Assembly: GCF_009674725.1 (NCBI RefSeq)
Contig: NZ_WKKH01000001.1
Span: 62,001-126,000, forward strand
DNA: 64,000 nt
Direction of reading: 5' to 3'
Origin: Pedobacter petrophilus
Lineage (GTDB): Bacteria; Bacteroidota; Bacteroidia; Sphingobacteriales; Sphingobacteriaceae
Positions within the stretch are counted from its first letter, which is position 1; each line of letters opens with the position of its first letter. Positions 1-64,000 of this stretch are shown here, one piece after another. A program made the position numbers and the translations under genes. The notes beneath the pieces are model-generated. The model was not told the DNA's origin. It did no database searches and saw only the letters and a program-made list of their open reading frames with translations.

Positions 1-2
1 GC

Positions 3-1235
3 ACGGTAATGTCTATTACTGTACAAGAAGAAAACCGTTTATTAAGCAAGTGGTACTCTGCAAAGTCAGTGTTGTCAGGCGCACAAAATCCATCCATTAA
101 ACACTATAATATCGTGATTGATTCTGTTGGTAAAACAGCTTTTTTACCGGTTAACTCTGGTACAGATTTAAAGGCATTTGATCCACAGTTTTCAAAGTTT
201 GCCGGGGTAAACATCAAGCCAGCCGGAAAGGTAGATTTTTCTAAAGGGACGGTAACTTATACCGTTAAAATTGGCGATCAGGCGGCAGAAACCTATGCAA
301 TAGCTGCGGCCGTGAACAACAATCCGGTTTTAAACGGCTATTATGCAGATCCGGAAATTCTATATTCCAATCAAACTTCAAAATACTATTTATACCCAAC
401 CAGCGACGGATTTACAGGCTGGAGCGGTACTTATTTTAAAACATTTTCATCACCGGATTTAGTTAACTGGAAAGATGAAGGGGTAATTGTAGATTTGAAT
501 AAAGATGTTTCCTGGGCCAAAAAGAATGCCTGGGCACCAACAGCCATCGAAAAGAAGGTAAATGGCGCATATAAATATTTCTATTACTTTACTGCTGCGC
601 AAAAAATTGGCGTAGCGGTTGCAGATCATCCGGCAGGCCCTTTTAAAGACAGTGGAAAAGCGCTGATTTCTAAACGGCCGGCAGGCACAAAAGGCGGACA
701 GGAAATAGATCCTGATGTGTTCACTGATCCGAAAACGGGCAAAACCTATTTGTATTGGGGAAATGGCCACATGGCTGTTGCCGAGCTGAACGCTGATCTG
801 GTTTCCATAGATACGAACAGCATTAAGGTAATTACGCCTGATAAAACCTTTAGAGAGGGGACAGAAGTTTTCTTTAGAAATGGAAAATACTATTTTCTAT
901 GGTCTGAGAATGATACCAGAAGTCCGGATTACGGTGTGAGGTACGGCTATTCTGATTCACCTACCGGAAAAATCACCATTCCGGAGGATAACTTAATTTT
1001 AACCCAATTACCTGACCAGGCCATTTACGGAACCGGGCATAACAGCGTTATTCAGATCCCCGGAAAAGATGAGTGGTATATTGTTTATCACCGTTTCACC
1101 AGACCAAAAGGCATTACCATGGGCGAATCTGCAGGATACAACCGCGAGGTTTGCATCGATAAAATGGAATTTGATGAAAATGGTGGTATTAAAAAAGTAG
1201 TACCAACGCTGGAAGGCATTAAACCGATCAAATAA
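3..1235 (+). CDS. Glycoside hydrolase family 43 protein, 5' end outside window
   Basis: Secreted or surface five-bladed beta-propeller glycosidase, likely arabinofuranosidase, xylosidase or galactosidase; the exact linkage cannot be read. The frame is open to the left edge (codons before the ATG at 9 are also sense), and the first 100 residues look like the end of an accessory beta domain, so the gene starts outside the window. Counting from the ATG at 9, the three GH43 carboxylates are visible: base Asp114 in YYADPE, pKa-modulating Asp234 in EIDPDVF, acid Glu283 in REGTEVF. Its stop overlaps the next start (TAATG), so it is translationally coupled to the GH105 gene. First gene seen of the PUL running to 18740. 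Confidence 0.85.
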   Translation, partial: TVMSITVQEENRLLSKWYSAKSVLSGAQNPSIKHYNIVIDSVGKTAFLPVNSGTDLKAFDPQFSKFAGVNIKPAGKVDFSKGTVTYTVKIGDQAAETYAIAAAVNNNPVLNGYYADPEILYSNQTSKYYLYPTSDGFTGWSGTYFKTFSSPDLVNWKDEGVIVDLNKDVSWAKKNAWAPTAIEKKVNGAYKYFYYFTAAQKIGVAVADHPAGPFKDSGKALISKRPAGTKGGQEIDPDVFTDPKTGKTYLYWGNGHMAVAELNADLVSIDTNSIKVITPDKTFREGTEVFFRNGKYYFLWSENDTRSPDYGVRYGYSDSPTGKITIPEDNLILTQLPDQAIYGTGHNSVIQIPGKDEWYIVYHRFTRPKGITMGESAGYNREVCIDKMEFDENGGIKKVVPTLEGIKPIK

Positions 1236-2368
1236 TGAGAAAGATAAAATTACTTCAAGTTGTTACGGCTCTTATTTTGCTGCTCGCTGTGGTGAAAGAA
1301 ACCACTGCACAAACAAAAGAAACTATTCTCTCGCAACTTAATTTGGCCAATAATTATTGGCAGGCTACCAATAAACCGCAGGTTCGTGCTTTCTGGGATC
1401 ATGCAGCTTATCAAACGGGAAACATGGAACTGTATGCCTTGGGCAAAAATGAGGCTTACCGTAAATATGCGGAAGACTGGGCAGAACACAACCAGTGGAT
1501 GGGAGCGAAGTCCTCAGATCAGTCAAAATGGAAATATTCTTATGGCGAAACGGATGATTACGTGCTCTTCGGCGATTGGCAAATCTGTTTTCAAACCTAC
1601 ATTGATCTTTACAATTTGCAGCCTGCGGCATATAAAATTGCCCGTGCAAAGGAAGTGATGCAATTTGAAATAAGTACTGCGAAGAATGACTACTGGTGGT
1701 GGGCCGATGGACTTTACATGGTGATGCCGGTAATGACGAAGCTTTACAAGTTAACCGGCGATCAGAAATATTCGGAGAAATTATTCGAGTATTTTATGTA
1801 TGCCAACAGCATTATGTATGATCAGGAAGAGAAATTATATTACCGCGACGCCAAATATATCTATCCGAAACATAAAAGTACTAACGGTAAAAAGGATTTC
1901 TGGGCGAGGGGTGATGGCTGGGTTTTTGCCGGTTTAGCGAAGGTGTTAAAAGATCTTCCTGAAAATGATCCGCATAGAAAAGAGTATTTAACCAAGTATA
2001 AAAATATGGCGAAGGCGATTGCTAAATCGCAGCAGAAGGAAGGTTACTGGACGCGGAGCATGCTCGACCCTGAACATGCGCCTGGAGCAGAAACCAGTGG
2101 AACTGCTTTTTTTACTTATGGGTTACTTTGGGGCATTAATAATGGCCATTTAAAGGCAAAAACATATCTTCCAACGGCAAAAAAAGCATGGAAATATTTA
2201 TCAGAAACTGCCTTGCAGCCAGATGGTAAAATAGGTTATGTACAGCCGATTGGTGAAAAAGCCATTCCGGGTCAAGTGGTTAATGCCAGCTCCACATCGA
2301 ATTTTGGTGTCGGTGCCTTCTTATTGGCAGGCTGTGAAATGTATCGTTATTTATCTGATCAAAAATAA
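1235..2368 (+). CDS. GH105/GH88-family unsaturated glucuronyl or galacturonyl hydrolase
   Basis: 377 residues, the usual length for the YteR-like (alpha/alpha)6 barrel. These enzymes hydrate the 4,5-double bond of an unsaturated uronic acid left by a lyase, freeing it from rhamnose (rhamnogalacturonan) or galactose (arabinogalactan). A signal peptide covers residues 1-25, ending in TTAQ, so it is exported. Recognisable parts are WWWADGLYM, with Asp158 matching the catalytic Asp of the family, and WARGDGWVFAGLAKVL. The start overlaps the GH43 stop by one base. The sugar specificity is inferred only from the neighbours. Confidence 0.88.
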   Translation: MRKIKLLQVVTALILLLAVVKETTAQTKETILSQLNLANNYWQATNKPQVRAFWDHAAYQTGNMELYALGKNEAYRKYAEDWAEHNQWMGAKSSDQSKWKYSYGETDDYVLFGDWQICFQTYIDLYNLQPAAYKIARAKEVMQFEISTAKNDYWWWADGLYMVMPVMTKLYKLTGDQKYSEKLFEYFMYANSIMYDQEEKLYYRDAKYIYPKHKSTNGKKDFWARGDGWVFAGLAKVLKDLPENDPHRKEYLTKYKNMAKAIAKSQQKEGYWTRSMLDPEHAPGAETSGTAFFTYGLLWGINNGHLKAKTYLPTAKKAWKYLSETALQPDGKIGYVQPIGEKAIPGQVVNASSTSNFGVGAFLLAGCEMYRYLSDQK

Positions 2369-2378
2369 ACGTTTTCAA

Positions 2379-3623
2379 ATGAGAATTAAAAATATAGCAG
2401 CAGCCGTGATGATGCTGATTTGCTTTGCTGGTACAGCAGTTGCACAAAAGACTAAAAGTAAAAAGAATGTGGTGCTGGGCGACAGGCAATTCTGGCTTCA
2501 GCAGATGGATAAAATGGTTCGTCCGGTGATATATAACCTGGCGAAAGACAGCCTTAGGCTTGCAATGCCCAAAGTAACCTCTATCCATGTAGATAATAAA
2601 GACCACCGGATTAAAGTGCAATATGTGGAGGTTTTAGGTCGCGTTTTAAGTGGCATTGCACCCTGGTTACAGCTGGAAGGTGGCGCTCCGGAAGAGGTGG
2701 CTTTGCGGAAACAATATCGTGAATGGGCATTGAGCGGGTTAAAAAATGCGCTTGATTCTAATGCCAAAGATTTTATGACTTTCGATATCGGCGGGCAACA
2801 ACTGGTGGATGCCTCTTACGTGGCCCTTGCCGTAATCCGGGCCCCCTGGTTATGGGAAAATCTGGATCAGAAGAATCAAACTTTACTGATGAAATCTATC
2901 GTAACCACTAGAAGATTCAAACCTGTATTTTCTAACTGGCTGTTGTTTTCGGCAGTGAATGAAGCTTTTCTGGCCAGGTTTGGTTACGATTGGGATCCGA
3001 TGCGTGTAGATTATGCGCTTCAGCAAATGGAGCAATGGTATGTGGGAGATGGCATGTATAGCGACGGTACCTCATTTGCTTACGATTATTACAATAGTTA
3101 TGTGATTCATCCATATCTGGCCGCGTTATCTGAGATTATCGGCAAGAAAACGAATGCCTATAAAGACATGTTCGAAAAGATTAAAAAACGGAACGAGCGT
3201 TATGCAATCATTCAGGAAAGACTAATCAATACTGATGGAACTTATCCTGCAACGGGCCGGTCAATCATCTATCGCGGTGCGGCATTTCACCATTTAGCAG
3301 ACATGGCTTTAAGAAAAGCATTGCCAAAGCAGTTGAGCCCGGAGCAAGTTCGGGGTGCATTAACAGCTGTGATCAGAAAAACTTTGGAAAGCCCGGGTAC
3401 GTATAAAAATGGCTGGTTAACAATCGGTTTATATGGAGACCAGCCGGAGTTAGGAGATTTTTATAATAATCAGGGTAGTCCTTATATCGCTTCTAATATT
3501 TTTTTACCTTTAGGTTTGCCAGCCACTGACCCTTTTTGGGCAAATCCACCGGCAAAGTGGAGCGCACAAAAAATATGGGGTAGCGAAAATTTCCAAAACG
3601 ACCATAGCGTTAACTTAAAATAA
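2379..3623 (+). CDS. DUF2264 family protein (putative glycosidase)
   Basis: 414 residues with signal peptide (AAAVMMLICFAGTAVAQ). I chose the ATG at 2379, not an upstream in-frame ATG inside the GH105 gene, because it gives a clean signal peptide 10 bases after the GH105 stop. It reads as a DUF2264 alpha-helical barrel throughout, e.g. LSGIAPWLQLEG near the start and SNWLLFSAVNEAFL in the middle. DUF2264 members occur in Bacteroides arabinogalactan loci; I recall, without being able to check, that one founded CAZy family GH154 with beta-glucuronidase activity. That would suit the GH105 next door, but activity here is inference. Confidence 0.8.
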   Translation: MRIKNIAAAVMMLICFAGTAVAQKTKSKKNVVLGDRQFWLQQMDKMVRPVIYNLAKDSLRLAMPKVTSIHVDNKDHRIKVQYVEVLGRVLSGIAPWLQLEGGAPEEVALRKQYREWALSGLKNALDSNAKDFMTFDIGGQQLVDASYVALAVIRAPWLWENLDQKNQTLLMKSIVTTRRFKPVFSNWLLFSAVNEAFLARFGYDWDPMRVDYALQQMEQWYVGDGMYSDGTSFAYDYYNSYVIHPYLAALSEIIGKKTNAYKDMFEKIKKRNERYAIIQERLINTDGTYPATGRSIIYRGAAFHHLADMALRKALPKQLSPEQVRGALTAVIRKTLESPGTYKNGWLTIGLYGDQPELGDFYNNQGSPYIASNIFLPLGLPATDPFWANPPAKWSAQKIWGSENFQNDHSVNLK

Positions 3624-3671
3624 AATCCTGCGATCATATTTAATCGTCCTTTAACCTAACCTACAAAAAAT

Positions 3672-4790
3672 ATGAAAAGAAAGTTCAGTTTTTTCTTCTG
3701 TTTATTAGTGACTTTACTGTCAGCACAGCAGCTTGTTTTAGCGCAGCAAAAATATACTTCTTTTACGCCAGGCAAAATCTGGAAAGATGATAAAGGCGTT
3801 CATATTAATGCCCACGGCGGTGGCATAGTGGAATATAAAGGAACTTATTATTGGTTTGGCGAACATAAAGTTGAAGGTGGAAAAGGAAATACAGCGCAGG
3901 TTGGCGTGCACTGCTACTCCTCAAAAGACCTTTACAACTGGAAAGATGAGGGGATCTCTTTAGCTGTTTCGGATGATTTAAAAAGCGACATTGCAAAAGG
4001 ATGTATCCTGGAAAGACCTAAAGTAGTTTATAATAAAAAAACCAAAAAATTTGTCATGTGGTTCCACCTGGAATTGCTGGGCAAAAGTTATGAAGCCGCC
4101 AGAGCTGGTGTTGCCGTAGCAGATAAACCTACCGGACCGTATACTTTTATTAAAAGCTACCGGCCAAACGCAGGCAAAATGCCTTTTTATGCTGAAGGTA
4201 CCCCGGATGCTGAAAAAGTGAATTGTGAAAAGCCTGCAAATAAAAGTGATGGTTTCTTTTGCAGAGATTTGCCAGGCGGACAAATGGCGAGAGACATGAC
4301 GGTTTTTGTGGATGACGATGGAAAAGCTTATCATGTATTTTCCTCTGAAGAAAACTTTACGCTTCACCTGGCCGAGTTATCACCTGATTATTTAAGCCAT
4401 ACGGGTAAATTCATCAGGATTTATGTTGGTCAGCAAACCGAAGCACCTGCTTTGTTTAAGAAAAATGGCATTTATTATATGGTGGGTTCTGGTTGTACAG
4501 GCTGGGCACCTAACCCTGCAAGGTGGTTCAAAGCCACGTCCATCTGGGGGCCATGGACTTTTATGGGCAACCCTTGCGAGGGACCAGGTGCAAATATCAC
4601 TTACGGCGGACAGAGTACGCATGTTCTTCCAGCGCCTGGAAAAAAAGGTGAATTTATTTTCATGGCCGATAAATGGGAGCCGAAAAATGCCATTGATGGT
4701 CGTTACCTGTGGCTACCGATTAAGTTTGAAGGAGAGAAAATCAAAATCAACTGGCAGGATGAGTGGGATTTAAATACGTTTGATAAGTAA
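3672..4790 (+). CDS. GH43-like beta-propeller enzyme of the AHGGG type
   Basis: 372 residues with a signal peptide (to about residue 25, LVLAQ). Beta-propeller glycosidase of the GH43 clan. The first strand reads INAHGGGIVEYKGTYYW: where most GH43 enzymes have the base Asp, this group has His48 within AHGGG, as in exo-beta-1,3-galactanases, in which the usual base is known to be missing. Asp208 (ARDMTVFVDDDG) and the putative acid Glu257 (TEAPALF) are present. It is the last enzyme before the repeat-rich gap. Candidate roles are exo-galactanase or related galactosidase; the subfamily (24 or 34) should be settled by alignment. Confidence 0.78.
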   Translation: MKRKFSFFFCLLVTLLSAQQLVLAQQKYTSFTPGKIWKDDKGVHINAHGGGIVEYKGTYYWFGEHKVEGGKGNTAQVGVHCYSSKDLYNWKDEGISLAVSDDLKSDIAKGCILERPKVVYNKKTKKFVMWFHLELLGKSYEAARAGVAVADKPTGPYTFIKSYRPNAGKMPFYAEGTPDAEKVNCEKPANKSDGFFCRDLPGGQMARDMTVFVDDDGKAYHVFSSEENFTLHLAELSPDYLSHTGKFIRIYVGQQTEAPALFKKNGIYYMVGSGCTGWAPNPARWFKATSIWGPWTFMGNPCEGPGANITYGGQSTHVLPAPGKKGEFIFMADKWEPKNAIDGRYLWLPIKFEGEKIKINWQDEWDLNTFDK

Positions 4791-4816
4791 TTCAACTACG
4801 GTTTATGAAGGTGCTA

Positions 4817-5089
4817 GGTCCTAATCAGCCTAATCGGCGCCTTTCCTTTGAAAGGGACAGGCTATAGAGAAAAGCATTGATTACAGCTAGAGAGTTAAAA
4901 TAGTTCAGCGAGGAATGAAGGCGGCGGATAGAAACGCAGGGATTCTTCGCTGCACTCTGAATAATAAATTCTTGTATACTTTAAACTCAAAAGCTCCTCA
5001 TTGCGAGGAGGTACGACGAAGCAATCTAATTTCAAGATTCTTCAATGGAGATTGCTTCAGCAGATGAAGAATCTGCTTCGCAATGACGA
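4817..5089. repeat. Interspersed repeat modules with nested inverted repeat
   Basis: No gene is seen here. Three modules occur in order: a block near 4817-4860 resembling 6408-6458 and 40229-40276; a short word near 4928-4948 (TAGAAACGCAGGGATTCTT) repeated at 6502-6520; and a palindromic block at 4998-5089. The last has outer arms CATTGCG/CGCAATG and inner arms GAAGCAATCT/AGATTGCTTC and GATTCTTC/GAAGAATC. The two inner pairs interleave. A diverged copy of its right half lies at 6513-6566. The outline resembles the small palindromic repeats common between genes in Bacteroidota. Confidence 0.7.
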
Positions 5090-6405
5090 TTTTTCGCATA
5101 ATGAACAGGTCCTGAATCAAGTTCAGGAAGACGACCGTTTTAACCCACCGCTCATGCAATCGCGAAAAACCATATTTACATTCAATAACCTCATAGATCT
5201 GATGAAGCACCTCACTATTTCCATCTTGCTATCACCACCCTGCTGTCCGGCCTGGGAAATGATGGAAGGAGAAAACGTTTAAAGCTTAAACCACAATCTT
5301 TCAACCCACCACAACCCAAGGCAGCGCGTTTTGCCCGATCCTTCATCGGGTGCTTGTGCTGCCGAAACAAAGCTTAACGATTTTATCCGACATCAGTTCC
5401 AAGCCTTGATTGTTTGCTTCTTTATTATCAAGAATAAAGAAGATAGCCCTTCAGCGGCCAGCCGAGGCAAGCCAGCGCAGCAGCCAAATGATTGATAAGC
5501 CACAACAAAATAGATTACTTCACGCTTTCACTCAACCTCCACTTCAGTTCGCAAGGATGATTTTTCGCATAAGGAACAGGTCCTGAATCAAGTTCAGAAT
5601 GACGACCACTTTAACCCACCGTTCATGCAATGGCAAAAAAACTTATAGTGTAAAGAAACCCATCTAAGCACCTGCTATTAACATCTTGCTATCACCACCC
5701 TGCTACCTAGCCTAGGAAATGATGGAAGGAGAAAACGTTTAAAGCTTAAACCACAATCTTTCATTACCTCACAACCCGAGGCAGCGCGTTTTGCCCGATT
5801 TTTCATCGGGTGCTTGTGCTGCCGAAACAAAGCTTTAACGAATTTATCCGACATCAGTTTCAAGCCTTGAGTTTTGCTTCTTTTTGTCAAGAAAAAGAAG
5901 ACAGCCATTCGGCGGCCAGCCGAGGCAAGCCAGCGCAGCAGCCAAATGATTGATAAGCCACAACAAGATAGATTGCTTCACGCCCTCCCTCAACCCCAAC
6001 TTCAGTTCGCAAGGGCGATTTTTCGCATAAGGAACAGGTCCTGAATCAAGTTCAGGAAGACGAGCGTTTTAACCACCGCTCATGCAATGGCAAAAAAACC
6101 TATAGTGTAAAGAAACCCATCTAAGCACCTGCTATTAACATCTTGCTATCACCACCCTGCTGTCCGGCCTGGGGAATGATGGAAGGAGAAAACGTTTAAA
6201 GCTTAAACCACAATCTTTTAACCCACCACAACCCAAGGCAGCGCGTTTTGCCCGATCCTTCATCGGGTGCTTGTGCTGCCGAAACAAAGCTTTAACGAAT
6301 TTATCCAACATCAGTTCCAAGCCTTGATTGTTCGCTTCTTTATTATCAAGAAAAAGAAGATAGCCCTTCGGCGGCCAGCCGGGGCAAGCCAAGCGTAGTT
6401 GGAAA
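5080..6405 (-). repeat. Three tandem copies of a ~460-bp repeat with conserved hairpin
   Basis: Copies begin at about 5080, 5551 and 6009 (steps of 471 and 458 bp) and are near-identical over long blocks, for example the block with ATGATGGAAGGAGAAAACG and the block containing GGCAGCGCG. Each copy holds a nested hairpin: outer arms GGCAGCGC/GTGCTGCC around inner arms CCCGAT/ATCGGG. The - strand shows short open frames of 76 and 97 codons in copies 2 and 3, but copy 1 lacks one base (AAGCTTAACG against AAGCTTTAACG), which breaks the frame, so I do not call a protein. A fourth copy lies at about 40335-40655 and a remnant at about 18826-18890. Orientation is given as the strand of the short open frames. 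Confidence 0.85.
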
Positions 6406-6988
6406 AGCCCCAATCTCCCTATCGGCACCTTTCCCCAGAAAGAGAAAAAAGCACCTCTTAGCTATTGATCAAACGGTTCGGTTTTAAATGATGGTAGTGA
6501 CTAGAAACGCAGGGATTCTTCAATGGAAACTGCTTTAGCAGAGGAAGAATCTGCTTCCCACCGACGGGTTTTCCTTAAGGATACTTAATCAAGTTTAATT
6601 TGAAACCACAATTTAGAATTGTTTTAGTCTTAATAATTAATATAAAATTTCATGGTTCATTATTCATAAGCAAATATTAAACGTCAATCTGACGATTAAA
6701 ATTCGTAAAAATGGTGATTTAAGTCTCCAATTGCCCAAAACTTCACAATTTACCACCTATATTTTACCATATTACCCCTTCTAAGAGTTAAATTTTTCAT
6801 GGTTATTTGAGTAATCAGATCATCAACCTATGGAAATTTCAAAACTAAAAGTCCCGCTTTTTGTGTCTTCGCACGAACAATCAAAAATTTTTAAAATCAT
6901 GTCTTAACCAGGCAAATTTTAAGAATTTACCGAACTCTTTTACGCTGCAATCAGCAGCCCAAATTCATCCTAAATAAAAAAAATAAGA
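6406..6988. other. Repeat remnants and leader upstream of SusC
   Basis: No gene seen. 6408-6458 and 6502-6566 repeat the modules found at 4817-5089, so the tandem array is flanked on both sides by the same modules in the same order. 6570-6988 is AT-rich without recognisable repeats; it must carry the promoter and leader for the SusC gene at 6989, but I see no convincing TAnnTTTG box. Confidence 0.6.
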
Positions 6989-9900
6989 ATGGCTAAAAAA
7001 TTACTAAACATGCGAAAATGCATTTTTATGTTTCTGGTTACCGCAATTCTCACGGGAATTTACGGTGGAAACTTAAATGCCCAAACCCCTAAAGTCGCCG
7101 TAACTGGTCGGGTATCGGATAATAAAGGAATTCCGATACCTAGTGTAACGGTAAAAGAAAACGGAACTACCAATGTAACGATGAGTAACAACGATGGAAG
7201 TTACAAAATCACTGCCGCAAAAGGCTCAACTTTAGCATTTGCCTTTATCGGCTATGCAACCAAAAGTGTTACTGTTGGTGATCAACCGCAAATTAACATC
7301 ACATTAGTTGATGATGCAGAACAAGCACTGGAAGATGTGGTGGTTGTTGGATTCGGAAAGCAAAAAAAAGTAAATCTAACGGGTTCAGTAGGGGTAGTAG
7401 ATGCTAAATCTCTGGAAAACCGTCCGGTTCAGAACCTGTCTCAGGCATTGCAGGGCTTGGTGCCAGGGTTAAATATTTCACAAAATAATGGATCACTGGA
7501 AAGCAGGCCAACTATTAATATCAGGGGGGTAGGTACAATTGGTAGTTCTTCTTCAGATCCTCTGGTTTTAATTGATGGTATGGAGGGATCACTAAATGCA
7601 TTAAACCCACAGGATGTAGAAAGTATTTCTGTATTAAAGGATGCCTCAGCATCGTCGATATATGGTTCGAGGGCTGCATTCGGGGTGATTTTGGTTACTA
7701 CCAAAAGAGGCAAGGCCGGGAGAGTGCAGGTAAACTATAACAACAGTTTCCGTCAAACCAGTCCGGTTTTATTACCAGAAATGATGGACTCCTATACTTT
7801 CGCGCTATATTTTAACGATGCTGGCATAAATGGTGGCAGTGCACCTCATTTTGATGCAGCAAGTTTAAAAAGAATTAAAGATTTTCAAGACGGAACATTA
7901 AAAAGCACCATTATTCCAAGTCCCAACAATAATCTGGTTTGGGCAGATGGTTATGCATTTGGTAACGACAATAATGATTGGTACAAGGTGATGTACCGCG
8001 ACCATAGCTTTTCGCAAGAACACAATGTGAGTTTAACCGGCGGAACAGAAGCCACTTCATATTATCTGTCGGGGAATTTCATGGATCAAACCGGGATGAT
8101 GCGCTTCAATCAGGATGGCTATGCCAGGTATGGTGCTACAGCGAAAATCAATACTAAGATTTCAGAATTTTTAACTGCAAATTACAGCAACCGTTTTTTA
8201 AGAGAAACCTACCATCGCCCTGCGGCATTAACCACTGGTTTTTATGAAGGAATTGGCCGCCAGGGTTGGCCAACTTTGCCCCTGTATGATCCGAACGGTT
8301 ATTTGTATAGTTCTCCGTCTCCTGCTTTAGAAATGGCAGAAGGAGGCGATGATAATGAAGTTAAAGATTGGATGTATCAGCAAATCCAATTGGTTTTTGA
8401 GCCGATTAAAGGTTGGAAAACATTTGGAGAAGCAAATTATCGTACGCAAACGCAGTTCCGTCACTGGGATTCGCAGCAAACATTTAACCACGATGTAAAT
8501 GGAGTTCCGTATCTCTACAGAAGGAGTTCGAATGTAAACGAATATGGTTATAAGGAAAACTATTTTAATACCAATATTTACTCAGAATATTCGAAAAGTT
8601 ACGGTAAACACAACCTTAAGATCATGGCTGGTTTTCAGTATGAAGACACCCGCTATCGTGATTTAAATGCGCAAAGAAATGGCGTTATCGTAGCTGATAT
8701 CCCAACGTTGAACACCACATCCGGTCTGGATGCTGATGGTAAAGTGCTTGCGCCAACAGTTTCAGGTCAATATCAGAACTGGGCAACGCAAGGATTGTTT
8801 AGCCGTTTAAATTATGATTACGACGGGATTTATTTGTTAGAAGCTAACCTTCGCTATGACGGATCATCTCGTTTCCGTTCTGATAAACGATGGGGGTGGT
8901 TTCCATCAGTTTCTGCAGGGTGGAATATGGCGAGAGAGGAGTTTTTTAAAGACAAATTTTCGTTTGTAAATACCTTTAAGTTTCGGGCTTCTTACGGTAG
9001 TTTAGGGAATCAGAATACCAAAGTCTGGTATCCAACCTACTTAACCATGCCAATCGGTACGGCCAGCGGAACGTGGTTAATTAACGGCGGCAGACCGAAC
9101 ACCGCAAGTGCGCCAGGGATTGTAAGTTCTACCTTAACCTGGGAAACTGTAGAGAGTTATAACGCAGGATTGGATTTTGGATTTTTGAAAAACAGGTTAA
9201 CCGGATCTTTCGATTGGTTTAACCGTAAAACCTTAAACATGGTTGGGCCGGCACCAGAACTTCCCGTTACCTTAGGAACAGGTGTTCCATCAACCAACAA
9301 TACAGATTTAAAATCGGTAGGTTTTGAGTTTGAAATTGGCTGGAATGACCTTACCAAAAGCGGCCTGGGTTATGGTGTGAAGTTTTTATTGTCTGATTTG
9401 AAAACTACGGTTACCCGTTATCCAAACGCGACTATGTCTTTAGATATTTATAGAACCGGGCAGCAACTGGGCGATATCTGGGGATACACGACAATAGGAA
9501 TTGCCAAAACCCAGGAGGAGATGAATGCCCATTTGGCAACATTAAGTAACGGCCAATCGGCATTTGGTTCGCAATGGTCTGCGGGAGATATTATGTACGC
9601 TGATTACAATAAAGACGGTAAACTGGACTGGGGAAGCTGGAGACAGGGAGATTCTGGTGATGCACACCTGATTGGAAACAGCACCCCACGTTACCGCGTG
9701 GGTTTAGATATTAATATGGATTATAAAGGCTTTGATTTCCGGGCATTTTTCCAGGGGGTATTGAAAAGAGATTTCTGGCAAGGAAGTTATTTCTTCTGGG
9801 GTGCTACATCAGATAAGTGGTGGTCTACAGGTTTAGTACAACATACCGATTATTTTAGGAATGATCCGAATAGCCCGCTCGGCTTAAACTTAGATTCATA

Positions 9901-10192
9901 CTATCCCAGACCAACTTTCGGAACAGGTAAAAACCAACAAACCCAAACCGGCTATCTTCAGGATGCCTCTTACATCAGGTTAAAAAACATTCAGTTGGGT
10001 TATACCATTCCTCAGCGATTAACCAAGAAGTTTGGTGCGCAGAAGTTAAGGGTTTTTGCCTCTGGCGAGAACCTGGTAACCTGGACTAAACTGGCAGAAA
10101 TGTTTGACCCGGAGACCATTGATGGTGGTTCTAACGGAAGCGTTTACCCACTTTCTAAAGTAATGTCATTGGGTTTAAGTGTAACTTTTTAA
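6989..10192 (+). CDS. SusC/RagA-family TonB-dependent outer-membrane transporter
   Basis: 1067 residues. Takes up oligosaccharides across the outer membrane with the SusD lipoprotein that follows. A signal peptide ends near residue 32 (GGNLNAQ); a carboxypeptidase-regulatory-like domain spans about 36-112 (VTGRVSDNKGIPIPSVTV); the plug follows, with the SusC hallmarks LVLIDGMEGSLNALNPQDVE and SVLKDASASSIYGSRAAFG; then a long beta-barrel ending in an aromatic residue (LSVTF). A second ATG at 7010 would give a shorter signal peptide and cannot be excluded. The SusD gene starts 11 bases after the stop. Confidence 0.95.
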   Translation: MAKKLLNMRKCIFMFLVTAILTGIYGGNLNAQTPKVAVTGRVSDNKGIPIPSVTVKENGTTNVTMSNNDGSYKITAAKGSTLAFAFIGYATKSVTVGDQPQINITLVDDAEQALEDVVVVGFGKQKKVNLTGSVGVVDAKSLENRPVQNLSQALQGLVPGLNISQNNGSLESRPTINIRGVGTIGSSSSDPLVLIDGMEGSLNALNPQDVESISVLKDASASSIYGSRAAFGVILVTTKRGKAGRVQVNYNNSFRQTSPVLLPEMMDSYTFALYFNDAGINGGSAPHFDAASLKRIKDFQDGTLKSTIIPSPNNNLVWADGYAFGNDNNDWYKVMYRDHSFSQEHNVSLTGGTEATSYYLSGNFMDQTGMMRFNQDGYARYGATAKINTKISEFLTANYSNRFLRETYHRPAALTTGFYEGIGRQGWPTLPLYDPNGYLYSSPSPALEMAEGGDDNEVKDWMYQQIQLVFEPIKGWKTFGEANYRTQTQFRHWDSQQTFNHDVNGVPYLYRRSSNVNEYGYKENYFNTNIYSEYSKSYGKHNLKIMAGFQYEDTRYRDLNAQRNGVIVADIPTLNTTSGLDADGKVLAPTVSGQYQNWATQGLFSRLNYDYDGIYLLEANLRYDGSSRFRSDKRWGWFPSVSAGWNMAREEFFKDKFSFVNTFKFRASYGSLGNQNTKVWYPTYLTMPIGTASGTWLINGGRPNTASAPGIVSSTLTWETVESYNAGLDFGFLKNRLTGSFDWFNRKTLNMVGPAPELPVTLGTGVPSTNNTDLKSVGFEFEIGWNDLTKSGLGYGVKFLLSDLKTTVTRYPNATMSLDIYRTGQQLGDIWGYTTIGIAKTQEEMNAHLATLSNGQSAFGSQWSAGDIMYADYNKDGKLDWGSWRQGDSGDAHLIGNSTPRYRVGLDINMDYKGFDFRAFFQGVLKRDFWQGSYFFWGATSDKWWSTGLVQHTDYFRNDPNSPLGLNLDSYYPRPTFGTGKNQQTQTGYLQDASYIRLKNIQLGYTIPQRLTKKFGAQKLRVFASGENLVTWTKLAEMFDPETIDGGSNGSVYPLSKVMSLGLSVTF

Positions 10193-10202
10193 TAAGATAG
10201 AA

Positions 10203-12197
10203 ATGAATTTTTCAAAATATAAAAAATATAGTTGCCTTGCAACATTAGCAGTTTTCGTGCTCGTATCCGGAGCCTGCCAAAAGGCTTTAGACAAAGCGCC
10301 ACTTTCAGATATTACCCCAGAAAGCTACCTAAAAGAAGAAGGGCAGCTGGCAGCCTATGCCATTGCAAGGTATCCGGATGCGCTTCCTTCACACGGAAAC
10401 TATTCTTTCGGCACCTTCGGTATTGATGGCAATACCGATAACATGATTTTGCCTGTTCTGGATAACAAGTATATTCCAGGCTTATGGCGGGTAGAGGCTT
10501 CTGGTGGCGAATGGAGCTTTGGAAACATCTATCAGGCAAATTATTTCCTGAGTACTGTAATCCCAAGATGGAAAGCAGGGGGCATTGTGGGTAATGCAGA
10601 TAATATTAAGCAATACATCGGCGAGATGTATTTTATCAGAGCAGTAGAATATTTCAAGAAATTACAATCATTAGGCGATTTTCCGATCATCAAAACCGTT
10701 TATCCTGATGAAAAGGAGATTTTAACCCAGGTGAGTAAAAGACAGCCACGCAACGAAGTGGCAAGGTTTATTCTTTCTGATCTGGATTCTGCTGCGCTGT
10801 TATTAAAAACATCACCGGATGGAACCAAAAACAGAATTTCTAAACTTTGTGCACAGCTGATTAAATCCAGAGTAGCACTATATGAAGGAACGTGGCTTAA
10901 ATATTTTAAAGGAACCGCATTTGTGCCTAACGGACCAAACTGGCCTGGTAAAGCGAAAGATTATAATGCCAGCTATCAATATCCAACAGGAAGCATTGAT
11001 TCAGAAATCCAGTACTTTTTAGGCGAGGCAATGTCTGCAGCGAAAAGTGTGGCAGATGCCGTTCCTCTGGTGGCTAATACCGGAATTATAGAAGCTCCAA
11101 ACAATGAAAACCCTTATTTTAAAATGTTCGGAGCGGTAGATATGTCTGGCTATAGCGAGGTTTTGTTGTGGAGGCAATATGGCGCTGGTTTGGTTACCCA
11201 CAACATTCCGGTGTATACCCAGGCCGGAAACTATGCCGTGGGTTTATCAAAAAGTATGGTGGAAAGCTTCTTAATGGAAAATGGGTTACCAATTTATGCT
11301 GCGGGAAGCAACTATCAGGGAGATGATTACATCGCTGATGTGAGAAAAAACAGGGATGGAAGATTAAACTTATTTTTAAAGGAACCTGGTCAGAAAAACG
11401 TACTGGTTAACGTTGGCCAGGGAACTCATGCCACCCAAATAGAGCCTACCCCGAGAATCTGGGAATCTAGCTATGATCAGAAATATACCACTGGTTACGC
11501 CATCAGAAAAGGGATTAGTTATGATGGCGCTCAGGCGAATAATGGTCAGGGGTATACAGGAAGTATTACATATAGGGCAAGTGAGGCTTACTTAAATTAT
11601 ATGGAGGCTAGCTATGAAAGAAATGGAACACTTGATGCTGATGCAACTAAATACTGGCAACAATTAAGGGCAAGAGCCAAAGTAAATACCGATTTTCAAC
11701 AAACCATTGCGGCAACTGAAATGGCTAAAGAAACGCAGGATTGGGGTGCATATTCTGCCAATACGTTGGTTTCCCCTACACTTTATAACATTCGCCGCGA
11801 AAGAAGAAATGAATTGATGGCAGAAGGCTTGAGGTATATGGATTTAAAAAGATGGAGAGCGATGGATCAAATGATCAGCACGCCATACCACTTTGAAGGA
11901 TTTAAACTCTGGGGGCCGATGAAGAGCTGGTTTACAGCTTCGCAAATTGTTTACGGTTCCGGAAATTCCGGCGCTGTTGTTTCTGACCCGGCTTTGAGTA
12001 TCTATCTCCGTCCGCAGGAGATCCGTGCAAATGCCGATTCTTATAAAGGTGCAAGGTGGACAATGGCACATTATTTAAGCCCGATTGCCACACAACATTT
12101 TAACATTACCGCTACAGATGGAAACATAGCCAGTTCACCCATTTACCAAAACCCAGGTTGGCTTACAGCTGGTGGCTCAACGCCAACCGGAATATAA
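10203..12197 (+). CDS. SusD/RagB-family glycan-binding lipoprotein
   Basis: 664 residues, long for a SusD. Surface-anchored lid of the SusC transporter that binds the glycan. The lipobox VSGAC puts the lipidated Cys at about residue 25. The SusD fold is visible in the helical segments (YIGEMYFIRAVEYFKKLQSLGDFP), a TPR-like motif, and the typical C-terminal RRERRNELMAEGLRYMDLKRW. Co-transcribed with SusC and probably with GH2 64 bases downstream. Confidence 0.93.
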   Translation: MNFSKYKKYSCLATLAVFVLVSGACQKALDKAPLSDITPESYLKEEGQLAAYAIARYPDALPSHGNYSFGTFGIDGNTDNMILPVLDNKYIPGLWRVEASGGEWSFGNIYQANYFLSTVIPRWKAGGIVGNADNIKQYIGEMYFIRAVEYFKKLQSLGDFPIIKTVYPDEKEILTQVSKRQPRNEVARFILSDLDSAALLLKTSPDGTKNRISKLCAQLIKSRVALYEGTWLKYFKGTAFVPNGPNWPGKAKDYNASYQYPTGSIDSEIQYFLGEAMSAAKSVADAVPLVANTGIIEAPNNENPYFKMFGAVDMSGYSEVLLWRQYGAGLVTHNIPVYTQAGNYAVGLSKSMVESFLMENGLPIYAAGSNYQGDDYIADVRKNRDGRLNLFLKEPGQKNVLVNVGQGTHATQIEPTPRIWESSYDQKYTTGYAIRKGISYDGAQANNGQGYTGSITYRASEAYLNYMEASYERNGTLDADATKYWQQLRARAKVNTDFQQTIAATEMAKETQDWGAYSANTLVSPTLYNIRRERRNELMAEGLRYMDLKRWRAMDQMISTPYHFEGFKLWGPMKSWFTASQIVYGSGNSGAVVSDPALSIYLRPQEIRANADSYKGARWTMAHYLSPIATQHFNITATDGNIASSPIYQNPGWLTAGGSTPTGI

Positions 12198-12252
12198 AAA
12201 TACTTTCATTTACAGCGTCCTTGAAAGAGGAATCTCTAAATGAATAATTTAA

Positions 12253-16258
<4,006 letters not shown>

Positions 16259-16312
16259 ATTGATTCGAAAAGGTAAAATGGCCTTTAGTGGAACATCTGC
16301 AGATAGAATTTG

Positions 16313-16335
16313 TATCTTTGGTTTAGTCAACCAAA
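16313..16335 (+). promoter_or_regulatory. Possible promoter and palindromic operator before GH127 gene
   Basis: TATCTTTG at 16313-16320 fits the Bacteroidota -7 box TAnnTTTG; no good -33 box is seen. Its last four bases begin a palindrome, TTTGGTTTAGTCAACCAAA (16317-16335, 7-bp arms, 5-base centre). The same arrangement, with the same half-site TTTGGTTTA, occurs on the ROK regulator promoter at 42043-42064. Suggests a separate, repressed promoter for the GH127 gene. Confidence 0.4.
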
Positions 16336-16394
16336 TATTTTTATCCAATGCCAAATGCATTTTTATTCCCCTTTCGGGAAGACAACTTACCCTC

Positions 16395-18740
16395 ATGAAG
16401 CGAATTATTTTTTTCTTAATTATTTCTACTTTTTCTGTTCCGATTATTGCGCAAACTAAGCTGCAGGCTTTTGATTTAAAGGATGTTCGGCTGCTGGAAA
16501 GCCGGTTTTTAAAAGCCGAAAAAACTGATCAGACGTACATGCTTTCGCTAAATCCCGATCGGTTATTAGCGCCGTACTTAAAAGAGGCAGGTTTAAAGCC
16601 CAAAGCCGATGCTTATGGAAACTGGGAAGATACAGGTTTAGACGGGCACATTGGTGGTCATTACGTTTCAGCACTTTCTTTAATGTATGCCTCAACGGGC
16701 GATGAAAAGGTTAAGTCAAGACTTGATTACATGCTCGATGAACTCGAAAAATGTCAGTTGAAAAACGGAAATGGTTACTTATCCGGCGTACCTGGCGGAA
16801 AAGAAATCTGGGCGCAAATCAAACTCGGCAATATCAAATCTTCCAGCTTTTCCCTCAATGGAAAGTGGGTCCCCCTTTATAACATTCATAAAATTTTTGC
16901 AGGTTTGCATGATGCCTATGCCGTTGCAGGGAGCGAAAAAGCCAAGCAAATGCTTATTAAGCTTACCGATTGGTGCATAGACCTGGTTTCTGGTTTGTCA
17001 GATAATCAGATTCAGGAATTATTAAAAAGTGAACACGGCGGGTTGAATGAAATATTTGCAGATGTTTATGCCATCACCGGCGATAAAAAATACCTGAAAC
17101 TGGCCAGGCAATTTTCTGATCAGTCGATTCTGAAACCCTTATTGGCACAAAAGGATGCGTTAAACGGCCTGCATGCCAATACACAAATTCCGAAAGTGAT
17201 TGGTTTTGAACAAATCGCGCTGGTAGATGATGATCAGAATTGGGGTAAAGCCGCAGCGTTCTTCTGGCAAACGGTGGTCAATAACAGAACTGTTGCCATT
17301 GGCGGAAACAGTGTAAGGGAACACTTTCATCCCTCAAATGATTTTTCTTCTATGCTCGAGTCAAGAGAAGGGCCAGAAACCTGTAACTCTTACAACATGC
17401 TGAAACTGACTAAACAACTGTTTCTGGATGCACCTTCTATAAAATACCTGGATTATTACGAGCGAACGCTCTACAATCATATTTTAACTTCCCAGCGGGA
17501 TAAAGGTGGCTTTGTGTACTTCACGCCAATGCGTCCGGGTCATTACCGTACCTATTCAGAACCTCAGGAAAGTTTTTGGTGCTGCGTAGGCTCAGGTTTA
17601 GAAAATCATGGCAAATATGGCGAATTAATTTATGCGCATGATGGCCAGAATATTTATGTCAATCTCTTTATTCCTTCTACCTTAAACTGGAAAGAAAAGG
17701 GCATTAGCGTTACGCAGGAAACTGATTTTCCTGAAAAAGAGTTCACCCAGCTTAAACTTAAATTGGCTGATAAAGAACATTTTTCCATTAATTTAAGGCA
17801 TCCATCCTGGTTAGCAAAAGGGCAAATGACCATTGTGATTAATGGGAAGAAAGTATTAGCGAAAGATATGGGAAACGGTTATTCCAGTATCGATCGGGTA
17901 TGGTCATCAGGCGATGTAATTAAAATAGCGCTCCCAATGCACAATACCACCGAATTTATGCCAGATGGATCAGACTGGGTGGCTTTTCTCCACGGGCCAA
18001 TCGTAATGGCCGCAGAACTGGATACGCTTCAGCAGCCTAATCTAACAGCAGATGGCAGCAGAATGGGGCACATTGCCTCTGGCGCATTATTTCCCATTAG
18101 CGAGGCGCCACTGGTTTCTGGCAATAAGGCAGACCTTGCTAAAAAACTTGTAGCCATGAAGGATGAGTCGCTTTCTTTTAGCGCCACAAACGCCATTTAT
18201 CAGCCGAAATATCAAAAGCTTAAACTGGTTCCATTCTATCGCCTGGCAGAAAAACGTTACATCGTGTACTTTCCTTATTCAAGCCCTGAAAACCTGGAAG
18301 AACGGGCTAAAGGCATAAAACTGGCTGAAATTGAAAAAAGTAAACTTGAACAGGAAACCGTTGATCTGGTCAATACCGGAGAACAGCAGCCGGAATCTGA
18401 TCATGGTTTTAAAGGGGAGAAAACAGATAATGGCATTTTTCAGGATCGGCACTTTAGAAACGGAAACGGATGGTTTAGCTATAATTTGAAAAATGAGTAT
18501 TTAACGGCTAAAAGAATTCGGCTTACGCTATATGGTAAAGAAGAAAATAAAACATTTTCGCTCTTGATTAACAATAAGGTCATTGCTCATGTGGGTTTAG
18601 ACGGGAGCAAGGGAAATACTTTTTACACACAGGATTTCGAAATTCCGGAACAGTTGTTGGCTAAGCAAATGGAATTGAAGTTAGCAGCTCAGGCAGGATC
18701 TTCTATTGCTAATATTTATGAAATAAGATTGGTGAAGTAG
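16395..18740 (+). CDS. GH127/GH146-type beta-L-arabinofuranosidase (DUF1680)
   Basis: 781 residues. Retaining enzyme of the HypBA1 type that uses a zinc-bound Cys as nucleophile and releases beta-L-arabinofuranose. The four expected ligands are visible: Glu328 and Cys330 in GPETCNSYN, and Cys396-Cys397 in FWCCVGSG. A signal peptide ends near residue 20 (SVPIIAQ). The frame is open upstream into the GH16 gene, but the ATG at 16395 gives the signal peptide and follows a possible promoter, so I use it. A C-terminal beta region from about residue 520 is typical. Which of the two CAZy families applies needs alignment. Last gene of the first PUL. Confidence 0.88.
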   Translation: MKRIIFFLIISTFSVPIIAQTKLQAFDLKDVRLLESRFLKAEKTDQTYMLSLNPDRLLAPYLKEAGLKPKADAYGNWEDTGLDGHIGGHYVSALSLMYASTGDEKVKSRLDYMLDELEKCQLKNGNGYLSGVPGGKEIWAQIKLGNIKSSSFSLNGKWVPLYNIHKIFAGLHDAYAVAGSEKAKQMLIKLTDWCIDLVSGLSDNQIQELLKSEHGGLNEIFADVYAITGDKKYLKLARQFSDQSILKPLLAQKDALNGLHANTQIPKVIGFEQIALVDDDQNWGKAAAFFWQTVVNNRTVAIGGNSVREHFHPSNDFSSMLESREGPETCNSYNMLKLTKQLFLDAPSIKYLDYYERTLYNHILTSQRDKGGFVYFTPMRPGHYRTYSEPQESFWCCVGSGLENHGKYGELIYAHDGQNIYVNLFIPSTLNWKEKGISVTQETDFPEKEFTQLKLKLADKEHFSINLRHPSWLAKGQMTIVINGKKVLAKDMGNGYSSIDRVWSSGDVIKIALPMHNTTEFMPDGSDWVAFLHGPIVMAAELDTLQQPNLTADGSRMGHIASGALFPISEAPLVSGNKADLAKKLVAMKDESLSFSATNAIYQPKYQKLKLVPFYRLAEKRYIVYFPYSSPENLEERAKGIKLAEIEKSKLEQETVDLVNTGEQQPESDHGFKGEKTDNGIFQDRHFRNGNGWFSYNLKNEYLTAKRIRLTLYGKEENKTFSLLINNKVIAHVGLDGSKGNTFYTQDFEIPEQLLAKQMELKLAAQAGSSIANIYEIRLVK

Positions 18741-18825
18741 TATTTAAAGGCGTGGCCCAAAAGTGATAAAACCGGGCTTTTTAGTGAGCTCATGAATACA
18801 ATTAAAAACATAAACAACGGCTAAA

Positions 18826-18890
18826 TAACTCAAGGCTAGGATCTGATGTCTGATAAATTCGTTAAAGCTTTTAGTTCGCCAGCCACTTTC
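18826..18890 (+). repeat. Degenerate remnant of the 460-bp dispersed repeat
   Basis: On the + strand, CAAGGCTAGGATCTGATG, then TGATAAATTCGTTAAAGCTTT and a vestige of the hairpin region match the reverse complement of the repeat at 5080-6405. It is in the opposite orientation and the hairpin is largely lost. The 264-bp gap after the GH127 gene holds no gene. Confidence 0.6.
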
Positions 18891-18954
18891 CCGATCTACA
18901 GAAAATCTAAGGCTAATCAACTCCGGGTACAAATAAAACAACCATGAAAAAAAT

Positions 18955-18976
18955 AAAAGCCTGAAAGGGCTTTTTT
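18955..18976 (+). terminator. Intrinsic terminator upstream of cupin gene
   Basis: Stem AAAAGCC/GGCTTTT around a six-base loop, then a T run. It lies 214 bases after the GH127 stop and 30 bases before the cupin ATG, so it would separate the first PUL from the cupin unit. Confidence 0.6.
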
Positions 18977-19005
18977 AATTTCAAAGCATTATTTTTACGC
19001 CAATT

Positions 19006-19503
19006 ATGGAAAACGACAAAAGAGAAATATTCGATAGCGTTGCGCAACGTTTAAAAATTGAAGGTTTTAATGTAGTAAACCGCGATGAAACCCGTCCTTG
19101 GGGTGGTTTCTTCGTAATTGATGAAGCCCAGGCTCAGCAGTTTGCAGATACTTATTTTGACGGATTAGATGTAGAGGGTTTAAAAATAGGTGGTAAATTA
19201 AGTCCGAAAATATTAATAGTAGCACCAAATACACGTTTATCCTGGCAATATCATCACCGCAGAGCAGAAATCTGGCAAGTGGTAACCGGAACAGTTGGTA
19301 TCAAAACCAGCGAAACAGATGAAGAAGGTGAAGTGAAAAAATATGCACCTAAAGATCAGATCAAATTGCAGCAGGGCGAGCGTCACCGCTTAATTGGTTT
19401 AGAAGATTGGGGTGTAGTTGCAGAAATCTGGCAACACACTGATGCTTCAAATCCATCAGATGAAAGCGACATCATACGGGTACAAGACGATTTCGGCAGA
19501 TAG
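19006..19503 (+). CDS. Cupin-domain protein, mannose-6-phosphate isomerase type II-like
   Basis: 165 residues, cytoplasmic. A single cupin barrel; the stretch LSWQYHHRRAEIWQVVTG, with its His pair and Glu, matches the metal-binding first cupin motif of the type II phosphomannose isomerase C-terminal domain. RHRLIGLEDWGVVAEIWQH is the second motif. Homologues in Bacteroidota are often labelled phosphoheptose isomerase, but this single domain lacks the nucleotidyltransferase half of the bifunctional enzymes, so the substrate is open. It stands alone between two terminators. Confidence 0.75.
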   Translation: MENDKREIFDSVAQRLKIEGFNVVNRDETRPWGGFFVIDEAQAQQFADTYFDGLDVEGLKIGGKLSPKILIVAPNTRLSWQYHHRRAEIWQVVTGTVGIKTSETDEEGEVKKYAPKDQIKLQQGERHRLIGLEDWGVVAEIWQHTDASNPSDESDIIRVQDDFGR

Positions 19504-19526
19504 TATTAATTCATTAAAAATAAATC

Positions 19527-19561
19527 AAAAAGGCACGTTGAGTGATCTCTCGTGTCTTTTT
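19527..19561 (+). terminator. Intrinsic terminator after cupin gene
   Basis: Stem AAAGGCACG/CGTGTCTTT with one G-T pair, 13-base loop, then TTT. It begins 24 bases after the cupin stop. Confidence 0.6.
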
Positions 19562-19663
19562 AACACATTTCTAATCTTCGTTTAAACCACGAATATTTCC
19601 CAACGGCGACTTTATAAAAACTAAAAGTTAATAAATGCCGTTTATATAGCATACACATCATAC

Positions 19664-20392
19664 ATGATTATCCTTATATTCTTTCTTTGCCATTGGTTTT
19701 TATCACTTTTTAGCCAAACCTTTTTCCTCCACCGTTATTCATCACATAAAATGTTTAAAATGGAGCTCTTTTGGGAAAGATTTTTCTACCTGATTTTATT
19801 AATTTCCCAGGGTTCATCATTTTTAAATCCAAGGGCTTACGCCATTTTGCACCGCATGCACCATGCCTATAGCGATACAGAGAAAGATCCGCATTCACCT
19901 CATTTCTTTAAAGATGTTTTCGGAATGATGATTGCAACCAAGAACATGTACATGGATTATCTTCATTTTAAGGTACAACCAGAACCGGCTTTTCAGGGGA
20001 ATTATCCCGAGTGGCCTTTGATAGATCGCATTGGCAATTCCTGGTTATGGAGAATTGGATGTGGTTTGTTTTATATTGGTTTTTATATCGCTTTTGCTAA
20101 CCATTGGTGGTTATTCATTTTAATGCCAATTCACTTCTTAATGGGCCCGCTCCATGGTGCTATTGTAAACTGGTGCGGACATAAATATGGTTACTCGAAC
20201 CATGATAATGATGATCACAGTAAAAACTCTTTACCATGGGATTTTCTTTTAATGGGAGAATTGTTTCAGAATAATCACCACAAAAAACCAAATAGTCCAA
20301 ACTTTGCGACCAAATGGTGGGAATTTGATCCAACTTATCCAGTGATGAAAGTACTGCATTGGATGAAGATTATCAAAATTAGAAAGGTTTAA
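19664..20392 (+). CDS. Membrane fatty-acid desaturase (acyl-CoA/acyl-lipid type)
   Basis: 242 residues. Di-iron integral membrane desaturase that puts a double bond (commonly delta-9) into acyl chains. The three histidine boxes are visible: HRYSSH (His23-His28), HRMHH (His63-His67) and QNNHH (His205-His206). Hydrophobic segments at about 1-20, 40-55 and 128-160 fit the two-hairpin topology. Shorter than eukaryotic enzymes, without a cytochrome b5 domain; normal for bacteria. Stands alone. Acyl-CoA or acyl-lipid substrate cannot be told apart from sequence alone. Confidence 0.88.
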
Positions 20393-20796
20393 TACTCTCT
20401 TTTTCTTAAAAATATCTTCGCCATATAAGTTATTTGAGGAAATATAAGCTCATGCGCCATATAGAAATTATCTTGTTCTTTACACCGTGAGCTTATGTTA
20501 AACTTACATTACTTAGGTGGTAGATAATACTGATTGCCATCTGTTTTACTTTAAATATCCATAGCGTAAAAATCTGTCTTGTATATTTTAGGCGAAAACA
20601 TCAACACCTCCTCAAATTAAGCATCAGTTTCGCTTTTTTTATACTTATTATTCGTCTTTCTTCCTGTTTATCTGTTTTTTACAGATAAAAGTCGCACCTT
20701 TGCCGACCAAATAACCAAGTTGCGTAAAAAAACAATTCTTTCCGGTTGTAACAAATTACAACCTGCGCAGACTAAGAAACAAAGACTAACTAAAAG
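20393..20796. other. 404-bp intergenic region with 9-bp inverted repeat
   Basis: No gene is visible. At 20667-20689 TTTATCTGT and ACAGATAAA form a perfect 9-bp inverted repeat with a five-base centre. Six bases downstream CACCTTTG (20695-20702) is one base off the TAnnTTTG box. Together they could be the promoter and a control site of the barrel protein gene at 20797. Confidence 0.4.
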
Positions 20797-23238
20797 ATGA
20801 AACGAATTTTACTCTCAATCCTCATTCTTGGAACATTTATAAACGCACAGGCACAGTTCCCTGCTGGCGGGTTCGGTGGAGGAGCAAAGAAAGCTACGGT
20901 ATTCGGCCGGATCACAGCAACCATTTTAGATTCTGTTACCAAACAACCAATTGATTATGCTACAGTATCTTTACTTAATGCTAAAGACAATAAATCTGTA
21001 AATGGTGGCGTAACCGATCCTAAAGGTAAATTATCTTTGCAAAACATCGCGCCAGATACCTACAAGCTAATGATTGGATTTATGGGCTATAAAACGAAAT
21101 CGATCGCCATTACGACTACTCCTGCAAAACCTGATCAGAATTTAGGAACCATCTATATATCCTCTACAGAGAATAAACTGGAGGATGTTCAGGTACAGGG
21201 AACAAAAGCGGTTATTGAAAATAAAATCGACAGAATGGTTTATAATGCAGAAGCTGATGGTACCAATGCCGGCGGCGATGCAACTGATGTGATGCGTAAA
21301 GTACCAATGCTTTCTGTTGACGCGAATGGCGATGTTCAGTTACGTGGAGCAGCCGTTAGAGTTTTGATCAATGGAAAACCTTCCGGCACAATGGCTGCAA
21401 GCGTGGCCGATGCTTTAAAGATGATTCCGGCTGAACAGATTAAAAGCGTTGAGGTGATTACCAGTCCGTCGGCTAAATATGATGCAGAAGGTTCGGGTGG
21501 TATCATCAATATCATCACAAAAAAATCCAATGCGCAGGGTGTAAGTGGAAGTATTAATGCTTCTGCAGGTACCAGACAAAATAATGGTGCTTTTAACTTA
21601 ACAGCGAAAACAGGCCGTTTAAGTGTAAATACCAGCTTAGGATCTAATTTTGCTTACGCTCAGGATTCTAGAGTGGTCATTGTAAATAATACTCAATTAA
21701 ATAACGGAGGTTTCAATAATGTTTCACAAGATGGGATATCAAAATGGAGCAGAGACGGACTTAACGGAAGTTTAGGTTTAGATTATGATTTTAACGCATA
21801 TAACAACATTAGTACTAATGTTAAATTTAATCGTTTTTCTAACGGTGGCCCTGGTTCTGCTAACTATATTATAAATAGCTTCCCTGCCACTAATATTAGC
21901 AATATGGATATGACACGTAATAATATTGATTGGAACGTGGATTATAAAAAAACAAGTAAAAAGGAAGGTGAAGAATTTTCAATTTCTGGTCAGCTTTCTA
22001 CCGGAAGTTCGCCTACAAGCTTTAGCAATTTGCTAACTTCAGCAACGTTTCCTAATGGAGTGCTAACGGCAAGCGATAATACAGTAAAAAATAATGAATA
22101 TACCGGACAAACAGACTATACCTATCCATTTACAAAATCAACTATCTTAGAAGTTGGCGCTAAAGGTATATTCCGTAATGTAAAGAGTCAATATGGATCA
22201 TCGGAGAGGGATTTTGATTATAACCAGGATGTTGCTGCTGCTTATGGTGTGATTAGTTTCGATATCACCAAAAAAATTAAATTTAAAGGTGGGGTAAGGG
22301 CCGAATACACTAAAATAGATTTTAATACATTGACGAGCGGTACAACGAAAAACGATTATTTTAACTTATTCCCAAGCTTTATTTTATCTCAAACTTTGAA
22401 GAAAGGTGGAACTGTTAAATTTAGTTATAATCGTAGGGTGCAAAGACCAAGCGAGAACTTTTTAAATCCATTTAGAAATGAAAGTGATCAATTTAATATT
22501 CAACAAGGAAATCCACAGTTAAGTCCTGAATTAAGTCAAAATTTCGAACTTGGTTATTCAACTTTTGTTAAAGGTTCAGTACTTAACGCCTCTGTTTTTT
22601 ATCGACGTACAGGCGGAGTTATAGAAAGCTCTATATCACCTTTAACCGAAAACAATGTAACTAAAGTTTTGTCATCTTTTATCAATGTGGGTACTGCGCA
22701 AACATATGGTGTAAATCTTTTTGGGTCATACAATCCAAAGCCAAAATGGACTTTAATGAGTAATATTTCTGCTAATACTTATGAGGTAACTAATGATGCA
22801 ACTAACATTAGTACTGGTACGTTTCTAAACTATAGTGTCTTTGGGCGCTCTGCTTATGGTTTTGGTAAAGGCTACAATTTCGAACTTTTTGGAGTAGCTA
22901 CATCAGCCCGTAGAACCTATCAAGGTAAAACAGATCCATTCTACTTTTATGGGGCCTCAATTAAAAAGGATATTTTGAACAAAAAAGGAAGTATTGGTAT
23001 TAATACATTAAATCCGTTTACTAAAAATCTGCATATAAAAACGGAAAACAACTCTATCAATCCGTTAGGAACAGTTTATCAGAGCAGTAATGTTTACTAT
23101 CCTTTACGCTCCTTTGGTGTAAATTTCAGTTACTCTTTTGGTAAGTTGAAATTTACCGAGAAGAAAAAGATTAAAAACGACGATGTAAAGCAAGATCAGC
23201 AACAAGGCGGCGGAATGGGGGGCGGTTTACAGCAGTAA
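20797..23238 (+). CDS. TonB-dependent-receptor-like outer-membrane beta-barrel protein
   Basis: 813 residues. Signal peptide to about residue 19 (INAQAQ); a carboxypeptidase-regulatory-like domain at about 32-115; a plug at about 125-250 (VRVLINGKPSG, VEVITSPSAKYDAEGSGGIINIITKK); then a barrel of the OMP_b-brl_3 type. There is no SusD partner, so it is not a SusC. The substrate is unknown; relatives are often linked to metal or small-peptide uptake, which is not shown here. Both ends are Gly-rich (FPAGGFGGG near the mature start; QGGGMGGGLQQ at the C-terminus). Single transcription unit. Confidence 0.85.
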   Translation: MKRILLSILILGTFINAQAQFPAGGFGGGAKKATVFGRITATILDSVTKQPIDYATVSLLNAKDNKSVNGGVTDPKGKLSLQNIAPDTYKLMIGFMGYKTKSIAITTTPAKPDQNLGTIYISSTENKLEDVQVQGTKAVIENKIDRMVYNAEADGTNAGGDATDVMRKVPMLSVDANGDVQLRGAAVRVLINGKPSGTMAASVADALKMIPAEQIKSVEVITSPSAKYDAEGSGGIINIITKKSNAQGVSGSINASAGTRQNNGAFNLTAKTGRLSVNTSLGSNFAYAQDSRVVIVNNTQLNNGGFNNVSQDGISKWSRDGLNGSLGLDYDFNAYNNISTNVKFNRFSNGGPGSANYIINSFPATNISNMDMTRNNIDWNVDYKKTSKKEGEEFSISGQLSTGSSPTSFSNLLTSATFPNGVLTASDNTVKNNEYTGQTDYTYPFTKSTILEVGAKGIFRNVKSQYGSSERDFDYNQDVAAAYGVISFDITKKIKFKGGVRAEYTKIDFNTLTSGTTKNDYFNLFPSFILSQTLKKGGTVKFSYNRRVQRPSENFLNPFRNESDQFNIQQGNPQLSPELSQNFELGYSTFVKGSVLNASVFYRRTGGVIESSISPLTENNVTKVLSSFINVGTAQTYGVNLFGSYNPKPKWTLMSNISANTYEVTNDATNISTGTFLNYSVFGRSAYGFGKGYNFELFGVATSARRTYQGKTDPFYFYGASIKKDILNKKGSIGINTLNPFTKNLHIKTENNSINPLGTVYQSSNVYYPLRSFGVNFSYSFGKLKFTEKKKIKNDDVKQDQQQGGGMGGGLQQ

Positions 23239-23259
23239 AAGCACGAAGCTATGATATTC

Positions 23260-23294
23260 AAGAGCTTTCGGATTCGTTCGAAGGCTCTTTTTTT
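23260..23294 (+). terminator. Intrinsic terminator after barrel protein gene
   Basis: Eleven-base-pair stem AAGAGCTTTCG/CGAAGGCTCTT (one G-T pair), eight-base loop, T run. Starts 21 bases after the stop codon. Confidence 0.8.
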
Positions 23295-23309
23295 ATAAAA
23301 TCAATTTTG

Positions 23310-23454
23310 AGTGTAAAAATTACACTAAGCTGCTGCTTTAATTTAATGTAAAATAATTTTTGCCTGCATGCTTTAGCTGGTTTAAGGTATTATTTTAATG
23401 TGTTTTGCGGTTTAATGCGGAATTTCATTCTGCTTTGTGCGGTGTTTTTACACT
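23310..23454 (+). promoter_or_regulatory. Repeated AGTGTAAAAA half-sites upstream of SusC
   Basis: AGTGTAAAAATTACACT at 23310-23326 is a palindrome with 7-bp arms. Its ten-base half AGTGTAAAAA recurs inverted at 23445-23454 (TTTTTACACT). A weak promoter may lie between (TTTG at 23404-23407, CTGCTTTG at 23430-23437), which would place the second site near the transcript start. Candidate operator pair for the SusCD operon at 23505. Confidence 0.35.
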
Positions 23455-23504
23455 AAAACGTTATATTGCATCAGCTAACAACTATCAACCCTAAATTCTT
23501 GAAT

Positions 23505-26500
23505 ATGAAAAAAGTCTTTACCTCACTTTTTTTTCTGTGTATTTTACTTACCGGGCTATCTTCCTTTGCCCAGGTAAAAACAATTACAGGAAAAATTACT
23601 TCTACAGATGATGGAGGAGCACTGCCTGGAGCAAGCATCAAAATTAAGGGGAGTACCACCGGAACATCAACAGATGGAAATGGAAACTTCACCATCCAGG
23701 TCCCTTCATCAAATGCAGTACTGGTCATCAGTTTGCTAGGTTATAAAGCACAAGAAGTTACTGTGGGCGACAGAGCAACTGTTAGCCTGGCACTTGCTTC
23801 GGATTCACAACAGCTTCAGGAAGTAACAGTTTCAACAGCGCTGGGAATTACCCGGCAGGCAAAATCCCTGGGTTATGCTGCGCAGACAGTTAATGATAAA
23901 GATCTAAATTTTAATCATCAACCTAATCTGCTTAACGCATTACAAGGCAAGGTTGCGGGTGCTACCATTTCCAGTACAGGCGGCGGGCCGGGTCAGGGCG
24001 CGAGCATCCGGATTAGGGGTGTGAACTCCATAGATCCAAAAATTTCCGGCGACCCGCTTTACGTTATAGACGGAGTACAGATTGATAACTCTACTTCAAC
24101 GCAGGGGGCAAATCCAGGTGGTAATGCTTACGGATCAAGAGGAGTAACGAACAGGGCATCTGATGTTAATCCGGATGATATCGAAACCATTAACATTTTA
24201 AAAGGTGGAGCAGCAACAGCACTCTATGGCTTAAGAGGCGCAAATGGCGTAGTCGTAATCACCACAAAGAGAGGTAAACAAAATGGAATTCAGATTAACC
24301 TCAACAGCAGCTATGGTTTTGATGAGGTATTGATTAGTCCGAAGGTGCAAACGGAATTTACGCAAGGCGTATTGGGCGTATACCTGAATCCTCCCGGGGG
24401 AATTGGCCCGGCATGGGGGCCAACAATTGCAGAAGCCAAATTGATTGATCCAACTCATCCAGATCAACTTTATAATAATTACGACCAGGCATTTGGTACC
24501 GGACAGCAAATTAAAAATTCTCTTTCCCTAACCGGTGGCAGTGAGGTAGTGAAGTTTTTCTCTTCTATTTCTCAGCTATATCAAAAGGGAATGATGCCCA
24601 ATACAGATAATAAAAACTTCTCCGGAAGATTAAATACCGACTTTATTATCAGTCCGAAGTTAAAGGCTTCTGTAAATATGAACTTCACCAATTCTGGTGG
24701 TTATACCTATAGCGCCGATCGCTTCGGGGAAGGTTTGGCATACTTTTCTCCGCGATATGACGTGGCAGACTACCAAAATGCTGACGGTTCGCAGAAATAT
24801 CTTGGCACCAATAACCCGATTTGGGGTACGGCAAATAATAAGCTTAAAAGTGATGTGAACCGATACATTGCAGGCGCAAGCTTAACGTATGATCCATTGA
24901 AATGGTTAAACTTTTCTTACCGTTTCGGCGTAGATACTTACAATGAAAATCGTGTGAGAACGGCCCGCGGCCCAATGTATACCGGCGAAGCAATGTATGA
25001 TAATGATCAGGGATACTATGGAGAGTATAACACGAAGTTTAGAACACTTAACAGCACTTTCGTAGCAACTGCCTCAACTAAATTAGGGGAAGATATTACA
25101 GGTACACTACGGTTAGGCCAGGAGCTTTTCGATCGCAGAATTAAAGAAACCGGAACATTGGGAAGTATTTTAGGAATTTATGATTTCTTTAATATGGCCA
25201 ATGCTGGTGTGCTTACACCAAGCCAGGCGCTTAGGGAAAAACGCCTGATCGGTTATTTTGGTGAAGCAACTTTTGACTATAAAAATTATTTGTTCTTAAC
25301 CTTAACAGGAAGAAATGATATCACTTCAACACTTCCTAAAGAAAACAGGTCTTTCTTTTATCCATCCGCCAGTTTAAGTTATGTATTCTCTGATCAGTTT
25401 AAATTGCCAGCGGTAATCAGTCAGGCGAAACTAAGACTTTCATATGCCCGTATTGGCAAGGATGCCTCAGAATATTCTACCTTCACAGGCTACACGCCAA
25501 ACACTTCTTTACCTACCGGAACAGGTGGTTTAACCATTGCGCCTAATCTTGGTAATCCGGATTTACTGCCAGAGTTTACGAATACTTATGAGGCTGGTTT
25601 GGAAATGTCATTCTTCAAAAACCGTGTCGGATTTGATTTTACCTATTATTATTCTTTGAGTACAGATCAGATTATCCAGACGCAGATTTCTTCTGCGGTG
25701 GGTTACGTAACCAAATCAATCAATGCGGGTGATATCAGAAACCGCGGGGTAGAATTAGTAATTAACGGTAAGCCAATCGTAGGAAAGGATTTCAACTGGA
25801 GTACCAATCTGAACCTTTCTGCAAACCGGAATAAAGTGCTCTCCATGCCAAACGGAATTTCTGAAATTGTTTACGGCGCAGCCAGAGGTTATGGTAATGC
25901 CGGGGTAACGATGAAACTGATAGAAGGTCAGCCTTATGGCAATATTTATGGTAGTTATTTTAACAGATATTACGGCACGCAGGCAGAAGATCCGGTTTAC
26001 TTAGATAAAAACCTTCCGTTGCTGATTGGTGCAAATGGCTTCCCAAGTATTTCAGGTGGTAAGCAAAAGTTATTGGGTAACTCTCAGCCCGATTATATTA
26101 TCGGTTTCGGCAATAACTTTAGCTACAAAAATTTCAGCTTAAATGTATTGTTCGATGCCCGTTTAGGTTTTGAAAAATACAACTGGCTTGAAGATTTCTA
26201 TTCGGCTTTCGGCTTGCCGGATTATACCGCAGACAGAAGAACCACTAGGGTTTTTGATGGCGTGTTGGCGAATGGTCAACCCAATACAAAGCCGGTTTAC
26301 ATGGGGCAGGGAACCGTAGATGGCGTAAATTACGGCGAAGGTTATTACCGGATTTTATACCGGAATGTATCAGAGCCATTTGTGAGTGATGCAAGCTGGG
26401 TTCGTTTACGTTCGGCCAGTTTAAGCTACCGTTTGCCGGCAGAATGGTTGCCAGCCAAAGCTATAAAGGCTGCTTCATTATCAGTAACCGGGAATAATTT

Positions 26501-26636
26501 ATGGTTGTGGACTAAATATTATGGTGTAGATCCGGAATCAAGTTCTTACGACTCTGGCAGCAACAATGATGGTTCAGCAGGATTTACCTATCCATCTGCA
26601 CGCACAATTATGTTTACCCTTAATGTTGGTTTTTAA
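23505..26636 (+). CDS. SusC/RagA-family TonB-dependent transporter
   Basis: 1043 residues from the ATG at 23505, preferred to an upstream TTG because it opens the signal peptide (VFTSLFFLCILLTGLSSFAQ). Carboxypeptidase-like domain at about 22-105 (ITGKITSTDDGGALPGASIK), SusC plug signatures (DPLYVIDGVQIDNS; NILKGGAATALYGLRGANG), barrel ending in LNVGF. Pairs with the SusD 12 bases downstream. No glycosidase is linked to this pair; an S9 peptidase and a peptide-binding lipoprotein follow, so the cargo may be peptides rather than glycans (inference). Confidence 0.95.
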   Translation: MKKVFTSLFFLCILLTGLSSFAQVKTITGKITSTDDGGALPGASIKIKGSTTGTSTDGNGNFTIQVPSSNAVLVISLLGYKAQEVTVGDRATVSLALASDSQQLQEVTVSTALGITRQAKSLGYAAQTVNDKDLNFNHQPNLLNALQGKVAGATISSTGGGPGQGASIRIRGVNSIDPKISGDPLYVIDGVQIDNSTSTQGANPGGNAYGSRGVTNRASDVNPDDIETINILKGGAATALYGLRGANGVVVITTKRGKQNGIQINLNSSYGFDEVLISPKVQTEFTQGVLGVYLNPPGGIGPAWGPTIAEAKLIDPTHPDQLYNNYDQAFGTGQQIKNSLSLTGGSEVVKFFSSISQLYQKGMMPNTDNKNFSGRLNTDFIISPKLKASVNMNFTNSGGYTYSADRFGEGLAYFSPRYDVADYQNADGSQKYLGTNNPIWGTANNKLKSDVNRYIAGASLTYDPLKWLNFSYRFGVDTYNENRVRTARGPMYTGEAMYDNDQGYYGEYNTKFRTLNSTFVATASTKLGEDITGTLRLGQELFDRRIKETGTLGSILGIYDFFNMANAGVLTPSQALREKRLIGYFGEATFDYKNYLFLTLTGRNDITSTLPKENRSFFYPSASLSYVFSDQFKLPAVISQAKLRLSYARIGKDASEYSTFTGYTPNTSLPTGTGGLTIAPNLGNPDLLPEFTNTYEAGLEMSFFKNRVGFDFTYYYSLSTDQIIQTQISSAVGYVTKSINAGDIRNRGVELVINGKPIVGKDFNWSTNLNLSANRNKVLSMPNGISEIVYGAARGYGNAGVTMKLIEGQPYGNIYGSYFNRYYGTQAEDPVYLDKNLPLLIGANGFPSISGGKQKLLGNSQPDYIIGFGNNFSYKNFSLNVLFDARLGFEKYNWLEDFYSAFGLPDYTADRRTTRVFDGVLANGQPNTKPVYMGQGTVDGVNYGEGYYRILYRNVSEPFVSDASWVRLRSASLSYRLPAEWLPAKAIKAASLSVTGNNLWLWTKYYGVDPESSSYDSGSNNDGSAGFTYPSARTIMFTLNVGF

Positions 26637-26648
26637 AAAAGAATTAAG

Positions 26649-28085
26649 ATGCAAAAGATTATAAAATATACACTGTTTTCGGCCATGATTGCAACCCTGG
26701 GTTTGCAGGGCTGCAAGGATAGTTACTTTGATAAATTATCCGATAATCCAAATCAGGTTTCCACCCCAACTTTAAATACTTTATTGGCCACCTCTACATT
26801 TAAAGCAGGGTTCAATAATTATAGTGTGGCAAGTGTTATATTGCCTTACGTGCAGTATACCGCCAGTCCATCGGCAAATGGTGCAGGAGATACTTTTCAG
26901 GCTATAGACTATGGGTCTACCTGGGATCTGCTTTATTTTGCCATGGCAGATGCCAATGAAATGAAAAAACTCGCCATCACCCAAAACTCGAGCGAGTATA
27001 AAGGCGTAGCCGATGTATTAATTGCCTACAACTTAATAATGGTGAATGATCTTTGGGGTGATGCACCATTTTCTGAGGCTTTCAACATCAATAACCTCGT
27101 TCCTAAATACGATAAGCAGGAAGATGTATATGCATCAACCATAATGCTTTTAGATGAAGCAATTGTAGAATTAGCGAAAACCAATTCAACTGTAAAACTT
27201 GCTGCAGCCAGCGATTTAATTTACGGAACTACAGTGGCTACAGAAAGGGCCAACTGGTTAAAAATGGCTTATGGGTTAAAAGCCCGGTTGTTGAATAAAG
27301 TGAGTAAAAAAAGTAATTACAATCCAGCCGCTGTGTTAGATGCCGTAAGTAAATCCTTCGCTACTAATGATGAGGATGCGAGAATGCAGACCTATAAAGA
27401 ACGGAGCCCCTGGGCAACAGTTGCCTTAGATAATGAAAATCAATCATTAGGTGGCTGGCTGTCAGAGCAATTAATCGATGCACTAAACGGCACTACTTAT
27501 CCAGGCGTATTTGATCCGCGTTTACCGAAAATTACCGATTTAACCGTTGATGGGAAATATATTGGTACGGTTAACGGCGCCGGAAACAGATTGCCTGGTG
27601 CAAATACAAGGAAGGATGAGAATTACATTTCGCGTAATTCGCCATGGAGTGGTAACACTTCGCCGATTTTTATCATCACCTACGCAGAGCTAAAATTTAT
27701 AGAAGCAGAAGCAGCTTTTAATGTTGATAAAACCCGGTCATACAATGCCTATATAGCTGCAATTCGTGCAAATATGGATAAGTTTCAGGTTTTAGCCACT
27801 GATAAAGAGGCTTATCTCGCTCAGCCGACAGTTGCTGTAGGTGCTGCGGCCCTAACTAAAAACCTGATCTTCAAAGAGAAATACATTGCCACCTATTTAA
27901 ACCCGGAAGCCTGGAATGATGCCCGCCGTTTTGACTATCAATATAAGGATTTTACCCTACCAGTGAATGCCGCATTGCCTACATTTATTCGCAGGTTAGA
28001 TTACCCACAACGGGAGAGAAGCAAAAATGGCGCAAATGTGCCAGCTGATGTACTCCGGACAGCGAAGTTGTGGTGGGATCAGTAG
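26649..28085 (+). CDS. SusD/RagB-family lipoprotein (SusD-like_2 type)
   Basis: 478 residues. Lipobox LQGC gives a lipidated Cys at about residue 22. The body matches the SusD group often paired with LGITRQAKSLGYA-type SusC proteins: PYVQYTASPSANGAGDTF, NDLWGDAPFSEAF, and a C-terminal YIATYLNPEAWNDARRFDY. Surface-exposed binding partner of the transporter just upstream. No terminator is visible after it. Confidence 0.92.
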   Translation: MQKIIKYTLFSAMIATLGLQGCKDSYFDKLSDNPNQVSTPTLNTLLATSTFKAGFNNYSVASVILPYVQYTASPSANGAGDTFQAIDYGSTWDLLYFAMADANEMKKLAITQNSSEYKGVADVLIAYNLIMVNDLWGDAPFSEAFNINNLVPKYDKQEDVYASTIMLLDEAIVELAKTNSTVKLAAASDLIYGTTVATERANWLKMAYGLKARLLNKVSKKSNYNPAAVLDAVSKSFATNDEDARMQTYKERSPWATVALDNENQSLGGWLSEQLIDALNGTTYPGVFDPRLPKITDLTVDGKYIGTVNGAGNRLPGANTRKDENYISRNSPWSGNTSPIFIITYAELKFIEAEAAFNVDKTRSYNAYIAAIRANMDKFQVLATDKEAYLAQPTVAVGAAALTKNLIFKEKYIATYLNPEAWNDARRFDYQYKDFTLPVNAALPTFIRRLDYPQRERSKNGANVPADVLRTAKLWWDQ

Positions 28086-28368
28086 ATCGTCCAAATTATC
28101 AAATTGAGCCCATCGAAATGCTTTAGAAAGTGCTTCGGCAGGCTCAGCATGATACGGGTGAATGATAGAATGATTAATAATTGAATGATAGAATTAATAA
28201 TTAAATTATAGAATTATAGAATGATTGATGCAATGACCGGAGTAAGCAAATTTTGAAAATCCCCGTTTATCATTCCTTGTTACATTGAGCTTGTTGAAGT
28301 GCAGAAATATTGCTTTGAACATCTTTTGTGCTACGTCCTCTTTTTGTATGATCATCAAATGCCTAAAT
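28086..28368. repeat. AT-rich spacer with tandem words and inverted interspersed repeat
   Basis: No gene. 28155-28225 is built of repeated words such as GAATGATAGAAT, TAATAATTGAATG and AATTATAGAATTATAG. It is flanked by an inverted pair: GTGCTTCGGCAGGCTCAGCATG (near 28131-28152) and CATTGAGCTTGTTGAAGTGC (near 28283-28302). The latter belongs to a short repeat common between genes in Sphingobacteriaceae (recalled, not searched). Confidence 0.55.
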
Positions 28369-30447
28369 ATGAAGTCGTTACTTTTCGCTATTTTGTTCTT
28401 AAGCTTATCATCCTGCATTTTTGCACAATCGTTTTCTATCCAGTCGGCGTTAAGCTATCCATTTCCTACGCAACTGGTTGCCGCTCCTTCCGGATCAACA
28501 ATTGCATGGGCTGCAAATGAGCAGGGAAAAAGAAATATCTACATCGCAGAAGCGCCGAAATATGAAGCCGTAAAAGTGACAGGGTATAACGAAGATGATG
28601 GTCAGGAACTTACCAGTCTCTCTATTTCTACGGATGGAAACTGGATTGTTTTTGTAAGGGGAGGTGATCATGGCGGGAGAGATGGTGGGCCGGTAAATGC
28701 AGCTTCCGCAACAGTTGCACCGAAAATGCAGGTACTGGCTTTGAACCTTAAAGATAGAAACATGAAGGTTTTGGGCGAGGGCGATCACCCATTGATTTCG
28801 CCAGATAGCAAAACGGTTATTTTTGACAATGCGGGGCAAATTAAAAGTGTGCCGCTCGATGGATCTGCAACAGCAAGCAGCTTATTTTATGCCAAAGGCA
28901 CAAATGGCAGTTACAAATGGTCGCCAGATGGTAAAAAGATCGTTTTTGTCGGTAACCGAACGGATCATTCCTATATCGGTATTTTCGCAGATCAGAAAAC
29001 CCCAATTCAGTGGTTATTGCCATCGTTTTCCAGAGATGTTACGCCTTCCTGGTCGCCAGATGGAACGGAGATTGCTTTCGTCAGATTACCCGGATTAGGG
29101 AGTGAAACCGATTCTATTTTGGGCAGAAAGCATCAGCCCTGGGCAATATGGAAGGTAAACGTGAATACCGGTAAAGGTAAACAAATCTATAAAGCACCCG
29201 AAACAATCAGGGCTTCATTCCCATTAATGGAAGGCGGAGCGAATTTAATGTGGGCGAATGAAAGAATAGTATTTACTTCTTATCAGGATGGATGGCCACA
29301 TTTGTATTCAATGAACACGGATGGATCTGATCAAAAAATCCTCACACCCGGAAATTTCACTGTAGAAAACATCAAGCTGAGTAACGACAAGAAAACCCTC
29401 GTTTTCGCCGCCAACACAGGTAAGGAAAAAGATGACCTCGATAGGAGGCATATCTATCGCGTTCCTGTTAATCAGGCAAATATGGAATTACTTAGCACTG
29501 GAAAGGGAATAGAGGCTTATCCGGTAATTTCTGGCGATAATAAAAATGTCTTTTGTTTAAGTTCTACCGCCCAGCGTCCGCTTTTGCCTGCGCAGATTAA
29601 TCCCGGCAAGCTTAAATTAATAGGAGAAGAATTGATTCCGAAAGATTTTCCATTGAATGCCATGGTTACGCCGGCACACGTAAGATTTAAGGCAGCAGAT
29701 GGAAACACGGTTTATGGTCAGCTTTTTTCACCGAAAAAAATTGTTAAAAATCATCCAGCTATTGTATATGTACATGGCGGCCCGCAAAGGCAAATGTTTT
29801 TAGGGTGGAGTCCGATGGATTATTATTCAATTGATTATGCACTAAACCAATACCTGGTTAACATGGGCTTTACGGTGCTTTCAGTCAATTACCGGTTGGG
29901 TTTGGGTTATGGATATGACTTTCATAAACCGTTAAAAGCAGGGGCGCAGGGTGCTTCAGAATATCAGGATATTAAAGCTGCAGGCGAATGGCTGGCTAAA
30001 CAACCGAATATTAACCCCGATAAAATCGGCATTTACGGAGGTTCTTATGGTGGTTATTTGACGGCCCTGGCCTTAGGAAAAGATTCAAAATTATTCGCTG
30101 CCGGTGTTGATATTCATGGCGTAAATGATAGATTCAGTAGCAATGCAGCAGCAGGAAAAGCGCCTGCTCCGGATGCGGACCTGGCAGAGAAAATTTCAGT
30201 AGAATCTTCGCCAGTAACCTATATCAGCACCTGGACTTCTCCAACATTAATCATTCATGCAGATGACGATCGAAACGTGGCATTTAGTCAAAGCGTAGAT
30301 TTAGCCAGGCGTTTTGAAGATAAGAATTTCGAATTCGAATCTTTGGTCATTCCTGATGATACCCATCATTGGATGAAGTTTTCTAATGGTGTAAAGGTAA
30401 GTGAAGCTACGGCTGAGTTTCTGAAACGAAAACTTATGAAAGATTAG
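28369..30447 (+). CDS. S9 family peptidase (prolyl oligopeptidase/DPP-like)
   Basis: 692 residues from the ATG at 28369, which opens a signal peptide (LLFAILFLSLSSCIFAQ). N-terminal beta-propeller of TolB/PD40 repeats (about 30-420: YKWSPDGKKIVF, PSWSPDGTEIAF), then an alpha/beta-hydrolase domain with Ser559 in GGSYGG, Asp634 in HADDDRNV and His666 in DDTHHW. Cleaves short peptides, usually after Pro or Ala, in the periplasm. It follows a SusCD pair and its stop overlaps the stop of the convergent peptide-binding lipoprotein gene by four bases. Confidence 0.92.
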   Translation: MKSLLFAILFLSLSSCIFAQSFSIQSALSYPFPTQLVAAPSGSTIAWAANEQGKRNIYIAEAPKYEAVKVTGYNEDDGQELTSLSISTDGNWIVFVRGGDHGGRDGGPVNAASATVAPKMQVLALNLKDRNMKVLGEGDHPLISPDSKTVIFDNAGQIKSVPLDGSATASSLFYAKGTNGSYKWSPDGKKIVFVGNRTDHSYIGIFADQKTPIQWLLPSFSRDVTPSWSPDGTEIAFVRLPGLGSETDSILGRKHQPWAIWKVNVNTGKGKQIYKAPETIRASFPLMEGGANLMWANERIVFTSYQDGWPHLYSMNTDGSDQKILTPGNFTVENIKLSNDKKTLVFAANTGKEKDDLDRRHIYRVPVNQANMELLSTGKGIEAYPVISGDNKNVFCLSSTAQRPLLPAQINPGKLKLIGEELIPKDFPLNAMVTPAHVRFKAADGNTVYGQLFSPKKIVKNHPAIVYVHGGPQRQMFLGWSPMDYYSIDYALNQYLVNMGFTVLSVNYRLGLGYGYDFHKPLKAGAQGASEYQDIKAAGEWLAKQPNINPDKIGIYGGSYGGYLTALALGKDSKLFAAGVDIHGVNDRFSSNAAAGKAPAPDADLAEKISVESSPVTYISTWTSPTLIIHADDDRNVAFSQSVDLARRFEDKNFEFESLVIPDDTHHWMKFSNGVKVSEATAEFLKRKLMKD

Positions 30448-32078
30448 TTTTTCTTAATGTTTTTCAAGATCATTAAACTCAGGGCATTGAAGGCATATCC
30501 GCTAATGTTATTTTGAAGCATTACCACAGATTGATCATAAAATAGCGGTACCACCGGCGAATAGTCCATCACCATTTGGTCCATTTTCCGGTAAAGTGCG
30601 AAACGCTTTTGGTCATCAGCTTCATAATAACTTTGCTCAAATAATTTGTCGAATTCGCGGTTGTAATAGGCAAAGTAATTGGGCCCGTTTGGTACTTTGT
30701 TTTTGGAGTAAAACATCGAAAGAAAGTTCTCGCCATCAGCATAATCTGCAAGCCAGGAACCACGAAAGAAATTCACATTATTTTTAGACATCAAATCCCT
30801 TAAGCTCGAACTTGGGCTCACATCAATCTTCACCTTCATGCCAATATTAGTGAGTTCGCCCTGAATAAATTCGATCAAATCTTTATAAGTGGTGGTGGTG
30901 TTCAGGGTAATTTCCGGTAAGCCTTTCCCCCCGGGGAAGCCAGCTTCTTTTAGCAACCGGGAAGATAAAACGGGATTATAAGTATAGCCCTTTACTGCCA
31001 GACTATCAAAACCCGGCATTCCTTTCGGGATAAAGCCCGAGGTTGCCGCAATGCCAATTCCGTTTCTCAGGTAACGGATCAGCTTATCACGGTCAATGGC
31101 ATAGTTAATCGCCTGACGGATTTTTTTAACTTTTAAAGGTGATTTTTTTACAATAGCCAGGTTGGTATCTACCAAAATCCCAACATATTCTGTACAGATG
31201 TATGGGCTTTTCTTCAACGTGAATTTTCCCTTGTACTTGGACACCATTTGGCCGCTTTTAGTAAGGATATCATCGCGGTAGCTGCCATCTACATTATAGT
31301 AAAAATCCAGGTCCTTCTTTAAGAAACTCATAAAACCACTTTGCTTATCCGTAATAAATGTTGCTTTTACAGCATCCAGATAGGGAAGTTTTTTCCCAGC
31401 TTTGTCTTTTTCCCAATATTTTTCATTTTTAAGCAGTACTAAAATTTCGCCCTCTTTCCAGTATTTAAATTTGAAAGGGCCGGTACCGATCGGGTGACTT
31501 CTAAAATCCTTTCCATAATGGGATACAACTTCCTTTGGCACCACAGAACAATATTGCGTGGTAAGCAAATTCATAAATGGAGGGAAGGGCTTAACCAGTT
31601 TAATCTGGAAAGTCGAGTCGTTTACCGCAATGAAATTATGTTGATCTTTAACCTTATCGCTGAAAATCCATCCACCCGAAGAGGCAACTTTAGGATCGAT
31701 TAACCGATAAAAGCTGTAGGCAAAATCACTTGCAACAACTTTCCGGCCTTTCCCGTTTTTGAAAATCGGGTCATCGTGAAAGTAAACATCATTCCGGAGA
31801 TTGAAGGTATAAGTTAACGCATCTTCTGATACCTGCCAGCTTTTGGCAATGCAGGGAACGGTTTTTAAACTCGAATCGATCTGCACTAAACCGTTAAAAA
31901 TCTGGTTAGTCATCCAGATGGCATTCTGATTGCGGGCAAAAGCAGGGTCTATGGAGGTTAAACCCTGATCCAGGTTGATATTGAAAGTCTTTTTGTCGCT
32001 GTTTTGAGAATCCTGATTACAGGAAGTGAAAAGTAAGGCAAAGAAAATCCAAAATATATACTTAAATGAGGCCTGCAT
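30444..32078 (-). CDS. Peptide-binding lipoprotein, ABC transporter family 5 (OppA/DppA-like)
   Basis: 544 residues from the ATG at 32078, the start that gives a lipoprotein signal (FWIFFALLFTSCNQ, Cys about residue 20). SBP_bac_5 features run throughout: GLTSIDPAFARN, the long stretch from about residue 80 (SWQVSEDALTYTFNLRNDVYFHDD), and IRQAINYAIDRDKLIRYL. It should bind peptides for an ABC permease, but no permease or ATPase gene is in the window, so it may act alone or with a remote system. Convergent with the S9 peptidase, no terminator between them. Confidence 0.9.
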   Translation of the reverse strand: MQASFKYIFWIFFALLFTSCNQDSQNSDKKTFNINLDQGLTSIDPAFARNQNAIWMTNQIFNGLVQIDSSLKTVPCIAKSWQVSEDALTYTFNLRNDVYFHDDPIFKNGKGRKVVASDFAYSFYRLIDPKVASSGGWIFSDKVKDQHNFIAVNDSTFQIKLVKPFPPFMNLLTTQYCSVVPKEVVSHYGKDFRSHPIGTGPFKFKYWKEGEILVLLKNEKYWEKDKAGKKLPYLDAVKATFITDKQSGFMSFLKKDLDFYYNVDGSYRDDILTKSGQMVSKYKGKFTLKKSPYICTEYVGILVDTNLAIVKKSPLKVKKIRQAINYAIDRDKLIRYLRNGIGIAATSGFIPKGMPGFDSLAVKGYTYNPVLSSRLLKEAGFPGGKGLPEITLNTTTTYKDLIEFIQGELTNIGMKVKIDVSPSSSLRDLMSKNNVNFFRGSWLADYADGENFLSMFYSKNKVPNGPNYFAYYNREFDKLFEQSYYEADDQKRFALYRKMDQMVMDYSPVVPLFYDQSVVMLQNNISGYAFNALSLMILKNIKKN

Positions 32079-32092
32079 GAAATAAGGATTGT

Positions 32093-32100
32093 TATTTTTG
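32093..32100 (+). promoter_or_regulatory. Candidate -7 box in divergent promoter region
   Basis: TATTTTTG fits TAnnTTTG. It lies in the 40-bp gap between the divergent peptide-binding lipoprotein and the small gene at 32119; no clear -33 box. Confidence 0.35.
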
Positions 32101-32118
32101 CACAAATTAATAAATTTA

Positions 32119-32577
32119 ATGCAGATGTCTTTTTTAAACGATTTATTTATCGGCCTAGATGCCGCAATACGCGAAGATTTACAGGAACGTTTGGATATTG
32201 TAGAACATAAGATTAAATTTATGGATAAAGTTCCGGTCGCTTTGCTTGATGCGAGCAACACACCAGGCTACTTGCTTTCTGAAGAAATAACGTTTGCCGG
32301 TGGTATGCTGGAGACGGATATTTTAAGTGCCGTTTTCATTATCTATTATCAACCCGGCAAAACCCTGACCGATTTAATGCGCGAAGTGCCATCGGCATTA
32401 GGTGAAGACTGGCAAGCTGTGAAAAACAATCGCGTTATTTTGCTCAATGATGATACTACAAGGGAAAGAACAGCAGAAAATGTAGTTTCATTAATCGAAG
32501 ATCTGGCCGAAATGCTTCACCCCGGTTCGTTTATTTTTGGCCATGAAGGCGATAAATGGATCCGGTTTGGAGTTTAA
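32119..32577 (+). CDS. Unknown small protein resembling one lobe of a class III binding protein
   Basis: 152 residues from the ATG at 32119 (a second ATG at 32125 is as good; the frame opens at a TTG, which I reject). No signal peptide. The pattern KVPVALLDASNTPGYLLSEEITFAGGM, then AVKNNRVILLND and IEDLAEMLHPGSF, looks like a shortened cobalamin/iron-siderophore-binding fold, where AVKNNRVY and LHP are recurring words, but it is half length and cytoplasmic. I do not assign a function. Divergent from the lipoprotein gene and 116 bases before DUF2891. Confidence 0.65.
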   Translation: MQMSFLNDLFIGLDAAIREDLQERLDIVEHKIKFMDKVPVALLDASNTPGYLLSEEITFAGGMLETDILSAVFIIYYQPGKTLTDLMREVPSALGEDWQAVKNNRVILLNDDTTRERTAENVVSLIEDLAEMLHPGSFIFGHEGDKWIRFGV

Positions 32578-32693
32578 TAGTGAAGTGGAAAATAGGAAAT
32601 AAGGGGAAATAGAAAAGAGGCGTAGGGAATAGCAAATGGGAAATAGCGAAAATGAACTGGATTGGAGCAGTAAGTTTTACATTTAAATTAACA
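32578..32693 (+). repeat. Purine-rich spacer of repeated GGGAAATAG-like words
   Basis: From 32578 to about 32655 the + strand is almost all A and G with repeated words (GGAAATAAGGGGAAATAG, GGGAATAGCAAATGGGAAAT). Comparable tracts lie at 38700-38967 (+) and 53595-53759 (- strand purine-rich); in all three the purine strand is the sense strand of the flanking genes. Confidence 0.5.
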
Positions 32694-33767
32694 ATGAGAA
32701 AAATCCTTATAATTAGTGTTCTGGCATTTTTATCGCTACTCGCAAATGCGCAGGTTGTGCCCACTTTAACGGCCGAGGTGGCAGAGAAGCTTTCGAAAAT
32801 GCCTTTAGGGTGTATTGGTCAGGAGTTTCCAAATAAAACATCTCATGTAGCTAACACAGCTGTTGATGGGCGGTTATTGCCAAGTGAACTACACCCTGCT
32901 TTTTATGGCTGTTTAGATTGGCACAGTTCTGTTCACGGCCATTGGATGTTATTACGTTTGCTCAAAACAATACCTGATTTAAAAAATAAAGCCGAAATTA
33001 TTGCTCAGTTAAACGCCACGCTAACACCGGAAAAGATGAGGGCAGAGGCGGAATATTTTACCAGATACCAGGTAGCAAATACCTACGAACGCACTTACGG
33101 CTGGGCATGGTTGTTGAAACTTGATCAGGAATTGTATACCTGGGATAATCCGGAGGCGAAAAAATGGTATACTGCTTTGCAGCCCCTCACGCAACAAATT
33201 CTAAAACTTTGGAAAACTTATTTACCTAAACAGACCTATCCCAACCGGACAGGCGTGCATCCAAATACAGCCTTTGGGTTAGTTTTTGCCTTAGATTGGG
33301 CCAGGACTTTTAAAGATGCCGAATTTGAAAAGCAGATTGATGAAAAAGCAAAAGCATTCTATTTAGACAATACAGCCACACCGGCCTATCTGGAACCTGA
33401 TGGATCAGATTTCTTTTCGCCAAGTTTGGAAATAGCCGACCTGATGAGACGGGTGTTGCCGAATAAAGAATTTGTAAAGTGGCTGAATAAATTTTATGAA
33501 GAGAAAAGCATTAAACGCATCAGTGAGATGCCCATTATTAGCGATATTAATGATTATCAGGGCGTCCATTTGGTGGGCTTGTCCTTTACCCGAGCCTGGT
33601 GTATGAGGGGAATTGCAAAAGAGTTACCTAAAAATCATAAATTAAAAAAGCAGTTCGAAGTTACGGCTGATCGCTTTCTGGCGAATGCCTTACCCCTTAT
33701 TTTTGCAGGTAACTATGGGGGCGATCATTGGTTGGCGTCTTTTGCAGTTTACGCGTTGGAGAAGTGA
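32694..33767 (+). CDS. DUF2891 family protein
   Basis: 357 residues from the ATG at 32694, giving a signal peptide (LIISVLAFLSLLANAQ). The family is recognised from ELHPAFYGCLDWHSSVHGHW, LEPDGSDFFSPSLEIADLM and NYGGDHWLASFAVYAL. It looks like an alpha-helical (alpha/alpha) barrel with conserved His, Asp and Trp residues, as in glycoside-processing enzymes, but no activity is established that I know of. Exported, probably periplasmic. A hairpin follows at 33795. Confidence 0.85.
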   Translation: MRKILIISVLAFLSLLANAQVVPTLTAEVAEKLSKMPLGCIGQEFPNKTSHVANTAVDGRLLPSELHPAFYGCLDWHSSVHGHWMLLRLLKTIPDLKNKAEIIAQLNATLTPEKMRAEAEYFTRYQVANTYERTYGWAWLLKLDQELYTWDNPEAKKWYTALQPLTQQILKLWKTYLPKQTYPNRTGVHPNTAFGLVFALDWARTFKDAEFEKQIDEKAKAFYLDNTATPAYLEPDGSDFFSPSLEIADLMRRVLPNKEFVKWLNKFYEEKSIKRISEMPIISDINDYQGVHLVGLSFTRAWCMRGIAKELPKNHKLKKQFEVTADRFLANALPLIFAGNYGGDHWLASFAVYALEK

Positions 33768-33794
33768 TAGATACTGAGTTTGATAGCTAACTAA

Positions 33795-33819
33795 GCGGCT
33801 TGTATTATTCACAAGCCGC
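33795..33819. terminator. Hairpin between convergent genes
   Basis: Perfect 9-bp stem GCGGCTTGT/ACAAGCCGC with a seven-base loop. It lies between the stops at 33767 (+) and 33864 (-). There is no T run on either side, so termination is likely from position rather than from a classic signature. Confidence 0.45.
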
Positions 33820-33863
33820 CAGCCAAATGTAAGTTGAGATTGCGTTTGGTAATTTTTTAATTT

Positions 33864-34451
33864 CTATTTCCTTCTAAATAAGCCAAAGTTATACCTAAAG
33901 CCAGCAACATAGTTTGTATAGCCATTGCCATTAGAGCCTTTGGAGAAAAATTCTATATTATCTCCTTTTTTAAGTGGGATTTGATAGCCAAGTCCGTATG
34001 CCTGGTAGAAATCATTTCTGGCGTAAGTACCGTCATTATAACTTGATCCCGAACCTATATATTTATAGTTAGTTGTTTCATAAGCTTCTTGATAGCCAAA
34101 ATCAGCAGATAAATAGAAGTTGCCTATGTAGTACTTCGCCCCGGCATAGATAGCATTTTGCAGAAGTTTCCAGTTTTTAATTTGAGTAAGACTCGCACTA
34201 TTTAAGCCGAATGAGTCCTCGCCATTCCTTTGTGTGTAGGCAATGTTGATTCCAGCTGTAAAACCCCAGTGTTTGTTCAGGCGATATTCATAGCCTACTT
34301 CGGCGCCATAAACCGGAGCTTTCAGGGTGGAATTGTAGCCAACAAATGGTGATAAATGAACTGAGTGTCTAATCAGAGAATCCTGCGCTTTGATTTTGTT
34401 GATGCTAACTGCCAATAACAGCATCATGAGAAGTATGTTTTTAGTTTTCAT
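33864..34451 (-). CDS. Small outer-membrane beta-barrel protein, unknown function
   Basis: 195 residues from the ATG at 34451, the start that gives a signal peptide (LLMMLLLAVSINKIKAQ). The mature part alternates as an 8-strand-like barrel (VHLSPFVGYNSTLKAPVYGAEVGYEYRLNKHWGFTAGINI) and ends in YNFGLFRRK. Resembles porin-like or OmpA-barrel-like proteins; no ligand can be named. A 260-bp spacer without visible genes separates it from the FMN reductase, so it is probably its own unit. Confidence 0.7.
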   Translation of the reverse strand: MKTKNILLMMLLLAVSINKIKAQDSLIRHSVHLSPFVGYNSTLKAPVYGAEVGYEYRLNKHWGFTAGINIAYTQRNGEDSFGLNSASLTQIKNWKLLQNAIYAGAKYYIGNFYLSADFGYQEAYETTNYKYIGSGSSYNDGTYARNDFYQAYGLGYQIPLKKGDNIEFFSKGSNGNGYTNYVAGFRYNFGLFRRK

Positions 34452-34712
34452 ATCACTAAAATATGATCGATAAAAACACATTCGGATTTATTAACCTCTT
34501 TTAACCCGGTTTACAATAATTAACTTAATTTATGTTAAAAAGATCGGCTAAAAGGATGTCTTTATCCGTGTTATGGAATTTAAGCACCTCTTCAGTGTAT
34601 CAAACCCTGACTTATTATCTAATAAGTATTAACATTCCCGATTCAGTTGTTCGGTCTTTCGATCCGTCCTAATTCCAAGATCTATAAATCCGGTAAATTC
34701 TTTAATCCTGAT

Positions 34713-35234
34713 TTAATAACGAACAAACTTATCAATCTGCTCATTCGTAAATTTAACTGTATCCTCCTGAAATAAGTTTCCCAATGAATCTAACTCCTGT
34801 TTAATGTTCGGTATGTGAATGCGTAAAGGTAGTACGTTGAGGTGAATATAGTGGCAAACCCCAGTGAAATGATCGATACCGCGAATGTTTCCATATTTGC
34901 CGGAGGAGATGCCAACTAACGCGGCTTTTTTATCGTAGAAGCTATTTGGGAAATCGCAGGCATCAATTAACACTTTTAGCGCACCCGGGAAACTGCCGTT
35001 ATATTCAGGTATAACGAAAATAAACTTACTGGTTTTTGTGATTAAATCCTGTATTTCCTCAAAGGCAGATGAGCGTTTACCAAACATATCTGTGTTCAAT
35101 ACATCAGCCGGCAGTTGCTCCAGACTAAATAGCTTTGCATCTTCACCTCTCAGTTTTAATTGAGCCTGGTAATAATTGGCAATTTTTAACGTATTGCTAT
35201 TGGGTCTGTTGGTTCCTGCTATTATTGTAATCAT
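34713..35234 (-). CDS. NADPH-dependent FMN reductase family flavoprotein
   Basis: 173 residues. Flavodoxin-like fold; the phosphate loop GTNRPNSNT at residues 7-15 and the flavin-contacting PEYNGSFPGALK are the marks of the family. Reduces FMN, quinones or azo compounds with NAD(P)H in the cytoplasm; the physiological acceptor is not shown. Divergent from parA with 184 bases between. Confidence 0.88.
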   Translation of the reverse strand: MITIIAGTNRPNSNTLKIANYYQAQLKLRGEDAKLFSLEQLPADVLNTDMFGKRSSAFEEIQDLITKTSKFIFVIPEYNGSFPGALKVLIDACDFPNSFYDKKAALVGISSGKYGNIRGIDHFTGVCHYIHLNVLPLRIHIPNIKQELDSLGNLFQEDTVKFTNEQIDKFVRY

Positions 35235-35276
35235 GGATGAATTGTTAATAAGATGTTCAAAACCCGAAAGCCCTTA

Positions 35277-35308
35277 TTGCTAAAATTGCCATATAGTTTG
35301 TATCTTAG
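35277..35308 (+). promoter_or_regulatory. Candidate promoter of the parAB operon
   Basis: TTG at 35277-35279, 21-base spacer, TATCTTAG at 35301-35308 (one base off TAnnTTTG). Would give a leader of about 100 bases before parA. Confidence 0.4.
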
Positions 35309-35418
35309 CTGATTGAGAAAAAGGGCGTAAACAACGCAAAAATAGAACTTTTTTGCCAATTAAACGGCATAAAATATACACAGCCCAAATAAACGTTAAG
35401 TAAATTTCGGATAGATAG

Positions 35419-36222
35419 ATGAGCAAAATTATTGCATTAGCAAATCAAAAAGGTGGCGTTGGTAAAACAACTTCATCCATAAACCTGGCTGCCAGTTTAG
35501 CCGTATTAGAATATAAAACTTTATTGGTAGATGCTGATCCTCAGGCAAATTCAACATCTGGTATCGGTTTCGATCCCCGGAATATTAAAGATAGCATCTA
35601 CGAATGTATCATCAACGATATCGATCCAAGTCAGGCCATTCAGAAAACTGATACCCCGAATTTAGATTTATTACCGGCGCATATCGACTTGGTAGGTGCT
35701 GAAATTGAGATGATTAACCTGAATAACCGCGAGTATAAAATGAAAGCGGTTCTGCAGAAAATCAAAGATCAGTATGATTTCATCATAATCGATTGTTCAC
35801 CATCATTGGGATTAATCACCATTAATGCGCTAACGGCGGCAGATTCGGTGATTATTCCGGTACAGTGTGAGTATTTCGCTTTGGAAGGTTTAGGGAAGTT
35901 ATTAAATACAATTAAGATCGTACAAAACCGTTTAAATCCTGATCTGGAGATAGAAGGAATTTTATTAACCATGTACGATGTACGTTTACGTTTGTCTAAC
36001 CAGGTAGTAGAAGAAGTGAGAACGCACTTCCACGAATTGGTTTTTGATACCATTATTCAGCGGAATACGCGTTTAAGTGAGGCACCAAGTTATGGCGTTT
36101 CGGTAATTATGCACGATGCAAATTGTAAAGGTGCCATCAATTACCTTAACCTTGCCAGAGAAATAGTGAAGAAAAACGGCTTGTTAAAAGAGGAAGAAAA
36201 CATAGACTCAGCAACTTTATAA
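35419..36222 (+). CDS. parA: ParA/Soj chromosome-partitioning ATPase
   Basis: 267 residues. Cytoplasmic ATPase that binds DNA non-specifically and moves ParB-parS complexes to segregate the origin. The deviant Walker A motif KGGVGKTTSS is at residues 11-20, Walker A' in LLVDADPQANST, Walker B in FIIIDCSPSLG. First gene of a conserved Bacteroidota row; parB starts eight bases after the stop. No parS-like palindrome was found by eye in the window. Confidence 0.95.
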   Translation: MSKIIALANQKGGVGKTTSSINLAASLAVLEYKTLLVDADPQANSTSGIGFDPRNIKDSIYECIINDIDPSQAIQKTDTPNLDLLPAHIDLVGAEIEMINLNNREYKMKAVLQKIKDQYDFIIIDCSPSLGLITINALTAADSVIIPVQCEYFALEGLGKLLNTIKIVQNRLNPDLEIEGILLTMYDVRLRLSNQVVEEVRTHFHELVFDTIIQRNTRLSEAPSYGVSVIMHDANCKGAINYLNLAREIVKKNGLLKEEENIDSATL

Positions 36223-36229
36223 ATTATAG

Positions 36230-37138
36230 ATGACATCTTTTCAGCGAAAAACAGGTTTAGGAAGAGGGTTAAGTGCGCTTTTAGATGATAGCGAGTCTGC
36301 ACATCCGCCGAAGCAGCAGGTAAATGCGGTGAGCGAAACCGAGCAGATTGGCAATATCAGTCACGTAAGTTTAACTGAAGTTGAAACTAATCCATACCAG
36401 CCACGCACCGAGTTTGATCAGGTAGCTTTAAATGAGCTGGCAGACTCGATCAAAACGCAGGGACTGATTCAGCCCATTACGGTAAGGAAACTGGGTGCAA
36501 ATAAATACCAGTTAATCTCGGGTGAACGAAGATTCAGGGCATCTAAATTAGCCGGATTAACTCAGATCCCGGCTTATATCCGGAGCGCCAACGATCAGCA
36601 GATGCTGGAAATGGCATTGATCGAAAACATTCAGCGGGAAAATTTAAACGCAATTGAGGTTGCATTGAGTTTTCAACGAATGATCGATGAAGTGGGTTTG
36701 AAACAGGAACAGCTGGGTGAACGTGTTGGTAAAAACCGGACCACTGTAACCAATTACCTCCGTCTGTTAAAACTTCCGCCAGCTATTCAGGCATCTATAC
36801 GCGATCAAAAGATTTCAATGGGTCATGCCAGGGCATTAATAAATGTAGATGGCGTAGACAGGCAATTGTTTATCCACCAGGAAATTTTAGACAAAGGTCT
36901 TTCTGTTCGTAAGGTGGAAGAATTGGTGAGAAACCTTCATCATGCACCATTAAAAGCAGAAGAAAAACCGAAAGCAAAAGGTGTTTCTTTTCAGTATCAG
37001 AAACTGCAGGATGATTTGGCATCTAAATTCGCTACCCGTGTAAAATTAAAAGTAAGTCAGAATGGTAAAGGGGCTATCGAAATCCCGTTTATGAGCGATG
37101 ACGACTTAAACAGAATCTTAGAATTATTAGACTGGTAA
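36230..37138 (+). CDS. parB: ParB/Spo0J chromosome-partitioning protein
   Basis: 302 residues. CTP-dependent clamp that loads at parS and spreads. The N-terminal KTGLGRGLSALL peptide would contact ParA. The nuclease-like domain has NPYQPRTEFD and the CTP-binding GERRFRASKLAG; the helix-turn-helix lies in QEQLGERVGKNRTTVTNYLRLLKLP; a C-terminal dimer domain follows a charged linker. The stop TAATG overlaps the start of the DUF5683 gene. Confidence 0.95.
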   Translation: MTSFQRKTGLGRGLSALLDDSESAHPPKQQVNAVSETEQIGNISHVSLTEVETNPYQPRTEFDQVALNELADSIKTQGLIQPITVRKLGANKYQLISGERRFRASKLAGLTQIPAYIRSANDQQMLEMALIENIQRENLNAIEVALSFQRMIDEVGLKQEQLGERVGKNRTTVTNYLRLLKLPPAIQASIRDQKISMGHARALINVDGVDRQLFIHQEILDKGLSVRKVEELVRNLHHAPLKAEEKPKAKGVSFQYQKLQDDLASKFATRVKLKVSQNGKGAIEIPFMSDDDLNRILELLDW

Positions 37139-37872
37139 TGCGCATTAAGAAAGTTTTATTACTGGTTTCTTTATTTACATTTTTTCTGGTAAACCTGGCA
37201 TTCGCCCAGGTATGGGATACTGTATTGAAACAAGCCGATACGCTAAAAAGCCGGAACTACGCACCAATAAAGGTAGATTCGCCGAAAGTAATGTCGAGGC
37301 GGGATTCTGCAAAAGCGAAGTACATGAACCCCGGAAAGGTTGCAGGAAGAAAAGCGGTTTTCAGATCAATGTTAATCCCTGGCTGGGGGCAGTTGTATAA
37401 CATGCAGTTGCTTAATGATGGCTATGGCACCAGGGCGGGTAAAAGCCAAACGCTTCAGAAAATTTATACCACCGGTAAAATCGTGGCAATTTATGGTGGG
37501 TTTACAGCACTTACACTATCTTATATTGAGAGCAGGAAGAATTATAAAATTTTCCTGAAAGAAGGTCAATCCCGTCAACTGCCGGTGGCCCGAAGGGTTG
37601 ACGAATTTGCGCCAAATCCAGACCTTACCCGCTATTCTGATCAGGGTGTACTTGATAATAAAAGTGTTTTTAAGCGAAACAGTCAAATTGTAATTTTTTC
37701 TTACGGTTTGCTTTACGCGGCGAACATTGTAGATGCTTACGTTGCAGCGCGGTTACACTTCTTTAATATAGATGATGATCTGGCTTTTCAGATCCATCCA
37801 ACAGTAATTAGTTCAAACACCATGTATGGTTTTAATGCAGCTCCTGCTTTAAAATTATCGCTAACATTTTAA
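37138..37872 (+). CDS. DUF5683 family membrane protein
   Basis: 244 residues. Signal peptide to about residue 22 (FFLVNLAFAQ). The family signature is FRSMLIPGWGQLYN followed by hydrophobic segments (IVAIYGGFTALTLSYIES; QIVIFSYGLLYAANIVDAYV), ending in a strand-like ALKLSLTF. Conserved between parB and dapB in Bacteroidota; function unknown, presumably envelope-linked. Coupled to parB by a one-base overlap. Confidence 0.85.
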   Translation: MRIKKVLLLVSLFTFFLVNLAFAQVWDTVLKQADTLKSRNYAPIKVDSPKVMSRRDSAKAKYMNPGKVAGRKAVFRSMLIPGWGQLYNMQLLNDGYGTRAGKSQTLQKIYTTGKIVAIYGGFTALTLSYIESRKNYKIFLKEGQSRQLPVARRVDEFAPNPDLTRYSDQGVLDNKSVFKRNSQIVIFSYGLLYAANIVDAYVAARLHFFNIDDDLAFQIHPTVISSNTMYGFNAAPALKLSLTF

Positions 37873-37964
37873 TAGATAAGAAACCATCAGGATCTTTCAA
37901 AATTATACAATATAATAATTAAGATCATGATCGCTTCATCAACTTTAACAATAAAATTATAAAG

Positions 37965-38699
37965 ATGAAAATTGCGCTTTTAGGTTATGGCAAAATGGGG
38001 CAGATTATAGAAAAATTTGCACTGGAACGTGGTCACGAAATCGTTTTAAAAATATCAGTAAATAACCTGGAAGATTTAACCAGACAGAATTTAAAGGCTG
38101 CTGATGTGGCGATTGATTTCAGTACCCCAGATTCTGTATTGAGCAATATTGATGCATGTTTTGATGCCAATGTTCCTATTGTAGTGGGTACAACAGGTTG
38201 GTATGGTAAGCTGCAGGAAGTTAAAAATGATTGCGATAGCAGTAACAATACCTTACTTTACGGTTCTAACTTCAGTATTGGCGTAAATTTATTCTTTAAG
38301 CTTAACCAAACGTTAGCAAAGCTGATGAACAATTACCCGGCTTATGAGGTACAGGTAGAAGAAATTCACCATACACAAAAACTGGATGCACCAAGTGGTA
38401 CAGCCATTACGATTGCGGAAGGAATTGTAGATAATTTGGAAAGAAAATCAGAGTGGCTAAATGAAGTTGTAGGAAGCGAAGTAGAATTATTTCCAAAAGC
38501 GGAGCAGCTATTAATTGAATCACATCGGATTGAAAATATTCCAGGTACGCACACGGTGATTTACAGCAGTGAAGTAGATGAAATTGAAATTAAGCATACC
38601 GCTCATAGTCGCGCAGGTTTTGCATTAGGCGCTGTTGTCGCTGCAGAATGGGTGAAAGATAAAAAAGGATTCTTCAGTATTACTGATATCTTTGAGTAA
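37965..38699 (+). CDS. dapB: 4-hydroxy-tetrahydrodipicolinate reductase
   Basis: 244 residues, the short Bacteroidota form. Reduces 4-hydroxy-tetrahydrodipicolinate with NAD(P)H in the diaminopimelate/lysine pathway, cytoplasmic. The nucleotide-binding GYGKMG is at residues 7-12; VVGTTGW, the substrate-binding NFSIGVNLFFKL and the catalytic EEIHHTQKLDAPSGTA are all present. Sits 92 bases after DUF5683, in the usual place before lepB. Confidence 0.95.
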   Translation: MKIALLGYGKMGQIIEKFALERGHEIVLKISVNNLEDLTRQNLKAADVAIDFSTPDSVLSNIDACFDANVPIVVGTTGWYGKLQEVKNDCDSSNNTLLYGSNFSIGVNLFFKLNQTLAKLMNNYPAYEVQVEEIHHTQKLDAPSGTAITIAEGIVDNLERKSEWLNEVVGSEVELFPKAEQLLIESHRIENIPGTHTVIYSSEVDEIEIKHTAHSRAGFALGAVVAAEWVKDKKGFFSITDIFE

Positions 38700-38967
38700 G
38701 CAGAAAGGACAGTGCTTAAAAGCAGAAACCTGAAAGCCAAAAGCGGAAAGCTGAAAGCTAATCGACTTAAAACGAAAAACGACCAACGAAAAACGATAAC
38801 GCAAGACGACCAACGGTTAAGCCACTTTGATCTGTGAAATCAACCAGAAGGAAAAGAGTGAAAAGCTGAAAGGCGAAAGATTAAAGCTAATCGACTTAAA
38901 ACGACCAACGAAAAACGCAAGACGACCAACGAAAAACGATCCATAAAAGACCAACGAAAATAAAAAT
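38700..38967 (+). repeat. Purine-rich spacer of repeated ACGACCAACGAAA words
   Basis: No gene. The + strand is nearly free of T. The phrase AAAGCTAATCGACTTAAAAC occurs at about 38754-38773 and again at about 38884-38903, each followed by arrays of GACCAACGAAAAACG. Similar sense-strand purine tracts lie at 32578-32655 and 53595-53759. Confidence 0.65.
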
Positions 38968-40161
38968 ATGAATTATAAATTTTGGCAGAAGAAAACCGAT
39001 GCCACTAAAAAGAAAAAGACAAAAACCCGCGAATGGGTTGATGCAATCGTCTTCGCGGTAGTAGCAGCAACCATTATTCGCGTTTTCTTTATTGAGGCTT
39101 ATACCATTCCATCTGGTTCGATGGAGCGTTCGTTATTAATTGGCGATTTTCTTTTTGTGAGTAAGGTGAATTACGGTGCGAGGATCCCGATGACTCCTGT
39201 TGCCTTTCCTTTCGCTCATCATACCATGCCATTAACAACCTCCACAAAAGCATATTGGGATGGCGTACAATGGAAATATCATCGTTTACCGGGTTTATCA
39301 GATATTAAAAGAAACGATGTAGTAGTGTTTAACTTTCCCGAGGGAGACACTGTTGCTGTTGAAAATCAAGCGGCAAGTTATTATGACCTGGTGAGAATGA
39401 GCGGCAGGGAGCAAGTGAGAAATACTTATACCATCATCGACAGACCTGTTGATAAGCGGGAAAATTACATTAAAAGATGTATCGGTATTGCCGGAGACGT
39501 AGTTTCTATGTCTGCCGGAGTGGTAAGTGTAAATGGCAAACCTGAGCCCATAAAAAGCACAGGTATGATGCCTTATCGTATTGAATTTAAAACGATGGAT
39601 TTCAACTATGCTGCGCTTGATGAATACAAGCTGGATTTAGGAAATAGTCCTGCGGTTGCAGCAAACACTTATGTGGTGAATGCTTCGCCGGAAATTGTAG
39701 AAAAACTTAAAACACTGGATTTCGTGAAATCAGTGGTGATGAATCCTGATCCTGCAGGCGAAGAAGCAGGAGGCATGTTTCCACACGACCCGAAAAGAGT
39801 ATGGAACAGAGATAACTTCGGGCCAATCAAAATCCCTGCTAAAGGCTGGACGGTAAATATCGATAGCAACACCATGCCGCTTTACTATAGGGCAATCAGA
39901 ACTTACGAAGGTAATAAGGTAGAGCAAAAGGGTGGTGTTTGGTATATCAACGATAAAGTGGCTACCAATTACACCTTTAAAATGAATTATTATTGGATGA
40001 TGGGTGATAACCGCCATAACTCTGCAGATTCACGTTACTGGGGTTTTGTTCCGGAAGACCATGTAGTGGGGAAAGCCTTATTTATCTGGATGAGTTTCGA
40101 CGGGGAAGGTTCTTTCTTCAATAAGATTCGTTGGAACAGATTATTTAGAGGAATACACTAG
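38968..40161 (+). CDS. lepB: Signal peptidase I, copy 1
   Basis: 397 residues. Membrane Ser/Lys protease that removes Sec signal peptides on the outer face of the inner membrane. A Lys-rich cytoplasmic N-terminus, one membrane segment at about 24-43, then Ser51 in IPSGSMERSLLIGDFLF and Lys169 in KRENYIKRCIGIAGDVV. The last box is MMGDNRHNSADSRYWGFVPEDHVVGKA. A long insert (about 185-300) before that box is normal in Bacteroidota. A close paralogue lies 580 bp downstream. Confidence 0.93.
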   Translation: MNYKFWQKKTDATKKKKTKTREWVDAIVFAVVAATIIRVFFIEAYTIPSGSMERSLLIGDFLFVSKVNYGARIPMTPVAFPFAHHTMPLTTSTKAYWDGVQWKYHRLPGLSDIKRNDVVVFNFPEGDTVAVENQAASYYDLVRMSGREQVRNTYTIIDRPVDKRENYIKRCIGIAGDVVSMSAGVVSVNGKPEPIKSTGMMPYRIEFKTMDFNYAALDEYKLDLGNSPAVAANTYVVNASPEIVEKLKTLDFVKSVVMNPDPAGEEAGGMFPHDPKRVWNRDNFGPIKIPAKGWTVNIDSNTMPLYYRAIRTYEGNKVEQKGGVWYINDKVATNYTFKMNYYWMMGDNRHNSADSRYWGFVPEDHVVGKALFIWMSFDGEGSFFNKIRWNRLFRGIH

Positions 40162-40183
40162 CAATAAATATAAAACATATATG

Positions 40184-40215
40184 AAGCGCGCTGATCTAAT
40201 CAGGGCGCTTTTTTT
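40184..40215 (+). terminator. Intrinsic terminator after first lepB
   Basis: Arms AAGCGC/GCGCTT and CTGAT/ATCAG separated by a G-G mismatch, loop CTA, then seven T after the stem. Confidence 0.85.
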
Positions 40216-40228
40216 GTTGCAAAACAGC

Positions 40229-40655
40229 CCCTATCTGCCTATCGACACCTTTCCCCCGGGAGGAGAAAGGGCGTGTAATAAAGATTTTTTGTGGCAAGCG
40301 ATTTAAAAATTTGGTTCTAAAGACAACTATAAAATGTAAGGATCCATCATGCCTCAAGATAACGACCGTTTTAACACACCTATTATAACATCATGTATTT
40401 TGAACTTTGCTATTGCCGCCCTGCTCTCCGGCCTAGCAAATGATGGAAGGAGAAAACGTTAAAGCTTCAACCACAATTTTTCATACCCCCACAACACAAG
40501 GCAGCGCGTATTGCCCGATTTTTCATCGGGTGCTTGCGCTGCCGAAATAAAGCTTTCACGAATTTATCCGAGATCAGTTCCAAGCCTTGATTTTTGCTTC
40601 TTTTCATCTAAGGAAAAGAAGAAAGTCCTTCGGCGGCCAGCCGAGGAGAGCCAGT
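40229..40655 (-). repeat. Fourth copy of the 460-bp repeat, between the two lepB genes
   Basis: 40229-40276 matches the flanking module at 4817-4860 and 6408-6458. From about 40335 the sequence follows the repeat of 5080-6405, better from 40420. Its hairpin outer arm is GGCAGCGC/GCGCTGCC: perfect here, while the other copies have one G-T pair. One base is missing within AACGTTAAAGC, so the short - strand frame is broken. Same orientation as the tandem copies. The rest of 40216-40741 has no gene. Confidence 0.8.
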
Positions 40656-40741
40656 GAAGTAGGAAAAAACCATTATTATAACCCGATATGTAACAATCAA
40701 ACTTTCTCTCAATCTAAAATCCAATATTATCAATCTTCATT

Positions 40742-41929
40742 ATGAACTGGAAAATCTGGAAAAAGAAAAGCGATCTTAAAAAGAAAAAAACAAAAACCCG
40801 CGAATGGATAGACGCAGTTGTTTTCGCGGTGATTGCGGCAACAATTATCCGCGTTTTCTTTATAGAAGCTTATACCATTCCATCAGGCTCAATGGAAAAG
40901 TCGCTCCTAATCGGCGATTTTCTTTTTGTCAGTAAAGTGAATTATGGTGCCCGGATTCCGATGACGCCTGTCGCCTTTCCTTTTGCACACCACACCATGC
41001 CCATCACCGGAACAAAATCATATTGGGATGGTATTCAATGGAAGTATCGCCGTTTACCTGGCCTGTCAGAAATTAAAAGGAATGATATCGTTGTTTTTAA
41101 TCTGCCAGTCGGAGATACCGTCGCGCTTGAAAATCAGGAGCCAAGTTATTATAACTTGGTTCGTCAGTCTGATTGGAAAACGGTGAATAGCCAATATACT
41201 GTGAGCAGCAGGCCGGTGGATAAACGGGAAAACATTATTAAAAGGTGTATCGGAATTCCTGGCGATGTTATCAGGATGAGCGGTGGCGTGGTGAGTGTAA
41301 ACGGAAAAGCAGAACCCCTGAAAAATACCGGTCAGATGCCTTACAAAATCCAGTTATCCACTACCAATATTAACTTCGATGTGTTTAATAATCTCGGATT
41401 TAAGGTTGGAGAGATGCAACAGCTTGATGCGAATACTTATGTTGCAAACGCCACGCCGGAAATGGTTCATAAATTAAAAACCTTCGACTTCGTAAAATCA
41501 GTTGATTTATTTGTGAAGCCATCTTCAGCTGATGATGGCGATCTCTTCCCTCTTGATCCTAACCGCAAATGGAATGTAGATAATTTCGGGCCGGTCAAAA
41601 TCCCGGCAAAAGGCTGGACCGTAAAAATAGATAGTACTACGATGCCACTTTATTACAGGGCCATCAGAACTTACGAAGGTAATAATGTAGAACAAAAGGA
41701 TGGTATTTGGTATATTAATAACCGGGTGGCTGCCAATTATACTTTCAAAATGAATTACTACTGGATGATGGGTGATAACCGCCATAATTCTACAGATTCG
41801 CGCTATTGGGGTTTCGTTCCCGAAGATCACGTAGTTGGAAAGGCGTTGTTTATCTGGATGAGTTTTGATAGTGAAGGTTCTTTCTTCAATAAGATTCGCT
41901 GGAATAGGCTGTTACGGGGAATACATTAA
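40742..41929 (+). CDS. lepB: Signal peptidase I, copy 2
   Basis: 395 residues, strongly similar to copy 1 from end to end. Ser50 in IPSGSMEKSLLIGDFLF and Lys167 in KRENIIKRCIGIPGDVI are intact, as is MMGDNRHNSTDSRYWGF, so both copies should be active. The main differences lie in the insert at about 190-260, which may tune substrate choice. Placed alone between the dispersed repeat and a strong terminator, so it is expressed separately from copy 1. Confidence 0.92.
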   Translation: MNWKIWKKKSDLKKKKTKTREWIDAVVFAVIAATIIRVFFIEAYTIPSGSMEKSLLIGDFLFVSKVNYGARIPMTPVAFPFAHHTMPITGTKSYWDGIQWKYRRLPGLSEIKRNDIVVFNLPVGDTVALENQEPSYYNLVRQSDWKTVNSQYTVSSRPVDKRENIIKRCIGIPGDVIRMSGGVVSVNGKAEPLKNTGQMPYKIQLSTTNINFDVFNNLGFKVGEMQQLDANTYVANATPEMVHKLKTFDFVKSVDLFVKPSSADDGDLFPLDPNRKWNVDNFGPVKIPAKGWTVKIDSTTMPLYYRAIRTYEGNNVEQKDGIWYINNRVAANYTFKMNYYWMMGDNRHNSTDSRYWGFVPEDHVVGKALFIWMSFDSEGSFFNKIRWNRLLRGIH

Positions 41930-41942
41930 TCAGGATTCCAAA

Positions 41943-41988
41943 CCAAACAAAAAAAGGTATGAATTTCTTCATGCCTTTTTTTGTTTGG
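41943..41988. terminator. Long bidirectional terminator hairpin
   Basis: A 21-bp stem with one G-T pair, arms 41943-41963 and 41968-41988, loop TTTC. The T-rich arm gives a U run on both strands. Ends the lepB unit and isolates the ROK promoter. Confidence 0.9.
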
Positions 41989-42042
41989 AAAAATACTTTT
42001 AAAAAAAATTAATAAGTCGGTTATTGTTTTAAAAATATTTAT

Positions 42043-42064
42043 TAAGTTTGTTTTATAAACCAAA
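42043..42064 (+). promoter_or_regulatory. ROK promoter with overlapping palindromic operator
   Basis: TAAGTTTG (42043-42050) fits TAnnTTTG exactly. Its TTTG begins an 18-bp palindrome, TTTGTTTTATAAACCAAA (42047-42064), one mismatch between 9-bp halves. The start codon is at 42070, so the palindrome covers the -7 box and the likely transcript start: a repressor site in form. The half TTTGGTTTA is shared with the site at 16317-16335. The -33 box is weak. Confidence 0.55.
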
Positions 42065-42069
42065 TAAAA

Positions 42070-43260
42070 ATGTCAGTTATCATTGAGAAAGGTCAGCGAT
42101 TACGCGCTGATATTATCAAGCATCTTTATTACAAAAAGGCTTTATCCTTAACGGATTTAAGCAAACTCACCAAAAAGAGCTTGCCTTTGGTCACTTCCAT
42201 TGTAAACGGTTTAATTTCAGAAGGCTATATTATTGAGCAGGGTTTAGCACCTTCAACAGGAGGGAGAAGACCATCCATATATCTTTTAAATCCGGATCAT
42301 CACAAATATATTGTTGCTGTGGCAATGGATCAGCTCATTACCAGGCTTACCATTTACGATTTATCCAGAAAGGTAGTTTTGCCTGTTCAATACCTGGATT
42401 TGCACATGTCTGATTCATTTGAAGACGTAGATACCCTTGCTGATTTTATTCGCGACAGCATTGAGAAATCTAAAATTGATCAAACAGACATTATAGGCGT
42501 TGGAATTGGTATGCCGGGATTTGTAAATGCAGAATTGGGAATTAATTCGTCATTTTTATCAATAAAAAACGGCGAAACGCTTCAGGATTATTTGTCAGAG
42601 AGAATCAATCTACCCATATCAATAGATAACGATTCAAGTCTAATCGCCCTTGCAGAACTTAATTTTGGCGAAGCGATAGATTTAAAGGATGTGATGGTGG
42701 TGAACATTGGCTGGGGCACTGGATTAGGTATGATTGTAAACGGACAACTTTATCGGGGTAGTCGCGGTTATGCCGGAGAGTTTAGTCACATTCCCCTTTC
42801 TGATAGTAATAATTTATGCGCATGTGGCAAAAGAGGTTGTTTGGAAGTCGATACCTCGTTACTGGTGATGGCTGAAAAAGCAGAGCGTGCGCTGGAAGAA
42901 GGTGCAGAATCTAGCATGAAACAACTTTTTAAAGATAAAACCAAACATCCGAGAGATCATTTTTTAGATGCTGTTGGGGCCCAGGATCCGCTCGCAATCT
43001 CTATTTTATCTAAAGCTGCATTTCAGATTGGTAAAGGGATTTCCACATTGATGCATATTTTAAATCCCGAATGCATTGTGCTCAGTGGGAGGGGTGCGAA
43101 AGTGGGGAATATGTTTCTCCCCTCGATTCAGCAGGCCATTAATCAGTTCTGTATGCCACGTATTGCAGAATTCACAACCATTAAATTATCAACTCTTACG
43201 GATGAGGCAGAGCTTTTGGCAGCAGCCAGTATCATGGTAGAAAATAGTCAGTTCGAATAA
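42070..43260 (+). CDS. ROK-family transcriptional regulator
   Basis: 396 residues. N-terminal winged helix (about 8-65: ALSLTDLSKLTKKSLPLVTSIVNGLISEGYI), then a ROK sugar-kinase-like domain with GVGIGMPGFV, an ATP-phosphate loop region NIGWGTGLGM, and the zinc motif CACGKRGCLE. These NagC/XylR-like proteins bind operators and release them on binding a sugar or sugar phosphate. It lies just upstream, same strand, of SusC, SusD, GH29 and GH3, so it probably controls them; the palindrome on its own promoter points to autorepression. Confidence 0.9.
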   Translation: MSVIIEKGQRLRADIIKHLYYKKALSLTDLSKLTKKSLPLVTSIVNGLISEGYIIEQGLAPSTGGRRPSIYLLNPDHHKYIVAVAMDQLITRLTIYDLSRKVVLPVQYLDLHMSDSFEDVDTLADFIRDSIEKSKIDQTDIIGVGIGMPGFVNAELGINSSFLSIKNGETLQDYLSERINLPISIDNDSSLIALAELNFGEAIDLKDVMVVNIGWGTGLGMIVNGQLYRGSRGYAGEFSHIPLSDSNNLCACGKRGCLEVDTSLLVMAEKAERALEEGAESSMKQLFKDKTKHPRDHFLDAVGAQDPLAISILSKAAFQIGKGISTLMHILNPECIVLSGRGAKVGNMFLPSIQQAINQFCMPRIAEFTTIKLSTLTDEAELLAAASIMVENSQFE

Positions 43261-43336
43261 TTAAATAACCAATGGATAAATAAAAAACAAAACCAAGAAG
43301 TATCAAAGTCAACTATAACCTAAACAAAGCAAAATT

Positions 43337-46300
43337 ATGAAAAAAGTGTACTTAAGGTGCTTAAGTATATTATTGTTAACCCTGTTATCAATAACATCTT
43401 ACGCACAAAAAAGCATCACCGGAACGGTGAAAGACGCCTCAGGACCGCTTCCTGGGGTAAGTGTGTCTATTAAAGGCACCTCAAAAGTTACCCAGACAGA
43501 TGGCAATGGTCAGTTTTCAATTGCGGTAAACGCCAAAGAAACGCTGGTTTTTACTGCGATTGGGTATGCCAGACAAGAGTTGGTATATGGCGATCAAAGT
43601 ACGGTGAGTGTAACCCTAAAAGAAAGCTCAAATCAACTGGATGAAGTAAGTGTAGTAACTACGGCATTAGGGATTAAGAGACAAGAAAAATCTCTTGGTT
43701 ATGCGGTAAGTACTGTAACTGCAAAGCAACTGACTGAAGCAGGTAATACCAATTTTGCATCAGCATTATATGGTAAAGCTGCAGGCGTTAAAATTACCAC
43801 TGCGCCTGGTGGTGCTGGTAGCGCAGTGAATGTACAGATTCGTGGTATCAACTCTATCAATTACAATCAACAGCCGTTATATGTTGTAGATGGTGTGATG
43901 ATTAGAAATGATGGACAAAATGGTGCTGCCGGAGCAAATAACAATAACTATTGGGATGATCAGCGTGTGCGTGGTAACGGTATTTTAGATATTAACCCGG
44001 CAGATATTGAAAGCTTAACCGTATTAAAAGGTGCGAGTGCATCTGCATTGTATGGATCAGATGCAGCGAGTGGTGTGGTGGTGATTACGACTAAAAAAGG
44101 TTCTAAAAGCCGTGGCTTAGGAGTTGATTTCAACTACCAGGGATCAATCGATCAGGTTGCATTTTTACCTAACTTTCAAAACACTTATGGTCCGGGTTAC
44201 GATAGAGAAACTAACGTAGCAAATGGTGCAACAGAAGAAGGCTGGATCGCAGATCCACTTTCGCCAACTGGTTTAAGACCATATTTCAGGGCTTATGCTA
44301 ACTTTGGTCCTAAAATGGAAGGCCAGCAAGTGAGATGGTGGGACGGATCAATTCGTTCTTACTCTCCGCAGCCAAATAACTATAAAGACGTTTATCAGGA
44401 TGGCTACACATCGAATGCCAACGTTGCTATTTCCAATCAAACTGATGCTTTAAACTATCGTTTTTCAGCATCAAGATTAGATTATAAAGGTACACAGCCA
44501 GGCAATACAGGTTCAAGAAATACCTTCAATTTAAATTCTACAATTAAACTTGCACCAAAGGTTTCTGCAGATGTTATTGTAAGTTATGTAAATACAAAGA
44601 CTATCAATAGACCGTATCAGCTTGGTCAGGTTTTAGGATCTTTTGCAGGCTTTTTTAGTCGTGCAGAGGATATGAATTTGATGAAAGAGAAATATCAGAC
44701 CAGTAATGGCTATAAATATTCAACATTCGATCAACCTAATCGTCCCGAGCCATTTGTTTATAACATCAGGGCGACGAACTTATTAGATTTTTACTGGCAA
44801 CAATTAAAAAATCAATATACAGAGAATGAAAACAGGTTATTATCAAGCTTTACATTAAACTACGATTTTGCTAAGAACCTTAAATTTAGAGGTCGTGTTG
44901 GTAATGATTATACTAGTGTTAAAGCGGAGAACAGACAGTTTACTGAAATTCCAAGTGCCTTAAACGGCAATACCAGTACAGGGGCTTACACTACAAATCA
45001 AGGTCAATATGCCATCCTATATGGCGATGCATTGGTAACATATACTAATAAAATCGGTGAAGATTTTGGTTTGTCACTAAGCGGTGGTTACCAAGGTAGA
45101 AAGGAAACTTATAAAGATTTAAGATCAAATACCAGAGATGGATTGGTAACGGAAAACTTTTTTGCCTTATCAAATTCATTTAATGTTGCAGAAACTGTTG
45201 AAGCAAGAAAAGAACAATTGAAATATGCTTATTTAGGAATCGCAAATTTTAGCTATAAAGATTTCCTTTTCGTAGAAGCAACCGGTAGAAGAGAATATGT
45301 TTCAACTTTGCCTCCAGGTAATAATCAATATTCATACTTTTCAGTAAATAGTGGTTTCGTATTTAGTGATGTGGTTAAATTACCATCTTTCTGGGATTAT
45401 GGTAAATTAAGAGCTTCCTATGGTATAGTAGGTAATGCGCCTCCAATGTATGAAGCTAATATTTCCTATACTCAAAATTCATTACAAACCATTAATGGTT
45501 CTGTTCCATCCATAGTTTCTTCACGTGCATATGGAAATAGAGGGTTAATGCCAGAAAAGAAGCATGAGGCCGAATTTGGTTTAGAAACTCGTTTTCTGAA
45601 AGGGCGATTGGGATTAGATATAAGCTATTACGATAATAAAATTAAAAATCAGATCTTACCTTTAGATGTTTCCTCAACTAACGGCGCGCAAAGTCAAATC
45701 GTGAATGTTGGAGAAATTGGAAATAAAGGTTGGGAAATAGCTTTGAATGGAACACCCGTAACTGGTAAATTCAGATGGGATACCCGTTTAAATTTCTCTA
45801 CTAACAAATCTAAAGTAAACTCATTAAAAGATGCTAATTCAGAAATCAATTTCTATAATTCAGATCAGGCGACTGCTAAAATTGTAGCAAGAGCAGGTGA
45901 GGATCTTGGAAATATCTACATCCGTCCACGTAAGACTGATGCAAATGGCAACTATGTAATCAACGACGATGGTTTTTATGTGATGGATAATTCTGTTTAT
46001 GTTAAAGTTGGCAATATTATGCCTAAAGCAGTTGGTGGGTTTTCAAATACATTCAGCTACGGCAACTTCTCTTTAGATTTTACGATTGACTATCGTTTCG
46101 GCGGTAAAATGATCGCACCAAACTTAAAATTCATGCGTGGAGCGGGTATGTTAGAAAATTCAATGGAATTCAGAGATGCTGAAAACGGTGGAATTTCTTA
46201 TACCAGCAACGGAAAGACTTACAACGATGGTGTATTGTTACAAGGGGTGAATGAAACCACTGGATTGCCAAATACAAAGGTTTTATCAGCAGCTGATTAT

Positions 46301-46603
46301 TATATCACTACTTATAATTGGGGTGAAGGATCGTTGACTGAAGCGGAGATCTTCAAAAATAATTTCATTAAGATGAGAGAAATTACTTTGGGTTATAAAA
46401 TACCTTCAACTTTAACAAAAAAGATTGGTATTAGTAATATGAGGTTCTCATTAATTGGACGTAACTTATTTTATATCCACCGTACGTTAAAAGATTTAGA
46501 TCCTGAAGCGCCACTAGGTAATAAATGGTGGTCGCAAGGTGTTGATGTTGGTTCTACAGCAGCATCAAGAAACTTTGGTTTCTCTTTAAACGCAAACTTT
46601 TAA
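43337..46603 (+). CDS. SusC/RagA-family TonB-dependent transporter
   Basis: 1088 residues. Signal peptide ends near residue 23 (LLSITSYAQ); carboxypeptidase-like domain at about 25-98 (ITGTVKDASGPLPGVSVSIK); plug with QPLYVVDGVMIRND and SLTVLKGASASALYGSDAASG; barrel ending in SLNANF. Imports the glycan attacked by the fucosidase and GH3 downstream. Starts 76 bases after the ROK stop; SusD follows after 20 bases. Confidence 0.95.
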   Translation: MKKVYLRCLSILLLTLLSITSYAQKSITGTVKDASGPLPGVSVSIKGTSKVTQTDGNGQFSIAVNAKETLVFTAIGYARQELVYGDQSTVSVTLKESSNQLDEVSVVTTALGIKRQEKSLGYAVSTVTAKQLTEAGNTNFASALYGKAAGVKITTAPGGAGSAVNVQIRGINSINYNQQPLYVVDGVMIRNDGQNGAAGANNNNYWDDQRVRGNGILDINPADIESLTVLKGASASALYGSDAASGVVVITTKKGSKSRGLGVDFNYQGSIDQVAFLPNFQNTYGPGYDRETNVANGATEEGWIADPLSPTGLRPYFRAYANFGPKMEGQQVRWWDGSIRSYSPQPNNYKDVYQDGYTSNANVAISNQTDALNYRFSASRLDYKGTQPGNTGSRNTFNLNSTIKLAPKVSADVIVSYVNTKTINRPYQLGQVLGSFAGFFSRAEDMNLMKEKYQTSNGYKYSTFDQPNRPEPFVYNIRATNLLDFYWQQLKNQYTENENRLLSSFTLNYDFAKNLKFRGRVGNDYTSVKAENRQFTEIPSALNGNTSTGAYTTNQGQYAILYGDALVTYTNKIGEDFGLSLSGGYQGRKETYKDLRSNTRDGLVTENFFALSNSFNVAETVEARKEQLKYAYLGIANFSYKDFLFVEATGRREYVSTLPPGNNQYSYFSVNSGFVFSDVVKLPSFWDYGKLRASYGIVGNAPPMYEANISYTQNSLQTINGSVPSIVSSRAYGNRGLMPEKKHEAEFGLETRFLKGRLGLDISYYDNKIKNQILPLDVSSTNGAQSQIVNVGEIGNKGWEIALNGTPVTGKFRWDTRLNFSTNKSKVNSLKDANSEINFYNSDQATAKIVARAGEDLGNIYIRPRKTDANGNYVINDDGFYVMDNSVYVKVGNIMPKAVGGFSNTFSYGNFSLDFTIDYRFGGKMIAPNLKFMRGAGMLENSMEFRDAENGGISYTSNGKTYNDGVLLQGVNETTGLPNTKVLSAADYYITTYNWGEGSLTEAEIFKNNFIKMREITLGYKIPSTLTKKIGISNMRFSLIGRNLFYIHRTLKDLDPEAPLGNKWWSQGVDVGSTAASRNFGFSLNANF

Positions 46604-46623
46604 TCCGCTTAAGAAAAAGAATT

Positions 46624-48219
46624 ATGAAAAAGTTAATCATAAAAACAAGCTTTCTTTTGATTGCAATGACTAGTATCGTTGGTTGCAAGAAGGAGCTTGA
46701 TGAAAAATTCAATAATCAAGAAAAAGTTCTTGAAGCAAATGTTGCAGGCTTGTTTACAGGTATGTTAAATAACGATAGAGTTTCAGCAAAATACTGGAAT
46801 GTACGTACGTTTTTAACGCAGATGCCTGGTGTATATGCACAAACTAGCTATGTTTCTAATGGTAATACTGTCTACCAACAAAACGAAGGTTACTCTCAAC
46901 AATATTGGGATGATTTCTATAGTACAGGCGGGAATGGAAGTGGTCCATTGGCACTTTTTAGGGTAATGGAAAGAAAGTTCAATAGTCTGTCTGCTGCTGA
47001 TCAGGCAAATCAAAAAGTTATTTTTCAAGCAGCTAAAGTTGTATTGATTGAACAGGCAGCAAAAATGGTTGATTTATGGGGCGATATTCCATACTCTGCT
47101 GCCGGTAGTTTAACATCAACAGATGTGATTGGTAATCCAAAATATGATGAACAAAAAGCATTATATACCTCATTTATTTCTGACTTAGATGCATTAGGTA
47201 CCTACTTTAATACAAATACCACCACTGCAGCATTTTCGAAATCCGATATTTTATTGAAAGGAAATATGAATATGTGGGCGCGTTACGCAAACTCATTGCG
47301 TTTACGTTTGCTGATGCGCATTTCCAGAACAGATGAAACTACTGCAAGAACTACGATTCTAGCGATGTTAGCCAATCAAACCACTTATCCATTGGTAGAT
47401 GGTGGCAATAGCGGAACTTATAATCCAGGAACTTCGGATATTTTATTACAACCTTTAACCAACAGCACCAGTGATTTACATGATGCATTTTTTGAAGGAA
47501 GCTGGTACGCAACTGATTACGCCCTTAATACGGTAATGTTGCCTGCCAACGATCCTCGTATCGATGTAATTTATGACAAATTCGGTCGCACGGTAAATGG
47601 GAAATTTGTGCAGAATACAGGTTATAAAGCTATGCCGATCACTTTTACTACAGCACAACAAGAGGCAAGCTTCGCAGATTATTCAGTATTAGACTCTGCA
47701 ACTTTTGTTTATAATCAAAAACTGCCAGGAATCCTGATTACAGCTTCTGAAGTAAACTTCATTAAAGCAGAAGCTTTTGAAAGATGGGGAAGTTCTACAG
47801 ATGCAAAAACTGCTTATGATAATGCATTGAGACAATCGGTAACTTTCTACCATTACCTGAACAACTTAAACCAGGGTGGTGGTTTCAAAAATGTAGCGGC
47901 CCCGGCACCTTCAGTAGTTGAGGCCTGGGTTAACTCCTCAACTGCAACTTATGCTGGATCGTCAGCAGCGAAGCTGGCACAAATTTATACGCAGAAGTGG
48001 TTACACTATGGCGTATTGCAATCAACAGAAGCATGGTCTGAATATAGAAGAACAGGCTTCCCGGCTTTAACTTTTCCAACTACCGGAAAGTTATCTGGCT
48101 TTGATACACCTCCAACAAGATTAATCTATCCTGCGAAAGAAAAAACACTTAACAGCGAAAATTATCAGGCTGTCGTTTCCAAAGATACCAGGAAAACGAA
48201 AATTTTCTGGATGCCATAA
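46624..48219 (+). CDS. SusD/RagB-family lipoprotein
   Basis: 531 residues. Lipobox SIVGC, Cys about residue 21. Of the same type as the SusD at 26649 (EQAAKMVDLWGDIPYSAAG; NMWARYANSLRLRLLMRISR; the C-terminal region QKWLHYGVLQSTEAWSEYRR). Binds the glycan on the surface for the SusC upstream. A strong terminator follows 16 bases after the stop. Confidence 0.92.
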   Translation: MKKLIIKTSFLLIAMTSIVGCKKELDEKFNNQEKVLEANVAGLFTGMLNNDRVSAKYWNVRTFLTQMPGVYAQTSYVSNGNTVYQQNEGYSQQYWDDFYSTGGNGSGPLALFRVMERKFNSLSAADQANQKVIFQAAKVVLIEQAAKMVDLWGDIPYSAAGSLTSTDVIGNPKYDEQKALYTSFISDLDALGTYFNTNTTTAAFSKSDILLKGNMNMWARYANSLRLRLLMRISRTDETTARTTILAMLANQTTYPLVDGGNSGTYNPGTSDILLQPLTNSTSDLHDAFFEGSWYATDYALNTVMLPANDPRIDVIYDKFGRTVNGKFVQNTGYKAMPITFTTAQQEASFADYSVLDSATFVYNQKLPGILITASEVNFIKAEAFERWGSSTDAKTAYDNALRQSVTFYHYLNNLNQGGGFKNVAAPAPSVVEAWVNSSTATYAGSSAAKLAQIYTQKWLHYGVLQSTEAWSEYRRTGFPALTFPTTGKLSGFDTPPTRLIYPAKEKTLNSENYQAVVSKDTRKTKIFWMP

Positions 48220-48235
48220 CCCAAATAACTTACCG

Positions 48236-48266
48236 ATCCCAGCCATCAAAAATGGCTGGGATTTTT
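48236..48266 (+). terminator. Strong intrinsic terminator between SusD and GH29
   Basis: Perfect 11-bp stem ATCCCAGCCAT/ATGGCTGGGAT, loop CAAAA, T run. The fucosidase ATG is only ten bases after the T run, so it would depend on read-through or on a promoter overlapping the terminator (TATATTTA at about 48267). Confidence 0.88.
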
Positions 48267-48276
48267 ATATTTACAC

Positions 48277-49704
48277 ATGAATAGAAAATTACTTATAGCT
48301 CTTGTTTTCGTTTGCTTAGCCAATCTTAGCTACGCCCAACGGAATGATATCGTAAAAGAATCTACTAAATATGAATGGCCAACTGATCCGCTGGTTAAAG
48401 AGAAATTAGATACCTGGCAGGATAAAAAGTTTGGAATGATCATCCACTGGGGCCTGTATGCCGTGCCAGGAATTATCGAATCATGGTCAATTTGTTCGGA
48501 AGATTGGATAGAAAGAGACTCTACCATTTCTTACGACGATTATAAAAAATGGTATTGGGATTTCAGCAAGAAGTTCAATCCTACAAAATTTAACCCCGAA
48601 CAATGGTCGGCGGCAGGGAAAAATGCCGGGATGAAATACCTCGTTTTCACTACTAAACACCACGATGGCTTTGCCATGTTTGATACCAAACAGAGCGATT
48701 TCAGTATTGCAAAAGGTCCTTTTGCCAATAATCCAAAAGCCGATGTTGCCAAGTATGTATTTGATGCATTTAGAAAAGATGGCTTTATGATTGGCGCCTA
48801 CTTTTCTAAACCAGACTGGCACTCGCAATACTATTGGTGGCAAAAATATGCGACTGCTGATCGAAATAATAACTACGATATCAAAAAATATCCATGGCGT
48901 TGGAACATGTTCAAAAACTTTGTACAAAACCAAATCGGCGAGTTAATGACCAATTATGGAAGTGTAGATATTTTGTGGCTTGATGGTGGTTGGGTACGGC
49001 CGTTGGAGAGTGTAAACGAAGAAGTACTATCCTGGGGAGCGCCAATTCCGAAGTGGAGCCAGGACATCGACATGCCTAAAATTGCCGCAATGGCCAGAAA
49101 AGCGCAACCTGGATTGCTAATGGTAGACCGTACCGTACATGGTCCTTATGAAAATTATCAAACGCCGGAACAAAAAATCCCTGAGACACAGTTAGACCAT
49201 CCATGGGAAAGCTGCATGACTTTAGGTGGCGCATGGGGTTTTGTTCCGAATGATCAGTATAAACCAGTTGCAGAAGTAGTTCACAAACTGGTAGAAATAG
49301 TAGCCAAGGGCGGAAGTTTATTACTAGGTGTGGGGCCAAAGCCTGATGGAACGCTGCCTGATGAGGTAACTCAAAAGTTAAATGAAATCGGTAAATGGAC
49401 TTCTAAAAATGGTCAGGCGATTTACAATACCCGCATCACCAAAAACTACCACGACGGGCAAACATGGTTTACGCAAAGCAAAGATGGTAAAAAAAGATTT
49501 GCAATCTATTGCCTGGCCACGGATGAAACCAATCCAAAAACAATAAAATGGAATAATAACGTGCCCAAAAAAGGGACAGATATCGTCATTTTATCTACCG
49601 GGAAAAAGGTTAGATGGCAAAATGTAAATGGCGAAACAACCCTGACGCTGCCAGCGGGAATAGGTAAAACTGCCGCTTTGGCTTTTGCATTTATCCCTCA
49701 ATAA
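48277..49704 (+). CDS. GH29 family alpha-L-fucosidase
   Basis: 475 residues. Retaining exo-enzyme that removes alpha-L-fucose. Signal peptide ends near residue 21 (CLANLSYAQ). Family words: KFGMIIHWGLYAVPG, KYLVFTTKHHDGFAMFDTK, and the nucleophile Asp236 in DILWLDGGW. A C-terminal beta-sandwich from about 375 completes the usual length. The GH3 gene follows after 11 bases. The fucosidase suits fucose-decorated plant xyloglucan or similar glycans (inference). Confidence 0.93.
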   Translation: MNRKLLIALVFVCLANLSYAQRNDIVKESTKYEWPTDPLVKEKLDTWQDKKFGMIIHWGLYAVPGIIESWSICSEDWIERDSTISYDDYKKWYWDFSKKFNPTKFNPEQWSAAGKNAGMKYLVFTTKHHDGFAMFDTKQSDFSIAKGPFANNPKADVAKYVFDAFRKDGFMIGAYFSKPDWHSQYYWWQKYATADRNNNYDIKKYPWRWNMFKNFVQNQIGELMTNYGSVDILWLDGGWVRPLESVNEEVLSWGAPIPKWSQDIDMPKIAAMARKAQPGLLMVDRTVHGPYENYQTPEQKIPETQLDHPWESCMTLGGAWGFVPNDQYKPVAEVVHKLVEIVAKGGSLLLGVGPKPDGTLPDEVTQKLNEIGKWTSKNGQAIYNTRITKNYHDGQTWFTQSKDGKKRFAIYCLATDETNPKTIKWNNNVPKKGTDIVILSTGKKVRWQNVNGETTLTLPAGIGKTAALAFAFIPQ

Positions 49705-49715
49705 AAACATAAAGC

Positions 49716-52421
49716 ATGAGATTTAAAACAATTATAGTTTGCATTGGGATAGGCATACAAGTCTTTACCTACCAAAATACATTTGCTCAAAATAAGCCGG
49801 TGTTAAAAAATGCGAAAGGAATCCTTTATAAAGATGCCCACGCGAACATTGATGATCGGGTAAAAGACCTGTTGGTTAGAATGACGCCTGAAGAAAAATT
49901 CTGGCAGTTGTTTATGATTCCCGGCGATTTAGATGGCGTGGATAAGAATCGTTATCAAAATGGAATTTTTGGATTACAGGTAAGTGCCGTATCGCAGGGC
50001 GGTGGTGGCGCAAACCAGATGATGACTTATAATACTTCAGAAAACGCATTCACACTGGCGAAAAAGATTAATGCCATTCAAAAATACTTCGTTAACGAAA
50101 CGCGGTTAGGCATCCCGATTATTGCCTTTGATGAAGCCCTTCATGGTTTGGTAAGGCAAGGTGCCACGGCCTTTCCGCAGGCTATTGGTTTGGCAGCTAG
50201 TTTCGATACAACTAATATGGCAAAGGTTGCAAATGCAATTGCCAGAGAAACCAAACTTCGGGGAATCAGGGATATTCTAACCCCTGTGGTTAATATTGCG
50301 GCTGATGTAAGGTGGGGAAGAACTGAGGAAACTTATGGAGAAGATCCTTACTTATCCTCGCAAATGGGCCTTGCCTTCGTTGGTGCGTTTGAACGACAAA
50401 ATATTGTAACCACACCTAAACACTTTATTGCAAATGTTGGTGATGGCGGGCGCGACAGTTATCCCATTCATTATAACCAGCGGTTAATGGAAGAAATTTA
50501 TTTCCCACCGTTTGAAACAACAATCAAACAAGGTAAGGCCCGGTCTTTAATGACTGCCTACAACTCTGTTGATGGAACACCGGCAACGTCAAACTATCAA
50601 TTGTTGACACAGAAATTAAAAAGAGACTGGGGTTTTAAAGGTTTTGTTATCTCTGATGCAGGTGCTGTTGGCGGTGCAAGTGTATTACATCACACCGCCA
50701 AAGGTTATGCACAATCTACAAAACAGGCTATGGATGGCGGACTTGATGTCATCTTCCAAACCGAATTTGATCATTATAAATTGTTTATCCCTCCATTTTT
50801 GGATGGTTCAATTTCACAGGAACGTATAGATGATGCAGTTTCGCGTGTGCTGAGGGCTAAGTTTGAATTGGGTTTATTTGAAAATCCATATGTGTCAGAA
50901 AAAGATGCCCAAAAAGCGGTTAGTGATAAGCGCAATAAATTGATTGCGAAAGAGGCAGCAGAAAAATCGTTCGTATTGCTTAAAAATTCAAATGCTACTT
51001 TGCCGGTTAAGAATGTTAAAAATATCCTCGTTTTAGGTGAAGACGCTGTTGATGCCCGCCTTGGGGGGTATAGCGGATCGGGAAATGGAAAGGTAAATAT
51101 TGTAGATGGGATTAAAAAAAGAGCAGGTTCTGCAGTTAATGTAACTTATACTAAGGGAAGTAGTCGCGAATTAAATCTGGTTAAACCCATTGCAAAGCAG
51201 TTTTTAAAAACCGATACGGCCAGTGGGTTAAAGGCAGAATACTTTGATAACCTGGATTTATCCGGTACGCCATTGGTAACGAGAGTTGATGAACAGATCA
51301 ATTTCATGTGGACACTTTATGCACCGGACCGGAAGCTCAATAAAGATAATTATTCTGCAAGGTGGACAGGCAAATTGACCGCTCAGAAAACAGGTGAATT
51401 TCAGATCGGTTTGGAAGGGAATGATGGATTCAGATTGTTCGTTAATGATAAATTACTTATCGATCAATGGGAGAAAGTTTCCTATCACCAAAGATTAGTT
51501 CCCTTCAATTTCGTTAAAGATCAATCCTATGCCATCCGGGTAGAATTTCATGAAACAAAGGGCAATGCCTACATCAAGTTGGTTTCCAGCCTTGATGTAG
51601 TTGATGATAGCGCGAATGAAATAGAAAAAGCATTGGCATTAGCAAAACAGGCAGATGTGGTCGTTATTGCAGCAGGGATTAAAGAGGGTGAGTTTTTGGA
51701 CCGGGCGATGCTTACGCTTCCGGGAAACCAGGAAAAGCTGATTAATGAAGTGGCTAAAACCGGAAAGCCTGTTGTGGTTTTATTGGTAGGTGGAAGTGCC
51801 ATCACCATGAATAACTGGATTGATCAGGTTCCGGCAGTTTTGAATGTCTGGTATCCTGGCGAAGAAGGCGGAAATGCAGTTGCAGAAACGCTTTTTGGTG
51901 ATTATAACCCTGCCGGAAGACTCCCAATTACCTATCCGGTGCATGAGTCTCAACTTCCCCTGGTATACAACCATAAACCAACAGGCAGGGGCGATGATTA
52001 CAACAATTTAAGTGGAGAACCATTATTTCCTTTTGGTTATGGTCTCAGCTACACCAATTTTGATTATAGCAATCTTCAGTTAAGTAAAAAGCAAATTAAA
52101 GCTAATGAAAGTATAACGGCTACATTTAAGTTGAAAAATACGGGTAAAGTTGCAGGCGAAGAAGTGGTGCAATTATACATCAGAGATTTGTTGGCAACGG
52201 TTGCAAGGCCTCTTCTGGAGTTGAAAAACTTTAAACGTATCGCACTAAAAGCCGGCGAAACAAAAGAGATTAGTTTCACCATTACACCAGACATGCTAAA
52301 AATGCTTAATGCAGATATGAAAACTGTAATCGAACCCGGAGACTTTAGAATTATGATTGGTTCATCCAGTAAAGAACTTTTATTAAAAGATACATTGGAG
52401 GTGCTGGGCGAAGTAAAATAG
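49716..52421 (+). CDS. GH3 family beta-glycosidase with PA14 insert
   Basis: 901 residues. Retaining exo-beta-glucosidase, xylosidase or galactosidase. Signal peptide ends near residue 25 (YQNTFAQ). TIM barrel with the nucleophile Asp314 in GFVISDAGAVG; an alpha/beta sandwich domain interrupted by a PA14 domain (about 505-640: TASGLKAEYFDNLDLSG; GNDGFRLFVNDKLLID), which usually shapes the substrate pocket; a fibronectin-III-like C-terminus (EEVVQLYIRD). Paired with the fucosidase. Substrate cannot be fixed from sequence. Confidence 0.93.
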   Translation: MRFKTIIVCIGIGIQVFTYQNTFAQNKPVLKNAKGILYKDAHANIDDRVKDLLVRMTPEEKFWQLFMIPGDLDGVDKNRYQNGIFGLQVSAVSQGGGGANQMMTYNTSENAFTLAKKINAIQKYFVNETRLGIPIIAFDEALHGLVRQGATAFPQAIGLAASFDTTNMAKVANAIARETKLRGIRDILTPVVNIAADVRWGRTEETYGEDPYLSSQMGLAFVGAFERQNIVTTPKHFIANVGDGGRDSYPIHYNQRLMEEIYFPPFETTIKQGKARSLMTAYNSVDGTPATSNYQLLTQKLKRDWGFKGFVISDAGAVGGASVLHHTAKGYAQSTKQAMDGGLDVIFQTEFDHYKLFIPPFLDGSISQERIDDAVSRVLRAKFELGLFENPYVSEKDAQKAVSDKRNKLIAKEAAEKSFVLLKNSNATLPVKNVKNILVLGEDAVDARLGGYSGSGNGKVNIVDGIKKRAGSAVNVTYTKGSSRELNLVKPIAKQFLKTDTASGLKAEYFDNLDLSGTPLVTRVDEQINFMWTLYAPDRKLNKDNYSARWTGKLTAQKTGEFQIGLEGNDGFRLFVNDKLLIDQWEKVSYHQRLVPFNFVKDQSYAIRVEFHETKGNAYIKLVSSLDVVDDSANEIEKALALAKQADVVVIAAGIKEGEFLDRAMLTLPGNQEKLINEVAKTGKPVVVLLVGGSAITMNNWIDQVPAVLNVWYPGEEGGNAVAETLFGDYNPAGRLPITYPVHESQLPLVYNHKPTGRGDDYNNLSGEPLFPFGYGLSYTNFDYSNLQLSKKQIKANESITATFKLKNTGKVAGEEVVQLYIRDLLATVARPLLELKNFKRIALKAGETKEISFTITPDMLKMLNADMKTVIEPGDFRIMIGSSSKELLLKDTLEVLGEVK

Positions 52422-52469
52422 ATTTTTCCTTTTTTATGGTAGGTTAACCATATGTACTCAATTAGTTGT

Positions 52470-52504
52470 GCCGTGAGTGCTAGTTACACTCACGGCTTTT
52501 ATTT
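52470..52504 (+). terminator. Intrinsic terminator after GH3
   Basis: Perfect 10-bp stem GCCGTGAGTG/CACTCACGGC, seven-base loop, TTTTATTT. The T run serves the + strand only; it lies between convergent genes. Confidence 0.88.
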
Positions 52505-52508
52505 CACC

Positions 52509-53594
52509 TTAATTTAAGGTAGCTATTCCCAGCTTTTCGGCAAGCTCATTTAAGTCTTTTACTACGACATCAATCAAAGGGATTCCCGAAACTTTTCGTT
52601 CCTGCTCAAATTCGTACTCAGGTTCGCCTGGAATAATGACTTTCTTATTAGGATCAATTGTTTTTGCACTTTTAAAGCGCTCTACCCAATTGTCGAGGTG
52701 ATTTTTAAAGTCTGCCGCCGGACGAAATCCATCTACCCGCATAGCGCCGAGAAAGTGACCCAGGCCTTCCCCTACAGGGTTTGCTGAGGGCTCGAGGAAA
52801 GCCACAAAAGGCGGAACCCAAGGGCCGTAGTTTGCACCAGAAAGCACAGCTGATAAAATATCAACTGTAGCACTTAAGCCGTATCCTTTATGACTTCCAT
52901 GATCTTTATCGCTCCCAAGCGGTAACAAAGAGCCACCGTTTTTTAATTCATTTGGATCAGTAGAACTATCTCCGTTTTTATCCTGAACCCAGCCGTCTGG
53001 AATGCTTTTATTTGCACGTTGTGCGATTTCTAACTTTCCATTTGCTGCTGCTGCGGTAGCCATATCTACAATTACTGGTGGATATTTCCCTGCCGGAAAA
53101 GCGTAACACATCGGGTTGGTACCCAATAATCTTTCATTTGCATAGGTTGGCGCTACCAATGGGCTCGCATTGGTCATGCTAATTCCGATCATGTCTTTTT
53201 CTACTGCCATTAACGCGTGGTAGCCTGCAATACCGAAGTGATTAGAGTTTTTTACCGAAACCCATCCCGTACCATATTTCTCTGCTTTTTCTATCGCTAC
53301 CTGCATGGCGAAAGGGGCTACCACCAAACCTAAGCCAGCATCACCATCGATAGTTGCCGTAGTAGGCGTTTCGTGTACGATTTTGATATTTGGCGTAGCA
53401 TTGATTCTTTTCTTCTCCCACAAACGAACATAGCCGCTTAATCTCGCTACTCCGTGAGAATCGATTCCACGTAAGTCGGAACGAAGGAGAACATCTGTAG
53501 CCAAAGTTGCATGCTCATCAGAACAGCCCATTTTCTTAAAAACATTGAAAGTGAAAGTTCTGAGGTGAGATTCTGTGAAAGTGATGAAGTTCAT
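52509..53594 (-). CDS. Ldh-family NAD(P)-dependent 2-hydroxyacid dehydrogenase
   Basis: 361 residues. Malate/L-lactate dehydrogenase family (not the Rossmann MDH type); oxidises a 2-hydroxy acid such as malate, lactate or ureidoglycolate in the cytoplasm. Family words: LLRSDLRGIDSHGVARL with the catalytic His, KNSNHFGIAGYHA, LLGTNPMCYAFPA, and KGYGLSATVDILSAVLSGA. Same strand as BshC upstream, with a purine-rich spacer of 165 bases between. Substrate not resolved. Confidence 0.88.
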   Translation of the reverse strand: MNFITFTESHLRTFTFNVFKKMGCSDEHATLATDVLLRSDLRGIDSHGVARLSGYVRLWEKKRINATPNIKIVHETPTTATIDGDAGLGLVVAPFAMQVAIEKAEKYGTGWVSVKNSNHFGIAGYHALMAVEKDMIGISMTNASPLVAPTYANERLLGTNPMCYAFPAGKYPPVIVDMATAAAANGKLEIAQRANKSIPDGWVQDKNGDSSTDPNELKNGGSLLPLGSDKDHGSHKGYGLSATVDILSAVLSGANYGPWVPPFVAFLEPSANPVGEGLGHFLGAMRVDGFRPAADFKNHLDNWVERFKSAKTIDPNKKVIIPGEPEYEFEQERKVSGIPLIDVVVKDLNELAEKLGIATLN

Positions 53595-53759
53595 TTTTTA
53601 AATCTGATTAAGGAATAAGGAGCAAAGAACAATGATTTATTCCTTTAAACCGGTTTCCATTTTTTATTTTTTGCTATCTATCGATTCTTTTGCCCTTTAG
53701 TCTTTATTCCTTGCTCTTTGGTTTTTATTCTTTGGTCTTTGCTCTTTTATCCTTGCTCT
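53595..53759 (-). repeat. Purine-rich (on -) spacer of repeated AAAGAGCAAGGA words
   Basis: No gene. Read on -, words such as AAAGAGCAAGGATAAA, AAAGAGCAAGGAATAAAG and AAAGACCAAAGAATAAA follow one another. Purine-rich on the sense strand of the flanking genes, as at 32578 and 38700. Confidence 0.6.
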
Positions 53760-55346
53760 TTATGGAAGCAACAAAGTAAAATCTCCACCTAAAGGTTCAA
53801 AATTTTCAATGCACGTAGAAAGAAAATCTTCTCCGTAATTTACATACATGGGCGCAATGTTTAAAGTTCTTTCCTGCATAGTTCCGTTGGGGAAAAGCCT
53901 CTTCTTAACGTTTTCAATTTGGATCAAAGCCATTTCATGCTTGCGTTTTTCGGCCCTGAATAGTTTCTTTTCGAGGTTTGCCAGCAGGTGGTTGGTTTTT
54001 TGCTTGGCCGTATCTGTAGATACCGAAAGTGTCTTATCTATTTTGTAGGCGTTAAGTTTAATCTGATCGAAGATGCTGTTTATCGCCCGGGTTTCATCAG
54101 CTAAACTCAGTTGAGCTGTCGAATTTTTTCTTACCCAAAGATTTTTTAGTTCTTCGATCGGAAGAAAAACATCTTCCAGCGAGAAACCCAGTTTATAAAT
54201 ATTTTCAGCACTTCTTTTATCAATTAATAAAGCCGAGTTACGAAGTAATAGCACTGGAAAATCTATCTGGTAATAATCAAAATTAGCTTTTAGCTGCATC
54301 CAGTAGGCTACTTCAGCACCACCGCCAATGTAGGCAATGTTTGGCAAGATAACTTCCTGGTACATAGGCCGCATCACTACATTTGGACTGAATCTTTCGG
54401 GGTGAGCATTAATCTCTGCACGGAGGGCTTCTTCTGAAAAATGAAGATCTGTATTGTTGACCGTATACTTTCCTTTTTCAAAAAGTAAACGTTCACGCAG
54501 ATCATCCTTTAAATAAAAAAAGTTGATATCCCGACCATTTACCTGCGTTTTATAGCCTAAATCTTCCAGTTCCTTTGAACTTTTATCAATGTTCTTCGCA
54601 CTGTTGTGTTCAATGATATCAGCCGTGATGATGTTTTTAAAGTGATTTTTTAAAGCTGCATCATCAGCATTAACAATAACTAACCCATATTTTTCAAATA
54701 ATTTATTGACTAAATACCGCGTAGCATCTGCCAGGTTATCATGTTCGAGATAGGCCTTTTCAACGAGTTTTGCAAGGTGTTTACCATTCCTGGAGATACC
54801 TAGGTAACCTTTGTAAGCAGTAACAGCGGCTGCAACTGTTTTGGTGCTTAACCTGCCTGTTGCGCCATTGGTTTTTTGAATCCAGCTGATGTTTTTTTCA
54901 TCAACACTGACATGGTTGATTTCTTCAAAATCATGGTCTTCTGTGGCCATCCAATATACCGGAACAAAATTTTGATCGGGATGGGCAATCTTCAGCTCTA
55001 TTGCCAGGTTTATTGCCGTTACAATCTTATAAATAAAATAAAGCGGACCGGTAAAAAGATTCAGCTGATGCCCTGTGGTGACTGTGAAAGTATTTTGATC
55101 GCCTAATAATTCAATATTTTTGGTTACCGACTTATTGGTTTTGAGGGGTTCATACTGTGATTTTAAAACGTCAACAAGTACTTTTCGATCACCAGAAAAG
55201 TTCCTGTTTTTGATTGCTTCTGCGAGGCCTTCCATGTCCGGGCGATAACTATAAAAAGGCTGTAGCGCTTCTTCGTTATTGATATAATCTAAAACCAATT
55301 TGGAGAAAGAACCGGTTTCCTGATAGGAAATGTATTTTGCCTGCAT
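53760..55346 (-). CDS. bshC: BshC, bacillithiol biosynthesis cysteine-adding enzyme
   Basis: 528 residues. Putative last step of bacillithiol synthesis, adding Cys to glucosaminyl-malate in the cytoplasm. Family words: FTVTTGHQLNLFTGPLYFIYK, FVPVYWMATEDHDFEEINHV, LPNIAYIGGGAEVAYWMQLK and the coiled-coil stretch at about 435-490. Implies the cell uses bacillithiol as its low-molecular-weight thiol. BshA and BshB genes are not in the window. Confidence 0.94.
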   Translation of the reverse strand: MQAKYISYQETGSFSKLVLDYINNEEALQPFYSYRPDMEGLAEAIKNRNFSGDRKVLVDVLKSQYEPLKTNKSVTKNIELLGDQNTFTVTTGHQLNLFTGPLYFIYKIVTAINLAIELKIAHPDQNFVPVYWMATEDHDFEEINHVSVDEKNISWIQKTNGATGRLSTKTVAAAVTAYKGYLGISRNGKHLAKLVEKAYLEHDNLADATRYLVNKLFEKYGLVIVNADDAALKNHFKNIITADIIEHNSAKNIDKSSKELEDLGYKTQVNGRDINFFYLKDDLRERLLFEKGKYTVNNTDLHFSEEALRAEINAHPERFSPNVVMRPMYQEVILPNIAYIGGGAEVAYWMQLKANFDYYQIDFPVLLLRNSALLIDKRSAENIYKLGFSLEDVFLPIEELKNLWVRKNSTAQLSLADETRAINSIFDQIKLNAYKIDKTLSVSTDTAKQKTNHLLANLEKKLFRAEKRKHEMALIQIENVKKRLFPNGTMQERTLNIAPMYVNYGEDFLSTCIENFEPLGGDFTLLLP

Positions 55347-55569
55347 AATTAGCGAAAGTACTGCAATTTAGGGATATTCATAAAGCTGAATAACTATTTT
55401 ACAATTGTTAAATAATTAATAGTCACATTCTATGGTTCTAGTTTTCGGGCAATAATTCGATGTCGAAGTTTGGCTTCATTAACGATTTGGTTAAAGATAT
55501 AAGATCTCAATTGGGGAACAAATATTGTGACTGTCTTAGTAGATATCAGTGAAGATTGACGGCAATGGA

Positions 55570-55699
55570 GAACGGCTTTGTGCTTGTTGGGATTAGAATC
55601 GCGTCAATTGAAATTTCGTACAAAAGCAGGGTAGAATTACAAATGCTCAATTATTTCTTCAGGCACCGCCAACTTGCACAAAACCGATGTTGGACGTTC
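55570..55699 (-). repeat. attC-like imperfect hairpin after the Mrr-like gene
   Basis: 130 bp. Outer arms GAACG/CGTTC; then, after an unequal bulge, inner arms read on - as CGGTTTTGTGC and GCACAAAGCCG (one G-T pair), a symmetric AA/AA loop, and GTTGG/CCAAC, followed by GGCGG. The layout (short end boxes with AAC/GTT, spacer, second stem, long central loop) is that of integron attC sites and of the elements at 57453 and 57704. The rest of 55347-55780 shows no gene. Confidence 0.5.
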
Positions 55700-55780
55700 G
55701 CTTTTCTTTGGATAAAATTACAGAGAAAAGTCTATTTGCTCTCCATAATAATATTGTTTCTGAAGTTCATCATTTGAAAT

Positions 55781-56494
55781 TTAAAAAGCAAAAAAGTCTG
55801 TCGCCTTAATCGTATTTCTGTCTTTTAGGCAAATCATAATGCGAATATTCATAAGTTTGGTTGTAATAATAAATGCTCTTAATGCATATTGAGGTAGCCC
55901 TCTAACCGCATATTTTGCTGTGCCATTTTTATTTAAAACTTCAAGCATTGATTCCGCATGACGTTTTGAGAAATAAATAGGGATGTGTGGGAATGGTTTG
56001 CTTGTGCCATAGTAAGAGCCGGTAGCCCTATTTTTATCATTTATTTCCATAATTGCCCAAAATGGTTCTCCTATATAGGATTCTTCGGGTATAGAAACCA
56101 TTTTTATTCTATCAGCAAACATTTGAGAAAATGTTGGCAAGTCGTCATTATCCATTAAGATAAGTCCGTGTTTTTTACCATACTCTTTTGCCCCCGATTG
56201 AAACCCGCTTTTAGAAATAAAAATACCTACAATATTTCTAAAATTATTAAGCGTATCGACAAAAATTTGTATTTCTGCTCTTTCAATGGGGCGGTTAGTA
56301 TTTTTACACTCTATTCCTACCTGATGTTTAATGCCAGATTTGTCAAATTCGTAAAATAAGTCAAATTCGTGCATTTCTCCACTGAGTCCTTGTAGTTTAT
56401 GTCTTTCCTTGATTTCAATGCCTTCATCTTTTATGTTTAAAATATGAAAAAAAATATATCTTATGTATTCCTCAAATTCCTTTCCAATATTCAT
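55781..56494 (-). CDS. Mrr-like restriction-endonuclease-domain protein
   Basis: 237 residues. The N-terminal half is a PD-(D/E)xK nuclease domain: Asp45 (HEFDLFYEF), Glu62-x-Lys64 (GIECKNTNRP) and Gln76, then SGFQSGAKEYGKKHGLILMD, typical of Mrr_cat. The C-terminal 100 residues are not recognised and may choose the target. No methyltransferase is nearby, so it may cut modified or foreign DNA by itself. Placed in the cassette-like island, on the same strand as the other island genes; AT-rich compared with the PUL genes. Confidence 0.75.
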   Translation of the reverse strand: MNIGKEFEEYIRYIFFHILNIKDEGIEIKERHKLQGLSGEMHEFDLFYEFDKSGIKHQVGIECKNTNRPIERAEIQIFVDTLNNFRNIVGIFISKSGFQSGAKEYGKKHGLILMDNDDLPTFSQMFADRIKMVSIPEESYIGEPFWAIMEINDKNRATGSYYGTSKPFPHIPIYFSKRHAESMLEVLNKNGTAKYAVRGLPQYALRAFIITTKLMNIRIMICLKDRNTIKATDFFAF

Positions 56495-56654
56495 GTTGCA
56501 TTTAAGGTTTAATACTTATCTTTGATTTTAAAATTTTCTAATATAAGGCCAATAAAAGTGACCCCCAATGCTCCGGAGCTTAGCGATGGTGGCAGCCCGG
56601 GATAAACCTTTATGCAATTTGGTAAGTCATAGAAGATTTTTGACAAACCTCCTT
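56495..56654. other. Island spacer with GC-rich block
   Basis: No gene. Contains GTGACCCCCAATG and the palindrome GCTCCGGAGC at about 56559-56581, unlike its AT-rich surroundings. I could not fold it into the hairpin form seen at the other island junctions; it may be a decayed element or the end of a lost insertion sequence. Confidence 0.4.
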
Positions 56655-56828
56655 TTAGCGGTTCGTGCTATTACCCATATAAGGCTTAGGATTTGTCCTT
56701 ACATTAGGTGTCACAGATTTTTTCTTACGTATTTTTAGAAAATCGCTGAATTCTTTTTCTTCTTTTTCTGTCAAAGTTTTGTTTACGAATACAAAGTCTT
56801 TGTCGTCCATCTTTTTGAAATTTATCAT
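56655..56828 (-). CDS. 57-residue charged protein coupled to the GNAT-like gene
   Basis: Starts with an ATG that overlaps the stop of the upstream gene (ATGA), and runs 57 codons. The peptide is strongly charged: DDKDFVFVNKTLTEKEEKEF then a KIRKKK basic patch. The four-base overlap and shared strand suggest one functional unit with the GNAT-like protein, as for toxin-antitoxin or enzyme-adaptor pairs. I recall similar DFVFVNK-LTEKE small proteins in Bacteroidota but cannot name a function. The stop lies in CGCTAA. Confidence 0.7.
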   Translation of the reverse strand: MINFKKMDDKDFVFVNKTLTEKEEKEFSDFLKIRKKKSVTPNVRTNPKPYMGNSTNR

Positions 56829-57358
56829 AACTTAAAATCTTTAAAATATCTAGTAGCCAAAATAAATGCTTCTTTAGTATCGATAAACATTCTGTTCCCA
56901 CCATAAATCTTGGCACCCAATGTCTCCTGGTAATGGGAAACGAGTTGGGTTTTGGCTACAAAGGAAACAACTCCGTCGTAATTTAGTTCGAATGCGGTTT
57001 TACAGCAAAAGGCAATTAGATTTCCGGCAACCCCTTTATAAAGCTTGTTCTTTCCTTTGTTGAACTTTGCACTCTCAATTAGGTTCATAAAAATATGGTC
57101 GCCAGTGTCGGTAAAGCTTATAAGTCCCTGGATGATGGCTAAATTGTTAACTGTTGTCAATTTAGAAACCTGCTTAGCTTCATTCTTTAACTCATTCTGC
57201 CAGTCAAATGCCCACTCGCTCTTCTTAATAATCTTGGTATCAGATGCCGTCAATTTCATAATTGACGTATCAAACACTTCACCTGAAATTGCATTTTCAA
57301 TAGAATTTGTAAGCTTGTCAATTACAAAATCGAATTCCGTTGTCTGCTGCTCTTTCAA
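56825..57358 (-). CDS. GNAT-like acetyltransferase-fold protein
   Basis: 177 residues from a TTG at 57358; the next ATG is at residue 34 and would drop the family's conserved N-terminus (DKLTNSIENAISGE). The core matches a GNAT-like group seen in Bacteroidota: IQGLISFTDTGDHIFMNLIE, then NKLYKGVAGNLIAFCCKTAFEL with the pantetheine-loop-like KGVAGNLI, and KTQLVSHYQETLGAKIYGG. Substrate unknown. Coupled to the 57-residue gene by overlapping stop and start, so a toxin-antitoxin role is possible but unproven. Confidence 0.65.
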   Translation of the reverse strand: MKEQQTTEFDFVIDKLTNSIENAISGEVFDTSIMKLTASDTKIIKKSEWAFDWQNELKNEAKQVSKLTTVNNLAIIQGLISFTDTGDHIFMNLIESAKFNKGKNKLYKGVAGNLIAFCCKTAFELNYDGVVSFVAKTQLVSHYQETLGAKIYGGNRMFIDTKEAFILATRYFKDFKL

Positions 57359-57452
57359 TACACTAATTTACGAAAAATTAAGGTTTAATCAAGTGCTATT
57401 TGTCTTTTGCTAATAGGGTATACACTTTGGTGAGTGTATGTGAAACATGATC

Positions 57453-57561
57453 GCTAACGGTTTGTTACTGGGCTAAATGTTCATTCGGAGCACTACGCTT
57501 TCTTTAACCACAAACTGTCTGCGTAGCACGAAACCCCGCCTATTGCAAATGTGCTGTTAGC
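57453..57561 (-). repeat. attC-like imperfect hairpin 2 of the island
   Basis: 109 bp bounded by GCTAAC (57453-57458 on +) and GTTAGC (57556-57561). Inner pairing is imperfect (TTTGCAATAGGC against GCCCAGTAACAAA), with a further central stem CTACGC/GCGTAG; on - the left arm ends in GGCGG as in the other elements. The stop codon of the 45-codon ORF lies inside the GTTAGC box. Confidence 0.5.
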
Positions 57562-57694
57562 AGCTGTAATTCTCTTCGATTCTACTGTCATCTACAACAC
57601 GTCTTGAACAAAAGTTAAAACACTTTAGTTGGTCAGAATGGTCAAAGCAAGGTAAATATTTTCCAATTTTAATTATGTCGTTTTGTGTCGTCAT
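57557..57694 (-). CDS. 45-codon ORF between two attC-like hairpins
   Basis: Reading on -: ATG ten bases after a GTTAGC box, 45 sense codons, and a TAA formed by the next GCTAAC box. The peptide (start MTTQNDIIKIGKYLPCFDH) has four Cys and no hydrophobic stretch. It may be a small cassette gene or the tail of a larger decayed one. No homologue recognised. Confidence 0.4.
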   Translation of the reverse strand: MTTQNDIIKIGKYLPCFDHSDQLKCFNFCSRRVVDDSRIEENYSC

Positions 57695-57703
57695 ATTATA
57701 TCT

Positions 57704-57822
57704 GCTAACAGTTTACGGCTTGGCGATGTGGCGGAAATCGTTCAGTTTTGCACAAAAGTTCAATCGAAGAACTGCCGTTGAATTTAGCACTAAAACCGCC
57801 ATTTTGCCAAGCTGTTGTTAGC
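57704..57822 (-). repeat. attC-like imperfect hairpin 1 of the island
   Basis: 119 bp bounded by GCTAAC (57704-57709) and GTTAGC (57817-57822). On -: arms GCTAACA/TGTTAGC, unequal bulge, GCTTGGC/GCCAAGC, internal loop, GGCGG/CCGCC, long loop. Starts 14 bases after the stop of the HEPN-motif gene. Bulged two-stem form as in integron attC sites, though the end boxes do not match RYYYAAC/GTTRRRY exactly. Confidence 0.55.
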
Positions 57823-57835
57823 TATAGTTTTATTT

Positions 57836-58975
57836 TTAATATGGTATATCAAACGGCGAAATGTCAGGTGGTACTAATCTCACTAATTCGTCAGTCAACA
57901 TAGCGTAAGTTCCAATTAAAACAGCACTATTAATAGCGTGTTGTTGCATAATAACTGAAAACATTTTCTTTAGAGGATTTTCCTCTGATTTTTTTCCAAG
58001 ATATGAGTGCGGTTGCAAATCTGAAATTCCTTTCTTGTGTAAAATTCCTGTTCTATGGTTATTTAAACTATCCAAACTCTCTGAGCTAATAAAGTTAAAC
58101 ACAAATTCGTAATAAAATAACTCCTTTACTCGTTGCGGAATATCTTTTATTAATGCATCAATTTTTGATTTGTGAGTTTTTTTTGTTTCTAGATTTTTAA
58201 TTCCAAAGGTCAAGCCAATTATTACAATAGTTTTTTCAATTGAGGCTTTTAAATATGCAAATATTGTTTCTACTTCACTTATTGATGAAAGTTCTGCTTT
58301 AATTAATAAAGAATTTGACTTGTTCTTTTCTGCATAATCAATTAGATATACGAGTTCGTGAAGAGATAGTGCAATTTTTTGTTGAATAAATTGAAGCTCA
58401 TATATGTATGAAATCAAATCGTCAGCATTAGGAAAATTTGCTTTTCTAATTTCATTAAAAGCAAATGCAGAATGAATATCCACGTAATGTATAACTGAAG
58501 TTACAGGTATTTTTACAACCATTGGATGTAATAAAACACATATAAATTCGGCCCTTTTTGCAATACTTATATGAAGTGAATTTGAAGTTAGTCTTCTGTG
58601 ACTTGTCCTAATTAATATAGTAAGTGCATCAAGGCTTTCTGATTTTTTCTTATCAAATTCTGTCAAATCTTCTAAATTCCAATGTTGAGAATTGTGCCAA
58701 GAATTTATTTTAAAAAGACCTTCATTATAATCTGTTTCATAACCATATATTGCTTGATTAAGAGTTTCTTTACTTGCCGTTTGAATTAAATCTTCCGATG
58801 GTATCCAATTAAAAGTGAAAATACTTTTAATCTTAGTATTTAAAGTTTCCTTTCTCCAAATATTAGCAGAGTTTACATAAGCAATTGTTGAACCTTTTTG
58901 TTTTACAGTACCTAAAAATATTCCAATTTCTGGTTCTTGTCTAAAAATGTGCTTAATTAAGAAGTTTGACAGCAT
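57836..58975 (-). CDS. Hypothetical protein with HEPN-like Rx4H motif
   Basis: 379 residues, not recognised overall. The C-terminal third is helical and carries NNHRTGILHKKG: Arg308 and His313 fit the Rx4-6H motif of HEPN domains, which in many defence and toxin proteins is an RNase site. The N-terminal half has no motif I can name. No signal peptide or clear membrane segment (the stretch TIVIIGLTFGI at 249-259 is short). AT-rich. First gene of the island in transcription order; a lone GTTAGC box on - lies 22 bases upstream (58997-59002). Confidence 0.5.
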   Translation of the reverse strand: MLSNFLIKHIFRQEPEIGIFLGTVKQKGSTIAYVNSANIWRKETLNTKIKSIFTFNWIPSEDLIQTASKETLNQAIYGYETDYNEGLFKINSWHNSQHWNLEDLTEFDKKKSESLDALTILIRTSHRRLTSNSLHISIAKRAEFICVLLHPMVVKIPVTSVIHYVDIHSAFAFNEIRKANFPNADDLISYIYELQFIQQKIALSLHELVYLIDYAEKNKSNSLLIKAELSSISEVETIFAYLKASIEKTIVIIGLTFGIKNLETKKTHKSKIDALIKDIPQRVKELFYYEFVFNFISSESLDSLNNHRTGILHKKGISDLQPHSYLGKKSEENPLKKMFSVIMQQHAINSAVLIGTYAMLTDELVRLVPPDISPFDIPY

Positions 58976-59135
58976 ACTTGGTTTCTAAAAAATACAGCTA
59001 ACTCCCAAATATACGCAACCAAGTTTCGTTTTTAAACACTTAAAACGAATATAAACGTTTAAAATCTTTTAGATAAATTAAAATTATTTTGGGCTGGTAT
59101 AAAACTAAGAACTCAATAAACTTAAGGATTTCTAA

Positions 59136-59169
59136 ACAAAAAAGCCCTCCCGATTTTTCGGGAGGGCTT
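59136..59169 (-). terminator. Intrinsic terminator after DEAD-box helicase
   Basis: Twelve-base-pair stem AAGCCCTCCCGA/TCGGGAGGGCTT, four-base loop, T run on -. Starts 23 bases after the helicase stop. Confidence 0.92.
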
Positions 59170-59191
59170 GTAAATATTTTGTGTTAATGAT

Positions 59192-61117
59192 TTACCATTT
59201 TTTTTTGCGTTCGCCGCTTCCACCTTCACGACTTCCACCTTCTCTGCGTCCGCTTCCGCCAGTGTTTCCACCTTTTTCATCGCGACTACGTCCCGAGAAA
59301 TCTTTGAAACCACCGCCTTCACGACTTCCACCTTCACGTCTGCCGCTACCGCCAGAACTTCTACGCTCACCGCCGCCGCTACCGCCACGGAAACCACCGC
59401 CTCCGCCACTTCTGCGTTCTCCGCCGCCACCGAAACCACCGCTACGTCTTTCACCGCCACCGCGTCTTTCGCCTGCACCTTCACCACGACCACCATCTCC
59501 GCTTTTTTCAATGCGAACCTGGCGACCATTAAATTCAACAGATTTAAAGCCTTCAAACACCGTATCAGCAACAGCATCTTCTACTTCAAAGAAAGAGAAA
59601 ACACCTTTTAAATCAATTTTACCAACGCTCTTACCACCAATTTTACCGTTGTTACAGATAAATGATAACATATCGCCACGGGTAAATTCATCTACAGAAC
59701 CTAAGTTGATGAACAAACGGGTGTAACCTTCGCTACCACGTCCGCGACCAGCACTACGTTCGCCTCTTTCGCCACGATCTTCGCCAGCTGCAGCATTTAA
59801 ATCCGGCGCTTTAGAATAGTAATCTAAGAAACGGTTAAATTCTAATGAAGCAAAACGTTTGATTACATCCTCTTTAGATAAATCTTTAAATTCATCCATA
59901 ATACGAGGAATGTATTGATCAATTTGCTCTACATTAACTTCTACGTTATGTACTTTATGTACTAAAGAGAACAATTGTTTTTCACAAACATCAAATCCTG
60001 TTGGTAACTCAGCTTTGGTAAATTGTTTACCAATGATGCGCTCCAATGAACGGATTTTTCCAACCTCTTTAGAGTTGATGATACAGATGGAAATACCGGT
60101 TTTACCAGCACGGCCGGTACGGCCTGAACGGTGGGTATAACTTTCAATTTCGTCAGGTAAAGAGTAGTTAATTACGTGAGTAACACCACTTACATCGATA
60201 CCACGGGCAGCAACATCAGTAGCAATTAACAACTGCATGTTACGCTCACGGAAACGTTGCATTACTTTATCACGTTGTTGTTGCGATAAATCGCCGTGTA
60301 AAGCGTCGGCATTGTAACCATCTTTGATTAAATGCTCAGCAACATCTTGTGTATCCAGTTTGGTTTTACAAAATACTACAGCAAAAATTTCAGGGTTGAA
60401 ATCTACAATACGTTTTAAGGCAGCGTATTTATCACGGGCACGAACAATATAATATTCGTGTTCGATGTTTACGTTACCAGTGTTTTTGGTGCCCATGGTT
60501 AATTCAACAGGCTCGTTCATGTATTTTTTAGCAATACGGCGAACTTCTGCCGGCATGGTAGCCGAGAATAACCAGGTTTTTTTGTCATCAGGAGTAGTTG
60601 ATAAAATGTCGTTAATGTCATCCTGGAAACCCATGTTTAACATTTCGTCAGCTTCATCAAGCACAACATATTTAACTGAAGAAAAATCAATCGCCTTACG
60701 GCCAATGATATCCAACATACGGCCGGGCGTGGCCACTACGATTTGAACGCCTTGGCGTATTTCACGTAGCTGTTGCATAATGTTCGCGCCACCGTAAACG
60801 GCAACAACGTGGGCATTAGCAACGTTTTTAGAAAAGTTTTTAAGGTCGTTAGCGATCTGCAAGCATAACTCACGGGTAGGGCATAAAATCAATGCCTGTG
60901 GTTTATTAACTTTGAAATCGATTAGTTCTAACAGCGGCAAACCAAATGCGGCTGTTTTTCCTGTTCCTGTTTGGGCCAAACCAACAAAATCATTAGTGCC
61001 TTCTAACAGTACAGGAATACTTTGCTCCTGAATAGGCGTTGGAGTTTCAAATCCAAGGTCCTTTACGGCATTAACGACGTCATCACTTATCCCCAATAAT
61101 TGAAATGGGTTTGTCAT
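59192..61117 (-). CDS. DEAD-box RNA helicase with Gly/Arg-rich tail
   Basis: 641 residues. ATP-dependent RNA helicase for ribosome assembly or cold-shock RNA remodelling, cytoplasmic. Q motif TPTPIQ, Walker A AQTGTGKT at 48-55, PTRELCLQ, DEAD in VLDEADEML, SAT, and HRSGRTGRAGK. A DbpA-like RNA-binding domain follows (about 455-530: TRLFINLGSVDEFTRGDML to FNGRQVRIEKS). The last 110 residues are GGGERRSGG-type repeats, as in RNA-binding RGG tails; the tail is Ser/Gly/Arg/Glu-rich with no Phe-rich phase-separation pattern beyond scattered GGF. Confidence 0.93.
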   Translation of the reverse strand: MTNPFQLLGISDDVVNAVKDLGFETPTPIQEQSIPVLLEGTNDFVGLAQTGTGKTAAFGLPLLELIDFKVNKPQALILCPTRELCLQIANDLKNFSKNVANAHVVAVYGGANIMQQLREIRQGVQIVVATPGRMLDIIGRKAIDFSSVKYVVLDEADEMLNMGFQDDINDILSTTPDDKKTWLFSATMPAEVRRIAKKYMNEPVELTMGTKNTGNVNIEHEYYIVRARDKYAALKRIVDFNPEIFAVVFCKTKLDTQDVAEHLIKDGYNADALHGDLSQQQRDKVMQRFRERNMQLLIATDVAARGIDVSGVTHVINYSLPDEIESYTHRSGRTGRAGKTGISICIINSKEVGKIRSLERIIGKQFTKAELPTGFDVCEKQLFSLVHKVHNVEVNVEQIDQYIPRIMDEFKDLSKEDVIKRFASLEFNRFLDYYSKAPDLNAAAGEDRGERGERSAGRGRGSEGYTRLFINLGSVDEFTRGDMLSFICNNGKIGGKSVGKIDLKGVFSFFEVEDAVADTVFEGFKSVEFNGRQVRIEKSGDGGRGEGAGERRGGGERRSGGFGGGGERRSGGGGGFRGGSGGGERRSSGGSGRREGGSREGGGFKDFSGRSRDEKGGNTGGSGRREGGSREGGSGERKKKW

Positions 61118-61142
61118 TCGTCTTTTATTTTTAATTGAGCCG

Positions 61143-61150
61143 CAAAGGTA
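61143..61150 (-). promoter_or_regulatory. Candidate -7 box of the helicase gene
   Basis: Read on -, TACCTTTG followed by C matches the Bacteroidota box TAnnTTTG; the start codon is 26 bases downstream. No clear -33 box. Confidence 0.5.
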
Positions 61151-61263
61151 AGCTTAATTATTGGTATTTTACGGGTAGAAGGTTAAATAGTTTTTGTTGT
61201 AATGAATTGAGAATAAGGCGATAAGCGTTTTAGCAGACGGATAACTTCGATTCGAAGGTTTAA

Positions 61264-62052
61264 TTAGTGTTTTTCGATCTCAATACCAGTTAAGGTGTGC
61301 CCGAAAATAGGTTCACATTTTTCTTTGCAGCATGCATAAAAATGACCATGTTTCCAGAAATTTGACTTTGGCGATTGTCCCCACCAGAATTCTGCCAGGG
61401 CAATTGGCCTCATTTTATGTTGAAAAGCGTACTGTAAAAGTTTCGGTGCGGCACATTCACCTGCGCCTGCAGGGGGTTTTTTGTAGCCTGCATTGGCGAA
61501 AATCTCCGTCAGGCTTTTTTCCTCACCAGCCAGATTAAAAAAATGATAATGTTCAAAAATCTGATCCTGCAATGCGACAGAATGGGCTTTTCGTTTTTCT
61601 TTTAACCGGATAATTTCATTTTTTTGTGCGGGATGATTCTGGTCTTCCAGCGCGCTGATCATTTGATTCATCACGGTGAGCTCTTCCATTCCTATATTAA
61701 GAAAACTATTCTCGGTAAGTAAATCGAACACCGGTGGTACGAATTTGGCATGTTGATTACTGCCTGCTAACTTTCCTGAGAAGGCAGAAAGATACCCGAT
61801 TTCGCCGAGTGGGTTTTGAACCACCAAAACGCCGAACATTTTGCCAATCACTGTGCCTTCATTCTGATCAGATAATCCGAAATTGTGAATCCAATCGGTT
61901 TGGTTTGATAAATAAGCTTGCAGTTGTTTGGCCGCCAGCAAACAAAGTGGATGCGGTTTGGTAATCATCAAACTAAATTTTGCAGAAACAATTTCCGTTG
62001 AGATCACTTCATCGAAAGGTGTGAAATATGGATCTATAGAAATTTCGGCCAT
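61264..62052 (-). CDS. Stand-alone N-terminal domain of RluA-like pseudouridine synthase family
   Basis: 262 residues. PPAGAGECAAPKLLQYAF, MRPIALAEFWWGQSP and HGHFYACCKEKCEPIFGHTLTG are the words of the extra N-terminal domain found before the catalytic domain in long RluA-family proteins. Here the protein ends just where the catalytic domain would begin, and the 130 bases after the stop carry no coding trace, so no pseudouridine synthase activity is expected. A helical insert (about 120-165) is charged. Role unknown; may have kept an RNA- or metal-binding job (CC-x3-C cluster). Confidence 0.7.
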   Translation of the reverse strand: MAEISIDPYFTPFDEVISTEIVSAKFSLMITKPHPLCLLAAKQLQAYLSNQTDWIHNFGLSDQNEGTVIGKMFGVLVVQNPLGEIGYLSAFSGKLAGSNQHAKFVPPVFDLLTENSFLNIGMEELTVMNQMISALEDQNHPAQKNEIIRLKEKRKAHSVALQDQIFEHYHFFNLAGEEKSLTEIFANAGYKKPPAGAGECAAPKLLQYAFQHKMRPIALAEFWWGQSPKSNFWKHGHFYACCKEKCEPIFGHTLTGIEIEKH

Positions 62053-62064
62053 GAACTACTCAAT

Positions 62065-62934
62065 TTAATTATTCGCTTTACTTATTGTGTTTTTGAACAG
62101 CCAGTTTGGAAGTTCGTTGCCTAAAAAAGGAGTAGAAAAAATATCATTATGCGACAAATTATCCATTTCCCAAAAACGGATTTTATGTTCATGGCTCACT
62201 TCCTTATAGAATTGTTCATCGCTGGCAAAGGGATTTTCAGTGTCCGCATTTCCATGGATAATCCACAAGGGAATCTTCGATAGCATAGCTATCTGATTAA
62301 ATTGAGGGATGCCGGAAACACTAATTCCTGCCGCAAATAAATCAGGTCTTAATGCCAGCGCATTGATTGCTGTTGATGCACCCATTGAAAATCCAACAAC
62401 ATAAATTCTATTCTGATCAATATTTAGAGCTGTTTTCAAGCTGTCTACTAACTGTAATGCAACTGTTAAACAAGGTTGAGGACTTGAAGTGAGCAGATTT
62501 CTTTGCTGATCTAATGAATAATTTGATGACCTGGAAGGAAACTGCGGTGCCAACACGTAGGCCGGATACTTTGCCTGCGTCTTATCCATTGCAAACAGCT
62601 TAGCTAAAATTCCAAGCTGACTAACGTTGTCTGTACCGACGGCGTTGGAGCCATGAAAGAAGACAATTAATGGCAGTTTCTGGTTCCTGGAATTTAAGGG
62701 TTTAAATAGGCGATAAACAATTGTTGTGTCAGAAGTGCCTTTAAATAAACCCTTTTCAAAACGCTCATTTTTAATACTTTTTATGGTTGCTATTCTTTCT
62801 TTAAGCCGAAGCGAATCTGAACGTTTCGCAATTTTTACCCTTCCGAAGGTTGAGATTCTGCTGCTACATGAAGAAGCAAACAAAAGCCAGGCCATCATCA
62901 GAAGATAAAAGCAATGGTTAAATTTATGTGGCAT
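62065..62934 (-). CDS. Alpha/beta-hydrolase lipoprotein (esterase/peptidase-like)
   Basis: 289 residues. Lipobox LFASSC with Cys23, so anchored in the envelope. Alpha/beta-hydrolase fold with oxyanion HG (FFHGSNAVG), nucleophile Ser183 in GFSMGAS, Asp231 in HGNADTENPF and His262 in LSHNDIF. Close to PHB-depolymerase/feruloyl-esterase-type or dienelactone-hydrolase-like enzymes; likely cleaves an ester of a carbohydrate or a small molecule. Twelve bases before the next - strand gene, so the two may be co-transcribed. Confidence 0.82.
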   Translation of the reverse strand: MPHKFNHCFYLLMMAWLLFASSCSSRISTFGRVKIAKRSDSLRLKERIATIKSIKNERFEKGLFKGTSDTTIVYRLFKPLNSRNQKLPLIVFFHGSNAVGTDNVSQLGILAKLFAMDKTQAKYPAYVLAPQFPSRSSNYSLDQQRNLLTSSPQPCLTVALQLVDSLKTALNIDQNRIYVVGFSMGASTAINALALRPDLFAAGISVSGIPQFNQIAMLSKIPLWIIHGNADTENPFASDEQFYKEVSHEHKIRFWEMDNLSHNDIFSTPFLGNELPNWLFKNTISKANN

Positions 62935-62955
62935 TAGGTCAGGCTTAGTATATAG

Positions 62956-63423
62956 CTATCTTAATCTTTCAGCCGAACGAATTAAACGTTCATCTTTATT
63001 AATGCCGAATATAGCCAATACAATAAACAAGATGGCTAAAGCTGGTAAATAAGCGCCAATACCAAAACTTGCACCTTCTATACCGCCAGGAAGTTCTTTT
63101 GCATAGATACTGCACCAAAAAGCAAAGCCGATAATGGCGATGATGGTAAAAATTGCCACGCGTTTTTGTAAGGTTCGTCTTTTGAAGTTGAAAATATTGA
63201 TGAAGCACATTAGAATAACAATAACATTCGCAATAATTAGGGGTAGAAATACCTCAGCCTTAAGTGCTTTTCCATTTTTTCCTTCAAAAATATGATGTAG
63301 TCCATTGGTATAAATTTCCGATTCTGAGCCATTAGCTACCTTCGTAGCAAGGGGTAAAAATAGCATCAGTATTAAAGAAAGGGTTGCTAAGAAAAGCCAG
63401 ATAGATTGTATGCGTTGTATCAT
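62956..63423 (-). CDS. DUF4293 family membrane protein
   Basis: 155 residues with four membrane segments at about 5-24, 56-76, 86-106 and 121-141. MIQRIQSIWLFLA at the start and NIFNFKRRTLQKRVAIF in the middle loop are typical of DUF4293, which is largely confined to Bacteroidota. Function unknown. A good promoter lies 20 bases upstream; the hydrolase gene follows 21 bases downstream. Confidence 0.88.
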   Translation of the reverse strand: MIQRIQSIWLFLATLSLILMLFLPLATKVANGSESEIYTNGLHHIFEGKNGKALKAEVFLPLIIANVIVILMCFINIFNFKRRTLQKRVAIFTIIAIIGFAFWCSIYAKELPGGIEGASFGIGAYLPALAILFIVLAIFGINKDERLIRSAERLR

Positions 63424-63442
63424 GCTGAAAATAAAATTTTCA

Positions 63443-63474
63443 CAAACTTACCTAAAAATGCATTTGCTTGCAAA
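63443..63474 (-). promoter_or_regulatory. Promoter of the DUF4293 gene
   Basis: On -, TTTG (63474-63471), 20-base spacer, TAAGTTTG (63450-63443): both boxes and the spacing fit the Bacteroidota consensus. Best promoter match in the window. Confidence 0.65.
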
Positions 63475-63507
63475 GTAAGGTTTTGCAAATCACCTTGAAG
63501 CCATTTT

Positions 63508-63999
63508 TTATTTTGAATCAAGTATTTTGAAATGAGCATCAGAAAGCATGAATTCATAATTACCGTTAGGGTACAATTTCATCGATGTTCCGCACGTTGC
63601 GGTGTTTAAAAACACATTTTGGCGTAAATAGCCACTGTCGACAATCATTTTAGGATTGCGAAGCACCAGTTTATTAAAGTTTTTTCCACTTTCTTTAATT
63701 CGTAACACGGTAACATTTGGATGGGCATTTTTATATCGCTGCGTGTAATCATTTGCACTTTGAATTACTCCCGCTATATATTTATCGCTTTCTCCATCAA
63801 GTATACTCCAGCACGTCTCTCCATTAAATTCATATTTTATAAATACGGTGTCCTGTATCTTTTCATTTGATATTTGGGTAAGATAATTTCTGATACTATC
63901 CGCCTTGCCCCGTGTGAAAGTGCCAGAAAGCCGGTTATTAGTCAAATAAAGCTTTCGTGAGGAGCAAGCTAGCATCATTGAAAAAACGGTTAGAAATAA
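63508..63999 (-). CDS. Hypothetical lipoprotein, 5' end outside window
   Basis: At least 164 codons. The frame is open to the right edge, and the residues before the first internal ATG (LFLTVFS) with MMLACSS form the end of a lipoprotein signal peptide with lipobox MLAC, so the true start is outside. The mature part has two Cys (GETCWSIL, NTATCGTSMKL) and a final YPNGNYEFMLSDAHF. Not recognised; probably a small periplasmic or surface protein of this family group. Confidence 0.7.
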   Translation of the reverse strand, partial: LFLTVFSMMLACSSRKLYLTNNRLSGTFTRGKADSIRNYLTQISNEKIQDTVFIKYEFNGETCWSILDGESDKYIAGVIQSANDYTQRYKNAHPNVTVLRIKESGKNFNKLVLRNPKMIVDSGYLRQNVFLNTATCGTSMKLYPNGNYEFMLSDAHFKILDSK

Positions 64000-64000
64000 G

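Follow-up and report, generated by a model that had tools for sequence, protein, structure and literature searches.

A dispersed intergenic repeat of Pedobacter with a covarying fold and a 3′ module that recurs in the Bacteroidia

REPIN/RAYT systems consist of non-autonomous structured repeats that are amplified within a lineage, whereas BOX, ERIC and MITE-type repeats are modular, structured intergenic sequences of 100–300 bp. Folded sites are also found head-to-tail in integron attC arrays, and a structured motif of Pedobacter is known as the Pedo-repair RNA motif. The name of the latter motif appears in PMC2864571. The definition of REPs used here, as CGTC-tagged palindromic repeats, is that of a 2013 paper (PMC3733652). 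The element described below was studied in a 64,000-nt stretch of Pedobacter petrophilus DNA (the window); it belongs to the kind of structured intergenic repeats, and its assignment to a known family fails on the features tested.

An initial annotation of the window had proposed three tandem copies of a 460-bp repeat, a fourth copy at about 40335–40655 and a reversed remnant at about 18826–18890. All of these were recovered: the tandem units begin at positions 5077, 5548 and 6006 (spacings of 471 and 458), the fourth copy lies at 40407–40662 with 86 % identity, and the remnant was located by BLAST and extended by the profile (Table 1). BLAST E values between copies inside the window were as low as 0, so that the repetition greatly exceeds what chance would give. 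The repeat unit, however, had been drawn too long, the conserved part being a core of ca. 255–265 bp and the remainder of each 460-bp unit a spacer with CGTC-REP-like palindromes that joins consecutive cores. Alignment of 216 left ends and 196 right ends placed the conserved borders about 8 bases ahead of TGCTATCTGCACC and about 9 bases past GGCAAGCCnGnGC, respectively. The remnant adjoins a variant module, GAGCTCATGAATRCAA..., which also occurs within other copies. The own genome, a 5.47 Mb draft, gave 73 BLAST matches and, in the profile search, 51 matching pieces, ca. 30 of them near-complete core copies; many copies are situated at contig ends.

Table 1. Positions of the repeat, its predicted helices and associated features. 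Coordinates without a locus prefix are those of the window.
Feature	Position	Strand	Basis or remark
REP-bearing part of first tandem unit, 5′ of copy 1	5077..5226	no strand	sequence
Core copy 1	5227..5481	+	profile match, model positions 1-255
Spacer between copies 1 and 2, CGTC-REP-like palindromes	5482..5686	no strand	sequence and REP definition (PMC3733652)
Core copy 2 (reference)	5687..5939	+	profile; in 57-sequence alignment
P1 of copy 2	5709..5866	+	covariation counts; GGC/GCC-type closing pairs (here AGC/GCC), conserved internal loops
Apical hairpin of P1 (hairpin of the initial annotation)	5780..5823	+	sequence, covariation
Segment complementary to P2 loop	5866..5871	+	CTTGA here; CTTGAT in most copies
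P2, AT-rich hairpin	5877..5900	+	loop GTCAAG at 5886-5891; covariation
P3, GC hairpin CGGCGGCCAGCCG	5906..5925	+	covariation
Spacer between copies 2 and 3, CGTC-REP-like palindromes	5940..6143	no strand	sequence and REP definition (PMC3733652)
Core copy 3	6144..6396	+	profile match
Reversed shortened remnant (model 119-192)	18822..18895	-	BLAST gave 18827-18871, profile extended
Core copy 4, flanked by two signal peptidase I genes	40408..40659	+	BLAST, profile
Family B copies	L215-L234		ends TTGACGT/ACGTCA, could close a stem
Recurring 272-aa and 434-aa proteins	L111:4107-4925, L112:1605-2909, L117:11391-12209 and 2781-4076		

The secondary structure was predicted from one window copy alone and then scored on 57 diverse copies (alignment A1). 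Its first element from the 5′ side is P1, a long and irregular hairpin. Next comes a stretch with complementarity to the loop of P2, and the AT-rich hairpin P2 and the GC hairpin P3 follow in that order. The nested hairpin GGCAGCGC...GTGCTGCC noticed in the initial annotation is present, as is the change of a G-T pair to G-C in the fourth copy, but its extent was too narrow, since it is merely the apical part of P1. In the 57 copies, 86.1 % of the cells were paired, with two-sided changes at 41 of the 72 pairs (311 such cells). None of 500 shuffles reached the paired fraction, the number of two-sided pairs or that of two-sided cells, and pairing fell to 37–48 % when the partner was moved by 1–3 columns. 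For the consensus structure the paired fraction was 93.2 %, and the purine-rich mismatched internal loops of P1 are conserved. A tree-based null over all column pairs left E < 0.05 for two pairs only, the majority of the top-ranked pairs falling inside predicted helices; because this null is harsh, we relied instead on the structure-given counts with their shuffle and slide controls.

The six-base loop of P2, ATCAAG, is complementary to a CTTGAT situated shortly 5′, and both covary (variants CTTGAAC/TTCAAG, CTTGG/CCAAG and GGTGT/ACAC). On the + strand, the P2 stem and the loop-upstream pairing are mutually exclusive in ordinary pseudoknot geometry, because the 3′ arm follows the loop without a base to spare; a pseudoknot would be more feasible on the - strand, by way of an A-rich spacer. 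As judged from the aligned copies, the covariation indicates that a folded nucleic acid, RNA or single-stranded DNA, is under selection and that its shape is kept.

This agrees with the earlier proposal that selection acts on nucleic-acid structure and not on a protein, and neither of the two outcomes set beforehand as refuting it was observed, that is, a 60-codon frame conserved as protein or a lack of covariation. Across 104 copies there was no conserved - strand reading frame: starting from the conserved ATG of that strand, the median open stretch was only 30 codons, and two conserved motifs stood in random phase to each other, with all three values occupied. Coding on the - strand was thus rejected. 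That the core might be a decayed - strand protein-coding gene, of which the short open frames of some copies would be remnants, appears almost inconceivable given the loss of the frame and the random motif phase in the same 104 copies.

The core also forms intergenic clusters in related species. By our ORF criterion, no copy in 81 clusters lay within a gene, and 47 of the 48 multi-copy clusters were arranged head-to-tail in one orientation. Flanking genes were oriented ++ in 28 clusters, +- in 23, -- in 19 and -+ in 11. The gene upstream was codirectional in 51 of the 81 clusters (p = 0.026) and, adding class-level loci, in 67 of 107 (p = 0.012), which is a weak effect because the loci are partly orthologous. 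No flanking promoter or terminator was conserved in the aligned copy ends. Copies in the window occupy intergenic gaps by a GH43 gene, a SusC/SusD pair and two signal peptidase genes, without a transposase beside them, as the initial annotation had stated for this dispersed element. The signal peptidase I genes (Peptidase_S26) on either side of the fourth copy, at 38968–41929, are neighbours that have diverged from each other.

At one conserved locus, from a TolC-type gene to nhaA, arrays in genomes G284 and G173 (L111, L112, L113 and L114) bracket variable islands containing type I restriction-modification, TIR (ThsB-like), GmrSD-type and KAP-like NTPase genes, and these arrays may serve as points of entry for recombination. 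Two array-flanked islands of G284 have in common two proteins, of 272 and 434 aa, for which Pfam gave no match.

Within the genus, matches were obtained in 41 genomes, ca. 31 of them strong, and the 53 stretches retrieved from public species genomes with a 27-base element pattern were every one from Pedobacter. Of 145 copies, 75 had their nearest neighbour in the same genome, whereas chance would give 5.6 %; copies thus group by genome, and amplification is lineage-specific. Three pairs of close species carry a copy at the same locus in both members, and in four species an array occupies the identical place beside the TolC-type gene and nhaA. As close species have loci in common, the element moves rarely, and recent jumps were not seen. 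Among the close-species loci compared no target-site duplication and no empty site was seen, and the two ends of the core (family A) form no more than imperfect inverted repeats. Searches of plasmids and described phages with the Pedobacter core gave zero matches. In one copy (L068:1700-1730), otherwise ca. 98 % identical to L056, the P1 arm contains a REP-like palindrome, GATCCTTCGACTACGTTCAGGA, apparently a CGTC-REP insertion that distinguishes two close species.

A second repeat family (B) has P2–P3 in common with the core, but its 5′ body is different, lacking P1, and its ends are sharp. There are ca. 20 scattered single copies, of ca. 300 bases each, on the chromosome of G284. The replication-strand bias of an IS200/IS605-type single-stranded DNA element was not found in these copies, 13 being oriented with the fork and 9 against it (hand count, from the dnaA position). 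A covariance model of P2–P3 gave matches in 98 of 295 Bacteroidia genomes at E ≤ 1e-4 and none on unrelated control loci at E ≤ 0.01, E values that are rough, with a partly AT-rich model, so that weak single matches may be false. In the matches inspected GCCTTGATTTTTTGTTTCTTTTNNATCAAGNNAAAAGAAA is nearly exact and, in most of them, a different long hairpin closes immediately 5′ of it. The neighbours at the class-level loci are ordinary housekeeping genes, with no recurrent transposase or associated gene among those of the loci inspected. Three stretches of a viral collection contain the 3′ module. The largest of them, the phage contig IMGVR_UViG_3300025835_000087 (L309), encodes terminase, capsid, protease and endolysin, and in its late region two sense-oriented copies occupy intergenic gaps between the genes.

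We tentatively propose, with more doubt than confidence, that these are Bacteroidia-wide structured elements not described before, in which a variable long irregular hairpin is followed by the near-invariant GCCTTGATTTTTTGTTTCTTTTNNATCAAGNNAAAAGAAA. The P2 loop would pair upstream, either as a switch or as a - strand A-rich H-type pseudoknot, and the elements, present in about one third of the class and in phages, would persist as RNA or single-stranded DNA that a putative conserved factor recognises. The module sequence was in no text of the literature searched, nor was a paper on the core repeat found.

On balance, we lean towards the core being a structure-dependent, non-autonomous, dispersed (mobile) intergenic repeat, since its patchy occurrence is more in keeping with mobile DNA than with an essential RNA. 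Support also comes from the covarying fold without a coding frame, the arrays of one orientation outside genes, the lineage-specific amplification, and the occurrence of the 3′ module in family B, in other genomes of the class and on a viral contig. The near-invariant 3′ module, as folded DNA or RNA, would be recognised by a putative trans-acting enzyme, belonging to the host or to another mobile element, that occasionally copies the core into new intergenic sites. Once placed, a copy would persist by vertical descent, and arrays could expand and contract by tandem duplication and recombination, including the CGTC-REPs between copies. Read-through transcripts would carry stable hairpins, which probably confines the core to the space between genes, where positions downstream of a codirectional gene are mildly preferred. 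Against mobility, no such enzyme was found, target-site duplications and empty sites were not seen, the loci common to close species gave no recent jump, and family B lacks the strand bias that a lagging-strand transposon would predict. Mobilisation by RAYT/Y1 proteins was rejected, since the flanks of the 13 Y1 loci examined, from the own and related genomes, had no match to the core or the 3′ module. The element is present in G035, where no Y1 gene was detected; Y1 genes are so frequent across the genus that co-occurrence is uninformative. The flanks of the own-genome RAYT-like genes (L052 and L053) hold other repeat families, of the AACGAGTGCA and TCCGGAAA...TTTCCGGA types.

Both readings offered by the initial annotation, mobile element and structured RNA, are retained. 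The core could be a structured RNA of Bacteroidia with a host function (a small RNA, a 3′ UTR element or a ribozyme-like RNA), its tandem copies providing dosage; we regard this as the main rival and a serious one, though less likely than the mobile repeat. The strong covariation beyond controls, a generic feature of structured RNA, is consistent with this possibility, and so are the conserved purine-rich internal loops, the codirectional upstream genes and the sense orientation of both copies between the late genes of the phage contig. It fits less well with the patchy presence, with the dozens of copies, with the lack of conserved promoters or terminators at the flanks and with the absence of a match in Rfam. 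The strand evidence is weak and conflicts between tests. The excess of G.T over A.C cells was 109 to 54, but 67 to 54 after dropping one pair, which is little for an RNA strand, and the P1 of Pedobacter folds slightly better on the - strand, whereas at class-level loci the upstream arm (180 bases) is more stable on the + strand (p = 0.016). The attention paid at first to a - strand transcript was too narrow.

If the core were instead a site of recombination in folded DNA, resembling attC or serving as a hot spot, for the exchange of variable genes, the arrays around the defence islands at the TolC-type/nhaA locus, and the 272-aa and 434-aa proteins carried by two G284 islands, would be readily understood. 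This seems improbable, however, because 80 of the 81 clusters have no gene inside, the stem base lacks integron-like boxes and homologous recombination among the repeats is enough to account for the islands. Still more improbable is that the compensatory changes reflect template-switch correction of palindromes with no selection on structure: P2 is indeed an almost perfect palindrome in which paired changes come in blocks, but the arms of P1 are up to 150 nt apart, its mismatched internal loops are conserved rather than corrected, and the complementarity between the loop and the upstream segment covaries too.

A conserved folded element thus appears to occur in many Bacteroidia genomes and is listed in no RNA or repeat catalogue searched. 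Its short - strand open frames could be annotated as hypothetical proteins, and its arrays coincide with assembly breaks as well as bracketing defence islands in two genomes. Should an enzyme that recognises the 3′ module be found, it would represent a new system of mobilisation; should the folded strand turn out to be RNA, a new structured RNA would be common to the class. The near-invariance of the module offers a simple way of testing both the mobilisation and the RNA reading.

Among the described systems, the Pedo-repair RNA motif is likewise a structured motif of Pedobacter, but no Rfam family reaches threshold on the core: none of 4227 families matched the window at the gathering score, those appearing in the element region at E up to 10 were far below threshold, and the class-level elements had no match. 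Integron attC arrays are similar in their head-to-tail folded sites, and differ in that the core arrays lack both cassette genes and R boxes, neither RYYYAAC nor GTTRRRY being found by eye at the stem base. The core resembles BOX, ERIC and MITE-type repeats in being modular, structured and intergenic; IS-type terminal inverted repeats and target-site duplications were not seen and, in contrast to those repeats, it shows covariation with conserved internal loops and one 3′ module common to the class. REPIN/RAYT systems are also lineage-amplified, non-autonomous and structured, whereas no RAYT gene examined has the core in its flanks, and the core is not a 20–40 bp hairpin with a GTAG tag, with no GTAG at its ends. 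Finally, CGTC-REPs (PMC3733652) are dispersed palindromic intergenic repeats that also occur in Bacteroidetes, many of them 3′ of genes and with no dedicated transposase known. A CGTC-tagged hairpin with an 8–9 bp stem was not found in the core, although the spacers resemble one. CGTC-REPs are single hairpins of 20–40 bp that favour inverted dimers, whereas the core spans ca. 255 bp and combines three helices with a conserved 3′ module in head-to-tail arrays.
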